From contig JAQBPX010000011.1 of the NCBI GenBank assembly GCA_028287305.1, positions 1-64,000 of the forward strand: DNA of 64,000 nucleotides. The letters run 5' to 3'. Below are positions 1 to 64,000 of this stretch, piece after piece (the stretch's first letter is position 1; each line of letters opens with the position of its first letter). A model generated the notes under the pieces. The model was not told where the DNA came from. It made no database searches and saw nothing but the letters and a program-made list of their open reading frames with translations. This stretch comes from Gemmatimonadota bacterium. Lineage in GTDB: Bacteria > Gemmatimonadota > Gemmatimonadetes > Gemmatimonadales > Gemmatimonadaceae. The position numbers and the translations under genes were made by a program.

Positions 1-490
1 CCATTCGGCCATCCAGGGATCAATGCGTGTGTGCCGCTCCCCCTGGCTTATCGCAGCTTACCACGGCCTTCATCGCCTCTGTGTACCCAGGCATCCCCCA
101 CATGCTTTCTTTCGCTTGACTACAAAAAACGCCAAGCAGAACTACGCGCTATTTCGAAACGCAATCCAAAATTCATCGCTCGGAGTGGAAACAGCCCAGG
201 TCGCCCCGGAACCGCCCCCGTCGTCGCGATGAGGATTCACATCCCACGATCTACCTCTACTTCACTTTTCAAACAGCGTTTTCGCTCCACGACCAGCCAC
301 TCGAACGAATCGGGCAGCTTTCGGGGCGAGCCTTCAAGTATAACCAGTGAAGGCACTTTCCTCAACCCCCCGCTCACTCAAACATCCAGAAACCTCAAGG
401 CTGCCGAGGTTCGCGAGGGGCCATGATTCTACCCAATACCCACCCCGATTTCAACCCCGCCCCCACCCGCTTTCTCGCTACCTTTTCGCG
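1..490. other. Non-coding stretch upstream of rlmI
   Basis: This opening stretch is visibly less GC-rich than the rest of the window, especially around 100-400. Short open frames exist, but none has a ribosome binding site, a recognisable motif or the GC-rich third-position pattern of the neighbouring genes. I see no tRNA, no terminator and no convincing promoter. It is best read as the 5' intergenic region of rlmI, possibly holding decayed sequence. Confidence 0.5.
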
Positions 491-1708
491 ATGAGCCCCA
501 CCCCCTCCACCAACGCCCCCAACTCCTTACCCACCGCCACCGTCTCCCATAAAGGCGCCCGCCGGTGGGACTCCGGACACCCCTGGATCTACAGGAGCGA
601 CCTCATCACCGGCCGCGCCGACGACCTCACCGACGCGTCCGCACACCCCGCCGGCATCGTCTCCGTCATCGACAACCGCGGCAAGCCCCTCGGCTCCGCC
701 CTCTGGAGCCCCGCCAGCGAGATCTCGCTCCGGCTCCTCGACCGCGATCCCTCCGCCTCGATCGACAACGCCTGGTGGCATTCGCACATCGGCCGCGCCA
801 TCGCGCGACGCGCCGCCATCGCACCGCACGCGAACGCCTATCGCCTGGTCCACGGGGAGGGCGACGGACTTCCCTCCCTCATCGTCGACCGCTACGACCG
901 CTGGCTCGTGGTGCAACTGATGAGTGCCGGGCTCGAGACCCAGCGCGACTCCATCCTCGCCGCGCTGCAGGCCCACCTGCTGCCCGAGGGCATACTCGCC
1001 CGCAACGACGTGGCGCTCCGCAACAAGGAGAAGCTCCCCGTGGGCGTGGAGCTGCTCGCCGGCACCGTGCCCCAGGAAGTCGAAGTCGTCGAGCACGGCG
1101 TGCGCTACCTCGCGGCGCCGTGGACTGGGCAAAAGACCGGCGCCTTCCTCGACCAGCGCGAGAATCGCGCGTTCATCGGCGAGCGCGCGCGCGGCCGGGC
1201 ACTCGACTGCTTCAGCTACCACGGCTCCTTCGCGCTGCACCTCGCGCGGCGCGCGGATCACGTGACCGCGCTCGACAGCTCGGCGCATGCGCTCTCCCGC
1301 GCGAAGGAAAACGTGGACCGCAACGGGTTCGACAACGTGACGCTCGTGGAGGCCAACGCCTTCGACTGGCTCAAGGCGCACGAGCGCGACGCATACGACA
1401 CGATCGTGCTCGACCCACCCGCCTTCGCGAAGACGAAGCCGACGCTGCCCTCGGCGATCCGCGGCTACAAGGAGGTCAACCTGCGCGCGATGCGGATGCT
1501 CGCCCCCGGCGGGCTGCTCTTCACCGCGAGCTGCAGCTTTCACCTCACCAAGCCGCTCTTCCTCGAGATGCTGCAGGCCGCCGCCGCCGACTCAGGGCGA
1601 CGACTGGCATTGCGCGAGATCAGGGGCCAGCCCCTCGATCATCCCGAAGTGCTGACGATTCCCGAGACGGGATACATCAAGGGGGCGCTGGTGGAGGCGC
1701 TGGACTGA
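491..1708 (+). CDS. rlmI: 23S rRNA (cytosine-C5) methyltransferase, RlmI type
   Basis: This is a class I SAM-dependent rRNA methyltransferase of the RlmI family, which makes m5C in 23S rRNA (position 1962 in E. coli). The 405-residue protein has an N-terminal PUA-like RNA-binding part (HPWIYRSDL near residue 25). The family hallmark GQKTGAFLDQREN lies near residue 215, then a Rossmann SAM site (CFSYHGSFALHLA) and the motif LDPPAFAK near residue 310. Length matches the family (about 396). The ATG at 491 was chosen because the PUA homology begins a few residues later; the open frame extends upstream to 347 but that part is unlike protein. It converges on mutM with a 59-bp gap. Confidence 0.92.
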   Translation: MSPTPSTNAPNSLPTATVSHKGARRWDSGHPWIYRSDLITGRADDLTDASAHPAGIVSVIDNRGKPLGSALWSPASEISLRLLDRDPSASIDNAWWHSHIGRAIARRAAIAPHANAYRLVHGEGDGLPSLIVDRYDRWLVVQLMSAGLETQRDSILAALQAHLLPEGILARNDVALRNKEKLPVGVELLAGTVPQEVEVVEHGVRYLAAPWTGQKTGAFLDQRENRAFIGERARGRALDCFSYHGSFALHLARRADHVTALDSSAHALSRAKENVDRNGFDNVTLVEANAFDWLKAHERDAYDTIVLDPPAFAKTKPTLPSAIRGYKEVNLRAMRMLAPGGLLFTASCSFHLTKPLFLEMLQAAAADSGRRLALREIRGQPLDHPEVLTIPETGYIKGALVEALD

Positions 1709-1743
1709 ACGGCAGGTAAGAGGTTTGGGGTGTGAGGGGTGGG

Positions 1744-1760
1744 GAACTGCAACGGCAACT
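1744..1760. repeat. Intergenic GCAAC-type repeat motif, divergent copy
   Basis: The segment between rlmI and mutM carries aactgcaacggcaactg, which resembles the perfect tandem repeat at 10696-10731. Both copies follow a run of G (ggggaactgcaac and gcgggaactgcaac). It suggests a dispersed short intergenic repeat; with only two loci in view this is tentative. Confidence 0.3.
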
Positions 1761-1767
1761 GCGGCTG

Positions 1768-2535
1768 CTACAGCTGGCAGTTCGGGCAGAAGTAGGTCGA
1801 GCGGCCGGCCTGAACGATGCGCTCCACCTTCTCGCCGCAGCGGCGGCAGGGCTTGCCGGCGCGGCCATACACGTCGAAGCGGCTCGCGTCATCGGTGTAG
1901 CGGGAGCCCGTCGCGCGCTTCAGCACCTTTCGCAGCGCCGCGAGCAAGGCCGACACTTCCTTCGCCTCGAGCGCCGCGGCCTTGCGCGTGGGGTCGAGCT
2001 TCGCGTGCCAGAGGGCCTCGGCCGCATAGATGTTGCCCACGCCCGCGATCACGCGCTGGTCGAGCAGCACGGGCTTGATCGGCCCTCGCTTCGGCGCGAA
2101 CGACGCGCGCAGCTGCTTCGCCGTGAGCGCCGGATCGTTCGCCTCGGGCCCCAGCCCCGGCGCCGCATCCACGCCGGCCCCATGAATCTCCATGGTCCCC
2201 AGCGCGCGCGGGTCCACGAAGGCGACGCGTGCGCCGCTCTCGAGCGTGAGCACCGCCCGCACGCTCTTCGCAAGCGGAGCGTCGTCGAGCACCTTCCAGT
2301 CACCCGACATCCGGAAGTGCACGTGAAGCGTGCGCCCGTCTTCCAGGCTCACCATCTGGTGCTTGCCGCGACGCGCGACTCCGGTGATGCGCGCACCAAC
2401 CAGGCTCCGCAGCACGCGCGGCGCCAGCTGCCGCCGGAGCGCCGGGTGCAGCAGCTTCAGGGATGCGATCCGCTGTCCGGCGACGGCCTTGCGCAGCACG
2501 CCCACCGCGCGCTCGACCTCTGGAAGCTCCGGCAT
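1768..2535 (-). CDS. mutM: Formamidopyrimidine-DNA glycosylase (Fpg/MutM)
   Basis: Base-excision repair glycosylase/AP lyase that removes 8-oxoguanine and formamidopyrimidines. The 255-residue protein starts with MPELPEVE, giving the catalytic Pro2 and Glu3 after Met removal. It ends in the family zinc finger (CRRCGEKVERIV then CPNCQL; two CxxC pairs). A helix-two-turn-helix region (RVIAGVGNIYAAEALW) precedes the finger. Start at 2535 is decided by the invariant MPELPE and by a GGAGGG ribosome binding site about 7 nt upstream; the open frame upstream is not protein-like. It is divergent from the cation transporter with 52 bp between the starts. Length is slightly below E. coli Fpg (269). Confidence 0.95.
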   Translation of the reverse strand: MPELPEVERAVGVLRKAVAGQRIASLKLLHPALRRQLAPRVLRSLVGARITGVARRGKHQMVSLEDGRTLHVHFRMSGDWKVLDDAPLAKSVRAVLTLESGARVAFVDPRALGTMEIHGAGVDAAPGLGPEANDPALTAKQLRASFAPKRGPIKPVLLDQRVIAGVGNIYAAEALWHAKLDPTRKAAALEAKEVSALLAALRKVLKRATGSRYTDDASRFDVYGRAGKPCRRCGEKVERIVQAGRSTYFCPNCQL

Positions 2536-2552
2536 TCGAACGCCCTCCGCTG

Positions 2553-2581
2553 TTGACAGTGCCGCAGCGCCCCGCGAACGT
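2553..2581 (+). promoter_or_regulatory. Putative leaderless promoter of the cation transporter
   Basis: A perfect -35 hexamer TTGACA (2553-2558) is followed by a 17-bp spacer and a poor -10 (GAACGT, 2576-2581). Six bp separate that -10 from the GTG at 2588, so transcription would start at or next to the start codon. The -35 and spacing are good; the -10 is weak. Confidence 0.35.
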
Positions 2582-2587
2582 TTCGCA

Positions 2588-3490
2588 GTGACGAATCCCA
2601 CCCTCCGGCGCAGTGGCGCACACCCCGTCGTCGAGGGACGCGCACCCGCCGTGCGAACGGTACTGCTGCGCGTGCTCGCGCTCAACGCCATCGTGGTGAT
2701 GGTAAAGCTGTACGTGGGGCTCCGCACCGGCGCCCTGACCGTGCTCGGCGCGTCACTGGAGTCGGGGCTCGACCTGCTGAACAACGTGATCGCACTCACC
2801 GTCGTGCGCGTCGCCGCCCAGGAGCCCGACGAGGACCACCCCTACGGGCACGACAAGTTCGAGACGCTCGGCGCGCTCTCCGTCGTCGGGTTCCTCTCCA
2901 TCTCGTGCTTCGAGCTGCTGCGCGAGGGCGTGGCGGCCTTCATGCACGGCGGAATGTCGCCGCACGTCGGGCGCATCGACGTGGGCATCCTGGTCGCGAC
3001 GCTCTTCATCAACGCCTTCATCGTCTGGTACGAGAACGCGCGCGGCAAGCAGCTCGGCAGCGCGCTGCTGGTCGCCGACGCGGCACACACGCGCGGCGAC
3101 CTCTTCGTCACCTTCCTCGCGCTGCTCTCGCTGGGCACCGCTCGGTTCCTCGAGGGCCGCCTGGACGCCGTGCTGGCCGTGCTGGTGGCGCTCGTCATCG
3201 CGTGGAGTGGATGGCAGATCCTGCGCGCCTCCATTCCCGTGCTGGTGGACGAGCGCGCCGTGGAAGCGGCCGAGCTGCGACGAATCGTCTCCACGGTGCC
3301 GGAGGTGCGCGAGGTGCGCAGCGTGCGTTCGCGATTCACCTCGAGCGGGCTCCTGTTCGCCGAGGTCACCATCGCCGTGCGGCACGACGTGACGGTAAAG
3401 GAGGCGCACGACCTCTCCGACGCGGTGGAGGCGGTGATCGAGCGCGAGCTCGGCGCGGCGCAGGTCACGGTGCACGTGGAACCCGCGTAG
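2588..3490 (+). CDS. Cation diffusion facilitator (CDF) family efflux transporter
   Basis: Inner-membrane divalent-metal/proton antiporter of the CDF family (Zn, Mn, Fe or Co export). The 300-residue protein has about six transmembrane segments, the conserved HPYGHDKFE loop after TM2, and HTRGD (HxxxD metal site) in TM5. A cytoplasmic domain of about 90 residues at the C-terminus matches the dimerisation domain. The first metal site in TM2 reads ESGLD (E58 and D62), so the usual DxxxD is ExxxD, which may shift metal choice. The GTG at 2588 is the most reasonable start: it precedes the first membrane segment by about 25 residues and the frame before it overlaps mutM antisense. Confidence 0.88.
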   Translation: MTNPTLRRSGAHPVVEGRAPAVRTVLLRVLALNAIVVMVKLYVGLRTGALTVLGASLESGLDLLNNVIALTVVRVAAQEPDEDHPYGHDKFETLGALSVVGFLSISCFELLREGVAAFMHGGMSPHVGRIDVGILVATLFINAFIVWYENARGKQLGSALLVADAAHTRGDLFVTFLALLSLGTARFLEGRLDAVLAVLVALVIAWSGWQILRASIPVLVDERAVEAAELRRIVSTVPEVREVRSVRSRFTSSGLLFAEVTIAVRHDVTVKEAHDLSDAVEAVIERELGAAQVTVHVEPA

Positions 3491-3532
3491 CGCGCGCGGC
3501 GGGGGCGCGGCGCGGCACGGTGCACGTGAGGC

Positions 3533-3560
3533 TTGCGTCCCCCCACTGCGCACTTACCTT
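3533..3560 (+). promoter_or_regulatory. Putative sigma-70 promoter
   Basis: TTGCGT (3533-3538), a 16-bp spacer and TACCTT (3555-3560) lie 24 bp before the ATG at 3584. The same -35 hexamer, TTGCGT, occurs in the promoter at 7443-7471. Match to consensus is moderate. Confidence 0.35.
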
Positions 3561-3583
3561 GGACAATCCCCCTTCGTGAGTGC

Positions 3584-4360
3584 ATGGCGACACAACCCGC
3601 CCGCTCCCTAAAGCACGAGTACGAGCTGTTCGTGGAAGAGGAGATCGAGAACTACAAGGAATCGATCCCTCGGAGCGCCATCCTCGCCATCGGCGACGAG
3701 GCGGTTCGGACGCTGTCCGCCGAACCACAGCTGGCGCTCACCGAGATGCTGCTGTGGGAGGAGGTGGACCGCGTCATCGTGCGGCGCCTGCGCCTGCCCG
3801 CCTACACCACCTGGCGCAAGCGCCGGCTCAAGATCCTGGCGGAGCTCCGCCGCCCAGAGCACTGGGGACTGCATCCGGACGATCCGGTCGTGCGCGCACT
3901 CCGTCCCGCCGCGGAGGGACACGTGCTGGTGGCCGGGGTCCCGCGCGACGCGCAGACGCTCTACCTGGCAGCCAACGGCTGCGAGGTCACGGCGATCGGC
4001 CCGGAGAGCGAGGCGCTCGAGCGCGTGCTCATCGCGGCCGAGGAGGCCGGGCTCACGGACCGCGTGCACGCGCTGGACGCGGATTTCTCGAGCTGGATCC
4101 CGGATGGGCCGCTGCACGCCGTGATCTGCACTCCGGAGGCGTTCATCGGCCTCTCGGCGGCGGAGCGCGCGCGCGTGATCGCGGCGCTCCAGAGCGCGAC
4201 GGCTGACGGTGGGGTTCACCTGCTGCAGGCGATAGCGGTGGGAAAGAAGACGCTTTCGCTCACCGAGCTCCACCGCTGGTACGAGGGCTGGGAGGTCACG
4301 GTCGAGCAGGGTGACGGACTGAAGGCGAATACTTTCCTGGCGAGAAAGGAGCTGAGCTAG
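3584..4360 (+). CDS. Class I SAM-methyltransferase-like protein, function unknown
   Basis: A 258-residue soluble protein. Residues 1-95 are helical and charged (LFVEEEIENYKESIPRSA near the start) and match nothing I recognise. Residues 105-210 look like a Rossmann methyltransferase: a glycine-poor first motif (HVLVAGVPRDAQTLYLA), an acidic second strand (CEVTAIGPESEALER), and a later strand AVICTPEAF. The canonical GxGxG loop is degenerate, so SAM binding is inferred only. ATG 3584 was preferred over upstream codons because the region before it reads as intergenic. It stands alone between the transporter and a terminator. Confidence 0.7.
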   Translation: MATQPARSLKHEYELFVEEEIENYKESIPRSAILAIGDEAVRTLSAEPQLALTEMLLWEEVDRVIVRRLRLPAYTTWRKRRLKILAELRRPEHWGLHPDDPVVRALRPAAEGHVLVAGVPRDAQTLYLAANGCEVTAIGPESEALERVLIAAEEAGLTDRVHALDADFSSWIPDGPLHAVICTPEAFIGLSAAERARVIAALQSATADGGVHLLQAIAVGKKTLSLTELHRWYEGWEVTVEQGDGLKANTFLARKELS

Positions 4361-4371
4361 CGTGTCACTGC

Positions 4372-4400
4372 GATACACTCATAGTCGTTTCGAGTGTGTC
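4372..4400. promoter_or_regulatory. Inverted repeat, candidate activator-binding site
   Basis: GATACACTC (4372-4380) and GAGTGTGTC (4392-4400) form an 8-of-9 inverted repeat with an 11-bp spacer. Its centre is about 110 bp upstream of the sigma-54-like element at 4485-4500, the usual range for an enhancer-binding-protein site. It overlaps the 3' untranslated region of the preceding gene, so it could instead be a weak hairpin. Confidence 0.35.
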
Positions 4401-4410
4401 ATCCTGCTAC

Positions 4411-4440
4411 AAGGCCCACCGCGACGCGGTGGGCCTTTTT
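4411..4440 (+). terminator. Rho-independent terminator
   Basis: AAGGCCCACCGC-GACG-GCGGTGGGCC-TTTTT forms a GC-rich hairpin with a T-run, 50 bp after the stop of the methyltransferase-like gene. It isolates the following peptide operon from upstream transcription. Confidence 0.9.
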
Positions 4441-4484
4441 CGTCAAGCCGTTGCCATGAAAGGCTTTGCACATGCAAGTGGCCG

Positions 4485-4500
4485 TGGCACCGGCAGTGCT
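4485..4500 (+). promoter_or_regulatory. Sigma-54 (-24/-12) type promoter
   Basis: TGGCACCGGCAGTGCT matches TGGCACG-N4-TTGCW at the key positions: TGGCAC is complete, and the GG of -24 and GC of -12 are exactly 12 bp apart (4486 and 4498). The mismatches are C for G after TGGCAC and G for the first T of TTGC. Transcription would start near 4511, giving a leader of about 130 nt before the peptide gene at 4639. A sigma-54 activator with an intact GAFTGA loop is encoded at 17471-18862, so the organism uses this sigma factor. Confidence 0.6.
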
Positions 4501-4638
4501 TTAGGGGAGATTGCCTTGATAGCGGCCCACGGGTCGCCGGGTGTCGGGGGCGAGCCGTTCTCGTCGCTGCGCCCGCAGGGCAACTCGCAGATCACCGGGC
4601 AGCCCGCCCGCATTCATATAGAGCAGGAGAGCAGAGCC

Positions 4639-4794
4639 ATGCGCAGCAAGGTGAAGGATACGGCAGTGCAGGAGCCGATGGGCATCGTGATTTCCCGTGG
4701 CAGCCGGGTGGAGCCGACCCCGCGCTTCCTGGCGTATGTATGGGGACCGGCACCGGAAGACGAGATCGTCGCGCCTTCCCCGCGCGCAGCCTGA
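4639..4794 (+). CDS. 51-residue peptide, candidate substrate of the adjacent peptidase/ATP-grasp pair
   Basis: A short gene with a good ribosome binding site (GGAG at 4626-4629). The peptide begins MRSKVKDTAV, has a central GIVISRGSRVEPTPRFLAYV, and ends in an acidic/proline tail GPAPEDEIVAPSPRAA. There is no signal peptide or membrane segment. An in-frame ATG at 4456 would give a longer product but has no ribosome binding site and lies upstream of the expected transcription start. The gene lies 13 bp before the metallopeptidase and shares its promoter. The layout (short peptide, peptidase, ATP-grasp) resembles ribosomal-peptide-modification loci; that role is inferred, not shown. Confidence 0.6.
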   Translation: MRSKVKDTAVQEPMGIVISRGSRVEPTPRFLAYVWGPAPEDEIVAPSPRAA

Positions 4795-4807
4795 CAGGGC
4801 TGCAGCA

Positions 4808-5890
4808 GTGAGCACGGCGGCGCCCCCGGGCGCCGCCGTTCGCGTTTTCGGTACGGTCGTTGCCCCCGTCGAGCTCATGTACGCCGATGACGCCTGGCAC
4901 ACGGAGCGCGAGGAACTGCTGGGCCGCCGGATTTCCGAGCTGGGCCTCAGCCTGCGTGGCAGCCGCCTCGAGCTCCTGGTGGAGCAGCTGCACCAGGAGC
5001 TGCGCTCGCGCGGAATCGCCTTCATGCCCCCTGCCTACCTCACCGACCAGTGGGGCTGCCCTGACGGCACGCCGATCATCGGGGTGCCGTTCTACCTGGC
5101 CGACGCGCGACTCGAGCGCATCGAGGCAGAGATGTCCGGGGCGGTGGAGGGCGACGTGGAATCCATGCGCTACCTGCGGCACGAGGCAGGGCACGCATTG
5201 AATTATGCGCTTCGGCTCTACGACGACCCCGAGTGGCAGGTACAGTTCGGCCGCTTCGACGCGCCATATGCCGACCGCTACGAGCCCGATCCGTTCTCGC
5301 GCGCGTACGTGCGACACATCCTCGGCTGGTATGCGCAGAAGCATCCGGACGAGGACTTCGCCGAGACGTTCGCGGTGTGGCTCACGCCAGGGTTCGATTG
5401 GCGCGAGGAGTACGCGAACTGGCCGGTGCTGGCCAAGCTCGAGTACGTGGATCGCGTGATGGCCGCGCGCGGGGCGGAGTCACCAACCGTGCCCGAGCCG
5501 GCGGAGGATGACCTTCCCGTGGAGGCGATGGGGTACACGCTGCTCGAGCACTACGACGCCGATCCCGAACGGTTGCCGGCCGGCGACGAGCGGCACTTCG
5601 ACTCCGACCTGCGGCGCATCTTCGCCAGCGCGGCGGATGCACCGGAGTGTGAGGAGGCGTCGCTCTTCCTGCGGAGGCACACCACCGAGATGATGTCGCG
5701 GCTCGGATACTGGACGGGCGAGCCGCCCACGGTGATCCGCTCGGTGCTCGACCTGCTCGCGCGCCGCGCGAGCACCATGGGACTGAGGGCGAGCGGGCTC
5801 GAGGCGTCCACGCTGGTGGAGCTCACCGCATTCATGACGACGGTGCTGATGCACCATCGCCACACGCAACTTTCATCGGCGCGCCAATGA
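4808..5890 (+). CDS. Putative zinc-binding metallopeptidase (HExxH)
   Basis: A 360-residue cytoplasmic protein with a zinc-protease signature: RHEAGHALNY (HExxH near residue 125), followed about 60 residues later by HPDEDFAETFAVWLTP, whose glutamates can supply the third ligand. This matches a family usually annotated as putative zinc-binding metallo-peptidase. There is no signal peptide. GTG 4808 was chosen because AGGG lies 8 nt upstream and the frame before it overlaps the peptide gene; ATG 4877 is an alternative. Its stop overlaps the next ATG (ATGA at 5887), so it is translationally coupled to the ligase. Substrate is unknown; the adjacent peptide is the obvious candidate. Confidence 0.82.
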   Translation: MSTAAPPGAAVRVFGTVVAPVELMYADDAWHTEREELLGRRISELGLSLRGSRLELLVEQLHQELRSRGIAFMPPAYLTDQWGCPDGTPIIGVPFYLADARLERIEAEMSGAVEGDVESMRYLRHEAGHALNYALRLYDDPEWQVQFGRFDAPYADRYEPDPFSRAYVRHILGWYAQKHPDEDFAETFAVWLTPGFDWREEYANWPVLAKLEYVDRVMAARGAESPTVPEPAEDDLPVEAMGYTLLEHYDADPERLPAGDERHFDSDLRRIFASAADAPECEEASLFLRRHTTEMMSRLGYWTGEPPTVIRSVLDLLARRASTMGLRASGLEASTLVELTAFMTTVLMHHRHTQLSSARQ

Positions 5891-6855
5891 AGATCGTCAT
5901 CCTGCACACCGCGGACGCGCTGGATCCGCGCGATCCGGTGCTCGACCAGCTCGACGGCGCGCTTCGCGAGGCGGGTCACGCGACGGCGTTCGTGGCGCTC
6001 GGCGCCAGCGTGAGCGAGGTGGTGCGCGCGCTCGAGGCGGAGGCCGCGGAGCTGGTGGTCAACGTGGCGGAGAGCTTCGACGGGCGCAGCGCGCTGGAGT
6101 CGAACGTGGCCGGGCTGCTGAACCTGCTGGGCCTACGCTACACCGGATCGAGCCCGGCGGGGCTGTTGATGGCGGGCGACAAGTCCCTGACGAAGAAGCT
6201 GCTCGGCTTCCACGGCATCCAGTCACCGGCATTCACCACGATGTGGCGCGGGGCGGTGGACTGGAGTGGCGAGCTGCAGTTTCCCCTGATCGTGAAGCCG
6301 CCGCAGGAGGATGCCTCCATCGGCATCACGTCCGCGAGCGTGGTGCACGACCTCAAGGAACTGTTCGGGCGGATGGATGCGCTGCAGACGGAGTTCCGCT
6401 CGCCCGTGCTCGTGGAGCAGTACATCGAGGGGCGCGAGTTCTACGTGGGCGTGCTGGGCAACGTGGACGCGATGGCGCTGCCGATCATCGAGCTCGACTT
6501 CACGGGATTCCCGGATGACCGGCCGCGCATCGCGAGCTGGGACGCCAAGTGGGAGGAGGCGGGCGCGGAGTACAAGGGCACGCGCTCGGTGTTCGCGGAG
6601 GGGCTCGACGAGGCGCTGGCGTTGCGGATGCAGCAGGTGGCGGTGGATGCGTTCCATGCGCTTCGGCTGCGGGACTACGCGCGCATCGACCTGCGGGTGA
6701 CGGACGCCGGGGAGATCTACGTGATCGAGGTGAACCCGAACTGCTACCTGGAGCGGGAGGCGGAGTTCGCGCGGTCGGCGGCGAAGGCGGGCACGGAGTA
6801 TCCGGCGCTGGTGTCGAGGATCGTGGAGCTGGCGTCGGCGCGGTACGCGCGCTGA
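5887..6855 (+). CDS. ATP-grasp ligase, D-Ala-D-Ala-ligase-like
   Basis: A 322-residue ATP-grasp enzyme. Visible are the Ddl-like YTGSSPAGLLMAGDKSLTK near residue 82, the ATP-binding lysine in FPLIVKPPQEDASIGI, VEQYIEGREFYVG, and the metal-binding end YARIDLRV ... IYVIEVNPNCYLE. True D-Ala-D-Ala ligases end that region with EVNTxPGMT; here it is EVNPNCYLE, so the D-alanine site is not conserved. I therefore call it a carboxylate-amine ligase of unknown substrate rather than ddl. It overlaps the metallopeptidase by 4 bp and is followed by a strong terminator, so it closes the operon. Confidence 0.85.
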   Translation: MKIVILHTADALDPRDPVLDQLDGALREAGHATAFVALGASVSEVVRALEAEAAELVVNVAESFDGRSALESNVAGLLNLLGLRYTGSSPAGLLMAGDKSLTKKLLGFHGIQSPAFTTMWRGAVDWSGELQFPLIVKPPQEDASIGITSASVVHDLKELFGRMDALQTEFRSPVLVEQYIEGREFYVGVLGNVDAMALPIIELDFTGFPDDRPRIASWDAKWEEAGAEYKGTRSVFAEGLDEALALRMQQVAVDAFHALRLRDYARIDLRVTDAGEIYVIEVNPNCYLEREAEFARSAAKAGTEYPALVSRIVELASARYAR

Positions 6856-6876
6856 GCGGAGCTGGGGCAAACGAAA

Positions 6877-6910
6877 GACGCCGGTGCGGAAATCCGCACC
6901 GGCGTCTTTT
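6877..6910. terminator. Bidirectional terminator
   Basis: A perfect 13-bp stem (GACGCCGGTGCGG and CCGCACCGGCGTC) with an AAAT loop, flanked by AAA on one side and TTTT on the other. It ends the ATP-grasp operon from the left and the H1-like gene from the right. Confidence 0.92.
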
Positions 6911-6925
6911 CGAGCAGAAGCGGGT

Positions 6926-7063
6926 TTAGCGCTTCTTCGCCTTCTTGGCGCTCTTCTTCGCGCCGCCCTTCTTCGCAGCCTTGCGAGCGCCGCCCTTCTT
7001 CGCGGTCGACTTGCGGGCTCCGCCCTTCTTGGCAGCCTTGCGGGTGCTCTTCTTTGCGGCCAT
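6926..7063 (-). CDS. Histone H1-like Lys/Ala-rich protein (45 residues)
   Basis: A very small basic protein, MAAKKSTRKAAKKGG and so on, built from about three repeats of ARK(A/S)(A/T)AKKGG and ending KKSAKKAKKR. Nearly every residue is K, A, R, G or S, as in the C-terminal tails of histone H1 and bacterial H1-like nucleoid proteins (for example the Hc1/AlgP type). It probably binds DNA or RNA non-specifically. The AGGAG ribosome binding site (7073-7077) is 9 nt from the ATG and is the 3' arm of a small hairpin. It ends 16 bp before the shared terminator. Confidence 0.8.
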   Translation of the reverse strand: MAAKKSTRKAAKKGGARKSTAKKGGARKAAKKGGAKKSAKKAKKR

Positions 7064-7072
7064 GGTCGTAAT

Positions 7073-7085
7073 CTCCTAATAGGAG
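7073..7085 (-). promoter_or_regulatory. Hairpin sequestering the ribosome binding site of the H1-like gene
   Basis: Read on the minus strand this is CTCCT-ATT-AGGAG. The second arm is the Shine-Dalgarno sequence of the gene starting at 7063, so the mRNA can fold it away. The stem is only 5 bp, so any control would be modest. Confidence 0.4.
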
Positions 7086-7198
7086 TTTCTTGTGCTCAAC
7101 CGTTCCCCCGGTGGTACGGTGAGCCCTGCCGCCTCACGGTCGCCGAAGCGACCGAGCGACGCTGTGTGCACCTCCGCGGAGGCGCACGCAGTCGGATG

Positions 7199-7399
7199 TC
7201 ACGGCGAGTGCCCGTGACCCATATGTGAAACGCGCCGTGACGACCGGAGGTCGAGCACGGCGGCAGCAATTTTGGCGATGACGGAGGCGGGCGAGATCGC
7301 GACGTGAACGCCGCGGAAGGTGGTGCCGTCAACGGCCATGTTCGCCGTCAACTCGAGTGCAAACTGCTGAGGGCACTTCCCAGATCGATATCGTCCCAC
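7199..7399 (-). CDS. 66-residue protein resembling the first half of a PilZ domain
   Basis: A GTG-started gene with a clear ribosome binding site (GAGGA, 7406-7410) and a good promoter 44 bp upstream. The middle, FALELTANMAVDGTTFRGV, looks to me like the opening strands of PilZ domains, but the expected N/D-x-S-x-G-G motif is replaced by AISPASV. The frame then ends after a low-similarity tail (SHMGHGHSP). It may be a truncated or frameshifted PilZ remnant, or a short protein in its own right. It precedes the H1-like gene on the same strand and probably shares its transcript. Confidence 0.45.
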   Translation of the reverse strand: MGRYRSGKCPQQFALELTANMAVDGTTFRGVHVAISPASVIAKIAAAVLDLRSSRRVSHMGHGHSP

Positions 7400-7429
7400 T
7401 CAGGTTCCTCGCTCGCCGCGAGTCAGTTA

Positions 7430-7453
7430 GTTCCTGAACGCGAATATAGGAAC
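7430..7453. promoter_or_regulatory. Inverted repeat overlapping the minus-strand promoter
   Basis: GTTCCT (7430-7435) and AGGAAC (7448-7453) are perfect inverted arms with a 12-bp spacer. They straddle the -10 element at 7443-7448 and the expected start site, a position typical of a repressor operator. No regulator is identifiable. Confidence 0.35.
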
Positions 7454-7471
7454 GTCGTAACCCGTACGCAA
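7443..7471 (-). promoter_or_regulatory. Sigma-70 promoter for the PilZ-like and H1-like genes
   Basis: On the minus strand TTGCGT (7466-7471), a 17-bp spacer and TATATT (7443-7448) form a good promoter in an AT-rich patch. Transcription would start near 7436, about 37 nt before the GTG at 7399. Confidence 0.55.
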
Positions 7472-7630
7472 TACTTTTCTTACATCAAGCATGATGCCCG
7501 CGCATCACACGATGGACGAGTGCGCTGCGTCACACTTCCATCGCCCCTGCACCAATGCGAGGTTTCGGGGCGCGGCGCACCCGATGGCATCGCGCGTTCG
7601 CCTGGAAATTTTTCACGGAGCTCGCCTGCA

Positions 7631-8656
7631 GTGAAAGCGCTCGTCAAGGAAGTCGCGGGTCCCGGATTCGCGATGAAGGACGTACCCGAGCCGCGCATTC
7701 GCGACGATGAAGTCCTGATTCGCGTCCGTCGCGCCGGCGTGTGCGGCACCGACGTCCACATCTACGACTGGGACGCGTGGGCGCAGGGGCGCTGTCGTCC
7801 CCCATTCGTGGTCGGCCATGAATTCGCCGGCGACGTGGTGCAAGTCGGCTCGCTGGTCACCGACGTCCACGAGGGCGATCGCGTGACGGCGGAGGGCCAC
7901 ATCGTGGACGGCCGGTGCCTGCTCTGCCGCACCGGCAATTCCCATGTCTGTCCCCACACGAAGATCATCGGCGTGGACCGCGACGGGTGCTTCGCCGAGT
8001 ACATCGCGATGCCCGCCACGAACGTATGGCACCTGGATGATGCGATCTCCTTCGACATCGGCGGCATCCACGACCCCATGGGCAACGCCTTTCACACGGC
8101 GCTCACGGCGGAGATCCCCGGCGCCACCGTGCTGATCACCGGCTGCGGCCCGATCGGCCTGTTCGCGGTGGGCATCTGCAAGGCGGCGGGCGCGAGTCGC
8201 ATCATCGCGAGCGACGTGAACGAGACGCGGCTGGCGCTGGCGCGACAGATGGGCGCGCATCACGCCGTGCACCCCCAGCAGGCGTCGGAGGCCGTGAAGC
8301 GTGAGACGGACGGATTGGGCGTGGACGTGGTGCTCGAGATGTCGGGGGTGCCGGCGGCCATTCACCAGGCGTTCGAGCTGGTGCGCGTGGGCGGCCGGGT
8401 ACAGATGCTCGGCATTCCCGCGAAGCCGATGGACGTGAACTTCGCGACGGAGGTGATCTTCAAGGGGATCACGATCTACGGCGTGGTCGGCCGCCGCATG
8501 TACGACACCTGGCACCAGATGACCCGCTTCCTGCGCTCGGGGATGTTCGACCCGGCGCCGGTGATCACGCACCGCTTCCCGCTCGAGCAGTTCGACGAGG
8601 CGATCGGCGCGATCAAGAGCGGCGAGGCGGGCAAGGTCATCTTCGAGATCGCCTGA
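7631..8656 (+). CDS. tdh: L-threonine 3-dehydrogenase
   Basis: Zinc- and NAD-dependent oxidation of L-threonine to 2-amino-3-ketobutyrate. The protein has 341 residues, the same as E. coli Tdh. Motifs include CGTDVHIYDWDAW (catalytic Cys), VGHEFAGDVV, the structural zinc cysteines in CLLCRTGNSHVC, and the NAD-binding stretch ITGCGPIGLFAVGICKAAG. GTG 7631 matches the family start (MKALVK) and has GGAG 10 nt upstream. Its TGA shares a base with the ATG of kbl, so the two are coupled and form the standard threonine-to-glycine pathway. Confidence 0.96.
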   Translation: MKALVKEVAGPGFAMKDVPEPRIRDDEVLIRVRRAGVCGTDVHIYDWDAWAQGRCRPPFVVGHEFAGDVVQVGSLVTDVHEGDRVTAEGHIVDGRCLLCRTGNSHVCPHTKIIGVDRDGCFAEYIAMPATNVWHLDDAISFDIGGIHDPMGNAFHTALTAEIPGATVLITGCGPIGLFAVGICKAAGASRIIASDVNETRLALARQMGAHHAVHPQQASEAVKRETDGLGVDVVLEMSGVPAAIHQAFELVRVGGRVQMLGIPAKPMDVNFATEVIFKGITIYGVVGRRMYDTWHQMTRFLRSGMFDPAPVITHRFPLEQFDEAIGAIKSGEAGKVIFEIA

Positions 8657-9858
8657 TGCCGAACGCCACCTTCACGAACCAGCTCGAGGCGCAGCTGGCG
8701 CAGTTCCGCGCCGACGGCGTGTACAAGAAGCTGAACTACCTGGAGTCGCCGCAGGCGGCACGCGTGCAGATGGAAGGCCGCGGCGAGGTGCTGATCTTCT
8801 CGTCGAACAACTACCTGGGGCTGTCGAACGACCCGGCGGTCGTGCAGGCCGGGGTGGATGGCCTGCACCGCTTCGGTGCCGGCACGGCCAGCGTGCGATT
8901 CATCTGCGGCACCGTGACGATCCATCGCGAGCTGGAGGAGGCGCTGGCGCGCTTCGTCGGCTGCGAGGCATCCATGTCGTTCGTGTCGGCGTGGAACGCG
9001 AATGAGGGGCTGACGTCGACGATCGTGGAGGAGGGTGACTTCGTGGTGAGCGACGCGCTCAACCATGCGTCGATCATCGACTCCATCCGCCTGGCGAAGG
9101 CGATCACCAAGTGCACCACCGGCGTCTACCGGCATTCCGACCTGGACGACCTGGTCGAGAAGCTGAAGGCGAACGCGGGAGCGCGACGTCGCCTGATCTG
9201 GACGGACGGCGTGTTCTCGATGGAGGGCTCGATCGCGAAGCTGCCGGAGATCCTGCAGATCGCGCGCGACCACGATGCCATCGTCATCATGGACGACTCG
9301 CATGCCACCGGCGTGCTGGGCAGGACCGGTCGGGGCACGGCGGAGCATTGTGGCGTGCTCGGTGAGGTGGACATCATCACCTCCACGCTGGGCAAGGCGC
9401 TCGGCGGCGCGGCTGGCGGATTCGTCGCCGGTCCCGCATCGCTGGCGGACTACCTGACGCAGCGGTCGCGTCCCCAGCTGTTCTCGAATGCGCTGCCGCC
9501 CACCGTGGCGGCGAGCGCGCTGGCGGCGGTGCGGGCGGTGGAGCAGCGGCCGGAGCTCGTGACCACGCTGCACGCGAACGCGAAGTACTTCCGGGAGCAG
9601 ATCGTGGAGGCGGGGTTCAAGCCGCTGGCGGGCGAGACGCCCATCATCCCGATCATCGTGGGTGAGACGTCGGCGGCGATCAGGATGAGCGAGATGCTGC
9701 TGGACGAGGGCGTGTTCGTCACGGGGTTCGGCTTCCCCGTGGTTCCCCAGGGGCAGGCGCGCGTGCGCTGCCAGCTGTCGGCCGCGCATACCCGGGACGA
9801 CATCGACCAGGCGGTCCGTGCCTTCCGCAAGGTGGGGTCGGCGCTCGGCATCATCTGA
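8656..9858 (+). CDS. kbl: Glycine C-acetyltransferase (2-amino-3-ketobutyrate CoA ligase)
   Basis: PLP enzyme that cleaves 2-amino-3-ketobutyrate with CoA to glycine and acetyl-CoA, the second step after Tdh. The protein has 400 residues (E. coli 398). Family signs are SSNNYLGLSNDP, the AGTASVRFICGT substrate loop, DDSHATGVLGRTGRG, and the PLP lysine K247 in TSTLGKALGGAAGGF. It overlaps tdh by one base. No terminator is evident in the 150 bp that follow. Confidence 0.97.
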   Translation: MPNATFTNQLEAQLAQFRADGVYKKLNYLESPQAARVQMEGRGEVLIFSSNNYLGLSNDPAVVQAGVDGLHRFGAGTASVRFICGTVTIHRELEEALARFVGCEASMSFVSAWNANEGLTSTIVEEGDFVVSDALNHASIIDSIRLAKAITKCTTGVYRHSDLDDLVEKLKANAGARRRLIWTDGVFSMEGSIAKLPEILQIARDHDAIVIMDDSHATGVLGRTGRGTAEHCGVLGEVDIITSTLGKALGGAAGGFVAGPASLADYLTQRSRPQLFSNALPPTVAASALAAVRAVEQRPELVTTLHANAKYFREQIVEAGFKPLAGETPIIPIIVGETSAAIRMSEMLLDEGVFVTGFGFPVVPQGQARVRCQLSAAHTRDDIDQAVRAFRKVGSALGII

Positions 9859-10008
9859 AGGGGGAGGCCGGGGAGCGCGGTAAACGTGTGTAGTACGGCC
9901 GTTGCGGGGGGTGCCCCCTGGGCGGCTTCCCGTGACCTGCCCGGCGTTCTTTCGTCCCCGTACCAGAGCAGGGAAGCCGTACCCGTACTCCTTCGCCGAG
10001 GTCTCGTC

Positions 10009-10686
10009 ATGAAGTCCACTCGTGCTCTGGCGCTCGCGCTTGCGCTTTGCGCCGTGCTGCCGACCGCGGGAGCCGCGCAGCAGCGCTCCACGAACACGTT
10101 TGAAAACTCCTGGTTCTGGGGAGTGAAGGGCGGCAGCATGATGTACTCCGCCCCCACGAAGTCGAATGGCAATGGCGCCCTGGTCGGCCTCGACTGGCTG
10201 ATCACGCGCCGCAAGGGCGGCTTGTACGTCTCCTACGACCAGTCCTTCCTGAAGTCGAGCGCCATCATCTCGGACTCGATCGGCCCGGCCGACACCACGG
10301 CGCACGTGGTGGACTTCAAGAACCTGCGCCGGGTGAGCGCGATGGCCGTGGGCTTCCCGGGGAGCATGCACTACGTGCGCCCGTATGTGGGACTCGGGTT
10401 CTCGTACAACTCCATCGCGACGATCACGCCGCGCTACACCCCCACCTCGGCGGAGCAGCAGGCGCTGGGCAACGCGATCGTGCAGAACTACCAGACGGCC
10501 TTCTCGCCGATCGCGATGGTGGGCGTGCAGGGGAACTGGAGAAACCTGGGCGCGTTCGTGCAGGCGACGGGGACCACCGTGACCAAGAACTTCTTCCTCT
10601 ACGCGCAGAACCGGCCGATCCGGGCGAGCTTCGAGGCGGGACTTCGGTGGAACGTGGGCAGCTCGATCGACGCGTCGACTCGGTAG
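10009..10686 (+). CDS. Secreted outer-membrane beta-barrel-like protein
   Basis: A 225-residue exported protein with a clear signal peptide (MKSTRALALALALCAVLPTAGA, cut before AQQ). The rest alternates hydrophobic and polar residues with many aromatic residues and glycines (NSWFWGVKGGSMMYSAP; YVRPYVGLGFSYNS), as in small 8-10 strand porin-like barrels. GAGG about 8 nt upstream supports the ATG at 10009. No specific family is recognised. It is a single gene followed by a repeat and a terminator. Confidence 0.75.
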   Translation: MKSTRALALALALCAVLPTAGAAQQRSTNTFENSWFWGVKGGSMMYSAPTKSNGNGALVGLDWLITRRKGGLYVSYDQSFLKSSAIISDSIGPADTTAHVVDFKNLRRVSAMAVGFPGSMHYVRPYVGLGFSYNSIATITPRYTPTSAEQQALGNAIVQNYQTAFSPIAMVGVQGNWRNLGAFVQATGTTVTKNFFLYAQNRPIRASFEAGLRWNVGSSIDASTR

Positions 10687-10695
10687 GGGTGCGGG

Positions 10696-10731
10696 AACTG
10701 CAACTGCAAGGGCAACTGCAACTGCAAGGGC
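10696..10731. repeat. Two perfect tandem copies of an 18-bp repeat
   Basis: The unit aactgcaactgcaagggc occurs twice head to tail (10696-10713 and 10714-10731) just after the stop of the outer-membrane protein. A related sequence lies at 1744-1760. Both are at gene 3' ends. Confidence 0.75.
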
Positions 10732-10776
10732 AACAGCCTTAGCCGCGGACTACGCGGACTGGTTCCTGGAAGACTG

Positions 10777-10810
10777 AAAGCTCCTCTCGGCGTGGCCGAG
10801 GGGAGCTTTT
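10777..10810 (+). terminator. Rho-independent terminator
   Basis: AAAGCTCCTCTCGG and GCCGAGGGGAGCTTTT form a long hairpin (one mismatch) with a CGTG loop and a T-tail. It ends the outer-membrane protein transcript; the A-run on the left side could also serve the converging dipeptidase operon. Confidence 0.85.
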
Positions 10811-10858
10811 CATTCAACGGCACTGCAGTTCCCGAATCCTGATTCCCGAATTCCCGAT

Positions 10859-12049
10859 TTACGGCCGGTGGTCGATGGCGGCGTCCATGACGCGCAGCAT
10901 GTTGCCGCCCAGCACCTTCTTCACGTCAGCCTCGGAGTAGCCGCGGTCGAGCAGCGCCTGGGCGATGCGCGGCAGCCGCGTGACGTCCTCCATCTGCGCG
11001 GGAACGTGTCCACCGACCCCGTCGAAGTCGCTGCCGATCCCCACGTGGTCGATGCCGGCGACCTGCACGATGTGGTCGATGTGGTCGATGAGGATCGCGA
11101 GCGGCGTGGGCGTGAGCTCCCGATACGCGGCCAGGCGCCCGGGACCGCTCGGGAAGCGCGCGTCCACGTCGGCCTTGGCCCTGAAGTAGCGCTCGTCGAT
11201 GAAGGCGTCGTAGAAGTTCACGTTCGCCACGCCGCCATTCTTCGCGAGCGCGCGGAGCTGGTCGTCGCTGAGGTTGCGGGGGTGGTTCGCGAGCGCGCGC
11301 GCGCTCGAGTGCGAGGCGATCACGGGCACGCTCGACGCGGCGACGGCGTCGAAGAAGGTGGAGTCGGAGACGTGCGACAGGTCCACCAGGATGCCGAGGC
11401 GATTCATCTCGTGCACCACCTGCCGGCCGAAGTCGGTGAGGCCTCCCTTGCGCGAGCCGGCCACCCCGATGGAGGAGCCGGCCCAGTCGTTCCCGTTGTT
11501 CCAGGTGAGCGTCATGTAGCGGACGCCGCGCCGCTGCAGCTCCGCCAGCTTCTCCAGTGAGTTCTCGATCGCGTGGCCGCCCTCGACGCCCACGAGGATC
11601 GCGACCTTGCCATCGCGCTTGGCGGCGCGGATGTCGGCCGCCGACGCCGCGAAGCGCAGGTGATCCGGGTGGCGCGCCGCGAAGGCATGCACGGTGTCCA
11701 CGTACGCGAGCACGCGCGGCCATGCCACGCCGGGCGCCTTGTAGTCGGCGTCGATGAATGCCGCGAGGAAGACTGCCGTCAGCTGGCTCTCGACCAGCCG
11801 CGGAAAGTCGGTGTTCCCTGCCTCGGGGCCGAAGCCGGAGCCGTGGCGCACGTCGGGGTTGTAGCGGTCCTCGAAGATGCGATCGGGCAGGTCGTTGTGG
11901 GTGTCGATCACGTACGACTCGCGGTACACGCGAAGCGCGCGCTCGGACACGTCGGAAAGCGGGGAGCCGGATTGCATGACGGGGTGCTGGGTGGCGCAGG
12001 CTGCCGAGGCGAGGAGGCCGGCGAATGCCAGGGCGACGAGGTGCTTCAT
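10859..12049 (-). CDS. Membrane dipeptidase, peptidase family M19, putative lipoprotein
   Basis: A 396-residue zinc dipeptidase of the renal dipeptidase family, acting in the envelope. The signal ends LLASAACATQ, which fits a loose lipobox with Cys near residue 19. The metal and catalytic motifs are YVIDTHNDLP (HxD), VEGGHAIENS (bridging Glu), VDLSHVSDSTF, VIASHSSARAL and DHVGIGSDFDGVGG. Its ATG overlaps the stop of the glycosylase (ATGA at 12046), so it is the last gene of a three-gene operon. It may recycle or degrade peptides outside the inner membrane. Confidence 0.92.
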   Translation of the reverse strand: MKHLVALAFAGLLASAACATQHPVMQSGSPLSDVSERALRVYRESYVIDTHNDLPDRIFEDRYNPDVRHGSGFGPEAGNTDFPRLVESQLTAVFLAAFIDADYKAPGVAWPRVLAYVDTVHAFAARHPDHLRFAASAADIRAAKRDGKVAILVGVEGGHAIENSLEKLAELQRRGVRYMTLTWNNGNDWAGSSIGVAGSRKGGLTDFGRQVVHEMNRLGILVDLSHVSDSTFFDAVAASSVPVIASHSSARALANHPRNLSDDQLRALAKNGGVANVNFYDAFIDERYFRAKADVDARFPSGPGRLAAYRELTPTPLAILIDHIDHIVQVAGIDHVGIGSDFDGVGGHVPAQMEDVTRLPRIAQALLDRGYSEADVKKVLGGNMLRVMDAAIDHRP

Positions 12050-12699
12050 GCGAGCGGCCTCCGGAAGAAGTGCGGCGGGGTGCGGGAAGTGAAGTCGCTG
12101 TCGGTCACGATCCAGCGCAGCGGCCAGTCCGCGGCCCTGGTGATGCCGATGCGCGGCGTGATCGCCACGTTCGCATCGGGCACCTCGGCTCCCGGACGAA
12201 TGATGAGGGGCGGACGGTCGAGGCGACAGAGGTTCTGCGCGCCGGTGATGCCGAGTGCCGCGCAGAGCTTCGCGGGCCCGTTGGTGAGGTCCTGCAGGCG
12301 CCTGGCGCGCGCTCGCCGGCGCCACATGACGTCGATGCCCTCGAGCGGCTCGAGGGCGCGCACCAGCACGGCACTGCCGTGGCCTTCCTCGCGCGTGACG
12401 GCGTTGAAGCACCAGTGCATGCCGTAGATCAGGTACACGTAGGCGAGCCCCGGCGGGCCATACAGCGGCGCCGTGCGAGCCGTGAGGCCGGCCGCGGCGT
12501 GACAGGCCGGATCGTGGGCGCCGATGTACGCCTCGGTCTCCACGATGCGTCCGCTCACCACGCCATCGCTGGCGTGGCACTCGAGCACCGCACCGAGGAG
12601 CTCACGCGCAACGAGCTCCGTTTCGCGATCGTAGAACGATCGCGGAAACGGAGCTCGCTGGCGGGCGCGCCGCGCAGGGGGCGCGGCGCCCCGGGTCAT
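12046..12699 (-). CDS. 3-methyladenine DNA glycosylase, Mpg/AAG type
   Basis: Removes alkylated and deaminated purines from DNA by base flipping. The 217-residue protein has the AAG-family features ARELLGAVL, IVETEAYIGAHDPACHA (catalytic Glu and the following Tyr), YVYLIYGMHWCFN, and VLVRALEPLEG. Length fits the bacterial family (about 200). It overlaps the NYN gene upstream and the dipeptidase downstream, each by 4 bp, so translation of all three is coupled. Confidence 0.95.
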   Translation of the reverse strand: MTRGAAPPARRARQRAPFPRSFYDRETELVARELLGAVLECHASDGVVSGRIVETEAYIGAHDPACHAAAGLTARTAPLYGPPGLAYVYLIYGMHWCFNAVTREEGHGSAVLVRALEPLEGIDVMWRRRARARRLQDLTNGPAKLCAALGITGAQNLCRLDRPPLIIRPGAEVPDANVAITPRIGITRAADWPLRWIVTDSDFTSRTPPHFFRRPLA

Positions 12700-14363
12700 T
12701 CCGCCTTTGCGGCCTTCTTGACCGCGCGCTTCTTCGCGGGTGCCTTGGCGGCCTTCTCGGCCTTCTCCGGCTTTACAGCCTTCGCGGGCGCCGACTTCTT
12801 CGCCGCCTTGGAGGCGGCCTTCTTCGCCGCTGGTGCCTTGGCTGCGCGCTTCGCCCTGGGCGCTGCCACCGCCTCGGGTTCGGCCGACGGAGTGGCTGGT
12901 GCCGCCGCGGCTGCCGGTACTGCCGGTGCTGCAGCAGGTGCGGGCGAACCCGCGCGCGCAACGATTCCGACGGTCAAGAGGCCCGGCGGCAGTGCGCCGC
13001 GGGCCGTGGGACCGCGACCGCGCACGCCGACGCGTGCCGCCGCGCCGGTGACGGGAGCGGGGGCAGCCGGTGCATTGGCCGTCTCCGCCTTCGCCAGCTG
13101 CTCGGCCACCGAGGCCGCTTCCGTGACGCGAGCGACCTCGAAGTCCTCGCCGCGACGGCGAAGGTCCACGATGTCGGCGCCGTGCGCATCACGCAGGATG
13201 CGCTCGAAGAAGCGGGCGCTGAGGCTCTCGCTGTCGCGCCCGAGGATCTGGCGCGCCTTGCGACGCACCTCGTTCGCCTTGACCGCGTCGTCGCCGGAGA
13301 CGAGCGCCGCGACTGCGCGCTTCACGAGGTCGAAGGCCTCGTCACGGGTCAGTCGCTCGCCGCTGCTGCCGATGTCGTCCGACGACGTGGCGGCCGACGG
13401 CGCAGGAGCCGCGGGCGTGCTCGAGGGGGCCGATGCTGACGGCTCCTCGCTGCGCTCCACCGGCACCTGCGTCTCCCCCTTCGCGGCGGCCTCGCGCTCA
13501 CCACGGTCGCGACCGCGACCGCGCCCACGACCGCGACGGCTGCGTCGTGCTTCACGCTCCTCGCCCGTCTCCTCGCGAGCCACGACAGGCGCCACGTCGG
13601 CGTGCGTGGTGGTGGCGGGAACGCCGGCGGGAAGGTCGATGTCGAGCTGGCCGTTCTCGAGCTTCGTGACGCCGAGGAGGCCGCGCGAAGCCGCTTCCTG
13701 GCAGAAGCGCGAGAACTTCGCGAAGCCCAGGTTGCGCTCGTCGAAGGTCGCGTCGATCTCCTGCATCACCTGCTTGAGGCGATCGGAGCGCATGACGTCG
13801 CCGTTGCGCTTCATGCGGCTGGCCGCCTCGGTGACGAGCTCCCACGGGTCGTACTTCTTCGCCTGCTCCTCTTCCTCGGAATTCTTCACGAGGCCGGCGA
13901 GCGCGTTGTAGCTGTAGTACTCGTCGCAGTTCTGCACGAGCAGGTCGCTGGACGATTCGCGAATGCCGACGCCGATGACGTACTTGCCGTACTCCTTGAG
14001 CTTGAGCACGAGGCTCGAGAAGTCGGAGTCGCCGGAGAGGAGGATGAAGGTGCCGATCTCGGGGCGCGTGAACACCAGCTCGAGGGCGTCGATCGCGAGG
14101 CGAATGTCGGTCGCGTTCTTCTTCGAGGACCCGTAGGCGGGGGCGAAGATGAGGTCGATCGAGGACTCGGAAAGCGGGACGATGTACTGCGGGTAGCGGC
14201 GCCAGTCGGCATAGGCGCGCTGGACGGCGACCTTGCCCTTGATGATGTCGGAGCCGAGCAGGTTGCGCAGTTCGTGGCCGAGATCCGAGCGGATCCCCAT
14301 CGTGACGTTGTCGAAGTCGATGAGGAGCGCGGCGTTCGGCGCGTGATGGAACGGCGTCGCCAT
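12696..14363 (-). CDS. NYN-domain (LabA/DUF88-like) protein with LOTUS-like domains and H1-like tail
   Basis: A 555-residue protein. Residues 1-165 are a NYN/PIN-like nuclease domain (ALLIDFDNV; FILLSGDSDFSSLVLKL; acidic residues suited to metal binding). Two segments near residues 175-260 (DPWELVTEAASRM ... SRFCQEAASRGLLGV) and 340-420 (RDEAFDLVKRAVAAL ... ARFFERILRDAHG) resemble OST-HTH/LOTUS RNA-binding folds, separated by an RGRGRGRDRG linker. The last 60 or so residues are KKAA-type H1-like repeats. It likely binds and cleaves RNA. ATG 14363 starts next to the domain; ATG 14459 would add 32 residues and has a weak AGG upstream. Confidence 0.85.
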   Translation of the reverse strand: MATPFHHAPNAALLIDFDNVTMGIRSDLGHELRNLLGSDIIKGKVAVQRAYADWRRYPQYIVPLSESSIDLIFAPAYGSSKKNATDIRLAIDALELVFTRPEIGTFILLSGDSDFSSLVLKLKEYGKYVIGVGIRESSSDLLVQNCDEYYSYNALAGLVKNSEEEEQAKKYDPWELVTEAASRMKRNGDVMRSDRLKQVMQEIDATFDERNLGFAKFSRFCQEAASRGLLGVTKLENGQLDIDLPAGVPATTTHADVAPVVAREETGEEREARRSRRGRGRGRGRDRGEREAAAKGETQVPVERSEEPSASAPSSTPAAPAPSAATSSDDIGSSGERLTRDEAFDLVKRAVAALVSGDDAVKANEVRRKARQILGRDSESLSARFFERILRDAHGADIVDLRRRGEDFEVARVTEAASVAEQLAKAETANAPAAPAPVTGAAARVGVRGRGPTARGALPPGLLTVGIVARAGSPAPAAAPAVPAAAAAPATPSAEPEAVAAPRAKRAAKAPAAKKAASKAAKKSAPAKAVKPEKAEKAAKAPAKKRAVKKAAKAE

Positions 14364-14459
14364 GGTGGCGTGCGAGGCAAGCGTGTGCGCCTGCGGCCCG
14401 CGGTGGATGAGGGCGCTCGGAGACCGGGAGGGCAGCGAACGCGGTGAACGTGAGGACAT

Positions 14460-14797
14460 GATGACCTGGCCGAATGTGGCGGTATCGGCGGGCCGGCTCG
14501 CGTGATGCAGGGCATCACGATCGGCGATCGCCGCCGGCTGGGTCGGGTCAGGTCGACCGGGTCCCCGCGTCTTCGCGGGGCGCCCGATCACGCGCACACC
14601 GCCGCGCCGGGGTTCCGACGCCCGCCCGGCCGCCAAGGCGCGCCGACGCGATCACGTGAGCAGCATCGCGACACATGCGTGTCACGGTCTCACCGGTCCG
14701 TCGGCGACACTCCGATGACTGGAGCGACCCGGCTGGACGTCAACGAGGAAATCTAGGCACCCCGGGTGGCCGATGTAAGTGCGCCGGGCCATTGAGG
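14460..14797. other. Non-coding stretch between the NYN gene and yjbQ
   Basis: About 340 bp with no supported gene. It should hold the promoter of the NYN-glycosylase-dipeptidase operon; on the minus strand a TTGACG occurs (14732-14737) without a convincing -10. A small dyad, GACACATGCGTGTC, lies at 14670-14683. No terminator or RNA gene is seen. Confidence 0.4.
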
Positions 14798-15235
14798 CTA
14801 GGTGCCGTCGAGCCCGACACCCATGGCCTTGATGATCACCCGCTTGGCGCGCTGGCCGTCCCACTCACCATAGAACACGCGCTGCCAGGGCCCGAAATCG
14901 AGCTGGCCGCCGGTCACGGGCACGATGACCTCGTGCCCCAGCGTGAGGGAGCGCAGGTGTGCCGCGGCGTTGTCCTCGCCGGTGCCGCTGTTGTGCCGGT
15001 ACCGCCCGGGGTCCCATGGCGCGATGCGCTCCTCGAGCCAGTCGAGGATGTCCTTCCAGAGCCCGGGCTCGTGGTCGTTCACGAAGACGGACGCGGAGAT
15101 GTGCATGGCGGAGACGAGCACCATGCCCTCGTGGATGCCGCCCTCCCGGCGCGTGCGCTCGACTTCATCGGTGATGTCGATGATTTCCTGGCGGCGCTTC
15201 GTCTCGAAGGTGAGGTAGCGCGTGTGGCTCTTCAT
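14798..15235 (-). CDS. yjbQ: YjbQ/UPF0047 family protein
   Basis: A 145-residue protein of the YjbQ family (secondary thiamine-phosphate synthase-like). Diagnostic segments are HEGMVLVSAMHISASVFVND, GEDNAAAHLRSLTLGHE with the conserved histidines, and LDFGPWQRVFYGEWDGQR. ATG 15235 gives the standard family length (about 140) and start (MKSHTRYLTFET). It is divergent from the kinase, with 52 bp between start codons. Physiological role in thiamine synthesis is uncertain across the family. Confidence 0.93.
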   Translation of the reverse strand: MKSHTRYLTFETKRRQEIIDITDEVERTRREGGIHEGMVLVSAMHISASVFVNDHEPGLWKDILDWLEERIAPWDPGRYRHNSGTGEDNAAAHLRSLTLGHEVIVPVTGGQLDFGPWQRVFYGEWDGQRAKRVIIKAMGVGLDGT

Positions 15236-15287
15236 GCGTGGTCTGGTGACGGGGGATGCCGGCCACCAGTATGTTTCGGCGAAACCC

Positions 15288-16553
15288 ATGACGCGAGCAA
15301 CCCGTACGGATTCCAGCGTGAAGCGCCTCGGGTTCCGGGGCCGCCTTTTCGTCATCCTGCTGTCCTTTGCGCTCATCCCGTCCGTCCTCCTCTCCGTGGC
15401 ATGGGGAGCCACGAGCTGGTGGGCGCTGCCGCTCGTGGGATCCACCGCGGCGTGGGACAGCGCGGCGTCCACGGGCCACCGCGCGATCACCGTTGCGCGC
15501 AGGGCGAGTGGCGGGCTGACCCCCGCCGAGCGGAAGGCGCTCGACGCGCACGAGCAGGTGCTGAACGTGAGCCTCACGCGCGCCGTCCAGGCGCGCTTCA
15601 TCTTCCGCCGGGTGGCGATCGCCTTCGCCGTCCTGTCCATCGCGAGCTTCCTGCTGCTGGGGCTCGGTGCCTCACGCGTCGCAGGTCACCTGAGCCGGCT
15701 GCTGAGCCGACCCTTACAGGAGCTCGTGGGATGGACATCGTTGATCGCGCGAGGCGACCCATTGCCGGCTGAGCAGCAGGCGCGCGGCGCGCCCGAGTTC
15801 GCGACGCTCCGCGAGCAGATGCGCCTGATGGCGAGCGAGATCGAGCTCGGGCGCGCGCAGGCGCTGGAAGCGGGACGCGCGGCGGCGATGCGCGAGACGG
15901 CGCGCCAGGTGGCGCACGAGCTCAAGAACCCGCTGACGCCGATCCGCTTCGCGGTGAGCCGCATGAAGCGCGAGGCGCCCCCGTCGCTGGCCGATGCCGT
16001 GGAAGTGCTCGAGGTGGAGACGAAGCGGCTGGAGGAGCTGGCGCGCAGCTTCGCGCAGTTCGGCAAGCTGCCCGAGGGTCCCATGGCGGAGATCGACGTG
16101 GGCGAGCTGCTGCGCTACACCGCCCGCGCGAGCGTGCCGGACGGGGTGGTGCTCGACATCGAGGTGGAGGACGGGCTGCCGATGCTGCATGGGCATCACG
16201 ATGCGCTGGCGCGCGCGCTGAGCAACGTGGTGCTGAATGCGGTGGATGCCTGCCGCGGTCGCGACAACGCGCACGTCTCGGTCTCGGCGCGCCGCACGCG
16301 CGCGCAGGGCCGCGACGAGCTCGAGCTGACGGTGGCCGACACCGGCTGCGGGATCGCCCCCGAGCAGGTCGCGCGGATCTGGGAGCCCTACGTCACGCAC
16401 AAGCCGGGCGGCACGGGACTCGGGCTGGCGATCGCGCGCCAGGCGGTGCTCGCGCACCACGGGCGCGTGTCGGCCGAGAGCACGAAGGGCGAGGGAACGC
16501 GCATCAGCTTCGCGTTCCCCCTCACGAACCCCAATGGAGATGCTGGAGCATGA
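15288..16553 (+). CDS. Membrane sensor histidine kinase, NtrY/NtrB-like
   Basis: A 421-residue two-component sensor. A membrane segment near residues 19-40 and a second near 110-130 flank a periplasmic region of about 65 residues. A HAMP-like linker (SRPLQELVGW) follows, then the dimerisation/phosphoacceptor helix RQVAHELKNPLTPIRF (H210) and an HATPase domain with ADTGCGIAPEQ and GGTGLGLAIARQ. ATG 15288 is 20 residues before TM1. It heads an operon in which every gene overlaps or nearly touches the next and which ends in a sigma-54 activator, so that protein is its likely partner. The signal is unknown. Confidence 0.92.
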   Translation: MTRATRTDSSVKRLGFRGRLFVILLSFALIPSVLLSVAWGATSWWALPLVGSTAAWDSAASTGHRAITVARRASGGLTPAERKALDAHEQVLNVSLTRAVQARFIFRRVAIAFAVLSIASFLLLGLGASRVAGHLSRLLSRPLQELVGWTSLIARGDPLPAEQQARGAPEFATLREQMRLMASEIELGRAQALEAGRAAAMRETARQVAHELKNPLTPIRFAVSRMKREAPPSLADAVEVLEVETKRLEELARSFAQFGKLPEGPMAEIDVGELLRYTARASVPDGVVLDIEVEDGLPMLHGHHDALARALSNVVLNAVDACRGRDNAHVSVSARRTRAQGRDELELTVADTGCGIAPEQVARIWEPYVTHKPGGTGLGLAIARQAVLAHHGRVSAESTKGEGTRISFAFPLTNPNGDAGA

Positions 16554-16822
16554 ATGACCCGGTGGAGATCATCGTCCCGATCGCGGGGATGATCATGATC
16601 ATCGCCCTCGCGGTGGGCATCCCGCTCGTGCGCGCGCTCGGCCGGAAGTGGGAGCGCGAGGCGAGCACGCCGAAGATTCCAGCGGAGCTCATGGCGCGGC
16701 TCGAGCGCATCGAGACGGGAATCGACACGATGGCGGTGGAGGTCGAGCGCATCTCGGAGGGGCAGCGCTTCACCACCAGGCTGCTGTCGGAACGCGTGAA
16801 GGAGCCGGCGTCCAATGGCTAA
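16550..16822 (+). CDS. Membrane microprotein 1 of a tandem paralogous trio
   Basis: A 90-residue protein with an N-terminal membrane helix (VEIIVPIAGMIMIIALAVGI) and a cytoplasmic amphipathic helix carrying LMARLERIETGIDTMAVEVERISEGQRF, a motif shared with the next two genes. The heptad-like spacing suggests a short coiled coil. It overlaps the kinase stop by 4 bp. The position between kinase and regulator points to an accessory or modulating role in that signalling system; no family is recognised. Confidence 0.82.
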   Translation: MNDPVEIIVPIAGMIMIIALAVGIPLVRALGRKWEREASTPKIPAELMARLERIETGIDTMAVEVERISEGQRFTTRLLSERVKEPASNG

Positions 16823-17102
16823 CCCGGGAGAAGTCCTCGGCGTCGTGTCGGTGGTGGGGATCATCGGCTGGACGATTCGCGGCATCGTGGACTCGGTCCT
16901 TCACCGCGGCGACGCCCGAAAGGGGTCTGCGGCCCTGCCCCACCTCGACGACGACCGCCTGGCGCGCATCGAGCGGGCGGTCGACGCGATCGCGGTGGAG
17001 GTCGAGCGGGTTTCCGAGGCACAGCGATTCACCGCGAAGGTCCTCACCGAACGCGCGGACCCGCAGCGCGCACTTCATCGCCTTCCGGAAAATCCCACAT
17101 GA
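16815..17102 (+). CDS. Membrane microprotein 2 of a tandem paralogous trio
   Basis: A 95-residue paralogue of its neighbours. The N-terminal hydrophobic part (VLGVVSVVGIIGWTIRGIV) is shorter and may be a tail-in or weak membrane anchor. The shared motif follows: LARIERAVDAIAVEVERVSEAQRFTAKVLTER. It overlaps the preceding gene by 8 bp and the following gene by 4 bp. Confidence 0.8.
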   Translation: MANPGEVLGVVSVVGIIGWTIRGIVDSVLHRGDARKGSAALPHLDDDRLARIERAVDAIAVEVERVSEAQRFTAKVLTERADPQRALHRLPENPT

Positions 17103-17467
17103 TCACCTCCTCATTGCTGTTGCAGGTGCCGATCCCGCCCGTGCCTCCCGTACCGCCCATGCACGTGGTCTACAGCGGCGGCGAGCAGATTCCCGGCGCG
17201 GTGATCCCGATGCTGGGGATCATCTTCGGCACCATCACGTGCATGGTGCTGGGGTACCCGATCATCAAGGCGATCATTCGCCGTTCCGAACGGAAGTACC
17301 AGGTGCCCGCGGTGCCGGCGGACATCACGCAGCGGCTCGAGCGCATCGAGCAGGCCGTGGAGGCGATCGCGATCGAGGTAGAGCGCGTATCGGAGGCGCA
17401 GCGGTTCCTGACGAAGCTGCAGTCGGAGGCGCGCCTGCCGCAGGGCGTGCCCGTGGACCGCGCCTAG
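17099..17467 (+). CDS. Membrane microprotein 3 of a tandem paralogous trio
   Basis: A 122-residue paralogue with a longer N-terminus: a proline-rich segment (PIPPVPPVPPMH), then a membrane helix (VIPMLGIIFGTITCMVLGYPI), a basic stretch RRSERK, and the motif RLERIEQAVEAIAIEVERVSEAQRF. Orientation by the positive-inside rule puts the motif in the cytoplasm, as in the other two. It ends 3 bp before the response regulator. Confidence 0.82.
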   Translation: MITSSLLLQVPIPPVPPVPPMHVVYSGGEQIPGAVIPMLGIIFGTITCMVLGYPIIKAIIRRSERKYQVPAVPADITQRLERIEQAVEAIAIEVERVSEAQRFLTKLQSEARLPQGVPVDRA

Positions 17468-17470
17468 CCG

Positions 17471-18862
17471 ATGCCCAGTGTCCTGATCGTGGACGACGAG
17501 CCGAACATCCGACGGATGGTCGGTGCGCTGCTCGCCGCCGAGGGATACGAGGTGCGCGAGGCGGTGAATGGTGAAGCCGGGGTGAAGCAGGCGATCGCGG
17601 AGGAGCCCGACGCGGTGCTGCTCGACCTCATGATGCCAGGCGAGCTGGATGGCATGGGCGCGCTGGCGAAGCTGCGGGAGCTGGTGGCCGACACGCCCGT
17701 GGTGATGATGAGCGGGCGGGCGGAGCTGAGCGACGCGGTGAAGGCCACGAAGCTGGGCGCCTTCACCTTCCTCGAGAAGCCGCTCACGCCGGAGGGCGTG
17801 CTGCTCGCGCTCTCGAGCGCGATGGAACTGCGGCAGGCGCGTCGCGAGGCGCGCGCCCTCCGGGCCGACCTCGGCCTGGCGGCCAGCATGGTGGGCGCGA
17901 GCCCGGCGCTGCAGCGCGTGCGCGACATGATCGCGCGCGTGGCGCCCACGGACGCCCGCGTGCTGGTGACGGGCGAGAGCGGCACGGGCAAGGAGCTGGT
18001 GGCGGCCGCCATCCACGCCGGGAGCTCGCGGCGCGACCGGCCCTTCATCCGCGTGAATTGCGCGGCGATCCCGCGCGACCTGGTGGAGAGCGAGATGTTC
18101 GGGCACGAGCGCGGAGCGTTCACGGGCGCCACCGATCGCCGCATTGGCCGCTTCGAGCTCGCACACACCGGGACGCTGTTGCTGGACGAGGTCGGCGACC
18201 TGGGCGCGGATGCCCAGGCGAAGCTGCTGCGCGCGATCGAGGCGAAGGAGATCGAGCGCGTGGGAGGCGGCAGCCCCATTCGCGTGGACGTGCGCATCGT
18301 GGCCGCCACCAATCGCGACCTGGAGCGCGCGGTGGCCGATGGCAGCTTTCGCGAGGACCTGTTCTTCCGGCTCAACGTGATCCCGATCGCGGTGCCGCCG
18401 CTGCGCGACCGGCCGGACGACGTGCCGACGCTCGTCGCGCATTTTTCGATGCTGCACCGCGCGCGCACCGGCCATCCCGCGCCGCGCTGGAGTGCCGACG
18501 CCATGACGCTGCTCGCCCGTCATCGCTGGCCCGGCAACGTGCGCGAGCTGGCGAACATCGTGGAGCGCCTCGCCATCCTGCATGCGGGACGCGAAGTGAC
18601 GGCCGAGGACGTAGCGGGCGTGCTGCCCGCGGAGCGAAACCGGGGAGTGGCGGGTTCGAGTGCCCTTCCCGATCCAGCCGCGCTCGACCGCTCGCTGACG
18701 GACACCCTGGATGACTACGAGCGCACGCTGATCACGCGCGCGCTCTCGATGGCGGAAGGCAACGTTGCCGAGGCCGCACGCCGCCTGAAGACGGACCGCC
18801 CGAACCTCTATCGGCGGATGAAGCGCCTCGGCATCGGCAGCGAGGAACGCACGCTGGAGTGA
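17471..18862 (+). CDS. NtrC/NtrX-type sigma-54-dependent response regulator
   Basis: A 463-residue transcription activator. The receiver domain is residues 1-120 (acidic D8-D9, phosphoacceptor D52 in LLDLMMP, K102 in LEKPL). The AAA+ domain is about 135-370, with Walker A GESGTGKE, the sigma-54 contact loop GAFTGA and Walker B TLLLDEVGDLG. A C-terminal Fis-type helix-turn-helix ends the protein (EGNVAEAARRLKTDRPNLYRRM). All key residues are intact, so it should remodel RNA polymerase-sigma-54. It is the last gene of the kinase operon and the plausible partner of H210 in the kinase. The sigma-54-like promoter at 4485-4500 is one possible target. Confidence 0.96.
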   Translation: MPSVLIVDDEPNIRRMVGALLAAEGYEVREAVNGEAGVKQAIAEEPDAVLLDLMMPGELDGMGALAKLRELVADTPVVMMSGRAELSDAVKATKLGAFTFLEKPLTPEGVLLALSSAMELRQARREARALRADLGLAASMVGASPALQRVRDMIARVAPTDARVLVTGESGTGKELVAAAIHAGSSRRDRPFIRVNCAAIPRDLVESEMFGHERGAFTGATDRRIGRFELAHTGTLLLDEVGDLGADAQAKLLRAIEAKEIERVGGGSPIRVDVRIVAATNRDLERAVADGSFREDLFFRLNVIPIAVPPLRDRPDDVPTLVAHFSMLHRARTGHPAPRWSADAMTLLARHRWPGNVRELANIVERLAILHAGREVTAEDVAGVLPAERNRGVAGSSALPDPAALDRSLTDTLDDYERTLITRALSMAEGNVAEAARRLKTDRPNLYRRMKRLGIGSEERTLE

Positions 18863-19025
18863 CATCAAGCGACACGGCACTGTGCCGCGTTGGGGACAGC
18901 GGGAAATGAACGCCTGAGGAATGGAATCCTCCAACTCGTTCGCGGGTAACCAATTACGCGATAGTTCGCCGTCGGGTACGCGCACTGCCTACGTGCGTCA
19001 CCGACTACCAATCCCCGGAGTTCAC

Positions 19026-20786
19026 ATGCGAAGTATGCTGATGACGCTCGCCCTGGGGCTCGCACCGATGGTGGTGCAGGCGCAGGAGCGTGACTCGACC
19101 CCAGTGCGACGCGGCCTTGCCCGCGACATCGCGCGGGAAGCAGCTGACCTCTACAACGCTCCCGCCGCGATTCGCGCGAGCGCGCGCACCGAGATCGCCG
19201 CCGGACAGACGGTGCGGGGCGACGTCTCCGTGATCGACGGCCCGGTCGTGATCGCCGGACACGTGACCGGCCGGGTGCTGGCCATCAACGCGGACGTCAC
19301 GCTGCGACCCACGGCCCGGATCGACGGCGACCTGCTCGTGGTGGGCGGTGAGGTGATCGGCCGCAACGAGGGCTACGTGGGCGGCGAGATCCGCAGCTAT
19401 CGGCAGCGCATGGCATATACGCGGGAGGGCGACCGCATCGTGGCGGACCGCCGCACCGCTTCCGCGAATCGCGACGACCGCGGCAACCGCGGCGACCAGG
19501 GCGACGAGCCGACCGAGGACAGCTGGTGGCGTCGCTGGGAACGCCGTCGGTACCGCAGCAGCACGGGGCTGCGGCTCGCGACGGCCGGGGCCTACAATCG
19601 CACCGAGGGGTTGCCGATCAAGCTCGGTCCTTCCGTGCACCTCAACTATCCATCCGGCAGCTTCCGGCTGGATGCGCATGCCATCCTTCGCACGGGGAGC
19701 AGCTTCAACTCGACGAAGAGCGACGTGGGCCACGACGTCTCCACCGAGTGGCGATTCGGTCGCCGCGGTGGGCTGGGGATCGGCGCGCATGCGTTCAACG
19801 TCGCCGAGCCGGTGGAGTCGTGGCAGCTGTCGAACCTCGAGGTCGGACTTGCGAGCTTCCTCGCGCGCCGCGACTACCGCGACTACTACGACCGCCACGG
19901 CGGCGAAGTGTTCGCCACCCTCTTTGCCACGCGCCGCGGAGAGCTGACCGCGGGATTCTCCGACGAGCACTGGGGGCGGCGCGACCTGCGCAACCCGTGG
20001 ACGCTCACGCGACGCGACGATGACTGGCGCGCGAATCCCCTGCTCGACGAAGGACGCCTGCACGTCGCGAGCGCGCAGCTGACGATCGACACGCGCAACA
20101 ACCGCAACGACCCCTGGTCGGGCTGGTTCGCCACGCTCGACTGGGAGCGCGGCGTCGGCAAGCTCACGCAGCTGGGGCCCTCCACCGTGTCGCGCAACTA
20201 CGGGCCGAACGGCGCGGTGGACTACACGCGCGGATTCGCCGACCTGCGGCGCTACAACCGGCTGGCGCCGGATGCGCAGCTGAATTTTCGCGTGGTGCTC
20301 GGCGGTTGGCTGAACGGCGATCCGCTGCCGCTGCAGCGCCGGCTGTCCATCGACGGCCCGGGCTCGGTGCCGGGGTTCGACTTCCGGACCACGCACCAGG
20401 GCGAGGATGTCGGGACGTGCGGGGCCACGTCGCTTCCGATCGCCGGCATGCCCGCGCAATGCGACCGGATCGCGCTGGCGCAGGTGGAGTATCGCGGCGA
20501 CCTCCACATCGACCTGTTCTCGGCGTGGGACGATGGCGACGAGTACCGCGCCTTCAACCACGATGGGAACTGGGTGCTGTTCGCCGATGCAGGACGCGGC
20601 TGGCTGGTGGGACCGCGCGCCACCGACCTCACCTATCCGAAGTCCTCGCTCCCGGAGTTCGGGACCTTTCGCACGGACATCGGCGCGGGGATCGACTTCG
20701 ACGCCATCGGCGTGTTCGCGGCCAGGTCCATGAGCGACCCGAAGGAAGCGGTGAACTTCTTCCTTCGCATCAGGCACCGCTTCTAG
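19026..20786 (+). CDS. Outer-membrane barrel protein with bactofilin-like beta-helix N-terminus
   Basis: A 586-residue exported protein. After a signal peptide (MLMTLALGLAPMVVQAQ) residues 55-125 show short repeats typical of a right-handed beta-helix (GQTVRGDVSVIDGPVVIAGHVTGR, then LRPTARIDGDLLVVGGEV), like polymer-forming bactofilins. An acidic/basic linker follows (RDDRGNRGDQGDEP), then a long region of amphipathic strands ending in Phe (FFLRIRHRF), the classic C-terminal beta signal of BamA/surface-antigen type barrels. GGAG about 5 nt upstream supports ATG 19026. One base separates it from the next gene. Function unknown; probably an outer-membrane structural or transport protein. Confidence 0.82.
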   Translation: MRSMLMTLALGLAPMVVQAQERDSTPVRRGLARDIAREAADLYNAPAAIRASARTEIAAGQTVRGDVSVIDGPVVIAGHVTGRVLAINADVTLRPTARIDGDLLVVGGEVIGRNEGYVGGEIRSYRQRMAYTREGDRIVADRRTASANRDDRGNRGDQGDEPTEDSWWRRWERRRYRSSTGLRLATAGAYNRTEGLPIKLGPSVHLNYPSGSFRLDAHAILRTGSSFNSTKSDVGHDVSTEWRFGRRGGLGIGAHAFNVAEPVESWQLSNLEVGLASFLARRDYRDYYDRHGGEVFATLFATRRGELTAGFSDEHWGRRDLRNPWTLTRRDDDWRANPLLDEGRLHVASAQLTIDTRNNRNDPWSGWFATLDWERGVGKLTQLGPSTVSRNYGPNGAVDYTRGFADLRRYNRLAPDAQLNFRVVLGGWLNGDPLPLQRRLSIDGPGSVPGFDFRTTHQGEDVGTCGATSLPIAGMPAQCDRIALAQVEYRGDLHIDLFSAWDDGDEYRAFNHDGNWVLFADAGRGWLVGPRATDLTYPKSSLPEFGTFRTDIGAGIDFDAIGVFAARSMSDPKEAVNFFLRIRHRF

Positions 20787-20787
20787 C

Positions 20788-21432
20788 GTGCGCGTGCTTC
20801 GGCGAGCGGCACTCCTCGGCGTGCTCCTGGCCGCCCCGCTGCAGGCGCAGCGCGGCGGCCAGGTGGACGTCGTGCTGCCGGCTTCCTCGCGGCTCACCGA
20901 GGGGCCGAGCGTGAGCGCGTCTCGGCTGCTGCGCGACAAGCAGATGAGTGACCTGATCCAGAACGGGTTCCCGGCCGCGCTGCGCTTTCGCGTGGAGCTC
21001 TGGCGAAAGGGCGGCTTGTTCGACGACCTGGAGGACGAGATCGCGTGGGACGTGTTCGTCACCTACGATCCGTACGAGAAGGCGTACAAGGTGGTTCGCA
21101 CCGCGGGACAGCAGGCCGACAACATGGGTGGATTTCCCACGCTCGCTGACGCCGAGGAGGCGGCGGTACGCCCCTACAAGGTGCCGCTGCGGCCGGATCG
21201 CGCGGGCAGGAAGTACTACTACAACGTGGTGCTCGAGGTGGAAACGCTCTCGCTCTCGGACCTGGACGAGTTGCAGCGCTGGCTGCGTGGCGAGTTCAAG
21301 CCGGCGGTGCGAGGCAAGGGAAATCCCGCGACCGCACTCGGCCGCGGGATCGGGACGCTGATGTCACGCGTGCTGGGTGGGGAGAAGCGGCACTACGAGC
21401 GACAGTCGCCGACGTTCGAGGCGAACCCGTAG
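20788..21432 (+). CDS. Secreted protein, DUF4390-like
   Basis: A 214-residue exported protein with signal peptide MRVLRRAALLGVLLAAPLQAQ. The mature part (ALRFRVELWRKGG; DVFVTYDPYEKAYKVVRTAG; KYYYNVVLEVETLSLSDL) resembles DUF4390 proteins, which in Proteobacteria sit beside ntrYX; here too it lies close to an NtrYX-like pair. The GTG at 20788 lies two bases after the barrel gene's stop codon and has no clear ribosome binding site, so coupling to that gene is likely. Family assignment is by pattern only. Confidence 0.72.
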   Translation: MRVLRRAALLGVLLAAPLQAQRGGQVDVVLPASSRLTEGPSVSASRLLRDKQMSDLIQNGFPAALRFRVELWRKGGLFDDLEDEIAWDVFVTYDPYEKAYKVVRTAGQQADNMGGFPTLADAEEAAVRPYKVPLRPDRAGRKYYYNVVLEVETLSLSDLDELQRWLRGEFKPAVRGKGNPATALGRGIGTLMSRVLGGEKRHYERQSPTFEANP

Positions 21433-21471
21433 GATTTCCGTCGAGGAGGAGGGCCGCCGCGCCGTAACTCG

Positions 21472-22062
21472 CTAGTGCCGGGCGCGGGCGCCCTCGGTGC
21501 GATGCTCGAGCGACTCGATCTGATGAAGCATCTGCGTGCCGTAGAACATCCTGATGTAGTGCGACTGCGTGGGCGTGAGGCGGCGCACCGCCCAGCTGAG
21601 GTGCACGAAGTGCGGCTCGACCGGGTGCGTGAGCGGATGCATCCCGATCTCGTCGGGAAGGCGGTTGCCCTTGCGCGTGTTGCAGGGACTGCACGCGGTG
21701 ACCACGTTCGTCCAGAGATTGAGCCCGCCGCGCGAGATCGGGATCAGGTGATCGCGCGTGAGCGCCTCGCGCGGCCTGAGCTCGAGCTGGTGGCGGCCGC
21801 AGTACTGGCAGCGGTAGTGATCGCGCGCGAACAGGAAGGTGTTCGTCACCTGCCGGCGAAAGCGGCGCGGCACGTGGATGAACTTCGTGAGCCGGATGAC
21901 GGCCGGGCGCGGAAGCGTGAGGCGCTCGGAGCGCACCACGCGCCCCTGGTCGGCCTCGACGATCTCGGCCTTTCCGTCGAGAACGAGGCGGAGGGCGCGC
22001 TTCATCGGAACCATGGTGAGCGGCTCGAACGAGGCGTTCAGCGCAAGACATCCGACGATCAC
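21472..22062 (-). CDS. HNH endonuclease family protein
   Basis: A 196-residue protein. The N-terminus, VIVGCLALNASFEPLTMVP, and the LVLDGKAEIVE stretch are typical of a widespread bacterial HNH family. The nuclease core has a zinc pair YRCQYCGRHQ, the catalytic LTRDHLIPISRGGLNLWTNVV and the second zinc pair ACSPCNTRKGNRLP. GTG 22062 was chosen over an upstream ATG (22134) because GGGAGGA sits 6 nt before it. Role is unknown; members are chromosomal single-copy genes rather than restriction enzymes. Confidence 0.92.
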   Translation of the reverse strand: MIVGCLALNASFEPLTMVPMKRALRLVLDGKAEIVEADQGRVVRSERLTLPRPAVIRLTKFIHVPRRFRRQVTNTFLFARDHYRCQYCGRHQLELRPREALTRDHLIPISRGGLNLWTNVVTACSPCNTRKGNRLPDEIGMHPLTHPVEPHFVHLSWAVRRLTPTQSHYIRMFYGTQMLHQIESLEHRTEGARARH

Positions 22063-22142
22063 TGCCGATCCTCCCGGCCTGGGACCATTCGCGACTTCCT
22101 GACTCCGTAACTTACGGTCGTGGTCGTTGTGCAAACAAGAGA

Positions 22143-22166
22143 GCGCCGGTCGAAATCGACCGGCGC
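22143..22166 (-). terminator. Probable terminator after ilvE
   Basis: A perfect 10-bp stem, GCGCCGGTCG and CGACCGGCGC with AAAT loop, lies 10 bp beyond the ilvE stop. On the minus strand it is followed by CTCTTGTTT, a moderate U-tract. It separates ilvE from the HNH gene. Confidence 0.7.
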
Positions 22167-22176
22167 CCTCACTTGC

Positions 22177-23133
22177 TCATCGCGTGGCGACCACAGGTTC
22201 AGGCACCATCGTGAGCCATCCGTGGCGATCCGCGATCGTGCCATGGCAGATGCCCAGGTACTCCTCCTGGATCGCCTTGCAGACGGGGCCCGGCTTGCCC
22301 GTGCCCACGGGAATGCGGTCCACCGATCGAATCGGCGTGATCTCCGCGGCCGTTCCGCAGAAGAAGAGCTCGTCGGCGATGTAAAGGAATTCGCGCGGCA
22401 GCAGCTTCTCCTGCACTTCGTAGCCGAGATCCTCGGCGATCTTCCAGATGGACTCGCGAGTGATGCCGCCGAGGATGCCGGCGGAGAGCGGCGCGGTGTA
22501 GAGCACGCCATCCCGGACCGCGAACAGGTTCTCGCCACTGCCCTCGGCGATGAAGCCCTGTGAGTCGAGCATGATCCCCTCGAGATACCCGTCCTGGCGC
22601 GCCTCCATCTTGGAGAGCCCCGAGTTCAGGTAATTCCCGCCCGCCTTCGCGAGCGTGGGAAAGGTGCTCGGCGCGGCGCGGCGCCAGCTCGAGACGCAGA
22701 CGTCGGCGCCATTCTCCATGGCGTCGGTGCCGAGGTAGGTACCCCACTTCCACGCGATGATGAAGGTCTCGGTGGGAACACCGGTGGGCAGCACGCCCAT
22801 CTGCTCGCCGGCGCGAATGGTGACGGGACGCAGGTAGCACTCGCGCAGCTCGTTGGCCGCAACGGTGTCCACGAGTCCCTGGACCAGCTCATCGAGCGAC
22901 CAGGGAATCTCCATCCGGTAGATCTTGCAGGAGTCCTGCAGGCGCCGCATGTGCTCGCGCGCGCGGAAGATCGCGCCGCCGCTGGGCGTCTCGTAGCAGC
23001 GGATTCCCTCGAAGACGCTCGAGCCGTAGTGCACCACGTGACTGATCACGTGGATGGTCGCGTCTTCCCAGTTCACGAGCGTTCCGTTCCGCCAGATGCG
23101 CTCGGTGCGCCCGTTCAACTGCTGCTGAGCCAT
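22177..23133 (-). CDS. ilvE: Branched-chain amino acid aminotransferase
   Basis: PLP-dependent class IV aminotransferase that interconverts branched-chain amino acids and their 2-oxo acids. The 318-residue protein shows HVVHYGSSVFEGIRCYET, the PLP lysine in LAKAGGNYLNSGLSK (K163), EGSGENLF and FFCGTAAEITPI, all standard for IlvE. Start ATG 23133 has GAGG 9 nt upstream; the leader GAGGATCGGCA is identical to that of the HNH gene. It lies 56 bp after the amidohydrolase on the same strand and may be cotranscribed. Confidence 0.96.
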   Translation of the reverse strand: MAQQQLNGRTERIWRNGTLVNWEDATIHVISHVVHYGSSVFEGIRCYETPSGGAIFRAREHMRRLQDSCKIYRMEIPWSLDELVQGLVDTVAANELRECYLRPVTIRAGEQMGVLPTGVPTETFIIAWKWGTYLGTDAMENGADVCVSSWRRAAPSTFPTLAKAGGNYLNSGLSKMEARQDGYLEGIMLDSQGFIAEGSGENLFAVRDGVLYTAPLSAGILGGITRESIWKIAEDLGYEVQEKLLPREFLYIADELFFCGTAAEITPIRSVDRIPVGTGKPGPVCKAIQEEYLGICHGTIADRHGWLTMVPEPVVATR

Positions 23134-23189
23134 TGCCGATCCTCGCAGGGTACGCCGAACCATAACCGGGCGTACGCGCCCCACGCCAG

Positions 23190-24542
23190 CTATCCGGTAA
23201 CCGGGTCGTGCGCGGCGATCCAGGCGCGCAGTGCCTGGGAGGTCGAATTGACGCGGCCGGCGAGGCCCGGGTCGCTTCGCAGCAGCTGGCCGTGCTCGAC
23301 CAGCGGAATTCCGTCCACGCAAACAAGGCGCGCCGAGCTCCCGGCAAGCGCGAAGACGGCTGCGGCGACGGGATCGGGTGAGGGCGAGCGGGAGTCGCTC
23401 AGCGAGAAGGCGCAGAGGTCGGCGCACTTGCCTGGCTCGAGGCTGCCGACCATGACATCGAGGCCGAGCGCGCGCGCTCCACCAAGGGTCGCGAGCTCGA
23501 GCGCCCCGGCAGCGGTGGGGGCATCGGGTCGTGACGTGCGCATGCGCTGCGCCAGGATGGCGACGCGGGATTCCTCGAGCATGTCCATGCGATTGTTGCT
23601 GGCCATGGAATCCGAGCCCAGGCCCACCGCAATGCCGGCCGCGAGCATCTCCATGAGGGGAGCGATGCCGTGACCCAGCTTGGCGTTGGACACGGGGCAG
23701 TGCGCGATGCCGGCGCCGGATTGCGCGACCATCGCGATGTCGGTGGCGTCGAGCCGAACGCAGTGAATGAGCAGCGGATTCGCCGCGAGCACGCCGGTGC
23801 GCTGCATGAGCTCCATGGGCGACCGCGCGCGTGGTGCGCATTCGATGCCCCGCTTGCGGAGCCCATCCGCAAACTCCCCCCGCCCACTCGTGACGAGCTC
23901 CTGTTCCGCGCTGCCCTCCGCGATGTGCACGGCGATGGGCAGTCGCTGCTCCTGCGCCCAGCGCGCGACCCTGGCGTAGAGCGCGTCCGACACGGTGTAC
24001 GGCGCGTGCGGCGAGACACCCACGCGCACGCGGGCGGACACGCGGGGAGCGAGGGCGGCGACCTTCTCCTGCAGCTCGGCGAAGCTGGGCTCGCACTGCG
24101 CGGGATCGGGACCGAACACCTCCTGGTACATGATGCCCCGCACGCCCGCCTCGAGCATTGCGTCGAAGGCGACGCCCGAGTCGCAGGTGTCGGCGTACGT
24201 CGTGATGCCGCCGAGCAATCCCTCGCGAATCCCCAAGCGGGCCGCGTCGAGCATGGACTCGCGATCCAGCACGGCGCGCTTGCTGAAGGTGAGGCGAAGG
24301 ATCCAATGGCGAAAGCCGATGTCCTCGAGCAGGCCGCGCATGGCCGTGAGCTCGAGGTGCGTGTGCGTGTTCACCAGCCCGGGCATCAGGATGGCGTCGC
24401 CGAGGTCTTCCACGTGGTCGCCGGCCGGCGCCTCGGCTCGCGAACCGACCCAGGTGATGCGACCGTGCTCGACCGCCACCGCGCCGTGCTCGATCGGAGC
24501 GCGGCTGATGGGAAGGACCCAGCGCGCGGCGTAGGTGGTCAC
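23190..24542 (-). CDS. Amidohydrolase, chlorohydrolase/deaminase (TRZ/ATZ-like) type
   Basis: A 450-residue metal-dependent hydrolase. Metal ligands are visible in MPGLVNTHTHLELT (HxH), VSPHAPYTV, IAVHIAEG and GLGSDSMASNN, the pattern of the MTA/SAH, guanine and aminodeoxyfutalosine deaminase group. The substrate cannot be read from sequence; aminodeoxyfutalosine deaminase (menaquinone synthesis) and a purine deaminase are both possible. GTG 24542 overlaps the PHP gene's stop (GTGA), which fixes the start. Confidence 0.88.
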   Translation of the reverse strand: MTTYAARWVLPISRAPIEHGAVAVEHGRITWVGSRAEAPAGDHVEDLGDAILMPGLVNTHTHLELTAMRGLLEDIGFRHWILRLTFSKRAVLDRESMLDAARLGIREGLLGGITTYADTCDSGVAFDAMLEAGVRGIMYQEVFGPDPAQCEPSFAELQEKVAALAPRVSARVRVGVSPHAPYTVSDALYARVARWAQEQRLPIAVHIAEGSAEQELVTSGRGEFADGLRKRGIECAPRARSPMELMQRTGVLAANPLLIHCVRLDATDIAMVAQSGAGIAHCPVSNAKLGHGIAPLMEMLAAGIAVGLGSDSMASNNRMDMLEESRVAILAQRMRTSRPDAPTAAGALELATLGGARALGLDVMVGSLEPGKCADLCAFSLSDSRSPSPDPVAAAVFALAGSSARLVCVDGIPLVEHGQLLRSDPGLAGRVNSTSQALRAWIAAHDPVTG

Positions 24543-25303
24543 GCGGCTCGCGCACCCGTGCGCGAGCCGTGCGCGCGCGGATCGTACAGCTCCTCGTCCG
24601 GATATCCGAGCGAGCGCGTGAGCTCGAGCGGCCACTGCACGTCGGCGACCTGGAGGGCGGTGTGTCCGTCGGAGCCCAGCGAGATGCGACAGCCGGCGCT
24701 GATGGCCGTGCGCACGAGTCGCGCATGCGGGCGGTAGCGGTTGCTCACCTCGAACGCGATGCCCGCGGCGGCCAGCGCCTGCGTCATGCGCTCCTCGTGC
24801 GCCGGAGTGAAGAGCTCCTCGGAGGGGAGCTTGCGGAAGGCGAGCGCCACGAGCGTGGGGTGCGCCAGGATGTCCACGGGCATCTCGGACGCGAAGCGCT
24901 CGAGGGTGGCGAGGTGGGCCTCCATGTACGTGGCGCTGTCGAGTGCTTCCGGCATCGATCGCGACCAGGCGTGCAGCCAGCTTCCGTCGCCCAGCTGGAT
25001 GGCGTGCAGCGAGCCGACGCGATGCGTGAAGCGCGCGACCATCGCCGGCGGCACCTCACGCCAGAGCGCGTCGTGATAGCAGAACTCCCCTCCCCGCAAC
25101 ACGGGCTGCTGCTCGAGCGCGGCCAGGTATTCCTCCAGGCGCTCGAGCGACTTCACCGATGCGGTCACGTCGCCGGTGATGTGGTCGGTGACGGAGGGCA
25201 CCACACCGCGGCTGGCGGCGACGGCCACGACTTCAGCAACTGAGAGCGCGCCGTCCGAGAAGGTGGAATGCGCGTGGCAGTCCACCGGCATCCACGCGCT
25301 CAC
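24539..25303 (-). CDS. PHP-domain metal-dependent phosphoesterase
   Basis: A 254-residue PHP-fold protein: VDCHAHSTFSDG (HxH plus Asp), VVPSVTDHITG, RGGEFCYHD, VDILAHPTLVAL and SLGSDGHTA supply the expected metal ligands. Such proteins are histidinol-phosphatase-like phosphoesterases; the substrate is unknown here. It overlaps mrcA by 4 bp (ATGA) and the amidohydrolase by 4 bp, so it is the middle gene of a coupled set. Confidence 0.9.
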   Translation of the reverse strand: MSAWMPVDCHAHSTFSDGALSVAEVVAVAASRGVVPSVTDHITGDVTASVKSLERLEEYLAALEQQPVLRGGEFCYHDALWREVPPAMVARFTHRVGSLHAIQLGDGSWLHAWSRSMPEALDSATYMEAHLATLERFASEMPVDILAHPTLVALAFRKLPSEELFTPAHEERMTQALAAAGIAFEVSNRYRPHARLVRTAISAGCRISLGSDGHTALQVADVQWPLELTRSLGYPDEELYDPRAHGSRTGARAA

Positions 25304-27675
25304 GGCCGTGGAGCGCGGGGCGACGTGCGCAGCGTATCGTGGCGCGTGGTGTCGGGGCGCGGCCGGGTGGTATCGCGCGGCGGTGGGCGGCGCGGCGGGA
25401 TGGCGAAGGGATTGTTGGTGTCGCGCGGTGCGGCGCTGTCGCGCGGCGGGCGCGGCGTGAACACCGTTGTGCCGGTGGGCGCAGCGCCGCGGCCGGGATA
25501 CGGCTGCGAGGGCTGCACCCCGTTAGGCACCGCGCCGGGTGGCGGCACGGTGCCCGGCGGATAGAGCAGCGTGTCGTAGGTGGCGTAGCCATTGTGCACG
25601 TCGCAGACGCGCGTGGGCTCGGTGCCGGCGATGAAGTAGTCCCGCGCGATCACCTCGGCGGGGCAGTACGGCGAGCGAAGGAGGTTGGTGGAGATGTCCA
25701 CCTCGGTGGAGACGATGCCCGCGGGGCGCGGCCAATCGGGGGGCGCCGGCTTGCGACGGTAGGCTTCACGCATGAACGCCGTCCAGGCGGGAGCGGCGAG
25801 CACTCCACCCTGCGCGTTGCCCTTGATCTTCTCGGGGCGATCGAAGCCCATCCATACGCCCGCGACGAGGTCGGAGGTGTAGCCCACGAACCAGACGTCG
25901 TTGCCATCGTTGGTGGTGCCGGTCTTTCCGCCCGCGGGGAGCCCGAACTGCGAACCCACCGAGCCGGCGGCGGTGCCACGACGCACGACGTCCTTCATGA
26001 TGTCCACCATGAGCCAGGCTTCCTCCTGGGACATCACTGCGACCTTCTGCTGCTCTGGCGCCCAGAGCACGTCGCCCTTCTGGTTCTCCACGCGCAGGAT
26101 CGCGAGGGGAGCGGCGCGCGTGCCGAGCGAGGCGAAGGCGGTGTAGGCGGAGACCATCTCGATCGGATAGACGTCGGCGGCGCCGATGTGGATCGAGGGA
26201 TAGGGTGGCAGTGGCGAGGAGATGCCGAACTTGCGCGCCATGTCGATCACGCTCTGCTCGCCGAGCTCCATGCCGAGCCGGATGGTGGGCACGTTGCGCG
26301 ACATGTAGAGCGCGCGCCGGAGCGGAATGCGTCCCTCGAACTTTCCGTCGAAGTTCTGCGGAGTCCAGTCGCCGCCGCCGGAGTTCGGCACGGTGAGGGG
26401 TGAGTCATCGAGCGGATACGTGGGCGGCCGCCCGTTCTGGATGGCGTCCGCGTAGACGATCGGCTTGAAGGTGGAGCCCGGCTGCCGGAGCGCCTGCGTG
26501 GCGCGATTGAACTTGGAGTCGTCGAAGTCGCGGCCACCGACGAGCGCGCGCACCGCGCCCGTGCGAGGGTCCATGGCTATGAAGGCGCCCTGCAGGTACG
26601 GCGAGTTCGCGGCGCCGCGCTCCTCGGTGCCCTCGGCGTTGGCGAGGTACGCCTCGTAGGTGGTGTGCTTGTAGGCGCCGAATCGGCCCGACTCGATGGC
26701 CCGAAGCTGCGACTCCATGGCGCGCTCGGCGGCGGATTGCAGGTCGAGGTCGAGCGTGGTGTAGACCTTGAGGCCCTGCTCGTAGAGCTGCTGGCCGAAC
26801 TGCTGGTCGAGCTGCTGCCGCACCCATTCGACGAAGTACGGCGCGAGCTCGCCTGCCTCGGTCTTGTTCGCGAGGGTGAGCGGATAGGCGCGCGCGAGCG
26901 ATGCGTCCGCGTCGCTGACCAGTCCCTCACGCCGCATCAACTCGATGATCGTGTTGCGGCGCTGCACCGCGCGGTCGGGAAAGCGACGCGGGTCGTAGCG
27001 GTTCGGGCCCTTGGGCAGCGCCGCCAGCGTGGCGGCCTCGGCGAGGTTGAGGTCCTTGACCGACTTGCCGAAGTAGCGCTGCGCGGCGGTCTCGACGCCG
27101 TGTGCGCCGCTGCCGAGATAGATCTGGTTGAGGTAGAGCTCGAGGATCTTGTCCTTGGGATACCGGTCCTCGATGGCGCGCGCGACCTTCGCCTCCTTGA
27201 GCTTGCGGACGAGGTTCTTGTCGCGTGAGATGCGCTCGGGAAAGATGTTCCGCGCGAGCTGCATGGTGATGGTGGAGAAGCCCTGGCTGAAGCTGCGCGC
27301 CTTGAGGTCGGCGATGATGGCGGAGGGCACGCGCACCCAGTCGATGCCCGAGTGCTTGTAGAAGCGCTTGTCCTCGGTGACGAGGAAGGCGTTCTTCACG
27401 ATCGGCGGAATGTCGCCGATCTTCGCGAGGGTGCGGCGCTCGATGCCGATCTCGGCGACGAACCGGCCATCGGCGGCGAAGACCTTGGAGGTCTGCCGGG
27501 GCACGAAGTCGTCGAGCACGGCGACCGTGGGACACTGGCCGCCGCGGCAGACGAGCGCCCAGCCGGCGTACGCGAGTCCCACCGCGAAGGCGGTGCCGAA
27601 GAGGAAGAGCAGCAGCGTAACGCGCATGAGGCGCGGGTTACGCGACCGGAACCGCTGGAAGCGGGAAGCTGGCAT
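25300..27675 (-). CDS. mrcA: Penicillin-binding protein 1A (bifunctional)
   Basis: Peptidoglycan glycosyltransferase/transpeptidase anchored in the inner membrane. The 791-residue protein has a short cytoplasmic tail, one membrane helix (residues 17-42), a GT51 domain (LVTEDKRFYKHSGIDW; QGFSTITMQLARNIF), and a transpeptidase domain with the acylated Ser401 in GSTFKPIVY, SRN, and GGKTGTTND near 583. The last 50 residues are proline/arginine-rich. It heads a minus-strand operon with PHP and amidohydrolase genes. It is divergent from tyrS with 87 bp between. Confidence 0.96.
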   Translation of the reverse strand: MPASRFQRFRSRNPRLMRVTLLLFLFGTAFAVGLAYAGWALVCRGGQCPTVAVLDDFVPRQTSKVFAADGRFVAEIGIERRTLAKIGDIPPIVKNAFLVTEDKRFYKHSGIDWVRVPSAIIADLKARSFSQGFSTITMQLARNIFPERISRDKNLVRKLKEAKVARAIEDRYPKDKILELYLNQIYLGSGAHGVETAAQRYFGKSVKDLNLAEAATLAALPKGPNRYDPRRFPDRAVQRRNTIIELMRREGLVSDADASLARAYPLTLANKTEAGELAPYFVEWVRQQLDQQFGQQLYEQGLKVYTTLDLDLQSAAERAMESQLRAIESGRFGAYKHTTYEAYLANAEGTEERGAANSPYLQGAFIAMDPRTGAVRALVGGRDFDDSKFNRATQALRQPGSTFKPIVYADAIQNGRPPTYPLDDSPLTVPNSGGGDWTPQNFDGKFEGRIPLRRALYMSRNVPTIRLGMELGEQSVIDMARKFGISSPLPPYPSIHIGAADVYPIEMVSAYTAFASLGTRAAPLAILRVENQKGDVLWAPEQQKVAVMSQEEAWLMVDIMKDVVRRGTAAGSVGSQFGLPAGGKTGTTNDGNDVWFVGYTSDLVAGVWMGFDRPEKIKGNAQGGVLAAPAWTAFMREAYRRKPAPPDWPRPAGIVSTEVDISTNLLRSPYCPAEVIARDYFIAGTEPTRVCDVHNGYATYDTLLYPPGTVPPPGAVPNGVQPSQPYPGRGAAPTGTTVFTPRPPRDSAAPRDTNNPFAIPPRRPPPRDTTRPRPDTTRHDTLRTSPRAPRP

Positions 27676-27750
27676 CAGGTGCGGAAGCTAACGGTGGGCG
27701 CCGGGGCGCAGCAACGCGCGGCACCGTATCGCGTTAGACCCCCTGCCGTC

Positions 27751-27756
27751 TATTTT
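27751..27756 (+). promoter_or_regulatory. Putative -10 element of a leaderless tyrS promoter
   Basis: TATTTT lies exactly 6 bp before the tyrS ATG, in a T-rich patch of an otherwise GC-rich region. No good -35 is seen 16-18 bp upstream. The spacing is the one reported for leaderless genes in some bacteria. Confidence 0.35.
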
Positions 27757-27762
27757 TGTGCC

Positions 27763-29055
27763 ATGCCCACGAACCCACTGCTCGACGAGCTCACCTGGCG
27801 CGGCCTGCTCTACCAGCAGACCGAATCGCTGGGCGGGGCGCTGGATGCGGGCGTGGTGAGTGGGTATTGCGGCTTCGACCCCACCGCGAGCAGCCTGCAC
27901 GTGGGCAACCTGGTGCCCGTGATGGGGTTGGTGCACCTGCAGCGCCATGGGCACCGCCCGATCGTGCTCGTGGGGGGCGGCACCGGCATGATCGGCGACC
28001 CGAGCGGCAAGACGGCGGAGCGCCAGCTTCGCACCGCGGAGGAAGTCGACGAGAACACGCGCGCCATCCGCTCTCAGCTTGAGCCCTTCCTGGACTTCGA
28101 CGAGGCGAAGGGCGCTCGCATGCGTGACAACGCCGAGTGGCTGCGCGGGCTGGGCGCGATCGAGTTCATGCGGGACACGGGCAAGCACTTCACCGTGAAC
28201 TACATGCTCCAGAAGGAGTCGGTGAAGTCGCGCATCGACGGCGGGATCTCGTTCACCGAGTTCTCGTACATGCTGCTGCAGGCGTACGACTTCCTGGCGC
28301 TGAAGCGCTCGTGCGGGGCAACGCTGCAACTCGGTGGCAGCGACCAGTGGGGCAACATCACCGCCGGGATCGAGCTCATCCGCCGGGTGGATGGCAGCGA
28401 GGCGCACGCGCTCACGCATCCGCTGGTCACCACGAGCGCGGGAACGAAGTTCGGGAAGACGGAGGCGGGCGCGGTATGGCTCGATCCCGAGCGCACCACG
28501 CCGTATGCGTTCTACCAGTTCTGGATGCGAACGGAGGACGCCGACGTCGGCCGGTTCCTGCGGTTCTTCACGCTGCTTCCCAAGCGGCAGATCGAGGAAC
28601 TGGAGCACGCGTCTGCCGCCTCGCCGGAACAACGAATCGCACAAGCTGCCCTCGCGCGCGAAGTCACGCTGCGGATCCACGGCCAGAAGGGGCTGGACGT
28701 GGCTGAAGAGGTGACGCGATTCTATTTCACCGATGCGAGGGCAAGCGAGCTTTCCGGGAGTGCACTGGAAACGCTCTGGAGGGAGACTGGCGCCCAGGCC
28801 GTTGCTGAATCGGTCCTTCTTGCGAGCACCCCGACGAAGTCGCTGGATACCGCCCAGCTGTTCGCCTCCAGCGGCCTGGCTTCCTCGAAGAGCAATGCAC
28901 GCACACTGCTCCAGCAGGGCGCAGCGTCCATCAATCGAATCAAGCTTTCGCCGGAGCAGAGCACCGTCGCTGCAGAGTACCTTGCGGGCCGCTACCTCAT
29001 TCTCGGCAAGGGGAAGCGCAACTTTGCGGTGCTCAGGATCGATCCAGAAGGCTGA
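27763..29055 (+). CDS. tyrS: Tyrosyl-tRNA synthetase
   Basis: Class I aminoacyl-tRNA synthetase, 430 residues. The HIGH-like motif is SLHVGNL near residue 47, the tyrosine/ATP site includes GGGTGMIGDPSGK and LQLGGSDQWGNITAG, the KMSKS equivalent is KFGKTEAG near 229, and an S4-like RNA-binding domain ends the protein (SSKSNARTLLQQGAASIN). The KFGKS-type motif places it in the bacterial TyrRS class with E. coli TyrS. No ribosome binding site precedes ATG 27763. Its 3' end overlaps the convergent aminotransferase by 23 bp. Confidence 0.97.
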   Translation: MPTNPLLDELTWRGLLYQQTESLGGALDAGVVSGYCGFDPTASSLHVGNLVPVMGLVHLQRHGHRPIVLVGGGTGMIGDPSGKTAERQLRTAEEVDENTRAIRSQLEPFLDFDEAKGARMRDNAEWLRGLGAIEFMRDTGKHFTVNYMLQKESVKSRIDGGISFTEFSYMLLQAYDFLALKRSCGATLQLGGSDQWGNITAGIELIRRVDGSEAHALTHPLVTTSAGTKFGKTEAGAVWLDPERTTPYAFYQFWMRTEDADVGRFLRFFTLLPKRQIEELEHASAASPEQRIAQAALAREVTLRIHGQKGLDVAEEVTRFYFTDARASELSGSALETLWRETGAQAVAESVLLASTPTKSLDTAQLFASSGLASSKSNARTLLQQGAASINRIKLSPEQSTVAAEYLAGRYLILGKGKRNFAVLRIDPEG

Positions 29056-30184
29056 GCACGCGGGCCACCTCGTCGCGCGTGTTGTAGCAGTGCGGCGAGA
29101 AGCGCAACGCACCCTCGCGCTGCGAGTGCGCCACCCCGGCACCCTTCAACCGCTCGCTCGCTCCCGCGGGGTCGCCGGGTGCCAGCGAGACGATACCGGC
29201 GCGAAGCTCGGGCTGGGCCGGCGTGAGGAGCGCGACGTCGCTTCGTGAGCTCGCCCAGTTCACGAACATGCCGGCCAGCTCCGCGCAGTGCTGCGCGACG
29301 TCGCTGGGCCCGAGCTCGTGCAGCAGCTCGAGGCTGAGGGACATGCCCACGAAATCCTGGAGCGGCAACGTGAGCACCTCGTACCGGCGCGCGTCGCTGC
29401 GCCAGGTGATGTCGTAGTCGAGCAGCCGGCGGAAGTCGTCGGGCCCCTGCACTGCCGTCCAGCCGACCTGCGCCGGCTCCAGCGAGTCGATCAGCTCGCG
29501 CCGGACGTACGTGAAGCCGCTTCCCCACGGCGAGAGGAGCCACTTCTGGCCACCGCAGGCGAGGATGTCGACGGGAGTAGTGGACAGGTCGATGGTGAGC
29601 GGGCCCAATCCCTGGATCGCATCGACCACGAACCAGGTGCCGCGCTCACGACAGCGTCGGCCGAGCCGCTCGAGGTCGAGCCGAACGCCGCTCGCGAACC
29701 CCACCCACGAGACCGAGAGCACCTTCACGCGGTCGCCCTCGAGGGCCTGCTCGATGGCCGTGTTGGGGTCCCCATCACCGAGGGGAACCCGGCGATACTC
29801 GGCGCCGCGCCGCGCCGCGTGCGCCATCCAGGGATAGACGTTCGCGGGGAACTCGAGGTCGGGCGTGAGGATCACGTCACCGGGCCCGAGTGGCAGCGAG
29901 GCGGCGGCGAGATTGATCCCGAACCCGGTGTTGGTCGAGAGCGCGATTTCGGCGGGTGCAGCGCCCACCAGGCGAGCGATGAGGTCGCGCGCGCGCGCGA
30001 GCCGGTCGAACAGCTCGGGGTCAGTGATGGTGTGCGGCAGCGCGCGGCGCGCATTGAACTCCGCCAGTCCGTCGATGGTGCGCTGCGGCAGCGGACCGGT
30101 GGACGCGGCGTTCAGGTAGGTGATGCCCTCGGTGTCGAAGCGCGGAAACTCCCGCGACCGGAGCGAGGCGAGGTCGAGGCTCAC
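29033..30184 (-). CDS. Class V aminotransferase (cysteine desulfurase-like PLP enzyme)
   Basis: A 383-residue PLP enzyme. YLNAASTGPLPQRT, STNTGFGINLAA, VDAIQGLGPL and the PLP lysine K214 in ACGGQKWLLSPWGSGF place it in aminotransferase class V. It lacks the mobile Cys loop expected of true IscS/SufS, so it is probably an amino-acid lyase or epimerase-like relative. GTG 30184 overlaps the permease stop (GTGA). It is the last gene of the operon that begins with the PorX-like regulator. Confidence 0.87.
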   Translation of the reverse strand: MSLDLASLRSREFPRFDTEGITYLNAASTGPLPQRTIDGLAEFNARRALPHTITDPELFDRLARARDLIARLVGAAPAEIALSTNTGFGINLAAASLPLGPGDVILTPDLEFPANVYPWMAHAARRGAEYRRVPLGDGDPNTAIEQALEGDRVKVLSVSWVGFASGVRLDLERLGRRCRERGTWFVVDAIQGLGPLTIDLSTTPVDILACGGQKWLLSPWGSGFTYVRRELIDSLEPAQVGWTAVQGPDDFRRLLDYDITWRSDARRYEVLTLPLQDFVGMSLSLELLHELGPSDVAQHCAELAGMFVNWASSRSDVALLTPAQPELRAGIVSLAPGDPAGASERLKGAGVAHSQREGALRFSPHCYNTRDEVARVLSLLDRS

Positions 30185-31038
30185 GCGGTGGGCGCGCCCT
30201 GCTTCACGCTGCGCGGGTCGAGCGCGTCGCGCAGCGCATCTCCCAGCAGGTTGAACGCGAGCACGGTGGCGCCGATCGCGAGCCCGGGAAACACTGAGGT
30301 CCACGGCGCATGACGGAGCTGCGCGAGGTCGCGGCCGTCGGCGATCATAGAGCCCCAGCTGGGCGTGGGCGGTTGCACGCCAAGCCCCAGGAACGACAGC
30401 GCGGACTCGGCCATGATCGCGCCGGCCACGCCGAGCGTGGAGGCGATCAGCACGGGCGCGATCACGCCGGGAAGCACGTGACGCAGCACGACTCGCATGT
30501 CCCGCGCGCCAAGCGCGCGCGACGCCTGCACGAACTCCATCTCGCGCAGCACGAGCACCTGGCCACGCACGAGCCTCGCCATTCCTGCCCAGCCCACAAC
30601 GCCGATGGTGAGGAAGACCACGCCGAGCGACGGCTGCAGCGCCGCCACCATGGCGATCAGCAGCAGCAGCGTGGGAAAGGCGAGCGTAACGTCGGCGAGG
30701 CGCATCACCAGCTCGTCCACCCACTTGCCGTAGAAGCCCGCCACCAAGCCGAGCGCGACGCCGAGCATGAGCGCGATGCCCTGGGAGACGATGCCGACGC
30801 TGAGCGAAACGCGCGCGCCGAATGCGAGCCGCGCCCACACGTCGCGCCCCTGCACGTCGGTGCCCATCCAGTTGCGAAGCGACGGCCCGAGCAGCGCGTG
30901 GGAAAGGTCGATGCGAAGGGGATCGTGGCGCGAAACGACGGGCGCGAGCAGCGCCATGCCGATCATCAGCGTGATGACCAGCGCGCCGAACCACGCGCGA
31001 CGATCCGTCCACAGCTTCTCGACGGCGCGATCGGTCAC
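30181..31038 (-). CDS. ABC transporter permease, DppC/OppC type
   Basis: A 285-residue inner-membrane permease with about six membrane helices. It has an N-terminal OppC extension (DPLRIDLSHALLGPSLRNWMGTD), GRDVWARLAFGARVSL, and the EAA loop contacting the ATPase (EFVQASRALGARDMRVVLRHVLPG). No matching DppB permease, ATPase or binding protein lies nearby, so its partners are encoded elsewhere or it is an orphan. It overlaps the acyltransferase (ATGA) and the aminotransferase (GTGA). Confidence 0.92.
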   Translation of the reverse strand: MTDRAVEKLWTDRRAWFGALVITLMIGMALLAPVVSRHDPLRIDLSHALLGPSLRNWMGTDVQGRDVWARLAFGARVSLSVGIVSQGIALMLGVALGLVAGFYGKWVDELVMRLADVTLAFPTLLLLIAMVAALQPSLGVVFLTIGVVGWAGMARLVRGQVLVLREMEFVQASRALGARDMRVVLRHVLPGVIAPVLIASTLGVAGAIMAESALSFLGLGVQPPTPSWGSMIADGRDLAQLRHAPWTSVFPGLAIGATVLAFNLLGDALRDALDPRSVKQGAPTA

Positions 31039-31967
31039 TTCAGCGGGTCTCCGAGCTCGGGGGGCGTTCCTTCACGCTGGTGCTTCCAGCGACGATGATG
31101 CCAGAAGTACTGGTCGGGATAGCGACGCACCCAGCGCTCGAGCGTGGCCGTGTAGTCGGTGACGATCTGCTCCACGTCGGCATCGAGGTTGCCCGTGGGC
31201 GTGACCGGCACTTCCTCGACCACGAACTGGTACTTGCCGTCCGGCTGCCGGATGGCCGCGGCGAACACGACGGGTGCGCCGAGCCGGAGGGCAAGCGTGG
31301 CCGCACCGCGCGCGGTCTTGGCGAGGCGGCCGAAGAAGAGCACCCATGTACTCGCAAGCCCGGCCGCGCCCTGGTCGGCGAGCAGCGCCACCACCCGGTT
31401 GCCGCGAATGGAGCGCGGCACCGTGCGCACGGCATCCGCGTCGTAGATCACCTTCATGCCGATCTGCTCTCGCGTCTTCGTCAGGAAGGCATCGAACAGC
31501 GGGTTCTCCATGCGCCGAGCCACCACGTCGATCGGCACCTCGCGCGCCGCGACATAGGCGCCGCCCATCTCCCAGTTGCCGATGTGGCCCGTGACGACGA
31601 TCAGTCCCTTGCCTGCGGCGCGAGCGCGCTCGAAGAGCTCCCAGCCCTGCGGGGGAATGAAGAACGAGAGCAGCTCGTCGCGCGAATAGCCCGGCAGCAC
31701 CGCCATCTCGATCGAGCTCCGGCCGAGGTGCTGGTACGCGGCCAGTGCGATGCGCTCGACGCCCTGCTCGTCGAGCGCCGGAAAGGCGGAGCGGACCTGC
31801 TTCTCCACCACCACGCGCCTGATGCCGAGCGGCCGATATACCAGCGCGCCGAGAAACGCGCCGATGTTGCCGGCCGCGCGAAAGCCGAGCAGCCGCAGGA
31901 GCTTCACCACGCCGCGCATCGCGTAGAACTGCGACGCATGCCGCAGGTTGGCGGGCCGCGCCGTCAT
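31035..31967 (-). CDS. Lysophospholipid/lipid A acyltransferase, LpxL/HtrB type
   Basis: A 310-residue acyltransferase of the lipid A biosynthesis family. The catalytic HxxxxE motif is TGHIGNWEMGG, followed by VVARRMENPLFD and LLADQGAAGL, with a C-terminal YFWHHRRWKHQREG typical of LpxL/LpxM. It would transfer a secondary acyl chain to lipid A at the inner membrane. Adjacency to an MsbA-like flippase and a glycosyltransferase supports an envelope lipid role. ATG 31967 overlaps the upstream stop and fixes the start. Confidence 0.92.
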   Translation of the reverse strand: MTARPANLRHASQFYAMRGVVKLLRLLGFRAAGNIGAFLGALVYRPLGIRRVVVEKQVRSAFPALDEQGVERIALAAYQHLGRSSIEMAVLPGYSRDELLSFFIPPQGWELFERARAAGKGLIVVTGHIGNWEMGGAYVAAREVPIDVVARRMENPLFDAFLTKTREQIGMKVIYDADAVRTVPRSIRGNRVVALLADQGAAGLASTWVLFFGRLAKTARGAATLALRLGAPVVFAAAIRQPDGKYQFVVEEVPVTPTGNLDADVEQIVTDYTATLERWVRRYPDQYFWHHRRWKHQREGTPPELGDPLK

Positions 31968-33058
31968 CTTCCCGTCCAGCGCGAGCGATCCGCCGCCGCA
32001 TCGGCCGCTCGCTCGAACCCGTCGATCATCGCGGCCTCGCCGAACTCGCGCTGCACGCGCGCGCGCCCGGCGTTGCCCATGGCCTTGCGGATCTCCGCAC
32101 TCCCGACGCAAGGGGCGAGCGTGGCCGCGGTGAGGGCGGGGTCGGACTCGGCGAGGAGCGTTCCAGTGATACCGTCCGCCACGTAGAACTGCGAGAGCTC
32201 GTCGCGCGTGGCGATGACCGGGATGCGCATGCCCATCGCGTGCAGGCAGCCGTAGGCGCCGTCGTCATGGTGCGCGACGATCCACGCCATGTCGGCGGTC
32301 TTGAGCACCGGGAGCATGCTGTCGCTCGGCGGGAGGTAGGTGACCATGTGGTTGACGCCGAGCGCGGCGCCATGCATGCGGACGTCGTCGTGGTCACCCG
32401 ACGAGCCCATCATCACCAAGTGAAGGTTCGGATGCCGGGGCGCGAGCAACGCGAGCGAGCGCAGCACGGCCGCGGCGTTGAGTGTCGCCGCGGGCTCATA
32501 GATGCAGGCGACCACGATGGCATTGGAGGACAGCCCCAGCGTCGAGCGCGAGACCGGCTCGACCGCGTCGAGCGCAGCGACATCGACGCCGAGCGGTGCG
32601 ACGGAAGCGGCAATCCTCGAAGCTCCGGCGGCGCGCGCGCGTTCCGCCTCGGTGGTGAAGAGCAGTCCGGTGGCGGCCAGCTTCGATGCCAGCCGGCTGC
32701 CGGCACCGGTGGTGACGGGACAGAACGCCGGCACGCGGCGGATGACCGCGCCGCGCTCGGCGAGGCGCATGGCACTCGACACCGTGAACTGCTCGCGGTC
32801 CGTGTGCACGAACACCACCTCGATGAAGCGCTCCTGGAGCTGGCGTCGCAGTCCCCACGCGTCACCGGCGACGTGACCGGAGGGGTCGAGGGGCACCAGG
32901 TCGACCTGCGCGTCGGTGGCCGCAGCTGACACGGGGCTCTCAGCCGGACAGGCAAGGGTCACCTGGTGCCCGCGCGCGAGGAGCCCCTTCGCGGCCGCGA
33001 CGAAGGTGCGGGCGCGTGACGTGAGCGTGCGATCGGAGGCGTTCAGCAGCAGTCGCAT
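31964..33058 (-). CDS. Glycosyltransferase, GT4-like
   Basis: A 364-residue protein with two Rossmann halves. The N-terminal half binds acceptor (FVAAAKGLLARGHQVTLACP). The C-terminal half looks like GT-B family 4: IVVACIYEPAATLNAAAVL, HLVMMGSSGDHDD, and a nucleotide-sugar region VLKTADMAWIVAHHDDGAYGCLHAMGMRIPVIAT, where the usual E-x7-E is changed. It sits between the MsbA-type exporter and the LpxL-type acyltransferase, so a role in lipid-linked saccharide assembly is likely. Sugar specificity is unknown. Confidence 0.87.
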   Translation of the reverse strand: MRLLLNASDRTLTSRARTFVAAAKGLLARGHQVTLACPAESPVSAAATDAQVDLVPLDPSGHVAGDAWGLRRQLQERFIEVVFVHTDREQFTVSSAMRLAERGAVIRRVPAFCPVTTGAGSRLASKLAATGLLFTTEAERARAAGASRIAASVAPLGVDVAALDAVEPVSRSTLGLSSNAIVVACIYEPAATLNAAAVLRSLALLAPRHPNLHLVMMGSSGDHDDVRMHGAALGVNHMVTYLPPSDSMLPVLKTADMAWIVAHHDDGAYGCLHAMGMRIPVIATRDELSQFYVADGITGTLLAESDPALTAATLAPCVGSAEIRKAMGNAGRARVQREFGEAAMIDGFERAADAAADRSRWTGR

Positions 33059-34875
33059 CAGGCCTCGGCGACGTGATCGCGCTGGTGAAACTGCAGGGCA
33101 TGCAGGCGATGATAGGCGCCGCCGAGCGCGAGCAGCTCGTCGTGGGTGCCGCGTTCCACCACGCGCCCGCGATCGAGCACCAGTATCTGGTCTGCGTGCC
33201 GGATGGTCGAGAGGCGATGTGCGATCACGAACACGGTGCGATTGGCGAGGAGGCGGTCGATCGCCTCCTGCACCAGCCGCTCGGACTCGGTGTCGAGCGC
33301 GGAGGTGGCCTCGTCCAGGATGAGCACCGGCGGATCGGTGAGCAGCGCGCGCGCGATCGCGATGCGCTGTCGCTGCCCTCCCGAGAGCCGCGTGCCGCGC
33401 TCGCCGAGCACGGTGCCGTAGCCCTGTGGCAGCTCGGCGATGAAGGCATGCGCGTTGGCGGCGCGCGCCGCCTGCTCGATCTCGGCGTCGGTGAAGCGGT
33501 CGCCCGCGCCGTACGCGATGTTGTTGCGCACCGAGTCGTTGAAGAGCACGGTGTCCTGGCTCACGATGCCGGTGAGCGAGCGCAGCGAGCGAAGGGTGAT
33601 CTCGCGCGAGTCGCGCCCGTCGAGGAGGATGCGGCCGGCGGTCGGCTCGTAGAAGCGCGGGATGAGGTCCACCAGGGTGCTCTTGCCCGCCCCGCTGGCG
33701 CCCACGAGCGCCACCACCCCGCCCCGCTTCGCGGTGAAGGAGATGTCCTCGAGCACCGGCTCGTCCTCGTAGGAGAATCCCACGTGCTCGAAGGTGATGC
33801 CCTCGCGAAGCTCAGCCACCTCGATGGTGCCCTGGTCCAGCTGCGCCTCGGTGGGCGCGTCGAGCACCGCAAAGATGCGCTCGGCCGCCGCCAGCGACTG
33901 CTGCGCGGTGGTGGGCGTCTGCGAGAGCTGCTTGAATGGGGGAAGGAGCCGCATCACCACGATCATGAACGTGATGAGCTCCGCGCCACGCATCGAGTGC
34001 GCCACGAGCACCTGGCGCGCGCCGAGCCAGAGCACGAGCACGGCGATCGACGTGCCGATCAGCTCCGTGAGGGGCTGCGAGAGGTAGGCGATGCGCGTGA
34101 TGCGCGTCATCCCCTTCGCGTACCCGCCGCTGGCGGACGAGAAGCGGCGATCCTCGTACGGCTCGCCGCGGAACGACTTCACCAGGCGGATGCCGCTCAC
34201 CACTTCCTGCAGCACCGAGGTGATCTCGCCGTACTCGCCACGCAGGCGCCGGTGTCCCCTGCGCAGCTTGCGGAGGATCGGCTGCAGCATGAGGGTGAGC
34301 AGCGGCGCGATCACGAGCGCGTAGAGCGTGAGCCGGGCGGACATGCCGAGGAGCACCGCGACGCTGACGATCACCATCATCAGGTTCTGCAGCGTCTTCG
34401 TCACCATCTCGGTGATGAGGGCCTTCGTCTGTTCCGTATCGGAGAGGACCGTGTTCATCACCTGCCCGGTCTTCGTGCGCTGGAACCAGCGCAGCGGCAG
34501 CCGCTGGAGGTGCGCGAACACGGCCTGCCGCAGGTCGCGCGTGATGTATTCCTGCAACGCGGCGCCGAGCTGGCCACCGAGCCACACGAAGACATTCTTG
34601 ACGGCGACCATCGCGAGGATCACGAAGATCACGCCGCGGAGCGACTGCATGGGGTACCGCGGATCGAGCAGCCGCCCGATGGTGTGCGCCTGCAGGGAGT
34701 GCAGCCAGCCGCCGCCGTTCGGGAGGTAGTCCTTCTCGTTGAACAGCGCGCTGAGGAAGGGGATCAGCAGCGTGAGCGAGAGGCCGTCGAGCGCCGCGGC
34801 GATGGCGTTGCTGAGCAAGGCCAGCACCATCCGCCAGCTGTGCGGACGGAGGAAGGCGAGCAGGCGGCGGAACAT
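33058..34875 (-). CDS. msbA: ABC exporter, MsbA-type lipid flippase
   Basis: A 605-residue half-transporter with six membrane helices in the first 330 residues and an ATPase domain. Walker A is GASGAGKST, the signature is LSGGQRQR, Walker B is [11 protein letters not shown], and the H-loop is IAHRLST. The layout and the neighbouring LpxL-type acyltransferase and glycosyltransferase support lipid A or lipid export (MsbA family) rather than drug efflux, but this is not certain from sequence. ATG 34875 lies 7 bp after the upstream stop; GTG 34881 in the same frame is an alternative. Its stop shares a base with the glycosyltransferase ATG. Confidence 0.88.
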
Positions 34876-34882
34876 GGTCACG

Positions 34883-36445
34883 CTAGCGCCGCGGCGAGAG
34901 GAGGGAGAGCGGGAGGATGCACTCCTCGGGCGACACGCCGCCGTGCAGGAACGACCCGCGGTAGCGCCCCTGGTACTCACGCAGCTTGGTCGGATAGACG
35001 AAGAAGCAGTCCCCCACGGCGAGGAGCGTGTTGGCGCCGCTGCCGCGCTTCGGCAGCTTGAGGTCTTCCTCGTGCCGGAAGAGCAGCGCCTGCGCGGGCT
35101 GCTCGGCGCGGAGGTCCTCACCGAACTTGAAGCGCAGGCTCATGGTGGCATCGCGCTTTGCGAAGACCGTCGCCGGCGTGTTGCAGTGAATGGAGCCGTG
35201 GTCGCTGGTGAGGAGCACGGTGATCCCGCGACGCGCAGCCTCGCGCAGCAGCGCGAAGAGCGCCGAGTGCCGGAACCACTGGAGCGTGAGCTGGCGGAGG
35301 GCGACCTCGTCGCGCGCCACCTCGTAGAGGATCGCCGACTCCGAGCGGCCATGCGTGAGCAGGTCGATGAAGTTGAAGACGAATGCGCTGATCCCCTCCG
35401 GCAGGATGGCGCTGCCGAGGCGGCGCTGCAGGTCGTCGGCCTCGGTGGCCGTCGAAATCTTCTCGTAGCGCACCGGGATCTTCCTGCCCAGCGTCGCGAG
35501 CTGCGCCTCGAGGAGCTCGCGCTCGTGCGCGTTGAGGGATTCGTCCTCGCGCTCGCGCCACCATTCGGGATACCGCGACGCCAGCTCGGCGGGAAAGAGC
35601 CCGCTGAAGAGCGCGTTGCGGGCGAAGGGCGTGGCGGTGGGGAGCAGCGAGTAGTAGTGCGTGGTCTCGACGTCGGCGACTTCCGCGAGGAGGGGCTCGA
35701 TGGCGCGCCACTGGTCGAGGCGCAGGCAGTCCACCACGACGAACACGGCCGCCTTCTTCTCCTCCACCACCGGCAGGAGGAATTCCTGGACGATGTCGAT
35801 CGAGAGCGGTGGCCGGTCGCTCGAGAGGTCCCCAACCCAGCCGGCATATTCGCGCTGGATGTGGTGGGCGAACTCGCGACGCAGGTCGGGAAGCAGCCCG
35901 CGGAGGGACTCCTGCAGCCCCGTCTCGGCCTCGTCACCGAGGTCGACGTCCCACTGCACGATCTCGGCGTAGCGCTCGATCCAGCCGCGCCAGTCGAGGC
36001 TTCGCCAGTCCTCATTCTGCAGCGCGCGAAAGCGCTCGACGAATCGCTGCGACACGACCTGGCGCCGGATGGCCGGCCCCTCGAGGAGGCGCGCGACGAT
36101 CGCGTAGACCTGGCGAGGGGTGACGGGCTTCACCAGGTAGCCGGCGGTCGCGGCGCCGAGTGCCTCGGTGAGGGTTTCGTCCTCCTCGCTCTTGGTGACC
36201 ATGACGATCGGCAGGTGCGGATCGATGTCACGCAGGTCGGCGAGGGCATCGAGGCCGCGCTTGCCGGGCATCTGCTCGTCGAGCAGGACGAGGTCGAACG
36301 AGCGGCGGCGCACGAGCTCCACCGCATCCTCGGCGTTGGTGACCGATTCGACGTGAAAGCCCTTGTCCCGCAAGAACATACGATGCGGTTCCAGCGATTC
36401 CGCCTCGTCGTCCACCCACAGGACGGACTTCACCTGATTCACCAT
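34883..36445 (-). CDS. porX: PorX-like response regulator with PglZ phosphatase domain
   Basis: A 520-residue two-part protein. Residues 1-125 are a receiver domain (D12-D13, phosphoacceptor D56 in LVLLDEQMPG, K105 in YLVKP). After a helical linker, residues from about 210 form a PglZ/alkaline-phosphatase-like domain: AVFVVVDCLRLDQW and ITVLLTSDHGSIHC give the metal-binding Asp and His pattern. This architecture is that of PorX, which in Bacteroidetes controls type IX secretion and whose PglZ domain is reported to have phosphodiesterase activity. Here it heads an envelope-lipid operon. The promoter lies 8 bp upstream. Confidence 0.9.
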   Translation of the reverse strand: MVNQVKSVLWVDDEAESLEPHRMFLRDKGFHVESVTNAEDAVELVRRRSFDLVLLDEQMPGKRGLDALADLRDIDPHLPIVMVTKSEEDETLTEALGAATAGYLVKPVTPRQVYAIVARLLEGPAIRRQVVSQRFVERFRALQNEDWRSLDWRGWIERYAEIVQWDVDLGDEAETGLQESLRGLLPDLRREFAHHIQREYAGWVGDLSSDRPPLSIDIVQEFLLPVVEEKKAAVFVVVDCLRLDQWRAIEPLLAEVADVETTHYYSLLPTATPFARNALFSGLFPAELASRYPEWWREREDESLNAHERELLEAQLATLGRKIPVRYEKISTATEADDLQRRLGSAILPEGISAFVFNFIDLLTHGRSESAILYEVARDEVALRQLTLQWFRHSALFALLREAARRGITVLLTSDHGSIHCNTPATVFAKRDATMSLRFKFGEDLRAEQPAQALLFRHEEDLKLPKRGSGANTLLAVGDCFFVYPTKLREYQGRYRGSFLHGGVSPEECILPLSLLSPRR

Positions 36446-36453
36446 GCTGCGCT

Positions 36454-36482
36454 AATGTAGTGAGCGCCGGATGGGCGAGCAA
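36454..36482 (-). promoter_or_regulatory. Putative leaderless promoter of the porX-like operon
   Basis: On the minus strand TTGCTC (36477-36482), a 17-bp spacer and TACATT (36454-36459) end 8 bp before the ATG at 36445. The transcript would begin at or within a few bases of the start codon. Confidence 0.45.
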
Positions 36483-36508
36483 CGGAGCGGCCGGGGCCGC
36501 TGGCGCCC

Positions 36509-36931
36509 GTGACGCGCCCCCAGCAGATTGCGCGAGTGCTGCCGCCCTCCCCGCCATATGCGCTCGCGACGCCCGTTTTTCGCTTTCGCGCCCTCGCCTC
36601 CCTCGCCGGCCGGGCGCCGCTGGGCGGCGAGCGTGAGGTGGCCCTGGCCTGCTACATGGCCGCCCGCCTGGCGCAGGATTCGGTGGTCGGGCCCGTGCTG
36701 CCGGATTCGGTGCGGGAGGCACGAGCCCAGGGAGCCAGGCACTGGCTGGCCGCCATGACGCTGCCTGCCGCGATGCGGGTGCCGCTGGCGCGCCTGGTGG
36801 AAGCCACCGCGGGGGGCGACCGCGCGACGGTGCGAACGGCGCTGCAGGCCGTGACGGACGTCACTGCGTCCCAGCTCGACTCCGCCGCACATTCGGAGCT
36901 CCTCCAGCTCGCCCAAGCCGTTGCGGTCTAA
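36509..36931 (+). CDS. Hypothetical 140-residue protein upstream of a RecA-like ATPase
   Basis: An alanine-rich, mainly helical, soluble protein (LATPVFRFRALASLAGRAPLGGEREVALACYMAARL; WLAAMTLPAAMRVPLARLVEA) with no recognised domain. GTG 36509 opens the frame; no strong ribosome binding site is visible. It overlaps the ATPase by 11 bp, which suggests the two products act together. It is divergent from the porX-like gene. Confidence 0.65.
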   Translation: MTRPQQIARVLPPSPPYALATPVFRFRALASLAGRAPLGGEREVALACYMAARLAQDSVVGPVLPDSVREARAQGARHWLAAMTLPAAMRVPLARLVEATAGGDRATVRTALQAVTDVTASQLDSAAHSELLQLAQAVAV

Positions 36932-37769
36932 CGACATCTCGCCCCTCTCGCAGCTGCTCGCCCGCGTGGACGCCATCACTGACGGCCACGCCAGCGTGGA
37001 TTCGGTGGTCAGCGGCTTTCCGAGCCTGGACAAGATCCTAGGGGGAGGGTTCCGCAGGGGCGACCTCACGGTGCTGGGCGGCGATGTGGGAAGTGGCAAG
37101 TCGGCGCTCGCCCTGGCGATCGCCCTCCGCTCCGCGCAGGAGGGAGCCGCGAGCCTGTTCCTGTCCGGCGAGATGACGGTGGAGCGGGTGCTCGAGCGCA
37201 TCCTCGCGATCGAGGCGAGGGTGCGGGTGGATGAGCTTCGGGCAGGCTCGCTGACCGACACGGGGCGCGTGGAGGCCGGCGCGACCGCCCTCCGGCTCCG
37301 CGACCAGCTTCCGAGAATCGATCGCATTCCGTCCAGCGGCATAGAGGGCATTCGCACGCTGGTGCCGGCGGAGGCTCCCGTCTCGCTGCTGGTGCTGGAC
37401 GGCATCCAGGAGCTCGCGGCGGGCAGCCGCGGGCGCGACGAGGAAATTGCCGCGGCGGTCCTGGGGCTGAAAACGCTGGCGCTCGACCTAAACATCGCCA
37501 TATTGGCTACCGCCCAGCTTCCCATGCTCGAGTCCCGCCCGGACCAGCGCCCAATGCTCGACGATTTCGGGGTGCTGGGCGCTGTAAAGCACCATGCCGA
37601 CGTGGTCCTCGGACTGTTCCGCGAGGGGATGTACAATCCCAGCCGGGAAATCGAGGGCGCGACGGAATTGCTCGTCGGAAAAAACCGCCACGGCGGCACG
37701 GGCTACATCGACCTCTACTTCTACGCGCAATGGATGCGCTTCGAAGACATGCTGGACCCTGATCGCTAG
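36921..37769 (+). CDS. RecA/DnaB-like P-loop ATPase
   Basis: A 282-residue protein equivalent to the C-terminal ATPase domain of DnaB without its N-terminal domain. FPSLDKILGGGFRRGDLTVL precedes Walker A GGDVGSGKSA (residues 53-62); SLFLSGEMTVERVLERIL is DnaB-like, VSLLVLDGIQEL is Walker B, and AILATAQLP and GKNRHGGTGYIDLYF match the DnaB C-terminal motifs. TTG 36921 is the likely start; the frame overlaps the upstream gene by 11 bp. It may be a helicase-loader-like or KaiC/RadA-like ATPase; not the replicative helicase, which is longer. Confidence 0.8.
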   Translation: MRSNDISPLSQLLARVDAITDGHASVDSVVSGFPSLDKILGGGFRRGDLTVLGGDVGSGKSALALAIALRSAQEGAASLFLSGEMTVERVLERILAIEARVRVDELRAGSLTDTGRVEAGATALRLRDQLPRIDRIPSSGIEGIRTLVPAEAPVSLLVLDGIQELAAGSRGRDEEIAAAVLGLKTLALDLNIAILATAQLPMLESRPDQRPMLDDFGVLGAVKHHADVVLGLFREGMYNPSREIEGATELLVGKNRHGGTGYIDLYFYAQWMRFEDMLDPDR

Positions 37770-37780
37770 GAGGCAGGCGC

Positions 37781-39145
37781 ATGCGTCTTTCCCGGATCCT
37801 CATCGTCCTATCCGTCACTTCCGCCGTGGCCGCGTGCGCCCCGAGCGTGCAGGGGACGTCGGACGGCATCTCTCGCCTCGAGCGCCAGCGTGCGTCGCAG
37901 CCGAACAACGCGCAGGTGCAGCGCGCGCTCGGCATCGCGTACTTCAAGGCCGCGCGCTATGACGATGCGCGCACCACCCTGGAGCTCGCGCACAAGTCCG
38001 ACCCGCGCGACGGGACCACGGCCCTCTACCTGGGGCTCACGGCCGAGCAGCAGAACGACCTGCCCGCGGCGCGCGAGGCCTACTCGAGCTACGTGAAGTA
38101 CGGGCGCACGGCGCGCGTGCGGAAGCAGCTCGAGGATCGCCTCGCGGCGCTCTCCCGCAAGGAGGTGGCGATGTTCGCGAAGGGCGCCATCGCCCAGGAG
38201 AAGACCCTCTCCGGCACGCCGGGCAACCCGCGCACCATCGCGGTGCTGCCGCTCAAGTTCACCGGCCCCGACACCTCGCTCGCGCCCCTCGAGCGCGGCA
38301 TGGCCGAGCTGATCACCACGGACCTGAGCCGCTCCTCGCAGCTCACCGTGGTGGAGCGCGCGCGACTGCAGGCGCTCCTGGACGAAGTGCAGCTGCAGCA
38401 GGGCGGCGCGGTCGACCAGTCGACCACGGTGCGCACGGGCAAGCTGATCCAGGCGGGCCGCATGGTGTCGGGCTCGATCCTGCAGACCGGCGGCAACATC
38501 CGCGTGGACGCGGCGGTGATCAACGTCGCCGATGCGGGCGTCTCCGCGGGCACGAGCGACGACCGCTCGCTCGACCAGATCTTCACGATCGAGAAGAACA
38601 TCGTGCTGGGCCTCTTCCAGCAGATGGGAATCACCCTGACCACGGCGGAGCGCAACCAGATCGAGCTGCGCCCCACGCGCTCGCTCGCGGCGTTCCTCGC
38701 CTACAGCCGAGGGCTGAAGCTCGAGGACCAGGGCAAGTACGACGAGGCGCGCATGCAGTTCCGCGATGCCGTGCGCATCGACCCGAACTTCGGCAGCGCA
38801 CAGCAGAAGTCGACCGAGGCCGCGGCGGTGCAGCAGGGCGCGCAGGTCACGAGCACCACGGTGGAGGCGAGCCTCAAGGGCACGTCCGAAGGCTCGGTGG
38901 TGAACGCGGCGGCGCAGGGTGCGTCTGCCCCGGCGAGCAGTTCATCGAGTGGCGTGGGATCGACCGCGAGCTCCACGGCCGAGGGGCTCAACCCCTCGGT
39001 GACGAGCGCGGCGGCAGGCGCCGGCACGACGTCGACGAGCGTGCAGGCGCCGGCGAAGGATCCGGCCGCAGCGGGTACGGGAACCGATAATGTCTCTTCG
39101 AAGACGGCAAAGGTCGTCATCGTCATCAAGGCGCCGAAGCCGTAA
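37781..39145 (+). CDS. CsgG-domain lipoprotein with TPR repeats
   Basis: A 454-residue lipoprotein: signal with lipobox AVAACAPS. Residues 30-110 contain TPR-like helices (AQVQRALGIAYFKAARYDDARTT), 140-290 a CsgG/FlgO-like domain (TIAVLPLKFTG; ERGMAELITTDLSRSSQLTVVER; GKLIQAGRMVSGSI), 295-345 another TPR (AYSRGLKLEDQGKYDEARMQF). The last 110 residues are a low-complexity Ser/Ala/Thr tail. AGGAGG 7 nt upstream supports ATG 37781. CsgG proteins form outer-membrane pores or periplasmic rings. It precedes an outer-membrane protein by 10 bp and follows the ATPase by 11 bp. Confidence 0.87.
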   Translation: MRLSRILIVLSVTSAVAACAPSVQGTSDGISRLERQRASQPNNAQVQRALGIAYFKAARYDDARTTLELAHKSDPRDGTTALYLGLTAEQQNDLPAAREAYSSYVKYGRTARVRKQLEDRLAALSRKEVAMFAKGAIAQEKTLSGTPGNPRTIAVLPLKFTGPDTSLAPLERGMAELITTDLSRSSQLTVVERARLQALLDEVQLQQGGAVDQSTTVRTGKLIQAGRMVSGSILQTGGNIRVDAAVINVADAGVSAGTSDDRSLDQIFTIEKNIVLGLFQQMGITLTTAERNQIELRPTRSLAAFLAYSRGLKLEDQGKYDEARMQFRDAVRIDPNFGSAQQKSTEAAAVQQGAQVTSTTVEASLKGTSEGSVVNAAAQGASAPASSSSSGVGSTASSTAEGLNPSVTSAAAGAGTTSTSVQAPAKDPAAAGTGTDNVSSKTAKVVIVIKAPKP

Positions 39146-39155
39146 GGAGATCTGA

Positions 39156-40259
39156 ATGCGACGCATCCTCACCGCGACCCTCGCGCTCGCCGCACTGCCG
39201 AGCCTCGCCCGTGCCCAGTCCATCTGGGATTCCGGGCTTCACATCGCGCCCCAGGTAGTGCACTACGAGATCAAGTCCCCCACCGGCGGGAGCGACAACA
39301 CGAAGATCACCGAGACGGCGATCCCGCTGTTCGCGCTCGTGCCGGCCACGAGCTGGCTGTCGTTCGACGTTGGCACCAGCTACGCCAACGCCCGGGTGGA
39401 GAGCAACAGCTCATCGGGCAAGACCATCAGCACCATCAACGGGCTCACCGATACGCAGGTGCGCGCCAACATGACGCTCGGCGCCGACTTCCTGATCCTC
39501 ACGGCGGGGCTCAACCTGCCGACGGGACGCGAGACGGCCAAGCCGGCGGAGCAGGTGGCGGCGACGCGCATCGCGTCGGACTTTCTCTCCTTCCCGATCT
39601 CGAACCTCGGCACCGGCTTCGGCGCGACCGCGGGACTCGCGGTGGCGCGCCCGGTGGGGAGCTGGAACCTCGGGTTCGGCGCGAGCATGCGCCGCTCCTC
39701 CGAGTATGACCCATTCCAGGACAATGCGGGCAACAAGTACCGCTTCCAGCCGGGCAACGAGTATCGCGCCCGCGTGGGCGTGGACCATCCGTATGGCGCC
39801 GGTCGCGTCTCGCTGGGTTTCACCTTCTCGAAGTTCGGCGACGACCAGGCGAATGGCTCGATCTACAACACGGGCGACCGCTACATCACGAGCGGCGCGG
39901 CGAACAGCGCGTGGCACGGGCTGGAGTACTCGATCGTCGCGTGGAACCTCTATCGCACGCCGGGCACGCTCGCGGACAGCAGCGTGATCGGCCACGAGGA
40001 CGTGTTCAACACGACGGTGGCGGTGGGGATCCCGATCATGGGGTCGACGCTCCAGCCGAGCATCGAGTTCCGCAACTGGTCGCAGAACGCGGCGCAGTCC
40101 AGCCAGCTGGTGAACTTCGGGGCCTCGTGGGTGATCGCGAACGACGTGTTCGCGCTGGTCCCGAGCGCCGGGTACACGTATGGCAAGATCGCGTTCGGTG
40201 ACGGCCGGAACGACCTGACCGGATACCGGGCGGCGCTGTCGATCCGGATCGGGCACTAG
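39156..40259 (+). CDS. Outer-membrane beta-barrel protein
   Basis: A 367-residue exported protein with signal peptide MRRILTATLALAALPSLARAQ. The mature part is rich in amphipathic strands, Gly, Ser, Asn and aromatic residues (LSFDVGTSYANARVES; LGADFLILTAGLNLPTGRE; FSKFGDDQANGSIYNTG), consistent with a 12-14 strand porin-like barrel. AAGGAG 7 nt upstream marks the start. It is coupled to the CsgG-domain lipoprotein and may share its function; no specific family is recognised. Confidence 0.82.
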   Translation: MRRILTATLALAALPSLARAQSIWDSGLHIAPQVVHYEIKSPTGGSDNTKITETAIPLFALVPATSWLSFDVGTSYANARVESNSSSGKTISTINGLTDTQVRANMTLGADFLILTAGLNLPTGRETAKPAEQVAATRIASDFLSFPISNLGTGFGATAGLAVARPVGSWNLGFGASMRRSSEYDPFQDNAGNKYRFQPGNEYRARVGVDHPYGAGRVSLGFTFSKFGDDQANGSIYNTGDRYITSGAANSAWHGLEYSIVAWNLYRTPGTLADSSVIGHEDVFNTTVAVGIPIMGSTLQPSIEFRNWSQNAAQSSQLVNFGASWVIANDVFALVPSAGYTYGKIAFGDGRNDLTGYRAALSIRIGH

Positions 40260-40302
40260 GACAGGTGTGAGGGGCTGAGGTTTGCGGGGCTGAGGTTTTT
40301 GA

Positions 40303-40337
40303 GGAAGGGCCGCGGCGATGCCGCGGCCTTTCCTTTT
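40303..40337 (+). terminator. Rho-independent terminator
   Basis: GGAAGGGCCGCGGC and GCCGCGGCCTTTCC form a long hairpin (GAT loop) followed by TTTTT. It closes the lipoprotein/outer-membrane operon before yebC. Confidence 0.9.
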
Positions 40338-40402
40338 TCCAGCCTTTAGTCCGTTCGCTCGCGCGCGTATCTTTGGGCATCACCCAAACCAGTCGCATCG
40401 CA

Positions 40403-41149
40403 ATGGCCGGTCACAGCAAATGGAAGACGATCAAGCGCGCGAAGGCCGCCACGGATTCCAAGCGCTCGTCGATGTTCACCAAGTTCATCCGCGAGATCAC
40501 CATGGCCGCCAAGCTGGGCGGCGGGGATCCCGAGGGGAACGCGCGACTGCGCACCGCGGTGGAGACGGCGCGCGGTCGCTCGATGCCCAAGGAGAACATC
40601 GAGCGCGCGATCAAGAAGGGGACGGGTGAGCTCGAGGGCGTCGACTACCAGGAAGTGACGTACGAGGGTTACGGGCCGGCCGGCGTCGCCATCATCATCA
40701 ACTGCGTGACCGACAACCCCACGCGCACCGTGGCCGACGTCCGCCACAAGAGGTCGCGGGGCGGCGGCAACCTCGGCACGCCGAACGCCGTCGCGTGGAT
40801 GTTCGACCGCAAGGGCCAGCTGGTGATCGACGCCAGCAAGTACGACGAGGACGCGACCCTCGAGGCCGCGCTCGACGCGGGCGCCGAGGACTTCAAGCGA
40901 GAGGAGGACGTCTACCTGGTCACCATGGAGCCGGCGGACTTTCACTCGGTGAAGGTCGCGCTCGAGGCGAAGAAGATCGCCTTCGTGGAACAGGAGCCGA
41001 GCGTGATGATCCCGAAGAACACGATCAAGGTGGAGGGCGCCGACGCGGAGTCGCTGCTCAAGCTGATCGAGTCGATCGAGGAGCTGGACGACGTGCAGAA
41101 GGTGTGGGCGAACTTCGACATCGACGTCGCCGACATGGCCGACGCCTGA
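40403..41149 (+). CDS. yebC: YebC/PmpR family protein
   Basis: A 248-residue YebC-family protein. The invariant start MAGHSKWKTIKRAKAA fixes ATG 40403; other family blocks are FTKFIREI, RSMPKENIERAIKKG, YEGYGPAGVAIIINCVTDN and HKRSRGGGNLG. Members have been described as DNA-binding regulators and, more recently, as translation factors helping ribosomes at proline stretches. It is 13 bp before ruvC, the same order seen in many bacteria. Confidence 0.97.
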   Translation: MAGHSKWKTIKRAKAATDSKRSSMFTKFIREITMAAKLGGGDPEGNARLRTAVETARGRSMPKENIERAIKKGTGELEGVDYQEVTYEGYGPAGVAIIINCVTDNPTRTVADVRHKRSRGGGNLGTPNAVAWMFDRKGQLVIDASKYDEDATLEAALDAGAEDFKREEDVYLVTMEPADFHSVKVALEAKKIAFVEQEPSVMIPKNTIKVEGADAESLLKLIESIEELDDVQKVWANFDIDVADMADA

Positions 41150-41162
41150 GCGAGGACAGCCG

Positions 41163-41681
41163 GTGATCGTCCTCGGCATCGATCCCGGCACCGCCTGCAC
41201 GGGGTACGGCGTGATCCAGGGCGAGGGGATGCACGCGGTGTCGCTCGTGGAGTGCGGCGTGATCCGCACGAAGGCGCGCGAGCCGCTCGCGGCGCGGCTG
41301 CTGGAGATCTACGAGGGCGTGCGTGAGTTGCTGGAGCGACACCGGCCGGACTACCTCTCCATCGAGGACGTGTTCTACTCGCGCAACGTGCGCACCACCG
41401 TGGTGCTGGGGCATGCGCGCGGCGTGATCCTGCTCGCGGGAGAGCAGGCGGGCGTGAGCATCAGCGAGTTTCCCCCCGCCGCCATCAAGAAGGCCGTGGC
41501 GGGCACCGGCGCGGCAACCAAGGAGCAGGTGCAGTTCATGATCACGCGACTGCTGCGCCTGAAGTCCGCACCCCAGCCCGCCGACGCCGCCGACGGCGTG
41601 GCGGCTGCGATCGCCTGCCTGATGGGCGCCAACGTGCCCCGGATGCCCGCGGTGCGGCGCATCGGCCCCGTGCCGCGATGA
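41163..41681 (+). CDS. ruvC: Holliday junction resolvase RuvC
   Basis: Endonuclease that resolves four-way DNA junctions with RuvAB. The 172-residue protein has the acidic catalytic set: Asp7 in LGIDPGTACTGYG, Glu in YLSIEDVFYSRN, and the C-terminal DAADGVAAAIACL Asp pair. GTG 41163 begins the invariant VLGIDPG stretch. It overlaps ruvA by 4 bp. Confidence 0.97.
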   Translation: MIVLGIDPGTACTGYGVIQGEGMHAVSLVECGVIRTKAREPLAARLLEIYEGVRELLERHRPDYLSIEDVFYSRNVRTTVVLGHARGVILLAGEQAGVSISEFPPAAIKKAVAGTGAATKEQVQFMITRLLRLKSAPQPADAADGVAAAIACLMGANVPRMPAVRRIGPVPR

Positions 41682-42280
41682 TCGTCCAGCTCACCGGCAC
41701 CCTGATCGCGCGCGACCTCGATCGCGTGGAGGTCATGACGCAGGGGGGCGTGGCGTACGAGCTGTCCATACCGCTGTCGGCATACGAGGCCCTTCCCCGC
41801 GTGGGCGAGGCGTGCTCGCTGCACACCTACCTGGTGGTGAAGGAGGACGGCTGGCAGCTGTTCGGGTTCTCGACGTCCTTCGAGCGGCGGGTGTTCCAGA
41901 AGCTGCTCGGTGCCAAGGGCGTGGGGCCGGCGCTCGCGCTCGGCATGCTGTCGGCGCTGTCTGCGGAGCGGGTGGTGCAGGCGATCCGGGAAAAGGACAT
42001 CGCGACGCTGCAGGGCGTGCCGCGCGTGGGCCGCAAGAAGGCGGAGCAGATGATCCTCGACCTCGCGGACAAGCTTGGCGAGATGCACACTTCCAGTGGC
42101 GAGGGAGGGCCGCGTCCCGAGGGGGCGTCGGCCGAGGACGCAATTCGCGCCCTCGCGTCGCTGGGCTACACCACGGCGGACGCGGAGAAGGCCGTGCGCG
42201 CCGCACTCGACGCGGGAGGACGCGGCCTGTCGGCCTCGGAGCTCATTCGCGCCGCACTTTCCAAAGTCGGGGGACGCTGA
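41678..42280 (+). CDS. ruvA: Holliday junction helicase subunit RuvA
   Basis: Junction-binding subunit that loads RuvB. The 200-residue protein shows the N-terminal OB fold (MIVQLTGTLIARDLDRVEV), helix-hairpin-helix motifs (KLLGAKGVGPALALGML; LQGVPRVGRKKAEQMILDL), and the C-terminal RuvB-binding domain (DAIRALASLGYTTADAEKAV). ATG 41678 overlaps ruvC. ruvB is not adjacent but lies 3 kb away at 45248. Confidence 0.97.
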   Translation: MIVQLTGTLIARDLDRVEVMTQGGVAYELSIPLSAYEALPRVGEACSLHTYLVVKEDGWQLFGFSTSFERRVFQKLLGAKGVGPALALGMLSALSAERVVQAIREKDIATLQGVPRVGRKKAEQMILDLADKLGEMHTSSGEGGPRPEGASAEDAIRALASLGYTTADAEKAVRAALDAGGRGLSASELIRAALSKVGGR

Positions 42281-42284
42281 CCGC

Positions 42285-43442
42285 ATGCTCGCCGCGAAGC
42301 GCTGCAGCACCTTCACCGAGTCGGTGATCCGCGAGATGACGCGGATCGCGAACCAGCACGAGGCCGTGAACCTCGCGCAGGGCTTCCCCGACTTTCCCAT
42401 GCCGGAGCCGATGAAGGAAGCGGCGTGCACGGCCATCCATGCGGACATCAACCAGTACGCGGTGACGTGGGGCAGCTCGTCGCTGCGCATCGCGATCGCC
42501 GAGAAGTACCGGAAGTGGTACGGCATGGACGTGGACCACGACCGCGAAGTGACGGTGACGTGCGGCGCCACGGAGGCGATGGCGGCGGTGTTCCTGGCGC
42601 TGATCGACCCGGGTGACGAGGTGATCGTGTTCGAGCCGTTCTACGAGAACTATGGCCCGGACGCGATCCTCGCCGGGGCGACGCCGGTGTTCGTGCCCTT
42701 CGAGCGGCCGAACTGGACGCTGGACGAGGACCGGCTGCGGAAGGCGTTCACGAAGCGCACGAAGGCGATCATCGTGAACACGCCGCACAACCCCACGGGG
42801 CGGGTGCTGACGCGCGCGGAGATGACGCTGATCGCCGACCTCTGCAAGCAGCACGACGTGTGGGTGATCACCGACGAGATCTACGAGCACATCCGCTATG
42901 CGGGCGAGCACCACGTGATGGCGACGTGGCCGGGGATGCGCGAGCGCACGATCACGATCTCGGGGCTGTCGAAGACGTTCAGCTGCACCGGGTGGCGGCT
43001 GGGCTACGCGGTGGCGCCGCCCGAGCAGACGAACGCCATCCGGAAGGTGCACGACTTCCTCACGGTGGGCGCGCCGGCGCCGCTGCAGGCGGCGGCGAGC
43101 GTGGGGATGCACTTCGACGCGGACTACTTCAACCACCTCGCGCTCGACTACCGGGCGCGTCGCGAGGTGATGTGCGCGTCGCTCACCGAGGCGGGATTCG
43201 AGTTCTCGGTGCCGGAGGGGGCGTACTACATCCTCGCGGACTTCTCGAAGCTGTCGGACAAGGACGACGTGACGTTCGCGAAGTGGATGGCGGAGGAAGT
43301 CGGCGTGGCGACCGTGCCGGGGTCGAGCTTCTATCACGACCGCGCGCTGGGCTCGAAGCTCGTGCGCTTCGCCTTCTGCAAGAAGTTCGAGACGCTGCGG
43401 AGGGCGGGAGACCGGCTGGCGCAGTTGCGGGAGATGGTCTAG
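42285..43442 (+). CDS. Class I/II pyridoxal-phosphate aminotransferase
   Basis: A 385-residue aminotransferase of the aspartate/kynurenine fold type. Features are NLAQGFPDFPMPEP, NQYAVTWGSSSLR, CGATEAMAAVFLAL, NTPHNPTGRVLT, TDEIYEHIRY and the PLP lysine K230 in SGLSKTFSCTGWRLGY. The NLAQGFPDF start is typical of the methionine/kynurenine-glutamine transaminase K group. It is 4 bp after ruvA and ends the yebC-ruvCA operon at a strong terminator. Confidence 0.93.
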   Translation: MLAAKRCSTFTESVIREMTRIANQHEAVNLAQGFPDFPMPEPMKEAACTAIHADINQYAVTWGSSSLRIAIAEKYRKWYGMDVDHDREVTVTCGATEAMAAVFLALIDPGDEVIVFEPFYENYGPDAILAGATPVFVPFERPNWTLDEDRLRKAFTKRTKAIIVNTPHNPTGRVLTRAEMTLIADLCKQHDVWVITDEIYEHIRYAGEHHVMATWPGMRERTITISGLSKTFSCTGWRLGYAVAPPEQTNAIRKVHDFLTVGAPAPLQAAASVGMHFDADYFNHLALDYRARREVMCASLTEAGFEFSVPEGAYYILADFSKLSDKDDVTFAKWMAEEVGVATVPGSSFYHDRALGSKLVRFAFCKKFETLRRAGDRLAQLREMV

Positions 43443-43479
43443 CCCGGCGGGTCGCGCGCGGGTCGCGGGCTCTGAAACG

Positions 43480-43514
43480 AAGGCGGGGCCGCGACTGAGT
43501 CGCGGCCCCGCCTT
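43480..43514. terminator. Strong terminator, probably bidirectional
   Basis: A perfect 16-bp stem (AAGGCGGGGCCGCGAC and GTCGCGGCCCCGCCTT) with a TGA loop. It lies between the plus-strand aminotransferase and the minus-strand secreted-protein gene that converge here. T-tracts on both sides are short. Confidence 0.85.
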
Positions 43515-43542
43515 GCTGGTGCGTAACGGAGTGCTGCCTGGC

Positions 43543-44127
43543 TTAGCGACCCTTCGCAGCCGCGTTGCCGGAGGCAGCGATCTGCGAGAGCACTGAGAAG
43601 ATCGCGGAGAACTCCGGCGGCGGGTTCGCGAGGAAGCCGGCGTTGGCGGTGTTCACCACGGCGTTGAAGGCGCTGAGCGCCTCGGCAACCTGGCCGGGCG
43701 TCGGGTTGGAGAGCAGGTTCGGCAGGGTGCTCATCAGGGTATTGATGACCGTCGCCGATGCGCCGCTCGTGGAGAGGGCGTTGTTGACCTGCGCCTTGAT
43801 CTCGGGAGAAGCGGAGCTCATCATCGAGACCGCGACGGTCGCCGCGGCTGCGGGAATGGCTGCGCCCGTCACCGGGTTGGTGATCGTGCCGCCGCCGGAG
43901 ACGGTGGCGACGATCGAATTGCTGGTGGAGACGATGGCGTTCGAGACGGCCGGGGTGACGGGCACCGCGGTGGTGCCGACGTTGCCGGCGCTCGGGGCAA
44001 AGATGCCGCCGGCGATGGTGGACTGGGTAACTGACGGGCCCGTGATGTCAGAGCCGTTGCCCTGAGCGCTCGCGACGGAGGCGCTGAGGAGAAGCGCGGC
44101 AGCGCAGGAAGCGAAGAGTTTGGTCAT
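43543..44127 (-). CDS. Small secreted protein, function unknown
   Basis: A 194-residue exported protein: signal MTKLFASCAAALLLSASVASAQ, then a Ser/Thr/Ala/Val-rich body with little charge (TVSGGGTITNPVTGAAIPAA; TVINTLMSTLPNLLSNPTPG; SAIFSVLSQIAASGNAAAKGR). There are no cysteines after the signal. The composition suggests a surface-exposed or extracellular protein. It lies 6 bp after the outer-membrane gene on the same strand and has GAGG overlapping that gene's end. Confidence 0.8.
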   Translation of the reverse strand: MTKLFASCAAALLLSASVASAQGNGSDITGPSVTQSTIAGGIFAPSAGNVGTTAVPVTPAVSNAIVSTSNSIVATVSGGGTITNPVTGAAIPAAAATVAVSMMSSASPEIKAQVNNALSTSGASATVINTLMSTLPNLLSNPTPGQVAEALSAFNAVVNTANAGFLANPPPEFSAIFSVLSQIAASGNAAAKGR

Positions 44128-44133
44128 GTGTCC

Positions 44134-44991
44134 CTACCTCGGGATGAAGATGTTGCGCACGGACGAGAACTTGAACCCGGCGCCGATGCCGAGCACGAAG
44201 CGAGCGGAGTTGCCGTCGCGACCGGTGACGTCCGCAACCCCTGGGCTGATGACGATCGGTGCCCAGCGAAACGGCACGATCGACGCTGCGAGGGTCAGGT
44301 CCTGTCCGGTCCAGTCCGCGATGAGGGAAACCGCTTCGTGAACGCGAAGGCCGCCGCTCGCGAAGAAGTTGATGTTGTCGTGGTTCGCCTGGAAGTCGGG
44401 AATGCGCTGAAAGCGGCCGTTGCCAACACCAGCGTTCATGGTGAAGGTGCCGAAGGGGTCACCCTCGCGCTCGCGCAGGTGGAACACCTTGGAGACGACG
44501 CCGTACACACTGCGACTGCCGTCGGTGCCGCCCCAGTTCGTGAGGTTCTCGATGCCGACCGCCACTCCGTAGTTCTTCGGCAGTGCCTTGTGCAGCTTGG
44601 CGCTGATGCTGCCGCGCTGGCCGAATCCCTCGCGGAAGGTGGAGAGCGAAGCAACGGCGACTTCGAGGCCGATCAGGTCGCGCGAGTTGAGGAGGCCGAA
44701 GCCCACCGACACGGAGCCGTCGCCGGTGTTGCCACCGCGCGTGGATTCCTGATAGCTGAGGCCAGCAAAGCCGTCGCCGAAGTTGGCGCCGTAGGCGCTC
44801 GGCGAGCCGGAGCTGTTGCCCGGCGAGGAGCGCGAGGCCGATGAGGCCACCTCGAGGCTCGGGAGCTGGGCCAGCTGGTAGCGCCGGCGCAGGCTATCGA
44901 GGTCCTGCGCTCCGACTGGGCGCACGAGCGCAGCAAGCGCCAGCACTCCCGCGCAAACGGCGGTCAGGCGCAGAATTCGATCGCGTCCCAT
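44134..44991 (-). CDS. Outer-membrane/secreted beta-rich protein
   Basis: A 285-residue exported protein with signal MGRDRILRLTAVCAGVLALAALVRPVGAQ. The mature part has a Ser/Gly-rich linker (SSASRSSPGNSSGSPS) and then regular amphipathic strands (VSVGFGLLNSRDLIGLEVAV; FTMNAGVGNGRF; FVLGIGAGFKFSS) consistent with a barrel. The start is fixed by a perfect AGGAGG 6 nt before ATG 44991; the open frame continues upstream but is not protein-like. It leads a two-gene operon, with a perfect palindrome in its leader. Confidence 0.82.
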   Translation of the reverse strand: MGRDRILRLTAVCAGVLALAALVRPVGAQDLDSLRRRYQLAQLPSLEVASSASRSSPGNSSGSPSAYGANFGDGFAGLSYQESTRGGNTGDGSVSVGFGLLNSRDLIGLEVAVASLSTFREGFGQRGSISAKLHKALPKNYGVAVGIENLTNWGGTDGSRSVYGVVSKVFHLREREGDPFGTFTMNAGVGNGRFQRIPDFQANHDNINFFASGGLRVHEAVSLIADWTGQDLTLAASIVPFRWAPIVISPGVADVTGRDGNSARFVLGIGAGFKFSSVRNIFIPR

Positions 44992-45027
44992 GAACTGCCT
45001 CCTATCGAGATGTGGAAATGGTGTAGC

Positions 45028-45046
45028 TGGGCGCAAGTTGCGCCCA
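45028..45046. promoter_or_regulatory. Perfect 9-1-9 palindrome in the leader of the outer-membrane gene
   Basis: TGGGCGCAA-G-TTGCGCCCA is a perfect inverted repeat 36 bp upstream of the ATG at 44991. It could be a repressor operator or, in RNA, a short hairpin. No cognate regulator is encoded nearby. Confidence 0.45.
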
Positions 45047-45213
45047 CAACCCTGAGGCGTGCCCTTTCGGGCCCGCGCATTCACCGAATATGACATAGAG
45101 AAGCGCATCGCGAAAGCCACAGTTTCATAAAGGACGTAACTCGTTCAGGAGCCGCATTTTTCAGGCCCTTTCTTTCGGCTTTCCTTCGGGATAGATTTCC
45201 GCTGAACTTTTTC

Positions 45214-45241
45214 TTGCCGACCCACTCCGCCCAGGTAGTGT
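45214..45241 (+). promoter_or_regulatory. Putative leaderless promoter of ruvB
   Basis: TTGCCG (45214-45219), a 16-bp spacer and TAGTGT (45236-45241) end 6 bp before the ruvB ATG. There is no ribosome binding site, consistent with a leaderless message. Confidence 0.4.
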
Positions 45242-45247
45242 GTAGCG

Positions 45248-46276
45248 ATGACCCGCGCCGAAATCACGACGCCCGAGGTGCTGCCTGACGAGTCCGTGGT
45301 GGAGCTGTCGCTCCGGCCACAGCGACTCGCGGAGTTCATCGGCCAGTCGAAGGTCAAGGAAAACCTGCGCCTCGCCATCGATGCAGCGCTCGCACGCCGC
45401 GAGCCACTGGATCACGCGATTTTCTACGGCCCGCCCGGGCTCGGCAAGACCACGCTGGCCGAGCTCATCGCGCGCGAGCTCGGGGTCAACATCCGCACCA
45501 CGTCGGGCCCCGCGCTCGAGAAGCCGGGCGACCTGGTGGGAACGCTGACGAACATGCGGGAGGGCGACCTGCTCTTCATCGACGAGATCCACCGGCTGCG
45601 CCCGGTGATCGAGGAGTTCCTCTATCCCGCCATGGAGGACTTCCGTATCGACATCCGCCTGAGCGAGGGTCCCAAGGCACAGACGATCACGATGCCCATC
45701 GAGCGATTCACGCTCATCGGCGCCACCACGCGCTTCGGGATGCTCACCGCCCCGATGCGCGCACGGTTCGGCATCGAGCAGCGGCTCAACTACTACGCCG
45801 CGTCCGACCTGGAGCTGATCGTCCGGCGCACCGCGGAGGTGCTGAAGGTGGAGATCCATCACGCCGGCGCGCAGGAGATCGCGAAGCGGTCGCGCGGCAC
45901 GCCGCGCGTGGCCAATCGCCTGCTGCGCCGGGTGCGCGACTACGCGCAGGTGCGCGCAGACGGCATCATCTCGGAACTCGTGGCGCAGCAGGCGCTCGAG
46001 ATGCTCGACGTCGACCAGTTCGGGCTGGACGACATGGACGGGCGGATCCTCAAGACGATCATCGAGAAGTTCGAGGGGGGCCCCGTGGGCGTGAACACCA
46101 TCGCCGCCGCGATCGGTGAGGACTCCAACACCATCGAGGAGGTGTACGAGCCCTTCCTGGTGCAGAACGGCTTCCTGCAGCGCACGTCGCGCGGGCGCAT
46201 GGCGACCCCACTGGCGTATCGCCACTTCGGCTTCGTCCCGCGCGCCGAGGGCGTGGAGCAGGGGGGGTTGTTCTGA
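45248..46276 (+). CDS. ruvB: Holliday junction branch-migration ATPase RuvB
   Basis: AAA+ motor of RuvAB. The 342-residue protein carries [20 protein letters not shown], Walker [10 protein letters not shown], Walker [11 protein letters not shown], sensor 1 LIGATTRFG, and the C-terminal winged helix ([21 protein letters not shown]). Length and every motif match the family. It is transcribed alone; ruvC and ruvA are 3 kb upstream, separated by an oppositely oriented secreted-protein pair. Confidence 0.98.
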
Positions 46277-46325
46277 ACGGCGGTGATGCAGTGATGCACG
46301 AACTGCGTACGGGGCGGCGACAGCG

Positions 46326-47213
46326 TCAGGTCGTGTAGAAGGTCACGAAGAAGAGCAGCGCACGGTACGCCATGAGCGACACGGCCACCCCGACCGACAG
46401 CAGCGCGCCGCGCACCACGCCCGCCACTCGCCCATCGCCGTACGCTCGCCGTTGCGCGAGTGAGAGATAGACGCCCGAGGCGAACAGCATCACCGCACCC
46501 AGCAGCTGGTCCGCATCGCCCGCCGCCTTCACGTGCGCGATCCGCTCGAAGGCCGCCAGTGCGAGCCCCGCGAGCAGGGTTCCCCCCACGATCAGCACGA
46601 AGAACGCGGAGTAGAAGTGCAGCGCGAACACCAGGTGCTGCACCCCCGGGCGCCCTCGGCCTGCGTTGACCAGCGCCACCACCAGGGCGAGCAGTGGCAC
46701 CATCGCGATGACGAGCGTCTTCGCCTGCGTCGCCGTGGCGCTGTCGAAGGTGTGCGCGTAGGCAGCGTAGCCCTCCTCGATGCGCAGCGAATCGGGATGC
46801 GGATGGTCCGCGTCCGTCGCGCGCGCGCGCAACCTCGCCAGGACCATGGGCTGGGCGATGCCCTTGTGCCACGTGCCGTGGATCTGGTCGCCCAGGCGCG
46901 TGGAGAACACGTTCATGTGCAGCGGCGATCCCACGATGAAGAACAGCACGTTGAGCGTGAGGAACAGCTGCAGCGGGCGCTTCCACGCCACGCGCTGGCC
47001 GAGCATGTAGCGCCGCGTGAGCTCGCCCGGCTGGCGAATGAGCACGCGGATGGTGCGCCAGAAGGCGCCGTCCGCGTCGGTGAGGCTGCCGATCGCCTCC
47101 GCGAAGAAGTGGCGCAGCGAGTAGTGGCGTGCCTCGGCGCGCATCTCGCCGCACGCCGGGCAGTACGTGCCCGAGAAGGGCGAGCCACAGCTGACGCAGG
47201 GAGTGTCCGTCAC
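46326..47213 (-). CDS. Zinc-ribbon membrane protein (DUF3667-like), copy 2
   Basis: A 295-residue protein with an N-terminal zinc ribbon (CVSCGSPFSGTYCPACGE), a conserved cytoplasmic stretch (FWRTIRVLIRQPGELTRRYMLGQR then PLQLFLTLNVLFF), and about five membrane helices. The arrangement matches DUF3667/DUF3667-like proteins of unknown function. GTG 47213 overlaps the stop of the upstream paralogue (GTGA). The 45% or so visual similarity in the first 110 residues shows a tandem duplication. Confidence 0.82.
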   Translation of the reverse strand: MTDTPCVSCGSPFSGTYCPACGEMRAEARHYSLRHFFAEAIGSLTDADGAFWRTIRVLIRQPGELTRRYMLGQRVAWKRPLQLFLTLNVLFFIVGSPLHMNVFSTRLGDQIHGTWHKGIAQPMVLARLRARATDADHPHPDSLRIEEGYAAYAHTFDSATATQAKTLVIAMVPLLALVVALVNAGRGRPGVQHLVFALHFYSAFFVLIVGGTLLAGLALAAFERIAHVKAAGDADQLLGAVMLFASGVYLSLAQRRAYGDGRVAGVVRGALLSVGVAVSLMAYRALLFFVTFYTT

Positions 47214-48082
47214 GTGGAATAGCTGGTGGCGATGAAGAGCAGCACCCGGTAGTACGAGAGTGCCACGAGGAAGGAGAACGCGACCACGAGCGCCTTCGCG
47301 GCCGCCATCACGAGGTGGTCGCCGTAGGCGCGGCGGAAGCCGAGGGCCATCCAGATCGCCCACGCGCCGACGAGCGGATAGCTGTAGAAATTATCCGTGT
47401 TCCCGGGCACCGAATAGCCGTGCGTCGCGCGCCAGTGCAGGAAGCCCGTCATCGGCGCGCCGATCGCCACCATCAGCAGCAGGAACGCGCTGAATGCATT
47501 GAAGGCAAAGACCACATGCTGCGCGGCGAATCGCCGGCGTCGCCATTCGAGCAGTCCCACCACGAGCGCCATCGGAGGAATGAGCACGAAGACCAGCGAC
47601 TTGGAGAGCGTGAAGCTCTGGGTGTCGTAGGTGGGCACGAACGCGGTGGCGCGCCGCCGGAACTCGAGGCTGTCGGTGGTCGCGACGTGCAGCTTCCTGG
47701 CGAGCATCTCGCGCTTGAACGCCCGCGCATGGCCGGAGCCGAGCTGCGAGCGGAGCGGCGTGTCGAAGACGTGGTTGCCGATGGCGCCGGCGCAGAGGAA
47801 GAACACCAGGTTGGCGATGAGGAACAGCTGCAGCGGGCTCACGTACGGCACGCGCGACCCCCGAACCCAGGCGACGGCCAGCTCGCCGGGGCGCAGCGCG
47901 AGTGACTTGAGCGTGCGCAGGAGCCGGCCGTCGAAGTGTGTGAAGGCCTCCAGTGCGTCCTCGGCGAACTCGAACAGCGACAGGTGCCGATCCGATGCCC
48001 GGCGCTCGCCGCACTGCGGGCAGTAGGGCGAGGCGATCGGGGCCCGGCACGTGACGCATTCGGGCGTCGAGTCGGTGAGCAT
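47210..48082 (-). CDS. Zinc-ribbon membrane protein (DUF3667-like), copy 1
   Basis: A 290-residue paralogue of the following gene: zinc ribbon CVTCRAPIASPYCPQCGE, then LLRTLKSLALRPGELAVAWVRGSR, PLQLFLIANLVFFLCAG, and further helices (LVFVLIPPMALVVGLLEW; HVVFAFNAFSAFLLLMVAI). Both copies end in a similar aromatic helix (YYRVLLFIATSYST and YRALLFFVTFYTT). ATG 48082 was taken as start; the ribbon begins 8 residues later. It is divergent from queA with 66 bp between. Confidence 0.82.
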   Translation of the reverse strand: MLTDSTPECVTCRAPIASPYCPQCGERRASDRHLSLFEFAEDALEAFTHFDGRLLRTLKSLALRPGELAVAWVRGSRVPYVSPLQLFLIANLVFFLCAGAIGNHVFDTPLRSQLGSGHARAFKREMLARKLHVATTDSLEFRRRATAFVPTYDTQSFTLSKSLVFVLIPPMALVVGLLEWRRRRFAAQHVVFAFNAFSAFLLLMVAIGAPMTGFLHWRATHGYSVPGNTDNFYSYPLVGAWAIWMALGFRRAYGDHLVMAAAKALVVAFSFLVALSYYRVLLFIATSYST

Positions 48083-48136
48083 CGCCCACCATGGGGTGCG
48101 CGCGGTGCACGGCACAAGGGCACGTGGCGATCCCGC

Positions 48137-48142
48137 TATCTT
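48137..48142 (+). promoter_or_regulatory. Putative -10 of a leaderless queA-operon promoter
   Basis: TATCTT lies exactly 6 bp before the queA ATG, without a ribosome binding site in the gap. The -35 region is not recognisable. TATCTT also forms the -10 of the iron-permease promoter at 60565-60593. Confidence 0.35.
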
Positions 48143-48148
48143 TCCGCG

Positions 48149-49189
48149 ATGCACGCGACCGGCCAACGCACCGCCGACTACGACTTCGCGCTGCCGCCGG
48201 AGCTGGTGGCCCAGCAGCCGGCGGCGCGGAGGGATGCGTCGCGCCTGATGATCGTGCGGCGCGAGCCCGGGACGATCGAGCACGGCACCTTCACCGACCT
48301 CCCGTCGCTGCTGGCGCCGGGCGACGCGCTCGTGGTGAATCGCTCGCGCGTGTTTCGCGCCCGCCTGCTGGGCACCCGCGACTCCGGCGCGCCGGCGGAA
48401 GTCTTCCTGCTGCGCGCGCTCGGCGGCGACCGCTGGGAGGCCATGGTCTCGCCGGGCGGCAAGCTGAAGCCGGGACGCCGCGTGACGATCGCTCCCGGGT
48501 TCGAGGCGGTGATCATCGAGACGACCGAACGGCGCACGCGCGTGGTGGAGCTGCGCGCGAGCATCCCGATTGCCGAGGCGATCGCGCAATGGGGGCACGT
48601 GCCGCTGCCGCCGTACATCGAGCGCGCCGACGCCGCCGTGGATGCTGAGCGGTACCAGACCGTCTACTCGCGCGAGGAGGGATCCGTCGCTGCCCCCACG
48701 GCCGGCCTGCACTTCACGCCGGAGCTGCTCGCGCAACTCGACGCGCGCGGCGTGCGGCGCGGGGAGGTGCTGCTGCACGTGGGCGCCGGGACGTTCAAGC
48801 CGGTCGAGGTGGATGACCCCGCCGAGCACGTGATGCACGAGGAGTGGTTCGACGTGCCGACGGAGACGGCCGCGCTGGTGGCGGACACGAAGGCGCGCGG
48901 AGGCCGGGTGTGCGCCGTGGGCACCACCAGCGTGCGCGCCCTCGAGAGCGCCGCAGACGCACACGGTGCGGTGCGCGAGGGCAGTGCGGAGACGCGCATC
49001 TTTCTCCGTCCACCCAGCGGGCCGCGCGTGGTGGATGCGCTCGTGACCAACTTTCACCTGCCCCGCTCCACGCTGATCATGCTCGTGGCCAGCCTGGCCG
49101 GCTACGAACTCACGATGCGCGCGTACGCCGAGGCCGTGCGCGAACGATATCGCTTCTACTCGTATGGTGATGCCATGGTGATCCTGTGA
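48149..49189 (+). CDS. queA: S-adenosylmethionine:tRNA ribosyltransferase-isomerase
   Basis: Transfers the ribosyl part of SAM to preQ1 in tRNA, the penultimate step of queuosine synthesis. The 346-residue protein begins with YDFALPPELVAQQPAARRDASRLM and has VNRSRVFRARL, GHVPLPPYIERAD, YQTVYSREEGSVAAPTAGLHFT and LHVGAGTFKPVEVDD, all standard. It is followed by tgt with a 4-bp overlap, the other queuosine enzyme. It leads a twelve-gene operon that runs to lgt at 58111. Confidence 0.97.
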   Translation: MHATGQRTADYDFALPPELVAQQPAARRDASRLMIVRREPGTIEHGTFTDLPSLLAPGDALVVNRSRVFRARLLGTRDSGAPAEVFLLRALGGDRWEAMVSPGGKLKPGRRVTIAPGFEAVIIETTERRTRVVELRASIPIAEAIAQWGHVPLPPYIERADAAVDAERYQTVYSREEGSVAAPTAGLHFTPELLAQLDARGVRRGEVLLHVGAGTFKPVEVDDPAEHVMHEEWFDVPTETAALVADTKARGGRVCAVGTTSVRALESAADAHGAVREGSAETRIFLRPPSGPRVVDALVTNFHLPRSTLIMLVASLAGYELTMRAYAEAVRERYRFYSYGDAMVIL

Positions 49190-50334
49190 GCGGGTTCGGG
49201 TTCTCGCTGGGTGCCTGCAGCGGCGCCGCGCGCACGGGCGTGTTCGACACGCCGCACGGCAGCGTCGAGACGCCGACGTTCATGGCGGTCGGCACGCTCG
49301 CGAGCGTGAAGGGGCTGGACCCGGACGACCTGCACGCGATGGGCGCGCAGATGATCCTGGCGAACGCCTACCACCTGCACCTGCGCCCGGGCGACGACCT
49401 CGTGCGCACGCTCGGCGGCCTGCACGAGTTCATGCAGTGGAGCGGGCCGATCCTCACGGACTCGGGGGGCTTCCAGGTGTTCTCGCTGGCGTCGCTGCGC
49501 ACCGTGAGCGAGGAGGGCGTGATCTTCCAGAGCCACATCGATGGCTCGCGCCGGCACTTCACGCCGGAATCGGTGATGCGCATCGAGCGCAACCTGGGCG
49601 CCGACGTCATCATGCAGTTCGACCACGTGATCCCGGGGCAGAGCGACGCGACCATCGCGCGCGACGCGAGCGAGCGCAGCCTGCGATGGCTGGCGCGCTG
49701 TGCGACGGAGTTCGCGCGGCTGAATGAGGAAGGCGCCTTCAATGAGCAGGCGCTCTTCCCCATCGTGCAGGGCGGGATCCACGAGGAGCTGCGGCGCGAG
49801 GCCGCGCAGTCGATTCGCGGCATGGGCGACTGGGTGGGCTACGGCATCGGCGGGCTGTCGGTGGGCGAGTCGAAGCCCGACATGTACCGGATACTCGAGT
49901 CGGTGCACGAGGTGCTGCCCACGGAGCGCCCGCGCTACCTGATGGGCGTGGGGTATCCCGAGGACCTCGTGGAGGGTGTGGCGCGCGGCGTGGACCTGTT
50001 CGACTGCGTGGCTCCCACGCGCATGGGTCGCAACGGCGCCTTCTTCACGCCGGATGGCCGCAAGGCGATCAAGCGCGCGGAATTCCGCACGGACCCGCGC
50101 CCGCTGGACGAGAGCTGCGACTGCACGGCCTGCCGCCGCTTCTCGCGCGCGTACCTGCGGCACCTGTTCCAGGCGGACGAGATGCTCGGGCTCCGCCTGC
50201 TTTCCCTGCACAATGTACATTTCCTCGTGCGCCTGATGCGGACGGCGCGCGCCGCCATCCAGGACGGCAGCTTCGGTTCATGGAGCCGAGACTGGCTGGC
50301 GCGCTATCACTCCCAGACCACGAGCCCGGCATGA
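49186..50334 (+). CDS. tgt: tRNA-guanine transglycosylase
   Basis: Exchanges guanine-34 for preQ1 in tRNAs with GUN anticodons. The 382-residue protein has the catalytic Asp in LTDSGGFQVFSL, GGLSVGESK, LMGVGYPEDLVEGV, the second Asp in GVDLFDCVAPTRMGRNG and the zinc site CDCTACRRFSRAYLRHL. GTG 49186 overlaps queA by 4 bp, and its stop overlaps yajC. Confidence 0.97.
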   Translation: MSGFGFSLGACSGAARTGVFDTPHGSVETPTFMAVGTLASVKGLDPDDLHAMGAQMILANAYHLHLRPGDDLVRTLGGLHEFMQWSGPILTDSGGFQVFSLASLRTVSEEGVIFQSHIDGSRRHFTPESVMRIERNLGADVIMQFDHVIPGQSDATIARDASERSLRWLARCATEFARLNEEGAFNEQALFPIVQGGIHEELRREAAQSIRGMGDWVGYGIGGLSVGESKPDMYRILESVHEVLPTERPRYLMGVGYPEDLVEGVARGVDLFDCVAPTRMGRNGAFFTPDGRKAIKRAEFRTDPRPLDESCDCTACRRFSRAYLRHLFQADEMLGLRLLSLHNVHFLVRLMRTARAAIQDGSFGSWSRDWLARYHSQTTSPA

Positions 50335-50687
50335 GTCCCCTGTACGCCCTCTTACTCTCGCCCGCGCAGGGCGGCGGCGCGAGCATGCTCCCCTTCATCG
50401 TCCAGATGGGGGCGATCTTCGCAATCTTCTACTTCCTGCTCATCCGCCCGCAGCAGAAGCAGAAGCAGCAGCACGAGGCATCGCTGCGCGAGCTGAAGAA
50501 GGGTGACCGCATCGTGACGGCGGGCGGGATCATCGGCGAGGTGGTGCACATTCGCGTGCTCGGGTCGACCACGAATCCAGGCAGCGGCCTGGAGGATGAG
50601 GTCACGATCCGGTCGGGTGAGTCGAAGGTGATCGTGGAGCGCGGCCGCATCGCGCGCATTGCCCGTGCCCAGGGGACCGCGGCGTGA
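50331..50687 (+). CDS. yajC: Preprotein translocase accessory subunit YajC
   Basis: A 118-residue single-span inner-membrane protein associated with SecDF. The membrane helix (MGAIFAIFYFLLIRPQQK) is followed by the hallmark QQKQKQQHEASLRELKKGDRIVTAGGIIGEV. Its place after tgt is conserved across many bacteria, though secD/secF do not follow here. It overlaps def by 4 bp. Confidence 0.95.
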   Translation: MSPLYALLLSPAQGGGASMLPFIVQMGAIFAIFYFLLIRPQQKQKQQHEASLRELKKGDRIVTAGGIIGEVVHIRVLGSTTNPGSGLEDEVTIRSGESKVIVERGRIARIARAQGTAA

Positions 50688-51253
50688 GCGTGCTGCCGAT
50701 CCGCGTGCTGGGCGACCCCATCCTCCGCGAGGAGACGGCGGTGGTCGCCGAAGTCACGGATGACGTGCGCAAGCTGATCGACGACATGTTCGAGACCATG
50801 TACGCCGCCGCGGGCATCGGGCTGGCCGCGCCACAGGTGGGGCGGAGTGAGCGCGTGGCCGTGGTGGACGTGGATGGCGAGAAGTACGCGCTGGTGAATC
50901 CCGAGGTCAGCACGAGCAGTGGGCGCGGCAAGACGGAAGAGGGATGCCTTTCCATTCCGGACATTCACGGTGACGTGGAGCGCCCCACCAGGGTGACGGT
51001 GAGGGCGATCGACCGCCGCGGCACGCCCTTCGAGGTGAGCGCGGAGGGACTGCTCGCGCGCTGCTTCCAGCACGAGATCGACCACCTGCACGGGCGGCTG
51101 TTCATCGACTACCTGGGGCCGTTCAAGCGCCGGTCGGCCATGAACCAGTGGGCGCGCGAGCGCGAGCGATACCCGAACAACATCCGCCTGCTCACGCCGG
51201 CGGAGATCGCGAAGAACCTCAAGGACGATCATCCGCACGACGAGGACATGTAG
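50684..51253 (+). CDS. def: Peptide deformylase
   Basis: Removes formyl from the initiator Met of nascent proteins. The 189-residue protein has all three motifs: GIGLAAPQVG, EEGCLSIPD with the metal Cys, and the metal histidines in QHEIDHLHG. GTG 50684 overlaps yajC. The next gene, fmt, makes the formyl-Met-tRNA whose formyl group Def removes. They are directly adjacent. Confidence 0.97.
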   Translation: MSVLPIRVLGDPILREETAVVAEVTDDVRKLIDDMFETMYAAAGIGLAAPQVGRSERVAVVDVDGEKYALVNPEVSTSSGRGKTEEGCLSIPDIHGDVERPTRVTVRAIDRRGTPFEVSAEGLLARCFQHEIDHLHGRLFIDYLGPFKRRSAMNQWARERERYPNNIRLLTPAEIAKNLKDDHPHDEDM

Positions 51254-52192
51254 GTGCGCGTGCTGTTCTGGGGGACGCCGGAGTTCGCCGTGCCGCCGCT
51301 GCGCGCGCTGCTGGGCGAGGGCTTCGACGTGGTGGGCGTGGTGACGCAGCCCGACAAGGCGGTGGGTCGCTCGCGATCCACCTTGCAGCCGCCAGCCGTG
51401 AAGGTGGTGGCCCTCGAGGAGGGGCTGCCCGTGCTGCAGCCGGAGAAGCCCCGTGGCGAGGCGTTCGAGCAGCAGCTGCGCGAGCTTGCACCCGACGTCT
51501 CCGTGGTGGTGGCCTACGGACACCTGCTGCCTGAGGCCGTGATCGCGACGCCGCGCCTGGGCACGCTCAACATCCATGCATCGCTCCTCCCCCGGTGGCG
51601 GGGCGCCGCGCCGATCCAGGCTGCGCTGCTGCACGGCGACGCCGAGACCGGCGTGTGCATCATGCGGATGGTGCGCGCCCTCGACGCCGGCCCGGTGCTC
51701 ATCTCGCGCTCCACGCCCATCCTCGACGACGAGGCGTACGGCGAGCTGCAGATGCGGCTGTCGGAGCTCGGGGCGATGGCGCTCATCGAGGCGCTGGCGC
51801 TGCTCGAGCTCGGCGCGAGCGCGGAGGCGCCGCAGGATGCGTCGCTGGTGACGTACGCGCCGAAGATCGAGCGCGAGGCCACGCGAGTGGACTTCACGCA
51901 GGATGCGAGCGCCGTGTCGCGCCAGGTGCGCGCGTACGACCCGCGACCCGGCGCCTTCGGCACGCTCGACGGGCGTGACGTGAAGCTCTTCTGCGCGCGC
52001 GTGGTGGACGCGCAGGGCACGCCCGGCGAGGTGCTCGCGATCGACGGCGAGGGCGCGGTGATCGCATGCGGAACGGGCGCGATTCGCGTGGGGGGCCTGC
52101 AGCCCTCCGGCAAGGCTCGGCTCACCCCCTCGGACTGGGCGCGCGGACGGGGCATCACCATCGGCGGGCGGTTCGCGACGACGCTATCTTAG
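51254..52192 (+). CDS. fmt: Methionyl-tRNA formyltransferase
   Basis: Formylates initiator Met-tRNA with 10-formyl-tetrahydrofolate. The 312-residue protein has VLFWGTPEFAVPPLRALL, the catalytic NIHASLLPRWRGAAPIQ with Asn-His, and ITIGGRF near the end. GTG 51254 directly follows the def stop. Length matches E. coli Fmt (315). Confidence 0.97.
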   Translation: MRVLFWGTPEFAVPPLRALLGEGFDVVGVVTQPDKAVGRSRSTLQPPAVKVVALEEGLPVLQPEKPRGEAFEQQLRELAPDVSVVVAYGHLLPEAVIATPRLGTLNIHASLLPRWRGAAPIQAALLHGDAETGVCIMRMVRALDAGPVLISRSTPILDDEAYGELQMRLSELGAMALIEALALLELGASAEAPQDASLVTYAPKIEREATRVDFTQDASAVSRQVRAYDPRPGAFGTLDGRDVKLFCARVVDAQGTPGEVLAIDGEGAVIACGTGAIRVGGLQPSGKARLTPSDWARGRGITIGGRFATTLS

Positions 52193-52196
52193 GGGC

Positions 52197-53525
52197 ATGG
52201 CGGTCACCCGACGAGCGAGCACGATCACCGAGGCGAGGATTGCCGCCGCGGACGTCTGCGCCGACATCCGGCGCGGCGAGCTGCTCGACCCGAGCTTCGA
52301 CCGCCGGACGTCGGGGCTGGATGCGCGTGACCGCCGCTGGACGCGCGAGCTGGTGTACGGGATGCTGCGTCGCCGGAGCTGGATCGATGCGCTGCTCGAC
52401 GTGCGCGTGAAGGGCGGGCTGCAGCGCCTGGAGCCGGGGTTCCTGGACCTCATGCGGCTCGGCACCTACCAGCTGCTCGAGATGGGAAGCGTGCCGGCGT
52501 ACGCGGCGATCGGCCAGACCGTGGAGCTTGCGAAGGTGCGCGAGGGCATCGGCGCGGGCGGGCTGGCGAACGCGGTCCTGCGCCGGATCGATCGCGAGCG
52601 CGGCGCCATGGCGGCGGTCGTGCCCGCCGATGCAGTCGATGCGCTGGTGCTGTCGCACTCGCATCCGCGCTGGCTGGTGGACCGATGGATCGCGCGCTTC
52701 GGCATGAGCGAGACGGAGGCGCTGCTCGAGGCGAACAACCGCGAGGCGCCGCTGATCGCCCGCCCCGTGGGCGTGGACATCGACACGCTGCGCACGATGC
52801 TGTCGGATGCCGGGGTGAGCACCGAGCCCGCGCCGCTGCTCGCGGACAGCGTGGTGATGACGAGCGCGCTCTCGCTCCACGAGCTCGGCGTCTTTCGGCA
52901 GGGGCTGTTTCACCTGCAGGATCCCGCCTCCACGCTCGTGACGAAGTACGCCGACGTGCCGCAGGGCGCCACCGTGATCGACCTCTGCGCCGCCCCGGGT
53001 GGCAAGAGCGTGGAGCTCGCGCGGCACGCCGGGCTCGTGATCTCGTGCGACCTCTCGCCCACCCGCATCGCGCGCGTGATGGAGAATCGCGAGCGGCTCG
53101 CGGTGGACCAGCTGTTCGCCGTGGTCGCCGACGCGCGCATGCCGGCGGTGCGCCCCGCCGACCTGGTGCTGGTGGATGCCCCGTGCACGGGGACCGGCAC
53201 GTTCCGCCGGCATCCGGATGCGCGCTGGCGGCTCCGCATCTCGGACCTGGCCGTGCTGGGCGCGCTGCAGCGCTCGATCCTGCGCGCGGCGGCCGGCGTG
53301 GTGCGTCCCGGCGGCATCCTGGTATACAGCACGTGCTCGCTGGAGCCCGAGGAGAACGACGAGCAGGTGGACCAGTTCCTCGCGGAGCACCCCGACTTCG
53401 CGCTCGAGGCACCGTCCGATGGAGCGGTGCCGGAAACGGTGCTCGACGCCGGCCGCCTGCGCGTGCTGCCACAACGCCACGGCACCGATGGGGCATTCGC
53501 GGCGCGCATGCGGAGGGCTGCATGA
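52197..53525 (+). CDS. rsmB: 16S rRNA (cytosine-C5) methyltransferase RsmB
   Basis: Makes m5C967 in 16S rRNA. The 442-residue protein has an N-terminal NusB-like RNA-binding domain (DRRWTRELVYGMLRRR) and a C-terminal methyltransferase: DLCAAPGGKSVELA (SAM), VDAPCTGTGTFRRHPD with one catalytic Cys, and VYSTCSLEPEEN with the other. A purine-rich AGGGGC precedes ATG 52197. The fmt-rsmB order is conserved in many bacteria. Confidence 0.96.
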   Translation: MAVTRRASTITEARIAAADVCADIRRGELLDPSFDRRTSGLDARDRRWTRELVYGMLRRRSWIDALLDVRVKGGLQRLEPGFLDLMRLGTYQLLEMGSVPAYAAIGQTVELAKVREGIGAGGLANAVLRRIDRERGAMAAVVPADAVDALVLSHSHPRWLVDRWIARFGMSETEALLEANNREAPLIARPVGVDIDTLRTMLSDAGVSTEPAPLLADSVVMTSALSLHELGVFRQGLFHLQDPASTLVTKYADVPQGATVIDLCAAPGGKSVELARHAGLVISCDLSPTRIARVMENRERLAVDQLFAVVADARMPAVRPADLVLVDAPCTGTGTFRRHPDARWRLRISDLAVLGALQRSILRAAAGVVRPGGILVYSTCSLEPEENDEQVDQFLAEHPDFALEAPSDGAVPETVLDAGRLRVLPQRHGTDGAFAARMRRAA

Positions 53526-54280
53526 GCGCATCGCGCGCCGGTGGAGGAGGGCTGCGGTCGCGCATTCGCGGCCTGCTCCCCTACGTGATCGCGCTCGTGG
53601 GGGGCTTCTTCACGGCTTACCTGCTCGTGGCCTTCGTGGTGTTCCCCGCCGGGGTGATCCCGCGCGACGTGAAGGTGCCGAACGTCACGGGCCTCGCCTA
53701 CGAGGACGCCGACCGACGGCTGATCGCCGCGGGCTTCAAGGCGGAGAAGGGCGAGGTGCGCTTTCACGCGAGCGCGCCGCAGGGCACGGTGCTCGACCAG
53801 GTGCCACCGGCGGACGCGAAGGAACTCATGGGCACCTCCGTCACGCTCGCAGTGAGCGGCGGCCAGAAGATGGGAACGGTGCCGAACATCGGCGGCATGA
53901 CGCAGGCCGATGCCGAGCGCGCGATCGAGGAGGCGGGTTTCAACGTCGGCGAGACATCGGACCAGCCCAGCACGCAGCCTCGGGGCACGGTGGTGGACGC
54001 GCGCCCGCGTGCCGGATCGTCGCTGCCGATGCCGGGCGTGATCTCGATCGTGCTCAGCGCGGGGCCGACCACCATGAGCATGCCGGACGTGGTGGGCCGT
54101 CCGCTGGCGGATGCGCGCAGCTTCCTGCAGCAGGTGGGCATCGCGGTGGCAGACGTCGTCAACGACGACGGCGGGCCGCCGAGGCCGAACCAGCCGGTCA
54201 TCAGCCAGTCGCCCGCGGGGGGCGCGCAGGTGCCGATGCGCAGTCGCGTCTCCCTGCACGTGGCGGGAGGTCCCCCGTGA
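53522..54280 (+). CDS. PASTA-domain membrane protein
   Basis: A 252-residue protein with one membrane helix (residues 19-42) and three PASTA repeats outside: KVPNVTGLAYEDADRRLIAAGF, GTVPNIGGMTQADAERAIEEAGF and MSMPDVVGRPLADARSFLQQVG. PASTA domains bind peptidoglycan fragments, usually on Ser/Thr kinases or PBPs; here no kinase or transpeptidase domain is attached. It overlaps rsmB by 4 bp and rpe by 4 bp. Confidence 0.93.
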   Translation: MSASRAGGGGLRSRIRGLLPYVIALVGGFFTAYLLVAFVVFPAGVIPRDVKVPNVTGLAYEDADRRLIAAGFKAEKGEVRFHASAPQGTVLDQVPPADAKELMGTSVTLAVSGGQKMGTVPNIGGMTQADAERAIEEAGFNVGETSDQPSTQPRGTVVDARPRAGSSLPMPGVISIVLSAGPTTMSMPDVVGRPLADARSFLQQVGIAVADVVNDDGGPPRPNQPVISQSPAGGAQVPMRSRVSLHVAGGPP

Positions 54281-54942
54281 GCGCGCGCATCGCGCCGTCG
54301 CTGCTGAGCGCCGACTTCGCGCACCTCGCTGACGAGGTCGCGATGTGCGAGGCCGGTGGCGCCGACATGCTGCACGTGGACGTCATGGATGGACGCTTCG
54401 TGCCGAACCTGACCTTCGGCGCGAAGGTCATCGAGACCGTGCGCAAGCTGACGTCGCTGCCGCTCGACGTGCACCTGATGGTCGTGGAGCCCGAGCGTTA
54501 CTTCGACGACTTCGCCGCGGCCGGCGCCACGGGGATGACGATCCACGTGGAGGCAGCGCCCCACCTGCACCGGCAGCTCGCGCGCATCCGCGAGCTCGGC
54601 TGCCGCGCCGGGGTGGCACTCAATCCCTCCACGCCCCTCGCGCACATTCGCGACGTGCTGCCGGAGCTCGACCTGGTGCTCGTGATGTCGGTGAACCCGG
54701 GCTTCGGCGGCCAGCAGTTCATTCCGCGCGCCCTCGACCGGATTCGCGAGGCGCGCACCATGCTGCGCGAGGCGCGCTGCGACGCCGCGCTCGAGGTGGA
54801 CGGCGGCGTGGCGCGCCGCACCATCCGCTCGTGCTGGGAGGCGGGCGCCGACACCTTCGTGGCCGGCAACGCCATCTTCTCGGCGGCGGACCCGCGCGCC
54901 GAGATCGGCGCGCTTCGCGGGGAATGCGTGGTGCGCGCATGA
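54277..54942 (+). CDS. rpe: Ribulose-phosphate 3-epimerase
   Basis: Interconverts ribulose 5-phosphate and xylulose 5-phosphate. The 221-residue TIM barrel shows IAPSLLSADFAHL, MLHVDVMDGRFVPNLTFG with a catalytic Asp and metal His, DVHLMVVEPE, LVMSVNPGFGGQQFI and LEVDGGV. GTG 54277 overlaps the PASTA gene. Length is typical (about 220). Confidence 0.97.
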   Translation: MSARIAPSLLSADFAHLADEVAMCEAGGADMLHVDVMDGRFVPNLTFGAKVIETVRKLTSLPLDVHLMVVEPERYFDDFAAAGATGMTIHVEAAPHLHRQLARIRELGCRAGVALNPSTPLAHIRDVLPELDLVLVMSVNPGFGGQQFIPRALDRIREARTMLREARCDAALEVDGGVARRTIRSCWEAGADTFVAGNAIFSAADPRAEIGALRGECVVRA

Positions 54943-54966
54943 CGGCGCGCACGTGACGGCGCGCTG

Positions 54967-55569
54967 ATGACGATGCGCCAGCAGTGGACGGTGGTGGGCG
55001 CGGTGGTGCTCGTGCTCGGCCTGGTGGTGAGCGTCGCCATGCGCACGCTCGGCAGCGAGCTCTTTCCCGTGGGCGTGGGCATGGCGGCGCCGAAGTTCTC
55101 GGCCCTGACCATGGGCCCGGCGCCGAGGGAAAAAAGCCTGGACGACTACAAGGGCCAGGTGGTGCTGTTGAACGTGTGGGCCACGTGGTGCCCGCCCTGC
55201 GAGGTGGAGATGCCGAGCATCGAGCAGCTCCACCGCGAATTCGGCCCCCTGGGGCTCAAGGTCGTGGCGGTGACGATCGACGACCCCGGCAGCGAGAAGG
55301 TGATCCAGGCGTACGTGCGCAACCATGGCCTCACCTTCGAGATCCTGCACGATGCGGAGCGCAACATCGAGCGGAGCTACCAGATCACGGGATATCCCGA
55401 GACGTTCGTGATCGCACGCGACGGCACGATCCGGAAGAAGTGGATCAGCGCGGCGAACTGGGCATCGCCGGCAAACCGCACGCTGATCGCCGAGCTGCTC
55501 GGCGTGCCCCTGCCCGCTGCGCGGCCCGCGACGGGCGACAGCGCGCGCGGCGCCGCGCTCACGCGCTGA
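54967..55569 (+). CDS. TlpA/ResA-like membrane-anchored thioredoxin
   Basis: A 200-residue thiol-disulfide oxidoreductase. An N-terminal helix (VVGAVVLVLGLVVSVAM) anchors it, with the thioredoxin domain in the periplasm. The active site is WATWCPPCEVEMP (C75 and C78), and the cis-Pro region is ITGYPETFVI. It could supply electrons for cytochrome maturation or other periplasmic disulfide reduction. It lies 24 bp after rpe in the same operon. Confidence 0.92.
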   Translation: MTMRQQWTVVGAVVLVLGLVVSVAMRTLGSELFPVGVGMAAPKFSALTMGPAPREKSLDDYKGQVVLLNVWATWCPPCEVEMPSIEQLHREFGPLGLKVVAVTIDDPGSEKVIQAYVRNHGLTFEILHDAERNIERSYQITGYPETFVIARDGTIRKKWISAANWASPANRTLIAELLGVPLPAARPATGDSARGAALTR

Positions 55570-55572
55570 CGG

Positions 55573-56229
55573 GTGGGCGGCTTCCGCTCGCTCGTCACCG
55601 AGCACGTGGTCCTCAAGGCCACCGCGTTCCTCGTTGCGGTCATGCTCTGGTTCATCGTCACGGTGAAGGAGCCGGCGGAGGACGACGTCGCCGTGCGGTT
55701 GATCATGCCGGGCGACAGCACCGTGCAGCTGCGTGGGGCACGGCCGAAGGTGCGCGTGCTGGTCGCCGCGCGGGGTGGGGACATCCTCAAGCTGCATGGC
55801 ACTCCTCCCACGCTCAGGTTGCGGGTGCCAGCCGATCCGCCGGACAGCATGGTGGTGGAGTTGCGCCCGGGCGACGTGGACCTGCCCGCAGGGATCGAGG
55901 GAACGGTGCGCGACATCTATCCCAAGTCGGTGACGCTTCGCTTCTCGGACACCGCGGAGCGCCTGCTGCCGGTGCGGGCGGCGCTCGACGTCGCGCCATC
56001 GCTCCCGGTGGGCGGGGTGTCGTTCGACTTCGCGCCCGAGAGCGTGCGCGTTCGCGGGCCGAGACGCCTGGTGGTGCGGACGCGTGGCGTGTACACCGCG
56101 CACGTCTCCGTGCTCGCGCTCGACACGGCGGCGCAGCAGGTGCCGCTCGACACCGAGCGGCACAGTGGACTCACGCTACTCCCGCCTCGCGTGCAGGTTC
56201 GCGTCCGTCGCCTGCACCCGGCGCCCTGA
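55573..56229 (+). CDS. YbbR-like membrane protein
   Basis: A 218-residue protein with one N-terminal helix (KATAFLVAVMLWFIVTV) and extracytoplasmic YbbR-like repeats (VRVLVAARGGDILKL ... VPADPPDSMVVELRPGDVDLP ... YPKSVTLRF). In other bacteria YbbR (CdaR) regulates the diadenylate cyclase CdaA encoded beside it; no cyclase gene is visible here. GTG 55573 is 3 bp after the thioredoxin gene. Confidence 0.85.
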   Translation: MGGFRSLVTEHVVLKATAFLVAVMLWFIVTVKEPAEDDVAVRLIMPGDSTVQLRGARPKVRVLVAARGGDILKLHGTPPTLRLRVPADPPDSMVVELRPGDVDLPAGIEGTVRDIYPKSVTLRFSDTAERLLPVRAALDVAPSLPVGGVSFDFAPESVRVRGPRRLVVRTRGVYTAHVSVLALDTAAQQVPLDTERHSGLTLLPPRVQVRVRRLHPAP

Positions 56230-56231
56230 GC

Positions 56232-57278
56232 ATGCGAGTCCTTGGAATCGAGACGTCGTGCGACGAGACGTCGGCATCGGTGGTCGAGGGATCGGGTGAG
56301 ACGACCGCACTGCGCTCGCTGGTGATCCTGTCACAGGACGTGCACACCATCTTCGGCGGCGTGGTGCCCGAGATTGCGTCACGCGCGCACCTCACGGCGA
56401 TCGTCCCGGTCACGGAGCGGGCACTGCGCGACGCGGGGCTGGCGCTCGCCGAGATCGACGCGATCGCGGTGACGAACGCGCCGGGGCTGGTGGGCGCGCT
56501 CCTGGTGGGGGTGAGCTTCGCCAAGTCGCTCGCGTACTCGGCGGGGAAGCCGCTGATCGGCGTGCACCACATGGAGGGGCATCTCTTCGCCACGGCGCTC
56601 GAACAGGAGGATGCGGTGCCCCCCTACGTCGCGCTGCTCGTCTCCGGCGGGCACACCCTGCTGCTCGACGTGGAGGCGTGGGGCAGGTACCGACTGCTCG
56701 GCTCCACTCGCGATGACGCGGCGGGCGAGGCATTCGACAAGAGCGCCAAGCTGCTCGGCCTTCCCTACCCCGGCGGTCCGCATCTCGAGCAGCTGGCGGC
56801 GACCGGTGATCCGAAGCGATTCCGGTTCACGCGACCCATGTTGCGGCGCGACCAGCAGCCGGGAGACGCCGACTACTACGACCTCTCGTTCAGTGGGCTC
56901 AAGACCGCCGTGCTGAACGCGGTGCGAGCCACGGGCGACGCGCTGGACGACGAGGCACGCGCGGCGATCGCGCGAGGATTCCAGGACTCGCTGATCGAGA
57001 CGCTGGTGGAGAAAACCGCGCGCGCAGTGCGCGCGCGCGGACGGACGCGCGTGGTGCTCGGGGGAGGCGTGTCCGGCAACCGCACGCTGGTGGATGCGAT
57101 GCGCACGAGAATGGCGGCACTGGGGGCCACCGTGCACGCGCCGAGCTCGCGACTCGCCACCGACAACGCGGCGATGATCGCGCGCGCCGGACTCTTCCGG
57201 CTGGAGCGAGGTGAGCGTTCAACGGCCGGGCTCAACGCCTTCGCGACGCAGCCCATTCCTGGACTGGTGGCGGAATGA
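56232..57278 (+). CDS. tsaD: tRNA t6A threonylcarbamoyl transferase TsaD
   Basis: Catalytic subunit for N6-threonylcarbamoyladenosine-37 in tRNA. The 348-residue protein has VLGIETSCDETSASVV, FGGVVPEIASRAH, the metal histidines in GVHHMEGHLFA, LLVSGGHTLLL, SFSGLKTAV and LGGGVSGNRTL. ATG 56232 is 2 bp after the ybbR stop. It overlaps lgt by 4 bp. Confidence 0.97.
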   Translation: MRVLGIETSCDETSASVVEGSGETTALRSLVILSQDVHTIFGGVVPEIASRAHLTAIVPVTERALRDAGLALAEIDAIAVTNAPGLVGALLVGVSFAKSLAYSAGKPLIGVHHMEGHLFATALEQEDAVPPYVALLVSGGHTLLLDVEAWGRYRLLGSTRDDAAGEAFDKSAKLLGLPYPGGPHLEQLAATGDPKRFRFTRPMLRRDQQPGDADYYDLSFSGLKTAVLNAVRATGDALDDEARAAIARGFQDSLIETLVEKTARAVRARGRTRVVLGGGVSGNRTLVDAMRTRMAALGATVHAPSSRLATDNAAMIARAGLFRLERGERSTAGLNAFATQPIPGLVAE

Positions 57279-58111
57279 CGACGCATCCGATCATCCACCA
57301 TCCGCTGGCCCTGGGCGTTGGCCCACTGCAGCTGACGGGCTTCGGGATCGCGATGCTGCTGTCGTTCATCATTGCGCAGGTCGTGGCACAACACCTCCTC
57401 CGCCGGCGCGGGCACGACCCGGAACCGGTGGCGGACATGATCATCGCGGCGGTGATCGGCGGGCTGCTGGGCGCGAAGCTGTACTTCGTGGTGGTGCTCC
57501 ACAACTACGACGCGCTCTTCACGCGCGGGGGATTCGTGTTCTGGGGTGGATTGATCGGCGGTGCGGTCGCCGTGATGCTGGTGGTGCGACACAAGAAGCT
57601 CCCGCAGGCGCGCATCGCGGACGTCTCCGGGCCGGCACTCGCCGCTGCCTATGCGGTGGGCCGCACGGGATGCTGGGCCGTGGGCGACGACTATGGCCGC
57701 CCGTGGAACGGCTTCCTTGCCGTCGCCTTTCCGGATGGCGCGCCGCCGAGCACCGTGCGCGCCATGTCACGCGACTTCGGGGTGCAGTTCCCGGCGGGCC
57801 TCGATCCGGCGAGCGTGGTGGGCGTTCACCCCACGCAACTGTATGAGGTGGCGCTGGCCATCGGCATGTTCCTGGTGCTCTGGCGCCTGCGCGACCATCG
57901 GCATCGCGAGGGGTGGCTCATGGGCGCGTACTGCGTGCTGGCCGGGGCGGAGCGATTCGGCGTCGAGTTCTTCCGGGCGAAGGATGACCGGCTCTTCGGG
58001 CCGCTGACCTGGGCGCAGCTGATCGCGCTGGCATTCGTGGCGGGAGGCGCGGTTCTGATGCGAGTGCGCGCCGGGCGCTCAGGCCTGCTTCCGCTTCACG
58101 TCGAGGCCTGA
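57275..58111 (+). CDS. lgt: Prolipoprotein diacylglyceryl transferase
   Basis: Attaches diacylglycerol to the lipobox Cys of prelipoproteins at the inner membrane. The 278-residue protein has about seven helices and the family blocks LTGFGIAMLLSFIIAQ, GLLGAKLYFVV, FVFWGGLIGG and GVHPTQLYEV. The signature loop reads GRTGCWAVGDDYGRPW, so the usual GNFxNxE is a Cys/GDDYG variant. The CsgG-domain protein at 37781 is an obvious client. Its 3' end overlaps the convergent small gene by 33 bp. Confidence 0.93.
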   Translation: MTTHPIIHHPLALGVGPLQLTGFGIAMLLSFIIAQVVAQHLLRRRGHDPEPVADMIIAAVIGGLLGAKLYFVVVLHNYDALFTRGGFVFWGGLIGGAVAVMLVVRHKKLPQARIADVSGPALAAAYAVGRTGCWAVGDDYGRPWNGFLAVAFPDGAPPSTVRAMSRDFGVQFPAGLDPASVVGVHPTQLYEVALAIGMFLVLWRLRDHRHREGWLMGAYCVLAGAERFGVEFFRAKDDRLFGPLTWAQLIALAFVAGGAVLMRVRAGRSGLLPLHVEA

Positions 58112-58342
58112 CGAAAGCACCGCGCTGCACTGCGGGCCATGCTCCTGGCAGTAGACGCCATGACGATCGGCGAAGATCATGTGCGTGATGGTCTCGTCGG
58201 CATACCGCACGCGCGCCAGCTGGCGCACGGCGGTGCGCGCGCCGAGCACCGCACGCGGATCGAGGTGGTCCACGGCCACCTCGCGTGGAAAGAGGTCGAT
58301 CTGCGGCCCGAAGCGCGGTCCCTTTCGCTTGCGTCGCTTCAT
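58079..58342 (-). CDS. Hypothetical 87-residue basic protein
   Basis: A small protein beginning MKRRKRKGPRFGPQIDLFP, then a short alpha/beta stretch (AVLGARTAVRQLARVRYADETITHMIFADRHGVYCQEHG) with two Cys residues (CQEHGPQCSAV) that could hold a metal. No family recognised. It starts 17 bp after the iron-permease stop and likely shares its transcript, which hints at an iron-related role. Confidence 0.65.
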   Translation of the reverse strand: MKRRKRKGPRFGPQIDLFPREVAVDHLDPRAVLGARTAVRQLARVRYADETITHMIFADRHGVYCQEHGPQCSAVLSSGLDVKRKQA

Positions 58343-58359
58343 GGGCTGCAAGCTATTGC

Positions 58360-60555
58360 CTACGGAAGCGGGCGGACAGCCTCGGCGCCGAGCTGCTCTT
58401 CCAGGGACTCCACGCGCTCCCTGAGCCGCTCGTTGTCCTCGCGGAGCGCGGCGAACTGCGCGGCGAGGTCCAGCGCGGGCAGCGCATTCACCGGCACGGT
58501 GGGCAGCGTGACCGCGCGGCGCGGCCAGAAGGTGCGCAGCAGCGCGAAGATGAAGAGCAGCAGCAGGAGCACCTGTCCCAGCACCGATTGCCAGGTGGGG
58601 TAGAGCCCCAGCGCCTCGACGTGCGGGAAGCCCTGGATCACGCTGATGGGCATCGCGTTCCCTTCCTGCAGCTCGCGAATTCCCTTCCCCATGAAGACGA
58701 ACGCCATGTAGTAGAGCAGCACGCTCGTCACGGCGAAGAAGGGGCGGAGGGGCAGCTTCACGCCGTAGCGATAGAAGAGCGTGAAGACGACGGCCAGCAC
58801 CACGAAGCCCACCAGGATGCCGAGTGACAGGGGCAGCGCGACGTGCGGGCCCTCGTTGAACAGGGCCTGGTAGAACAGCGCCGTCTCGGCGCCCTCGCGG
58901 TACACCGCGAGGAACGCGACGAGCGAGAGGGCGCGCCCGCCGCCGCTCTCGAGCGCGGCGCTCACCTTCTCGCGGATGAACGCCTGCCACTTGGCCGCCT
59001 CCACCTTGGAGATCAGCCAGTAGCTCACGGAGAACAGCACCGCGACCGCAATGAGCAGCGTGAGGCCCTCGATGATCTCGCGGCTCGCCGGCATGGCGGA
59101 GAGCACGGTCTTGAGGATGATGGCCGTGAGCGCGCTCGCCAGGAGCGCGAAGCCGACGCCGAGCCAGATGGAGCGCAGCCGCTCGCGGTGCCCGGTCTTG
59201 AGCAGGAAGGTCACCACCGCGCCGATCACGAGGATCGCCTCGAACCCCTCGCGGAGGATGATGAGCAGCGACTGCCAGAAGGCCTCCATCGCGCTGCCGG
59301 CGGGACGCGTGAGCTCCCGCACGGCGGGCAGCGTGGCCTCGATGGCGTCGCGCGTGCGCTCCGCGGCGCGAATGTCGTTGCCGCGCACGGCTCCCTTGAA
59401 CTCGGCGAACATGCGTTCCATGTTCGCCACGAGGCCGGGGTTCTTGGCGCGCGCCGGCCCTTCGAGTGGCTCGAAGGCGATGTACGCGTCGAATGCCTTG
59501 TCGCCCGCCTCGGCGGCCTGTCCGCTGCGCGCCGCATTCAGCGCCTGCTCGAGCAGCGCGACCACGTTGCGGCTGGCGGCGGTTGCGTCGGTGGTGTCAG
59601 CGCCGCGATCGGCGCTGGCGATGCCGACCTGGCGCTGTGGAATGGTGCGGACGTAGGCGACGACGCTGGCCAGCTGCGCCTCGCTGAGCTCCGGCGTGCC
59701 GGGCATCGCGGTGCCGGGCAGGCCAGCGTGGATCACCTCGGCGAGCTGCCCGTCGCTGTGGTGCACCTGCCACGCGAAGGTGCCGACCTCCGGCGGGAGC
59801 TTGCTCAAGGTGCGCGCGAGCGGCGCGTCCGTGGCACCGGTGACCGCATGACACGAGGAGCAACGCTGCAGGAAGAGTCCCTCGCCCTCGGCCACCTGCG
59901 CGGGATGCGCGCGGAGCGAGATCAGGTACGAGACCACGTTCCAGCGCTGCTCGGCGGAGAGCGCATTCGCGAAGCCGGGCATGGGGGTTCCCGGCACGCC
60001 CACGCTGGCGATGCGGTACATCATCGCCGGCGTCACATCGCGCATGACCTGCGCGCTGGCGAGTGCCGGCGGCCTGGGGTTGAGCCCCGCCGCGGCGGGT
60101 CCGTCGCCGAGCCCGAGCGCGCCGTGACAGGAAGCGCAGCTCTTCCTGAAGAGCTCGCGTCCGGCCGCGAGGTCCACCGCACCAGCCGGCAATTCGAGCG
60201 CGGCCTCGGCGCCAAGCGCATCGGCGAATCGCGTCTCGAGTGCACGCAGGTCAGCGGGGGGACGCTTCGCATTGACGGCGGCCACGATGCTGTCGAGCAC
60301 GGCACGGGCCATGATCGCCCGATCGCCGGACAACCGGCCGGCAACGGCCTTCGCATCGCGCAGGAAGTCCACCGTCTCCTGGTATTCCTGCGCGGAGATC
60401 AGGCGACCATTGTCATCAATTCCCTTCGAGTATTCCTCGACGGCCACCGAGACGATGGCGCCGACGCGCCGCGCAGGGTGTTCCTGGGCGCCGGCAGCGG
60501 CTCCTCCAGCGACGAAAGTCGCTGCGAGATAGATGAGAATCGTTCTCAAAGACAT
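58360..60555 (-). CDS. FTR1-family iron permease fused to periplasmic dihaem cytochrome c
   Basis: A 731-residue protein. After a signal peptide (LIYLAATFVAGGAAAGAQ) come a helical region and two c-type haem sites, CASCH (140-144) and CSSCH (232-236), each with a distal Met (TPMPGF; TAMPGT). From residue 440 an FTR1 permease with about seven helices carries the iron motifs LREGFEAIL and YREGAETAL. A coiled-coil tail (LREDNERLRERVESLEEQL) ends it. Haems may oxidise Fe(II) for permeation, as FTR1 needs ferroxidase coupling; that is inference. A Fur-like box overlaps its first codons. Confidence 0.9.
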   Translation of the reverse strand: MSLRTILIYLAATFVAGGAAAGAQEHPARRVGAIVSVAVEEYSKGIDDNGRLISAQEYQETVDFLRDAKAVAGRLSGDRAIMARAVLDSIVAAVNAKRPPADLRALETRFADALGAEAALELPAGAVDLAAGRELFRKSCASCHGALGLGDGPAAAGLNPRPPALASAQVMRDVTPAMMYRIASVGVPGTPMPGFANALSAEQRWNVVSYLISLRAHPAQVAEGEGLFLQRCSSCHAVTGATDAPLARTLSKLPPEVGTFAWQVHHSDGQLAEVIHAGLPGTAMPGTPELSEAQLASVVAYVRTIPQRQVGIASADRGADTTDATAASRNVVALLEQALNAARSGQAAEAGDKAFDAYIAFEPLEGPARAKNPGLVANMERMFAEFKGAVRGNDIRAAERTRDAIEATLPAVRELTRPAGSAMEAFWQSLLIILREGFEAILVIGAVVTFLLKTGHRERLRSIWLGVGFALLASALTAIILKTVLSAMPASREIIEGLTLLIAVAVLFSVSYWLISKVEAAKWQAFIREKVSAALESGGGRALSLVAFLAVYREGAETALFYQALFNEGPHVALPLSLGILVGFVVLAVVFTLFYRYGVKLPLRPFFAVTSVLLYYMAFVFMGKGIRELQEGNAMPISVIQGFPHVEALGLYPTWQSVLGQVLLLLLFIFALLRTFWPRRAVTLPTVPVNALPALDLAAQFAALREDNERLRERVESLEEQLGAEAVRPLP
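60534..60548. promoter_or_regulatory. Fur-like box within the first codons of the iron permease
   Basis: TGAGAAT-C-GTTCTCA matches the 7-1-7 Fur consensus TGATAAT-N-ATTATCA at 11 of 14 positions and is symmetric over the outer six bases of each arm. It covers codons 3-8 of the permease, just downstream of the predicted transcription start. Bound Fur-Fe(II) would block initiation or early elongation. Confidence 0.65.
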
Positions 60556-60564
60556 TACCGACGA

Positions 60565-60593
60565 AAGATATCGGGATTACGGTGGCAACTCAA
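60565..60593 (-). promoter_or_regulatory. Sigma-70 promoter of the iron permease, probably leaderless
   Basis: On the minus strand TTGAGT (60588-60593), a 17-bp spacer and TATCTT (60565-60570) end 9 bp before the ATG at 60555. The message would have little or no leader, and no ribosome binding site is present. Confidence 0.55.
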
Positions 60594-60597
60594 CCGC

Positions 60598-60978
60598 TCA
60601 GTCTTCGAGAATCACCACGGCACCCGCGCTGAGCGCAGAGTGGGAGAGCGCAACGTGCGTACGTGAGACGCCCAGTTCCGTCGCGCGCTCGGCGGCGCGG
60701 CCGTGCAGCTCCAGCGCCGGTGCACCATCCCAGCCGCTCACGACCTCGATCTCGCGCCAGCCAACGGCACGCGCGAGCGCATTGCCGGCGAGCGCCTTGT
60801 AGGTCGCCTCCTTCGCTGCAAGCCGCGCCGCGAGGTGACGCACGGGATCGCCGCGGCGCATTGCATAAGCCGCCTCACCCTCGGTGAAGAGCCGCGTGAG
60901 CAGCTGCGCGCCGCGTCGCGCGTACATGCGCTGCACGCGCTCGATGTCCACCAGGTCGAAGCCGAGCCCGACGATCAC
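60598..60978 (-). CDS. acpS: Holo-[acyl-carrier-protein] synthase
   Basis: Transfers 4'-phosphopantetheine from CoA to ACP. The 126-residue protein starts VIVGLGFDLVDIERV (catalytic Asp8) and has HLAARLAAKEATYKAL with the second metal Glu and the CoA-binding Lys. GTG 60978 gives the family length and overlaps the carboxypeptidase stop (GTGA). It is the last gene before the iron-permease promoter. Confidence 0.95.
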   Translation of the reverse strand: MIVGLGFDLVDIERVQRMYARRGAQLLTRLFTEGEAAYAMRRGDPVRHLAARLAAKEATYKALAGNALARAVGWREIEVVSGWDGAPALELHGRAAERATELGVSRTHVALSHSALSAGAVVILED

Positions 60979-63581
60979 TTCGACCGCCGGGCGATGAAGA
61001 GCTTGTAGCGCAGCGTGCGCGATCCTGCGCGGGCGACCACGAGATAGGCGCCGTTCGCGAGGCGAGGGTCGGCGTTCCACTGCACGTGCTCCGTTCCCCC
61101 CGACACGGCGGTCCGCCATGCGAGCCCGCCCGCGAAATCATAGACGAGCAGCTCGCCGTCGGATTCGCCGAAGGGCCAGTTGAAGAAGGCGGTGTTCGAG
61201 CGCAGCGGATTCTCCGACGCACGCAGCGTTTCGGCGCCCGCGGGCGCGTCGGCAACCGCGCCATGCGCGAGGATGGCGATCTCGTCCAGGTTCCAGGGAA
61301 GCCCGTCGGGGGACCCGAACTCCACGCGCATCGTCTTTCCTGCCATCCCCGGGATCACGACTCGCTCCGGATACCAGGTGGTCCCATACCCGCTGAGTGT
61401 CGCCACCCGAGTGAAGGTGCGATCGCCGTCAGTGGAGACGCGAATCTCGGCGCGCGGCCGGGAGCTGAAGCCATTCCCCTCGTAGCGAGTCCAGAAGGCG
61501 ATGGCGACCGTGTCGGCGTTCGCCGGCACGACCACGAGCGGCGAGCGCAGCGTGCCGGTGCCGCTCTGCCAGTCTCGCCCGCGCACGCCCTGCTGGTCCA
61601 CGAAGAATCCCCGGAGTTGCCACGCGGTGTCGGCCGGCTCCGCGCCACCCTCTGCGAGCACCTGCCACGCCGCGCGCAGCGTGCCCGACGTCGCCGAGAA
61701 GCTGAACGGTGGAGTGGCGAGCGGAGCGGCGATCCAGCGACGAAAATATTTTCCCGGCAGCGTATCCGGGATGAGCGGCAGCACGGCTCCGGCCACGAGC
61801 CTGGGCATGTCCCCAATCGGCGCCCGCAGGCGCGGCGCGGGGAACGCGGACTCCAGCACCAGTGGCTCCACCGAGTAGCCAGTCGTGGCCGAGTGGAAGT
61901 GGCGCGGGTCGGAGGCCGCGTCGAGGACGTCGAGGAGGAAGGGGCGCACATCGCGGAACACCTGCTGCAGCAGGGACTCATCCTCGGGGAACTCGAAGCC
62001 GTAGTACTCGCCGAAGGAGGAGCCCGACGTCAGCTCGATGGTGAACGCGAGGGTGCCGAGACGACTGTACGCGAAGTCCGTGTACTCGCCATTGGTGGCG
62101 TAGAGGTTCCACGCAGGACCCGCGTGGTAGGCGGTGCGGTCGGAACCCGGCAGGTGATCGAGTGCCGGTGGTCGTTCCTCATCGCCAGCCAGTGCGTGGA
62201 AGATGCTGAGGTCCGCGGGCAGCAGCCCAACGCTGAACCCGAACGGATAGAGCACGAGGCCGGCGAAGGTATGCAGGCTCACGCTGACGACCGGCGGATA
62301 CTTCGCGTGGAAGCGCTCGATCGCCTGCGTCTCGGGCTCCGAGGCGGGCGCCGTGCCGCGATAGATCTCGGATGCGGCCTGCGCCGAGGAGCCGAAGAGG
62401 TCGTATCCCCAGCGCTCGGAATGATTGCGGTTCAGGTCCACGCCGTAGATGCGGCTGCCGTCCACGTCGGTGCCGAACGGGCGGCGATTCTTCCGCCAGA
62501 GACGATCCGAGGTAAAGGTGTACTGATAGCCGTCCGGGTTCGCGACGGGAATCACCCAGATGTCGCGGTTGCGCACGAGTGAGTCGGCGTGCGGATCCTG
62601 CGGATCGGCGAGGTCGCGGATCAGGCGGAGCGCCGTTTCAGTAGCGGCCCATTCTCGCGCATGGTAGGTGCCCATCACCAGCGCGTTCGGTCGCGAGGCG
62701 GATTCGGATGCGTCACCGATCTTCACGGCGAGGATGGGCCGGCCTTCCACGCTGTTGCCGATGCTGTCCACGTGCACGCGCGGGTTGGCGCGCGCGAGCG
62801 AATCGAGGAAGGCGCGAATGCCGCGCCGTGGGTCATCGAAGGAGCGGTAGATCGGCTGGGCGACCTGCGAGCGGAGTGGGGGCCGGAGCTCGGACGACTG
62901 GATTCCCAGGCGCGCGAGGCGCGTGCGATCGCCGCTGTCCGCCACCACGTACGCGCGTCCGCCACGCTCGGCCACCACGTCGAATCCCAGCCTGCGCAAT
63001 GAGTCCGCACTGCCCGCGACCACGAGGGTGCGGTGCTGCGCAACCGCGGGATGCGGAAGGCACGCGACCAGCACCAGCGGGAGCAGCCGACGCCACCACG
63101 AGCGGCGGGGTGGCGGAGGCGGCGCGAAGGAAGCGAGTCGCTCCTCCACCTGGCACCAGCAGCGATCGGCCTCGCGATAGACCAGCAGCAGCGCGTCCGT
63201 CCACTCGGTCCAGAGCGCAGGAGGCGCGTCGGGCGCGCTGACCGCGGAGAGCGGCGCCTGAACCGAACGCAATCCGTCGAGCGCCCGCTCGACCGGCACC
63301 AGGCACTCGGCGAGCCTGGCTTCGAGCGCCCGTCTCGCCGGCGCACGCTGGGGATGTCGCTCGCTGGCGAGCGTGACCAGCACCTGCCGCATGGCGGCGC
63401 CCAGCTGGTCGGCGTCGAAGGCGCGCACGGTCTCGCGCCAGCCACGCGAGCGCGCAGCGGTGCGCCGAGCCTCGAGCAGCGGCGCGAACAGGCGCCCGTG
63501 CGCGTCGTTGTCGGCCCCGCGGCGCGCGGATCCCCACGAGCGCAGCGAGCGAGCGAGCTCCGGCAACGGTTCTTCAGGCAT
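60975..63581 (-). CDS. M14 zinc carboxypeptidase with cytoplasmic N-terminal extension and FlgD-like tail
   Basis: An 868-residue protein. Residues 1-155 are helical and unassigned (LFAPLLEARRTAARSRGWRE; CLVPVERALDGLRSVQ). A hydrophobic segment follows (WWRRLLPLVLVACLPHPAVAQ), which looks like a signal peptide or anchor. The M14 domain runs from about 240 to 590: HAREWAATE (H307, E310), NPDGYQYT, VSLHTFAG and the catalytic Glu in FTIELTSGS. A jelly-roll-like region and a FlgD/T9SS-type C-terminal domain end it (GAYLVVARAGSRTLRYKLFIARR). ATG 63581 overlaps the CYTH gene by 8 bp; no good start exists nearer the hydrophobic segment. Confidence 0.87.
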   Translation of the reverse strand: MPEEPLPELARSLRSWGSARRGADNDAHGRLFAPLLEARRTAARSRGWRETVRAFDADQLGAAMRQVLVTLASERHPQRAPARRALEARLAECLVPVERALDGLRSVQAPLSAVSAPDAPPALWTEWTDALLLVYREADRCWCQVEERLASFAPPPPPRRSWWRRLLPLVLVACLPHPAVAQHRTLVVAGSADSLRRLGFDVVAERGGRAYVVADSGDRTRLARLGIQSSELRPPLRSQVAQPIYRSFDDPRRGIRAFLDSLARANPRVHVDSIGNSVEGRPILAVKIGDASESASRPNALVMGTYHAREWAATETALRLIRDLADPQDPHADSLVRNRDIWVIPVANPDGYQYTFTSDRLWRKNRRPFGTDVDGSRIYGVDLNRNHSERWGYDLFGSSAQAASEIYRGTAPASEPETQAIERFHAKYPPVVSVSLHTFAGLVLYPFGFSVGLLPADLSIFHALAGDEERPPALDHLPGSDRTAYHAGPAWNLYATNGEYTDFAYSRLGTLAFTIELTSGSSFGEYYGFEFPEDESLLQQVFRDVRPFLLDVLDAASDPRHFHSATTGYSVEPLVLESAFPAPRLRAPIGDMPRLVAGAVLPLIPDTLPGKYFRRWIAAPLATPPFSFSATSGTLRAAWQVLAEGGAEPADTAWQLRGFFVDQQGVRGRDWQSGTGTLRSPLVVVPANADTVAIAFWTRYEGNGFSSRPRAEIRVSTDGDRTFTRVATLSGYGTTWYPERVVIPGMAGKTMRVEFGSPDGLPWNLDEIAILAHGAVADAPAGAETLRASENPLRSNTAFFNWPFGESDGELLVYDFAGGLAWRTAVSGGTEHVQWNADPRLANGAYLVVARAGSRTLRYKLFIARRSK

Positions 63582-64000
63582 TCTCGTGCGCGTACCGCGT
63601 GTCGCCCGTGAGCGCGAGATCCGAGAGTGCCGCGACCTGCCCGGTGCGTGCCTCGTAGCGCTGCACGAAGGCCGGAAGGCGCTCGCTGGTGAAGCCGGCG
63701 CGTGGCAATGCGAGCGCGACGATCGCGCGCTCGATCGCCCCCGGCTCGCCCTCCACTTCCACCAGGTCATCCATGCGTGGATAGTGCTCGAAGCGCACCA
63801 CCGCTCCGTGCAGCTCGTACTGCCGGATCTCCCGGTCGATGGCCATGGTGACCAGGTACCCCAGTCGCGACAGGATGTCCTCGAGCAGCGCGGGATCCGT
63901 GACGCCCGTTCCCAGCTCCTCGCGCGTCTTGTAGCCTCCCTCGTAGGAGTTGGGTCCCTTCCAGTCGAGCTCCGCCCGGACCTCGGCGCCGGCGCGATAG
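63574..64000 (-). CDS. CYTH-domain protein (class IV adenylate cyclase-like), 5' end cut by the window
   Basis: The frame is open to the right edge, and 141 residues of its C-terminal part are visible. RAELDWKGPNSYEGGYKTREELGTG, GYLVTMAIDREIRQYEL and YPRMDDLVEVEGEP show the alternating charged strands and the paired acidic/basic residues of CYTH tunnel enzymes (class IV cyclases, thiamine triphosphatases, inorganic triphosphatases). ATG 63846 is internal, not the start, because CYTH homology continues upstream. It precedes the carboxypeptidase with an 8-bp overlap. Confidence 0.8.
   Translation of the reverse strand, partial: YRAGAEVRAELDWKGPNSYEGGYKTREELGTGVTDPALLEDILSRLGYLVTMAIDREIRQYELHGAVVRFEHYPRMDDLVEVEGEPGAIERAIVALALPRAGFTSERLPAFVQRYEARTGQVAALSDLALTGDTRYAHENA

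Follow-up and report, generated by a model that had tools for sequence, protein, structure and literature searches.

A conserved family of ~50-residue peptides in Gemmatimonadota with sigma-54-type promoters and, in one clade, an adjoining peptidase and ligase pair

We find that a 51-codon gene in a 64,000-nucleotide stretch of Gemmatimonadota DNA (the window) encodes what its conservation indicates to be a member of a real and previously undescribed family of peptides of about 50 residues in this phylum. We regard this family, the upstream partner that accompanies it (here called F1) and its regulation as the solid new result. In the window the gene is followed by a zinc peptidase and a ligase resembling D-Ala-D-Ala ligases (Ddl), and we suggest that this pair acts on the peptide, which would serve as a carrier or scaffold that is extended at its C-terminus and then trimmed. 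We give this reading a probability of about 0.4, and a new chemistry beyond these genes is a possibility. The features of the locus are collected in Table 1.

Table 1. Features of the peptide locus, in window coordinates
Feature	Position	Strand	Basis
F1: four-helix N-domain and TehB-like class I methyltransferase fold with degenerate SAM motif I	3584..4360	+	AlphaFold, Foldseek
GTGTC repeats at 4362-4366 and 4396-4400, probably bound as enhancers by a sigma-54 activator	4362..4400	+	
Terminator of F1	4411..4440	+	sequence
-24/-12 (sigma-54-type) promoter of the peptide gene, TGGCACCGGCAGTGCTTTA	4485..4503	+	
5'-UTR hairpin GGCGAG-CCGTT-CTCGTC	4549..4565	+	sequence, relatives
GIVIS peptide, 51 aa, MRSKVKDTAVQEPMGIVISRGSRVEPTPRFLAYVWGPAPEDEIVAPSPRAA	4639..4794	+	family-wide homologues, purifying selection
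Terminator separating peptide from peptidase	4815..4848	+	sequence, relatives
Second -24/-12 promoter, for peptidase and ligase, GGTACGGTCGTTGC	4850..4863	+	
Zinc metallopeptidase, HEAGH ... HPDEDFAETF, Peptidase_Mx-like	4877..5890	+	PF15887, motif conservation
D-Ala-D-Ala-ligase-like ATP-grasp ligase	5887..6855	+	PF07478, PDB matches
Terminator 3' of the ligase	6877..6910	+	sequence

The peptide family and its upstream neighbour

The peptide reading frame (4639-4791, with the stop codon through 4794) lies in a genome of 4.4 Mb. Its ribosome binding site, noted already in a sequence-only reading of the window, is a good one. Eight relatives that carry peptide, peptidase and ligase together have peptides 45-58% identical to that of the window. 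A profile built from these nine peptides matched 203 of 395 genomes of the phylum at E<=0.1, where weak matches (E 0.02-0.1) outside the window's own Gemmatimonadaceae-type family were not counted as real. Within that family nearly all matches had E<1e-7, and the peptide was absent from just 10 of the ~138 genomes sampled (present in ~93%), usually with one copy per genome. Diverged peptides with the pattern GIVI..G....PR...[FYW].W occur in the Gemmatimonadota families f2, f3, f4 and f6. When 84,980 species genomes were scanned for EPxGI[VI]IS[RNC]G, a pattern that can miss diverged members, 65 loci were returned, of which 65 are in Gemmatimonadota and most in Gemmatimonadaceae. No model of Pfam or NCBIfam covers the peptide, Rfam gave sub-threshold matches only, and a literature search found no description of the family. 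A viral origin was rejected, as a scan of viral contigs was without any relative.

The possibility of a chance open reading frame was likewise rejected, because the profile search finds homologues in about 130 genomes and because pN lies well below pS in the pooled peptide core (pS 0.43 vs pN 0.17). The peptide is under strong purifying selection, with dN/dS of 0.02-0.3 in most close pairs and codon changes that are mainly silent. In the alignment the middle 24 residues are near-invariant (EPxGIVISxG...PRFxAYVWG), and the first ~11 residues and the last 15-20 are variable; the family consensus reads EPxGIVISRGx3ExxPRFxAYVWGPxPE...AA. The two blocks GIVISRG and EPTPRFLAY, which had been picked out as the core from the window's peptide by itself, are both the conserved core of the family. 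The tail tolerates insertions of 4-aa repeats, and AlphaFold predicts neither a fold nor secondary structure (pTM 0.17).

As judged from their co-occurrence and shared absence, the primary partner of the peptide is F1 and not the peptidase or ligase. Of 49 peptide loci 43 have a member of the F1 family, which in nearly all of them directly precedes the peptide gene, and the F1 N-domain occurs in 230 of 390 genomes of the phylum, almost always in single copy. Because the F1 N-domain is likewise absent from 9 of the 10 family genomes in which no peptide was detected, either the whole locus has been lost together or these assemblies do not include it. The N-domain is also present in f4 and f6, where relatives of the peptide exist, and in one f6 genome (L122) the match next to the peptide is the N-domain alone. 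The AlphaFold model of F1 (pLDDT 89.9) places the four-helix domain at about residues 8-94 and shows the fold of TehB methyltransferases, with TehB on top of the structure matches in the PDB (Foldseek, E 7e-12); Pfam gave weak matches only. F1 lacks an intact GxGxG SAM motif; its motif I is degenerate and has a single near-invariant glycine, G118. This constant neighbour (coding part 3584-4357) had been overlooked in the earlier reading.

A small gene that is mostly single-copy, has its own promoter, enhancer repeats and a fixed neighbour, and is kept in most genomes of a whole family while being recognisable beyond it, is for that reason likely to have an important role. It also opens a direct way into a phylum that has received little study.

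Sigma-54-type promoters and probable separate transcripts

That the peptide gene is under sigma-54 control had been proposed from the window, and our analysis is in line with it: a GG-N10-GC element at -24/-12, enhancer repeats and about 11 strong sigma-54 activator genes in the same genome are all found, and the exact pattern of the element has one match in that whole genome. Of 104 peptide loci, 66% have an upstream -24/-12 element that scores >=18.5, as against 0.2% of shuffles. At these 104 loci GTGTC is present in 101 and GACAC in 98, and dyads of the form TGTC-N5-GACA (27 loci) and TGTC-N7-GACA (26) are each expected less than once from shuffles. Sites of QseF/GlrR read TGTC-N10-GACA (PMC8745638), which with the N10 as opposed to the N5 and N7 spacing makes the dyads found here similar but not the same.

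The terminators said to bound the locus, after F1 and after the ligase, are both present in the sequence. The 5'-UTR hairpin of the peptide gene had escaped the first reading; among relatives, a hairpin with the heptaloop ACCGTTC recurs in 26 of 104 loci, with the next-best loop pentamer at 9, and the stems vary compensatorily.

The peptidase had been thought to follow the peptide after 13 bp, which corresponds to a start at GTG 4808. This placement does not hold, as the two genes are separated by a terminator and by a further -24/-12 element. A hairpin with a T-run is found between peptide and peptidase at the same position in most of 28 relatives, and upstream of the peptidase 27 of 28 intergenic regions contain GGTAYG-N4-TTGC (or GG-N8-TTGC). 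In its strict form this pattern had no match in shuffles and occurs in 22 of 26 loci of the peptide-adjacent clade vs 0 of 17 in other clades. Since this layout is conserved, and since homology among the peptidases mostly starts near residue 20-30 of the GTG 4808 reading, the most likely start is ATG 4877, which gives a protein of 337 aa; GTG 4808 was rejected on the layout kept in 27 of 28 relatives. The 82 bp between the peptide stop and ATG 4877 thus contain both the terminator and the promoter, and as the ATG lies about 13 nt past the -12 GC, the peptidase mRNA may be leaderless.

A single three-gene operon was also rejected, given the terminator and second promoter between peptide and peptidase at 27 of 28 loci. 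We suggest instead that the peptide and the pair are probably induced together but from separate transcripts, because each has its own -24/-12 promoter and a terminator closes the peptide mRNA. At both promoters the element points to the use of sigma-54.

The peptidase and ligase as a separate module

Both enzymes named in the sequence-only reading are upheld. The peptidase frame carries an HExxH motif and a downstream Glu ligand, as in Peptidase_Mx, and the residues H125, E126, H129 and E186 (numbered from GTG 4808) are invariant in 43 sequences; the match to PF15887 (Peptidase_Mx) is 24.6 bits (E 2e-5) with a gathering cut-off of 27, and a sequence search of the PDB found no relative. The ligase (coding part 5887-6852, stop through 6855) overlaps the peptidase by 4 bp, with ATGA at the peptidase stop. 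It matches PF07478 (Dala_Dala_lig_C) at 3e-28 and 99.1 bits, and in the PDB it matches Ddl/Van ligases, for the most part over the region that follows residue ~62, so that the description of it as Ddl-like and outside the known graspetide class stands; the NCBIfam Ddl cut-offs are not reached (129.9 vs 243 and 117.2 vs 245.65 bits). The ATP-grasp fold is found with its catalytic Lys/Glu/Gly invariant in 30 relatives, and the active-site residues of both enzymes are invariant in both main clades.

The peptide is independent of the pair, being present in ~93% of family genomes vs 96 of 179 for the peptidase, which falls into two main clades; about half of the family's genomes keep the peptide without such a peptidase. 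One clade (>=55% identity to the window's peptidase, about 40 genomes, ~10 genera) is peptide-adjacent, with the peptide beside the pair in 38 of its 39 testable members. G399 is the exception: its neighbourhood has been lost and an unrelated gene precedes the pair, but the GGTACGCGCCTTGC promoter is retained. In the sister group (G031 and G321) and in the second peptidase clade the pair is not beside the peptide, and in G031 the peptide is not detectable at all. Families f2 and f3 have the pair without an adjoining peptide, and peptidase and ligase can there even be convergent. Pairs outside the peptide clade are often found near a sugar-nucleotide transferase and a cupin, and a hidden homologous peptide next to them was found neither by profile nor by eye among the small upstream ORFs. 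The pair is a module separate from the peptide, and the tree fits a scenario in which adjacency to the peptide arose once, in one Gemmatimonadaceae clade. The expectation that the trio would recur in other genomes is therefore borne out in one clade and fails in other clades and families. The peptide is conserved in relatives and not absent or unconserved beside the pair, as would have spoken against the proposal; that the pair mostly occurs without a small upstream gene, which was named as a second argument against it, is borne out in part, as the pair taken as a whole is mostly found without the peptide, though not in the peptide-adjacent clade.

The main rival of the carrier reading is that the pair is merely co-regulated with the peptide and acts elsewhere, for example on a small peptide or an envelope component, the adjacency being inherited synteny, with a single sigma-54 response giving rise to both the peptide and the pair. 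We consider this a serious possibility, if short of an even chance. It agrees with the pairs of other clades and families that have no peptide, which often lie near the sugar-nucleotide transferase and cupin genes, with G399, which keeps pair and promoter with no peptide beside them, with the peptides that occur without the pair, and with the theme of sigma-54 regulons on the cell exterior, peptidoglycan precursors included (PMC3162934). It accounts less well for the 38 of 39 testable loci that keep the adjacency at a site which otherwise turns over, since the gap between the peptide and a threonine dehydrogenase gene holds different genes in other genomes, and for the R/K/Q-AA signature of the pair-clade peptides described below.

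A proposed carrier peptide and its alternatives

We favor the option, put forward in the sequence-only reading, that the pair acts on the peptide, to which the co-regulation of the two also points. The proposal comprises two modules. The first, found in several Gemmatimonadota families, consists of F1 followed by the peptide of ~50 residues, which is probably under the control of sigma-54 and an enhancer. The middle of the peptide is rigidly conserved, its tail is flexible and varies in sequence, and small residues are conserved at its C-terminus (..AA). The second is the zinc peptidase and Ddl-like ATP-grasp ligase, placed behind the peptide in one Gemmatimonadaceae clade with their own -24/-12 promoter, so that peptide and enzymes are probably induced jointly from separate transcripts. 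The conserved middle of the carrier would be recognised, the ligase would turn the carboxylate of the C-terminal Ala into an acyl-phosphate and join an amine (an amino acid or small amine) to it, and the peptidase would trim or release the product. Ddl-type ATP-grasp enzymes activate a carboxylate, normally that of alanine, and join an amine to it. A flexible peptide with a recognition block, a length-tolerant linker and a fixed Ala-Ala end would thus be a plausible carboxylate substrate. The role of the peptide as substrate, the attachment site at its C-terminus and the nature of the product are all inferred.

The carrier reading is favored by the adjacency kept at a turnover site, the clade-specific promoter, the intact active-site residues and the constrained C-terminus. 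The antepenultimate residue is R, K or Q in 26 of 28 pair-clade peptides vs at least 24 of 63 others (counts that ignore kinship), which favors the pair working at the peptide C-terminus. Against the reading stand the pairs without the peptide (other clades, G399, G031), the peptides without the pair, and the AA end in peptides of genomes that lack the pair, from which it follows that AA did not evolve for the ligase. That neither a transporter nor a recognition element was identified also weighs against it.

The last point fits a third explanation, namely that the peptide is left unmodified and works as a small regulator with a short lifetime, which would be switched on by sigma-54, removed by ClpXP via an ssrA-like end and act on F1 or another target. 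The last two residues are AA in 69 of 91 peptides and VA in 9, and the tmRNA tag of the window's genome is ANSNLALAA; as AA is also seen where the pair is missing and is how this tag ends, a ClpXP degron would be an equally simple reason for it. The universal partner being F1 and not the pair also speaks for such a regulator, and the conserved middle would serve as its binding motif. On the other hand, two alanines at the end make a weak signature, and the recruitment and co-regulation of the pair would be left unexplained. We hold this reading, which concerns the peptide itself and overlaps with that of mere co-regulation, to be somewhat unlikely.

A further reading, close to the original proposal, is a classical RiPP cluster with a secreted, graspetide-like product. 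Graspetides of the microviridin type combine a short peptide with an ATP-grasp ligase, with peptidases sometimes encoded nearby (PMC8939145), and the short conserved peptide gene adjoining a peptidase and an ATP-grasp ligase is in keeping with this. The ligase, however, belongs to the Ddl branch and not to the graspetide branch, its best models being Dala_Dala_lig_C (3e-28) and Ddl subfamilies. The peptide, in place of a leader and a variable Thr/Ser/Asp/Glu/Lys core, is most conserved in its middle and has a variable tail without a shared ring pattern; no double-glycine protease was seen adjoining, and the peptide is near-universal in its family at about one copy per genome, mostly without the ligase. 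Graspetide membership was accordingly rejected on ligase family and peptide pattern, and we regard a classical RiPP cluster as quite improbable.

Other systems resemble the carrier reading in part. PGM1, the ATP-grasp ligase of pheganomycin, attaches a small building block to a peptide of ribosomal origin, and in this combination of ligase and ribosomal peptide can be likened to the present locus, but it works with a large biosynthetic cluster, and nothing similar surrounds the locus; the peptidase-associated loci of ATP-grasp branches 7 and 8 have no recognised precursor and so resemble the pair outside the peptide clade, but their ligases are graspetide-family ATP-grasps (both PMC8939145). 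In the 3-thiaglutamate pathway, TglA is a scaffold of ~50 residues to which a PEARL adds an amino acid C-terminally, followed by release by a protease (PMC9016710). TglA is a precedent for a scaffold of this size that is extended C-terminally and whose product a protease releases; we infer the C-terminal addition here, and the adding enzyme differs, a LanB-like, tRNA-dependent PEARL there and a Ddl-like ATP-grasp ligase here.

The same set of components as at our locus, a small carrier, an ATP-grasp ligase and a metallopeptidase, is found in LysW/LysX/LysK, where a carrier protein of ~54 residues is served by the ligase and the metallopeptidase releases the product. LysW is a zinc ribbon with a C-terminal EDWGE; in the peptides described here Cys occurs in 8 of 91 and 78 of 91 have AA or VA as their last two residues, and the LysX/RimK-like ligase is replaced by a Ddl-like one. 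Membership in the PEARL and LysW systems fails on the ligase and on the carrier motif, though their working principle may be shared. If it is true that the pair acts on the peptide, the locus would represent a scaffold-peptide pathway with a new type of ligase. We think a fuller version of this unlikely, in which the locus matches no known class: the peptide, of a family kept across Gemmatimonadota and induced through sigma-54, would be a carrier that can be used repeatedly, a Ddl-like ligase working without tRNA would assemble a small molecule at the carrier's C-terminus, and the zinc peptidase would then set this molecule free.

Genes 3′ of the peptide

The interval from the gene of the GIVIS peptide to the threonine dehydrogenase gene is an insertion site, and several genomes with a TldD/PmbA-like gene 3′ of the peptide are without the zinc peptidase and ligase at that spot. 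TldD/PmbA-like peptidase genes lie directly 3′ of the peptide in relatives' loci L098, L103, L111, L113 and L116, and a FAD-dependent oxidoreductase gene is found there in L115, L122 and L127, three loci of three different families.

Leader, upstream dyad and tail

The heptaloop ACCGTTC is conserved in a 5′ UTR hairpin of the peptide mRNA (26/104 loci), whose stems show compensating changes between loci and reach 18 bp in L158; in Rfam, every family stayed below threshold. The dyad AAGYC.TTG-N5-.AA.GRCTT, placed between the enhancer repeats and the peptide promoter and present at the same position in many relatives' loci, is a possible IHF-like or activator site. The length of the peptide tail is free, since a tandem 4-aa repeat expansion (DSVQDSVQDSVQD) precedes the constant ATRAA end in L215 and likewise in L082.

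Features discussed, with positions in the window unless a locus or genome is named
Feature	Position	Strand	Remark
Dyad	4445-4466		
Leader hairpin	4549-4565		
Histone-H1-like protein	6926-7063	minus	45 residues, Lys/Ala-rich; directly past ligase terminator
Sigma-54 activator gene	~17471-18863		receiver domain
GGTACGCGCACTGC	~18970-19027		-24/-12-like
Peptide tail with repeat	L215:5001-5174		
Two Ddl-like genes	G000:C16:219499-221300 (L065)		tandem

Related elements elsewhere

The tandem ATP-grasp genes of L065 are near to no conserved peptide that could be found; their identity with the ligase of the window is 34-37%. Within the window, the -24/-12-like element GGTACGCGCACTGC lies 3′ of the sigma-54 activator gene and 5′ of an exported-protein gene.
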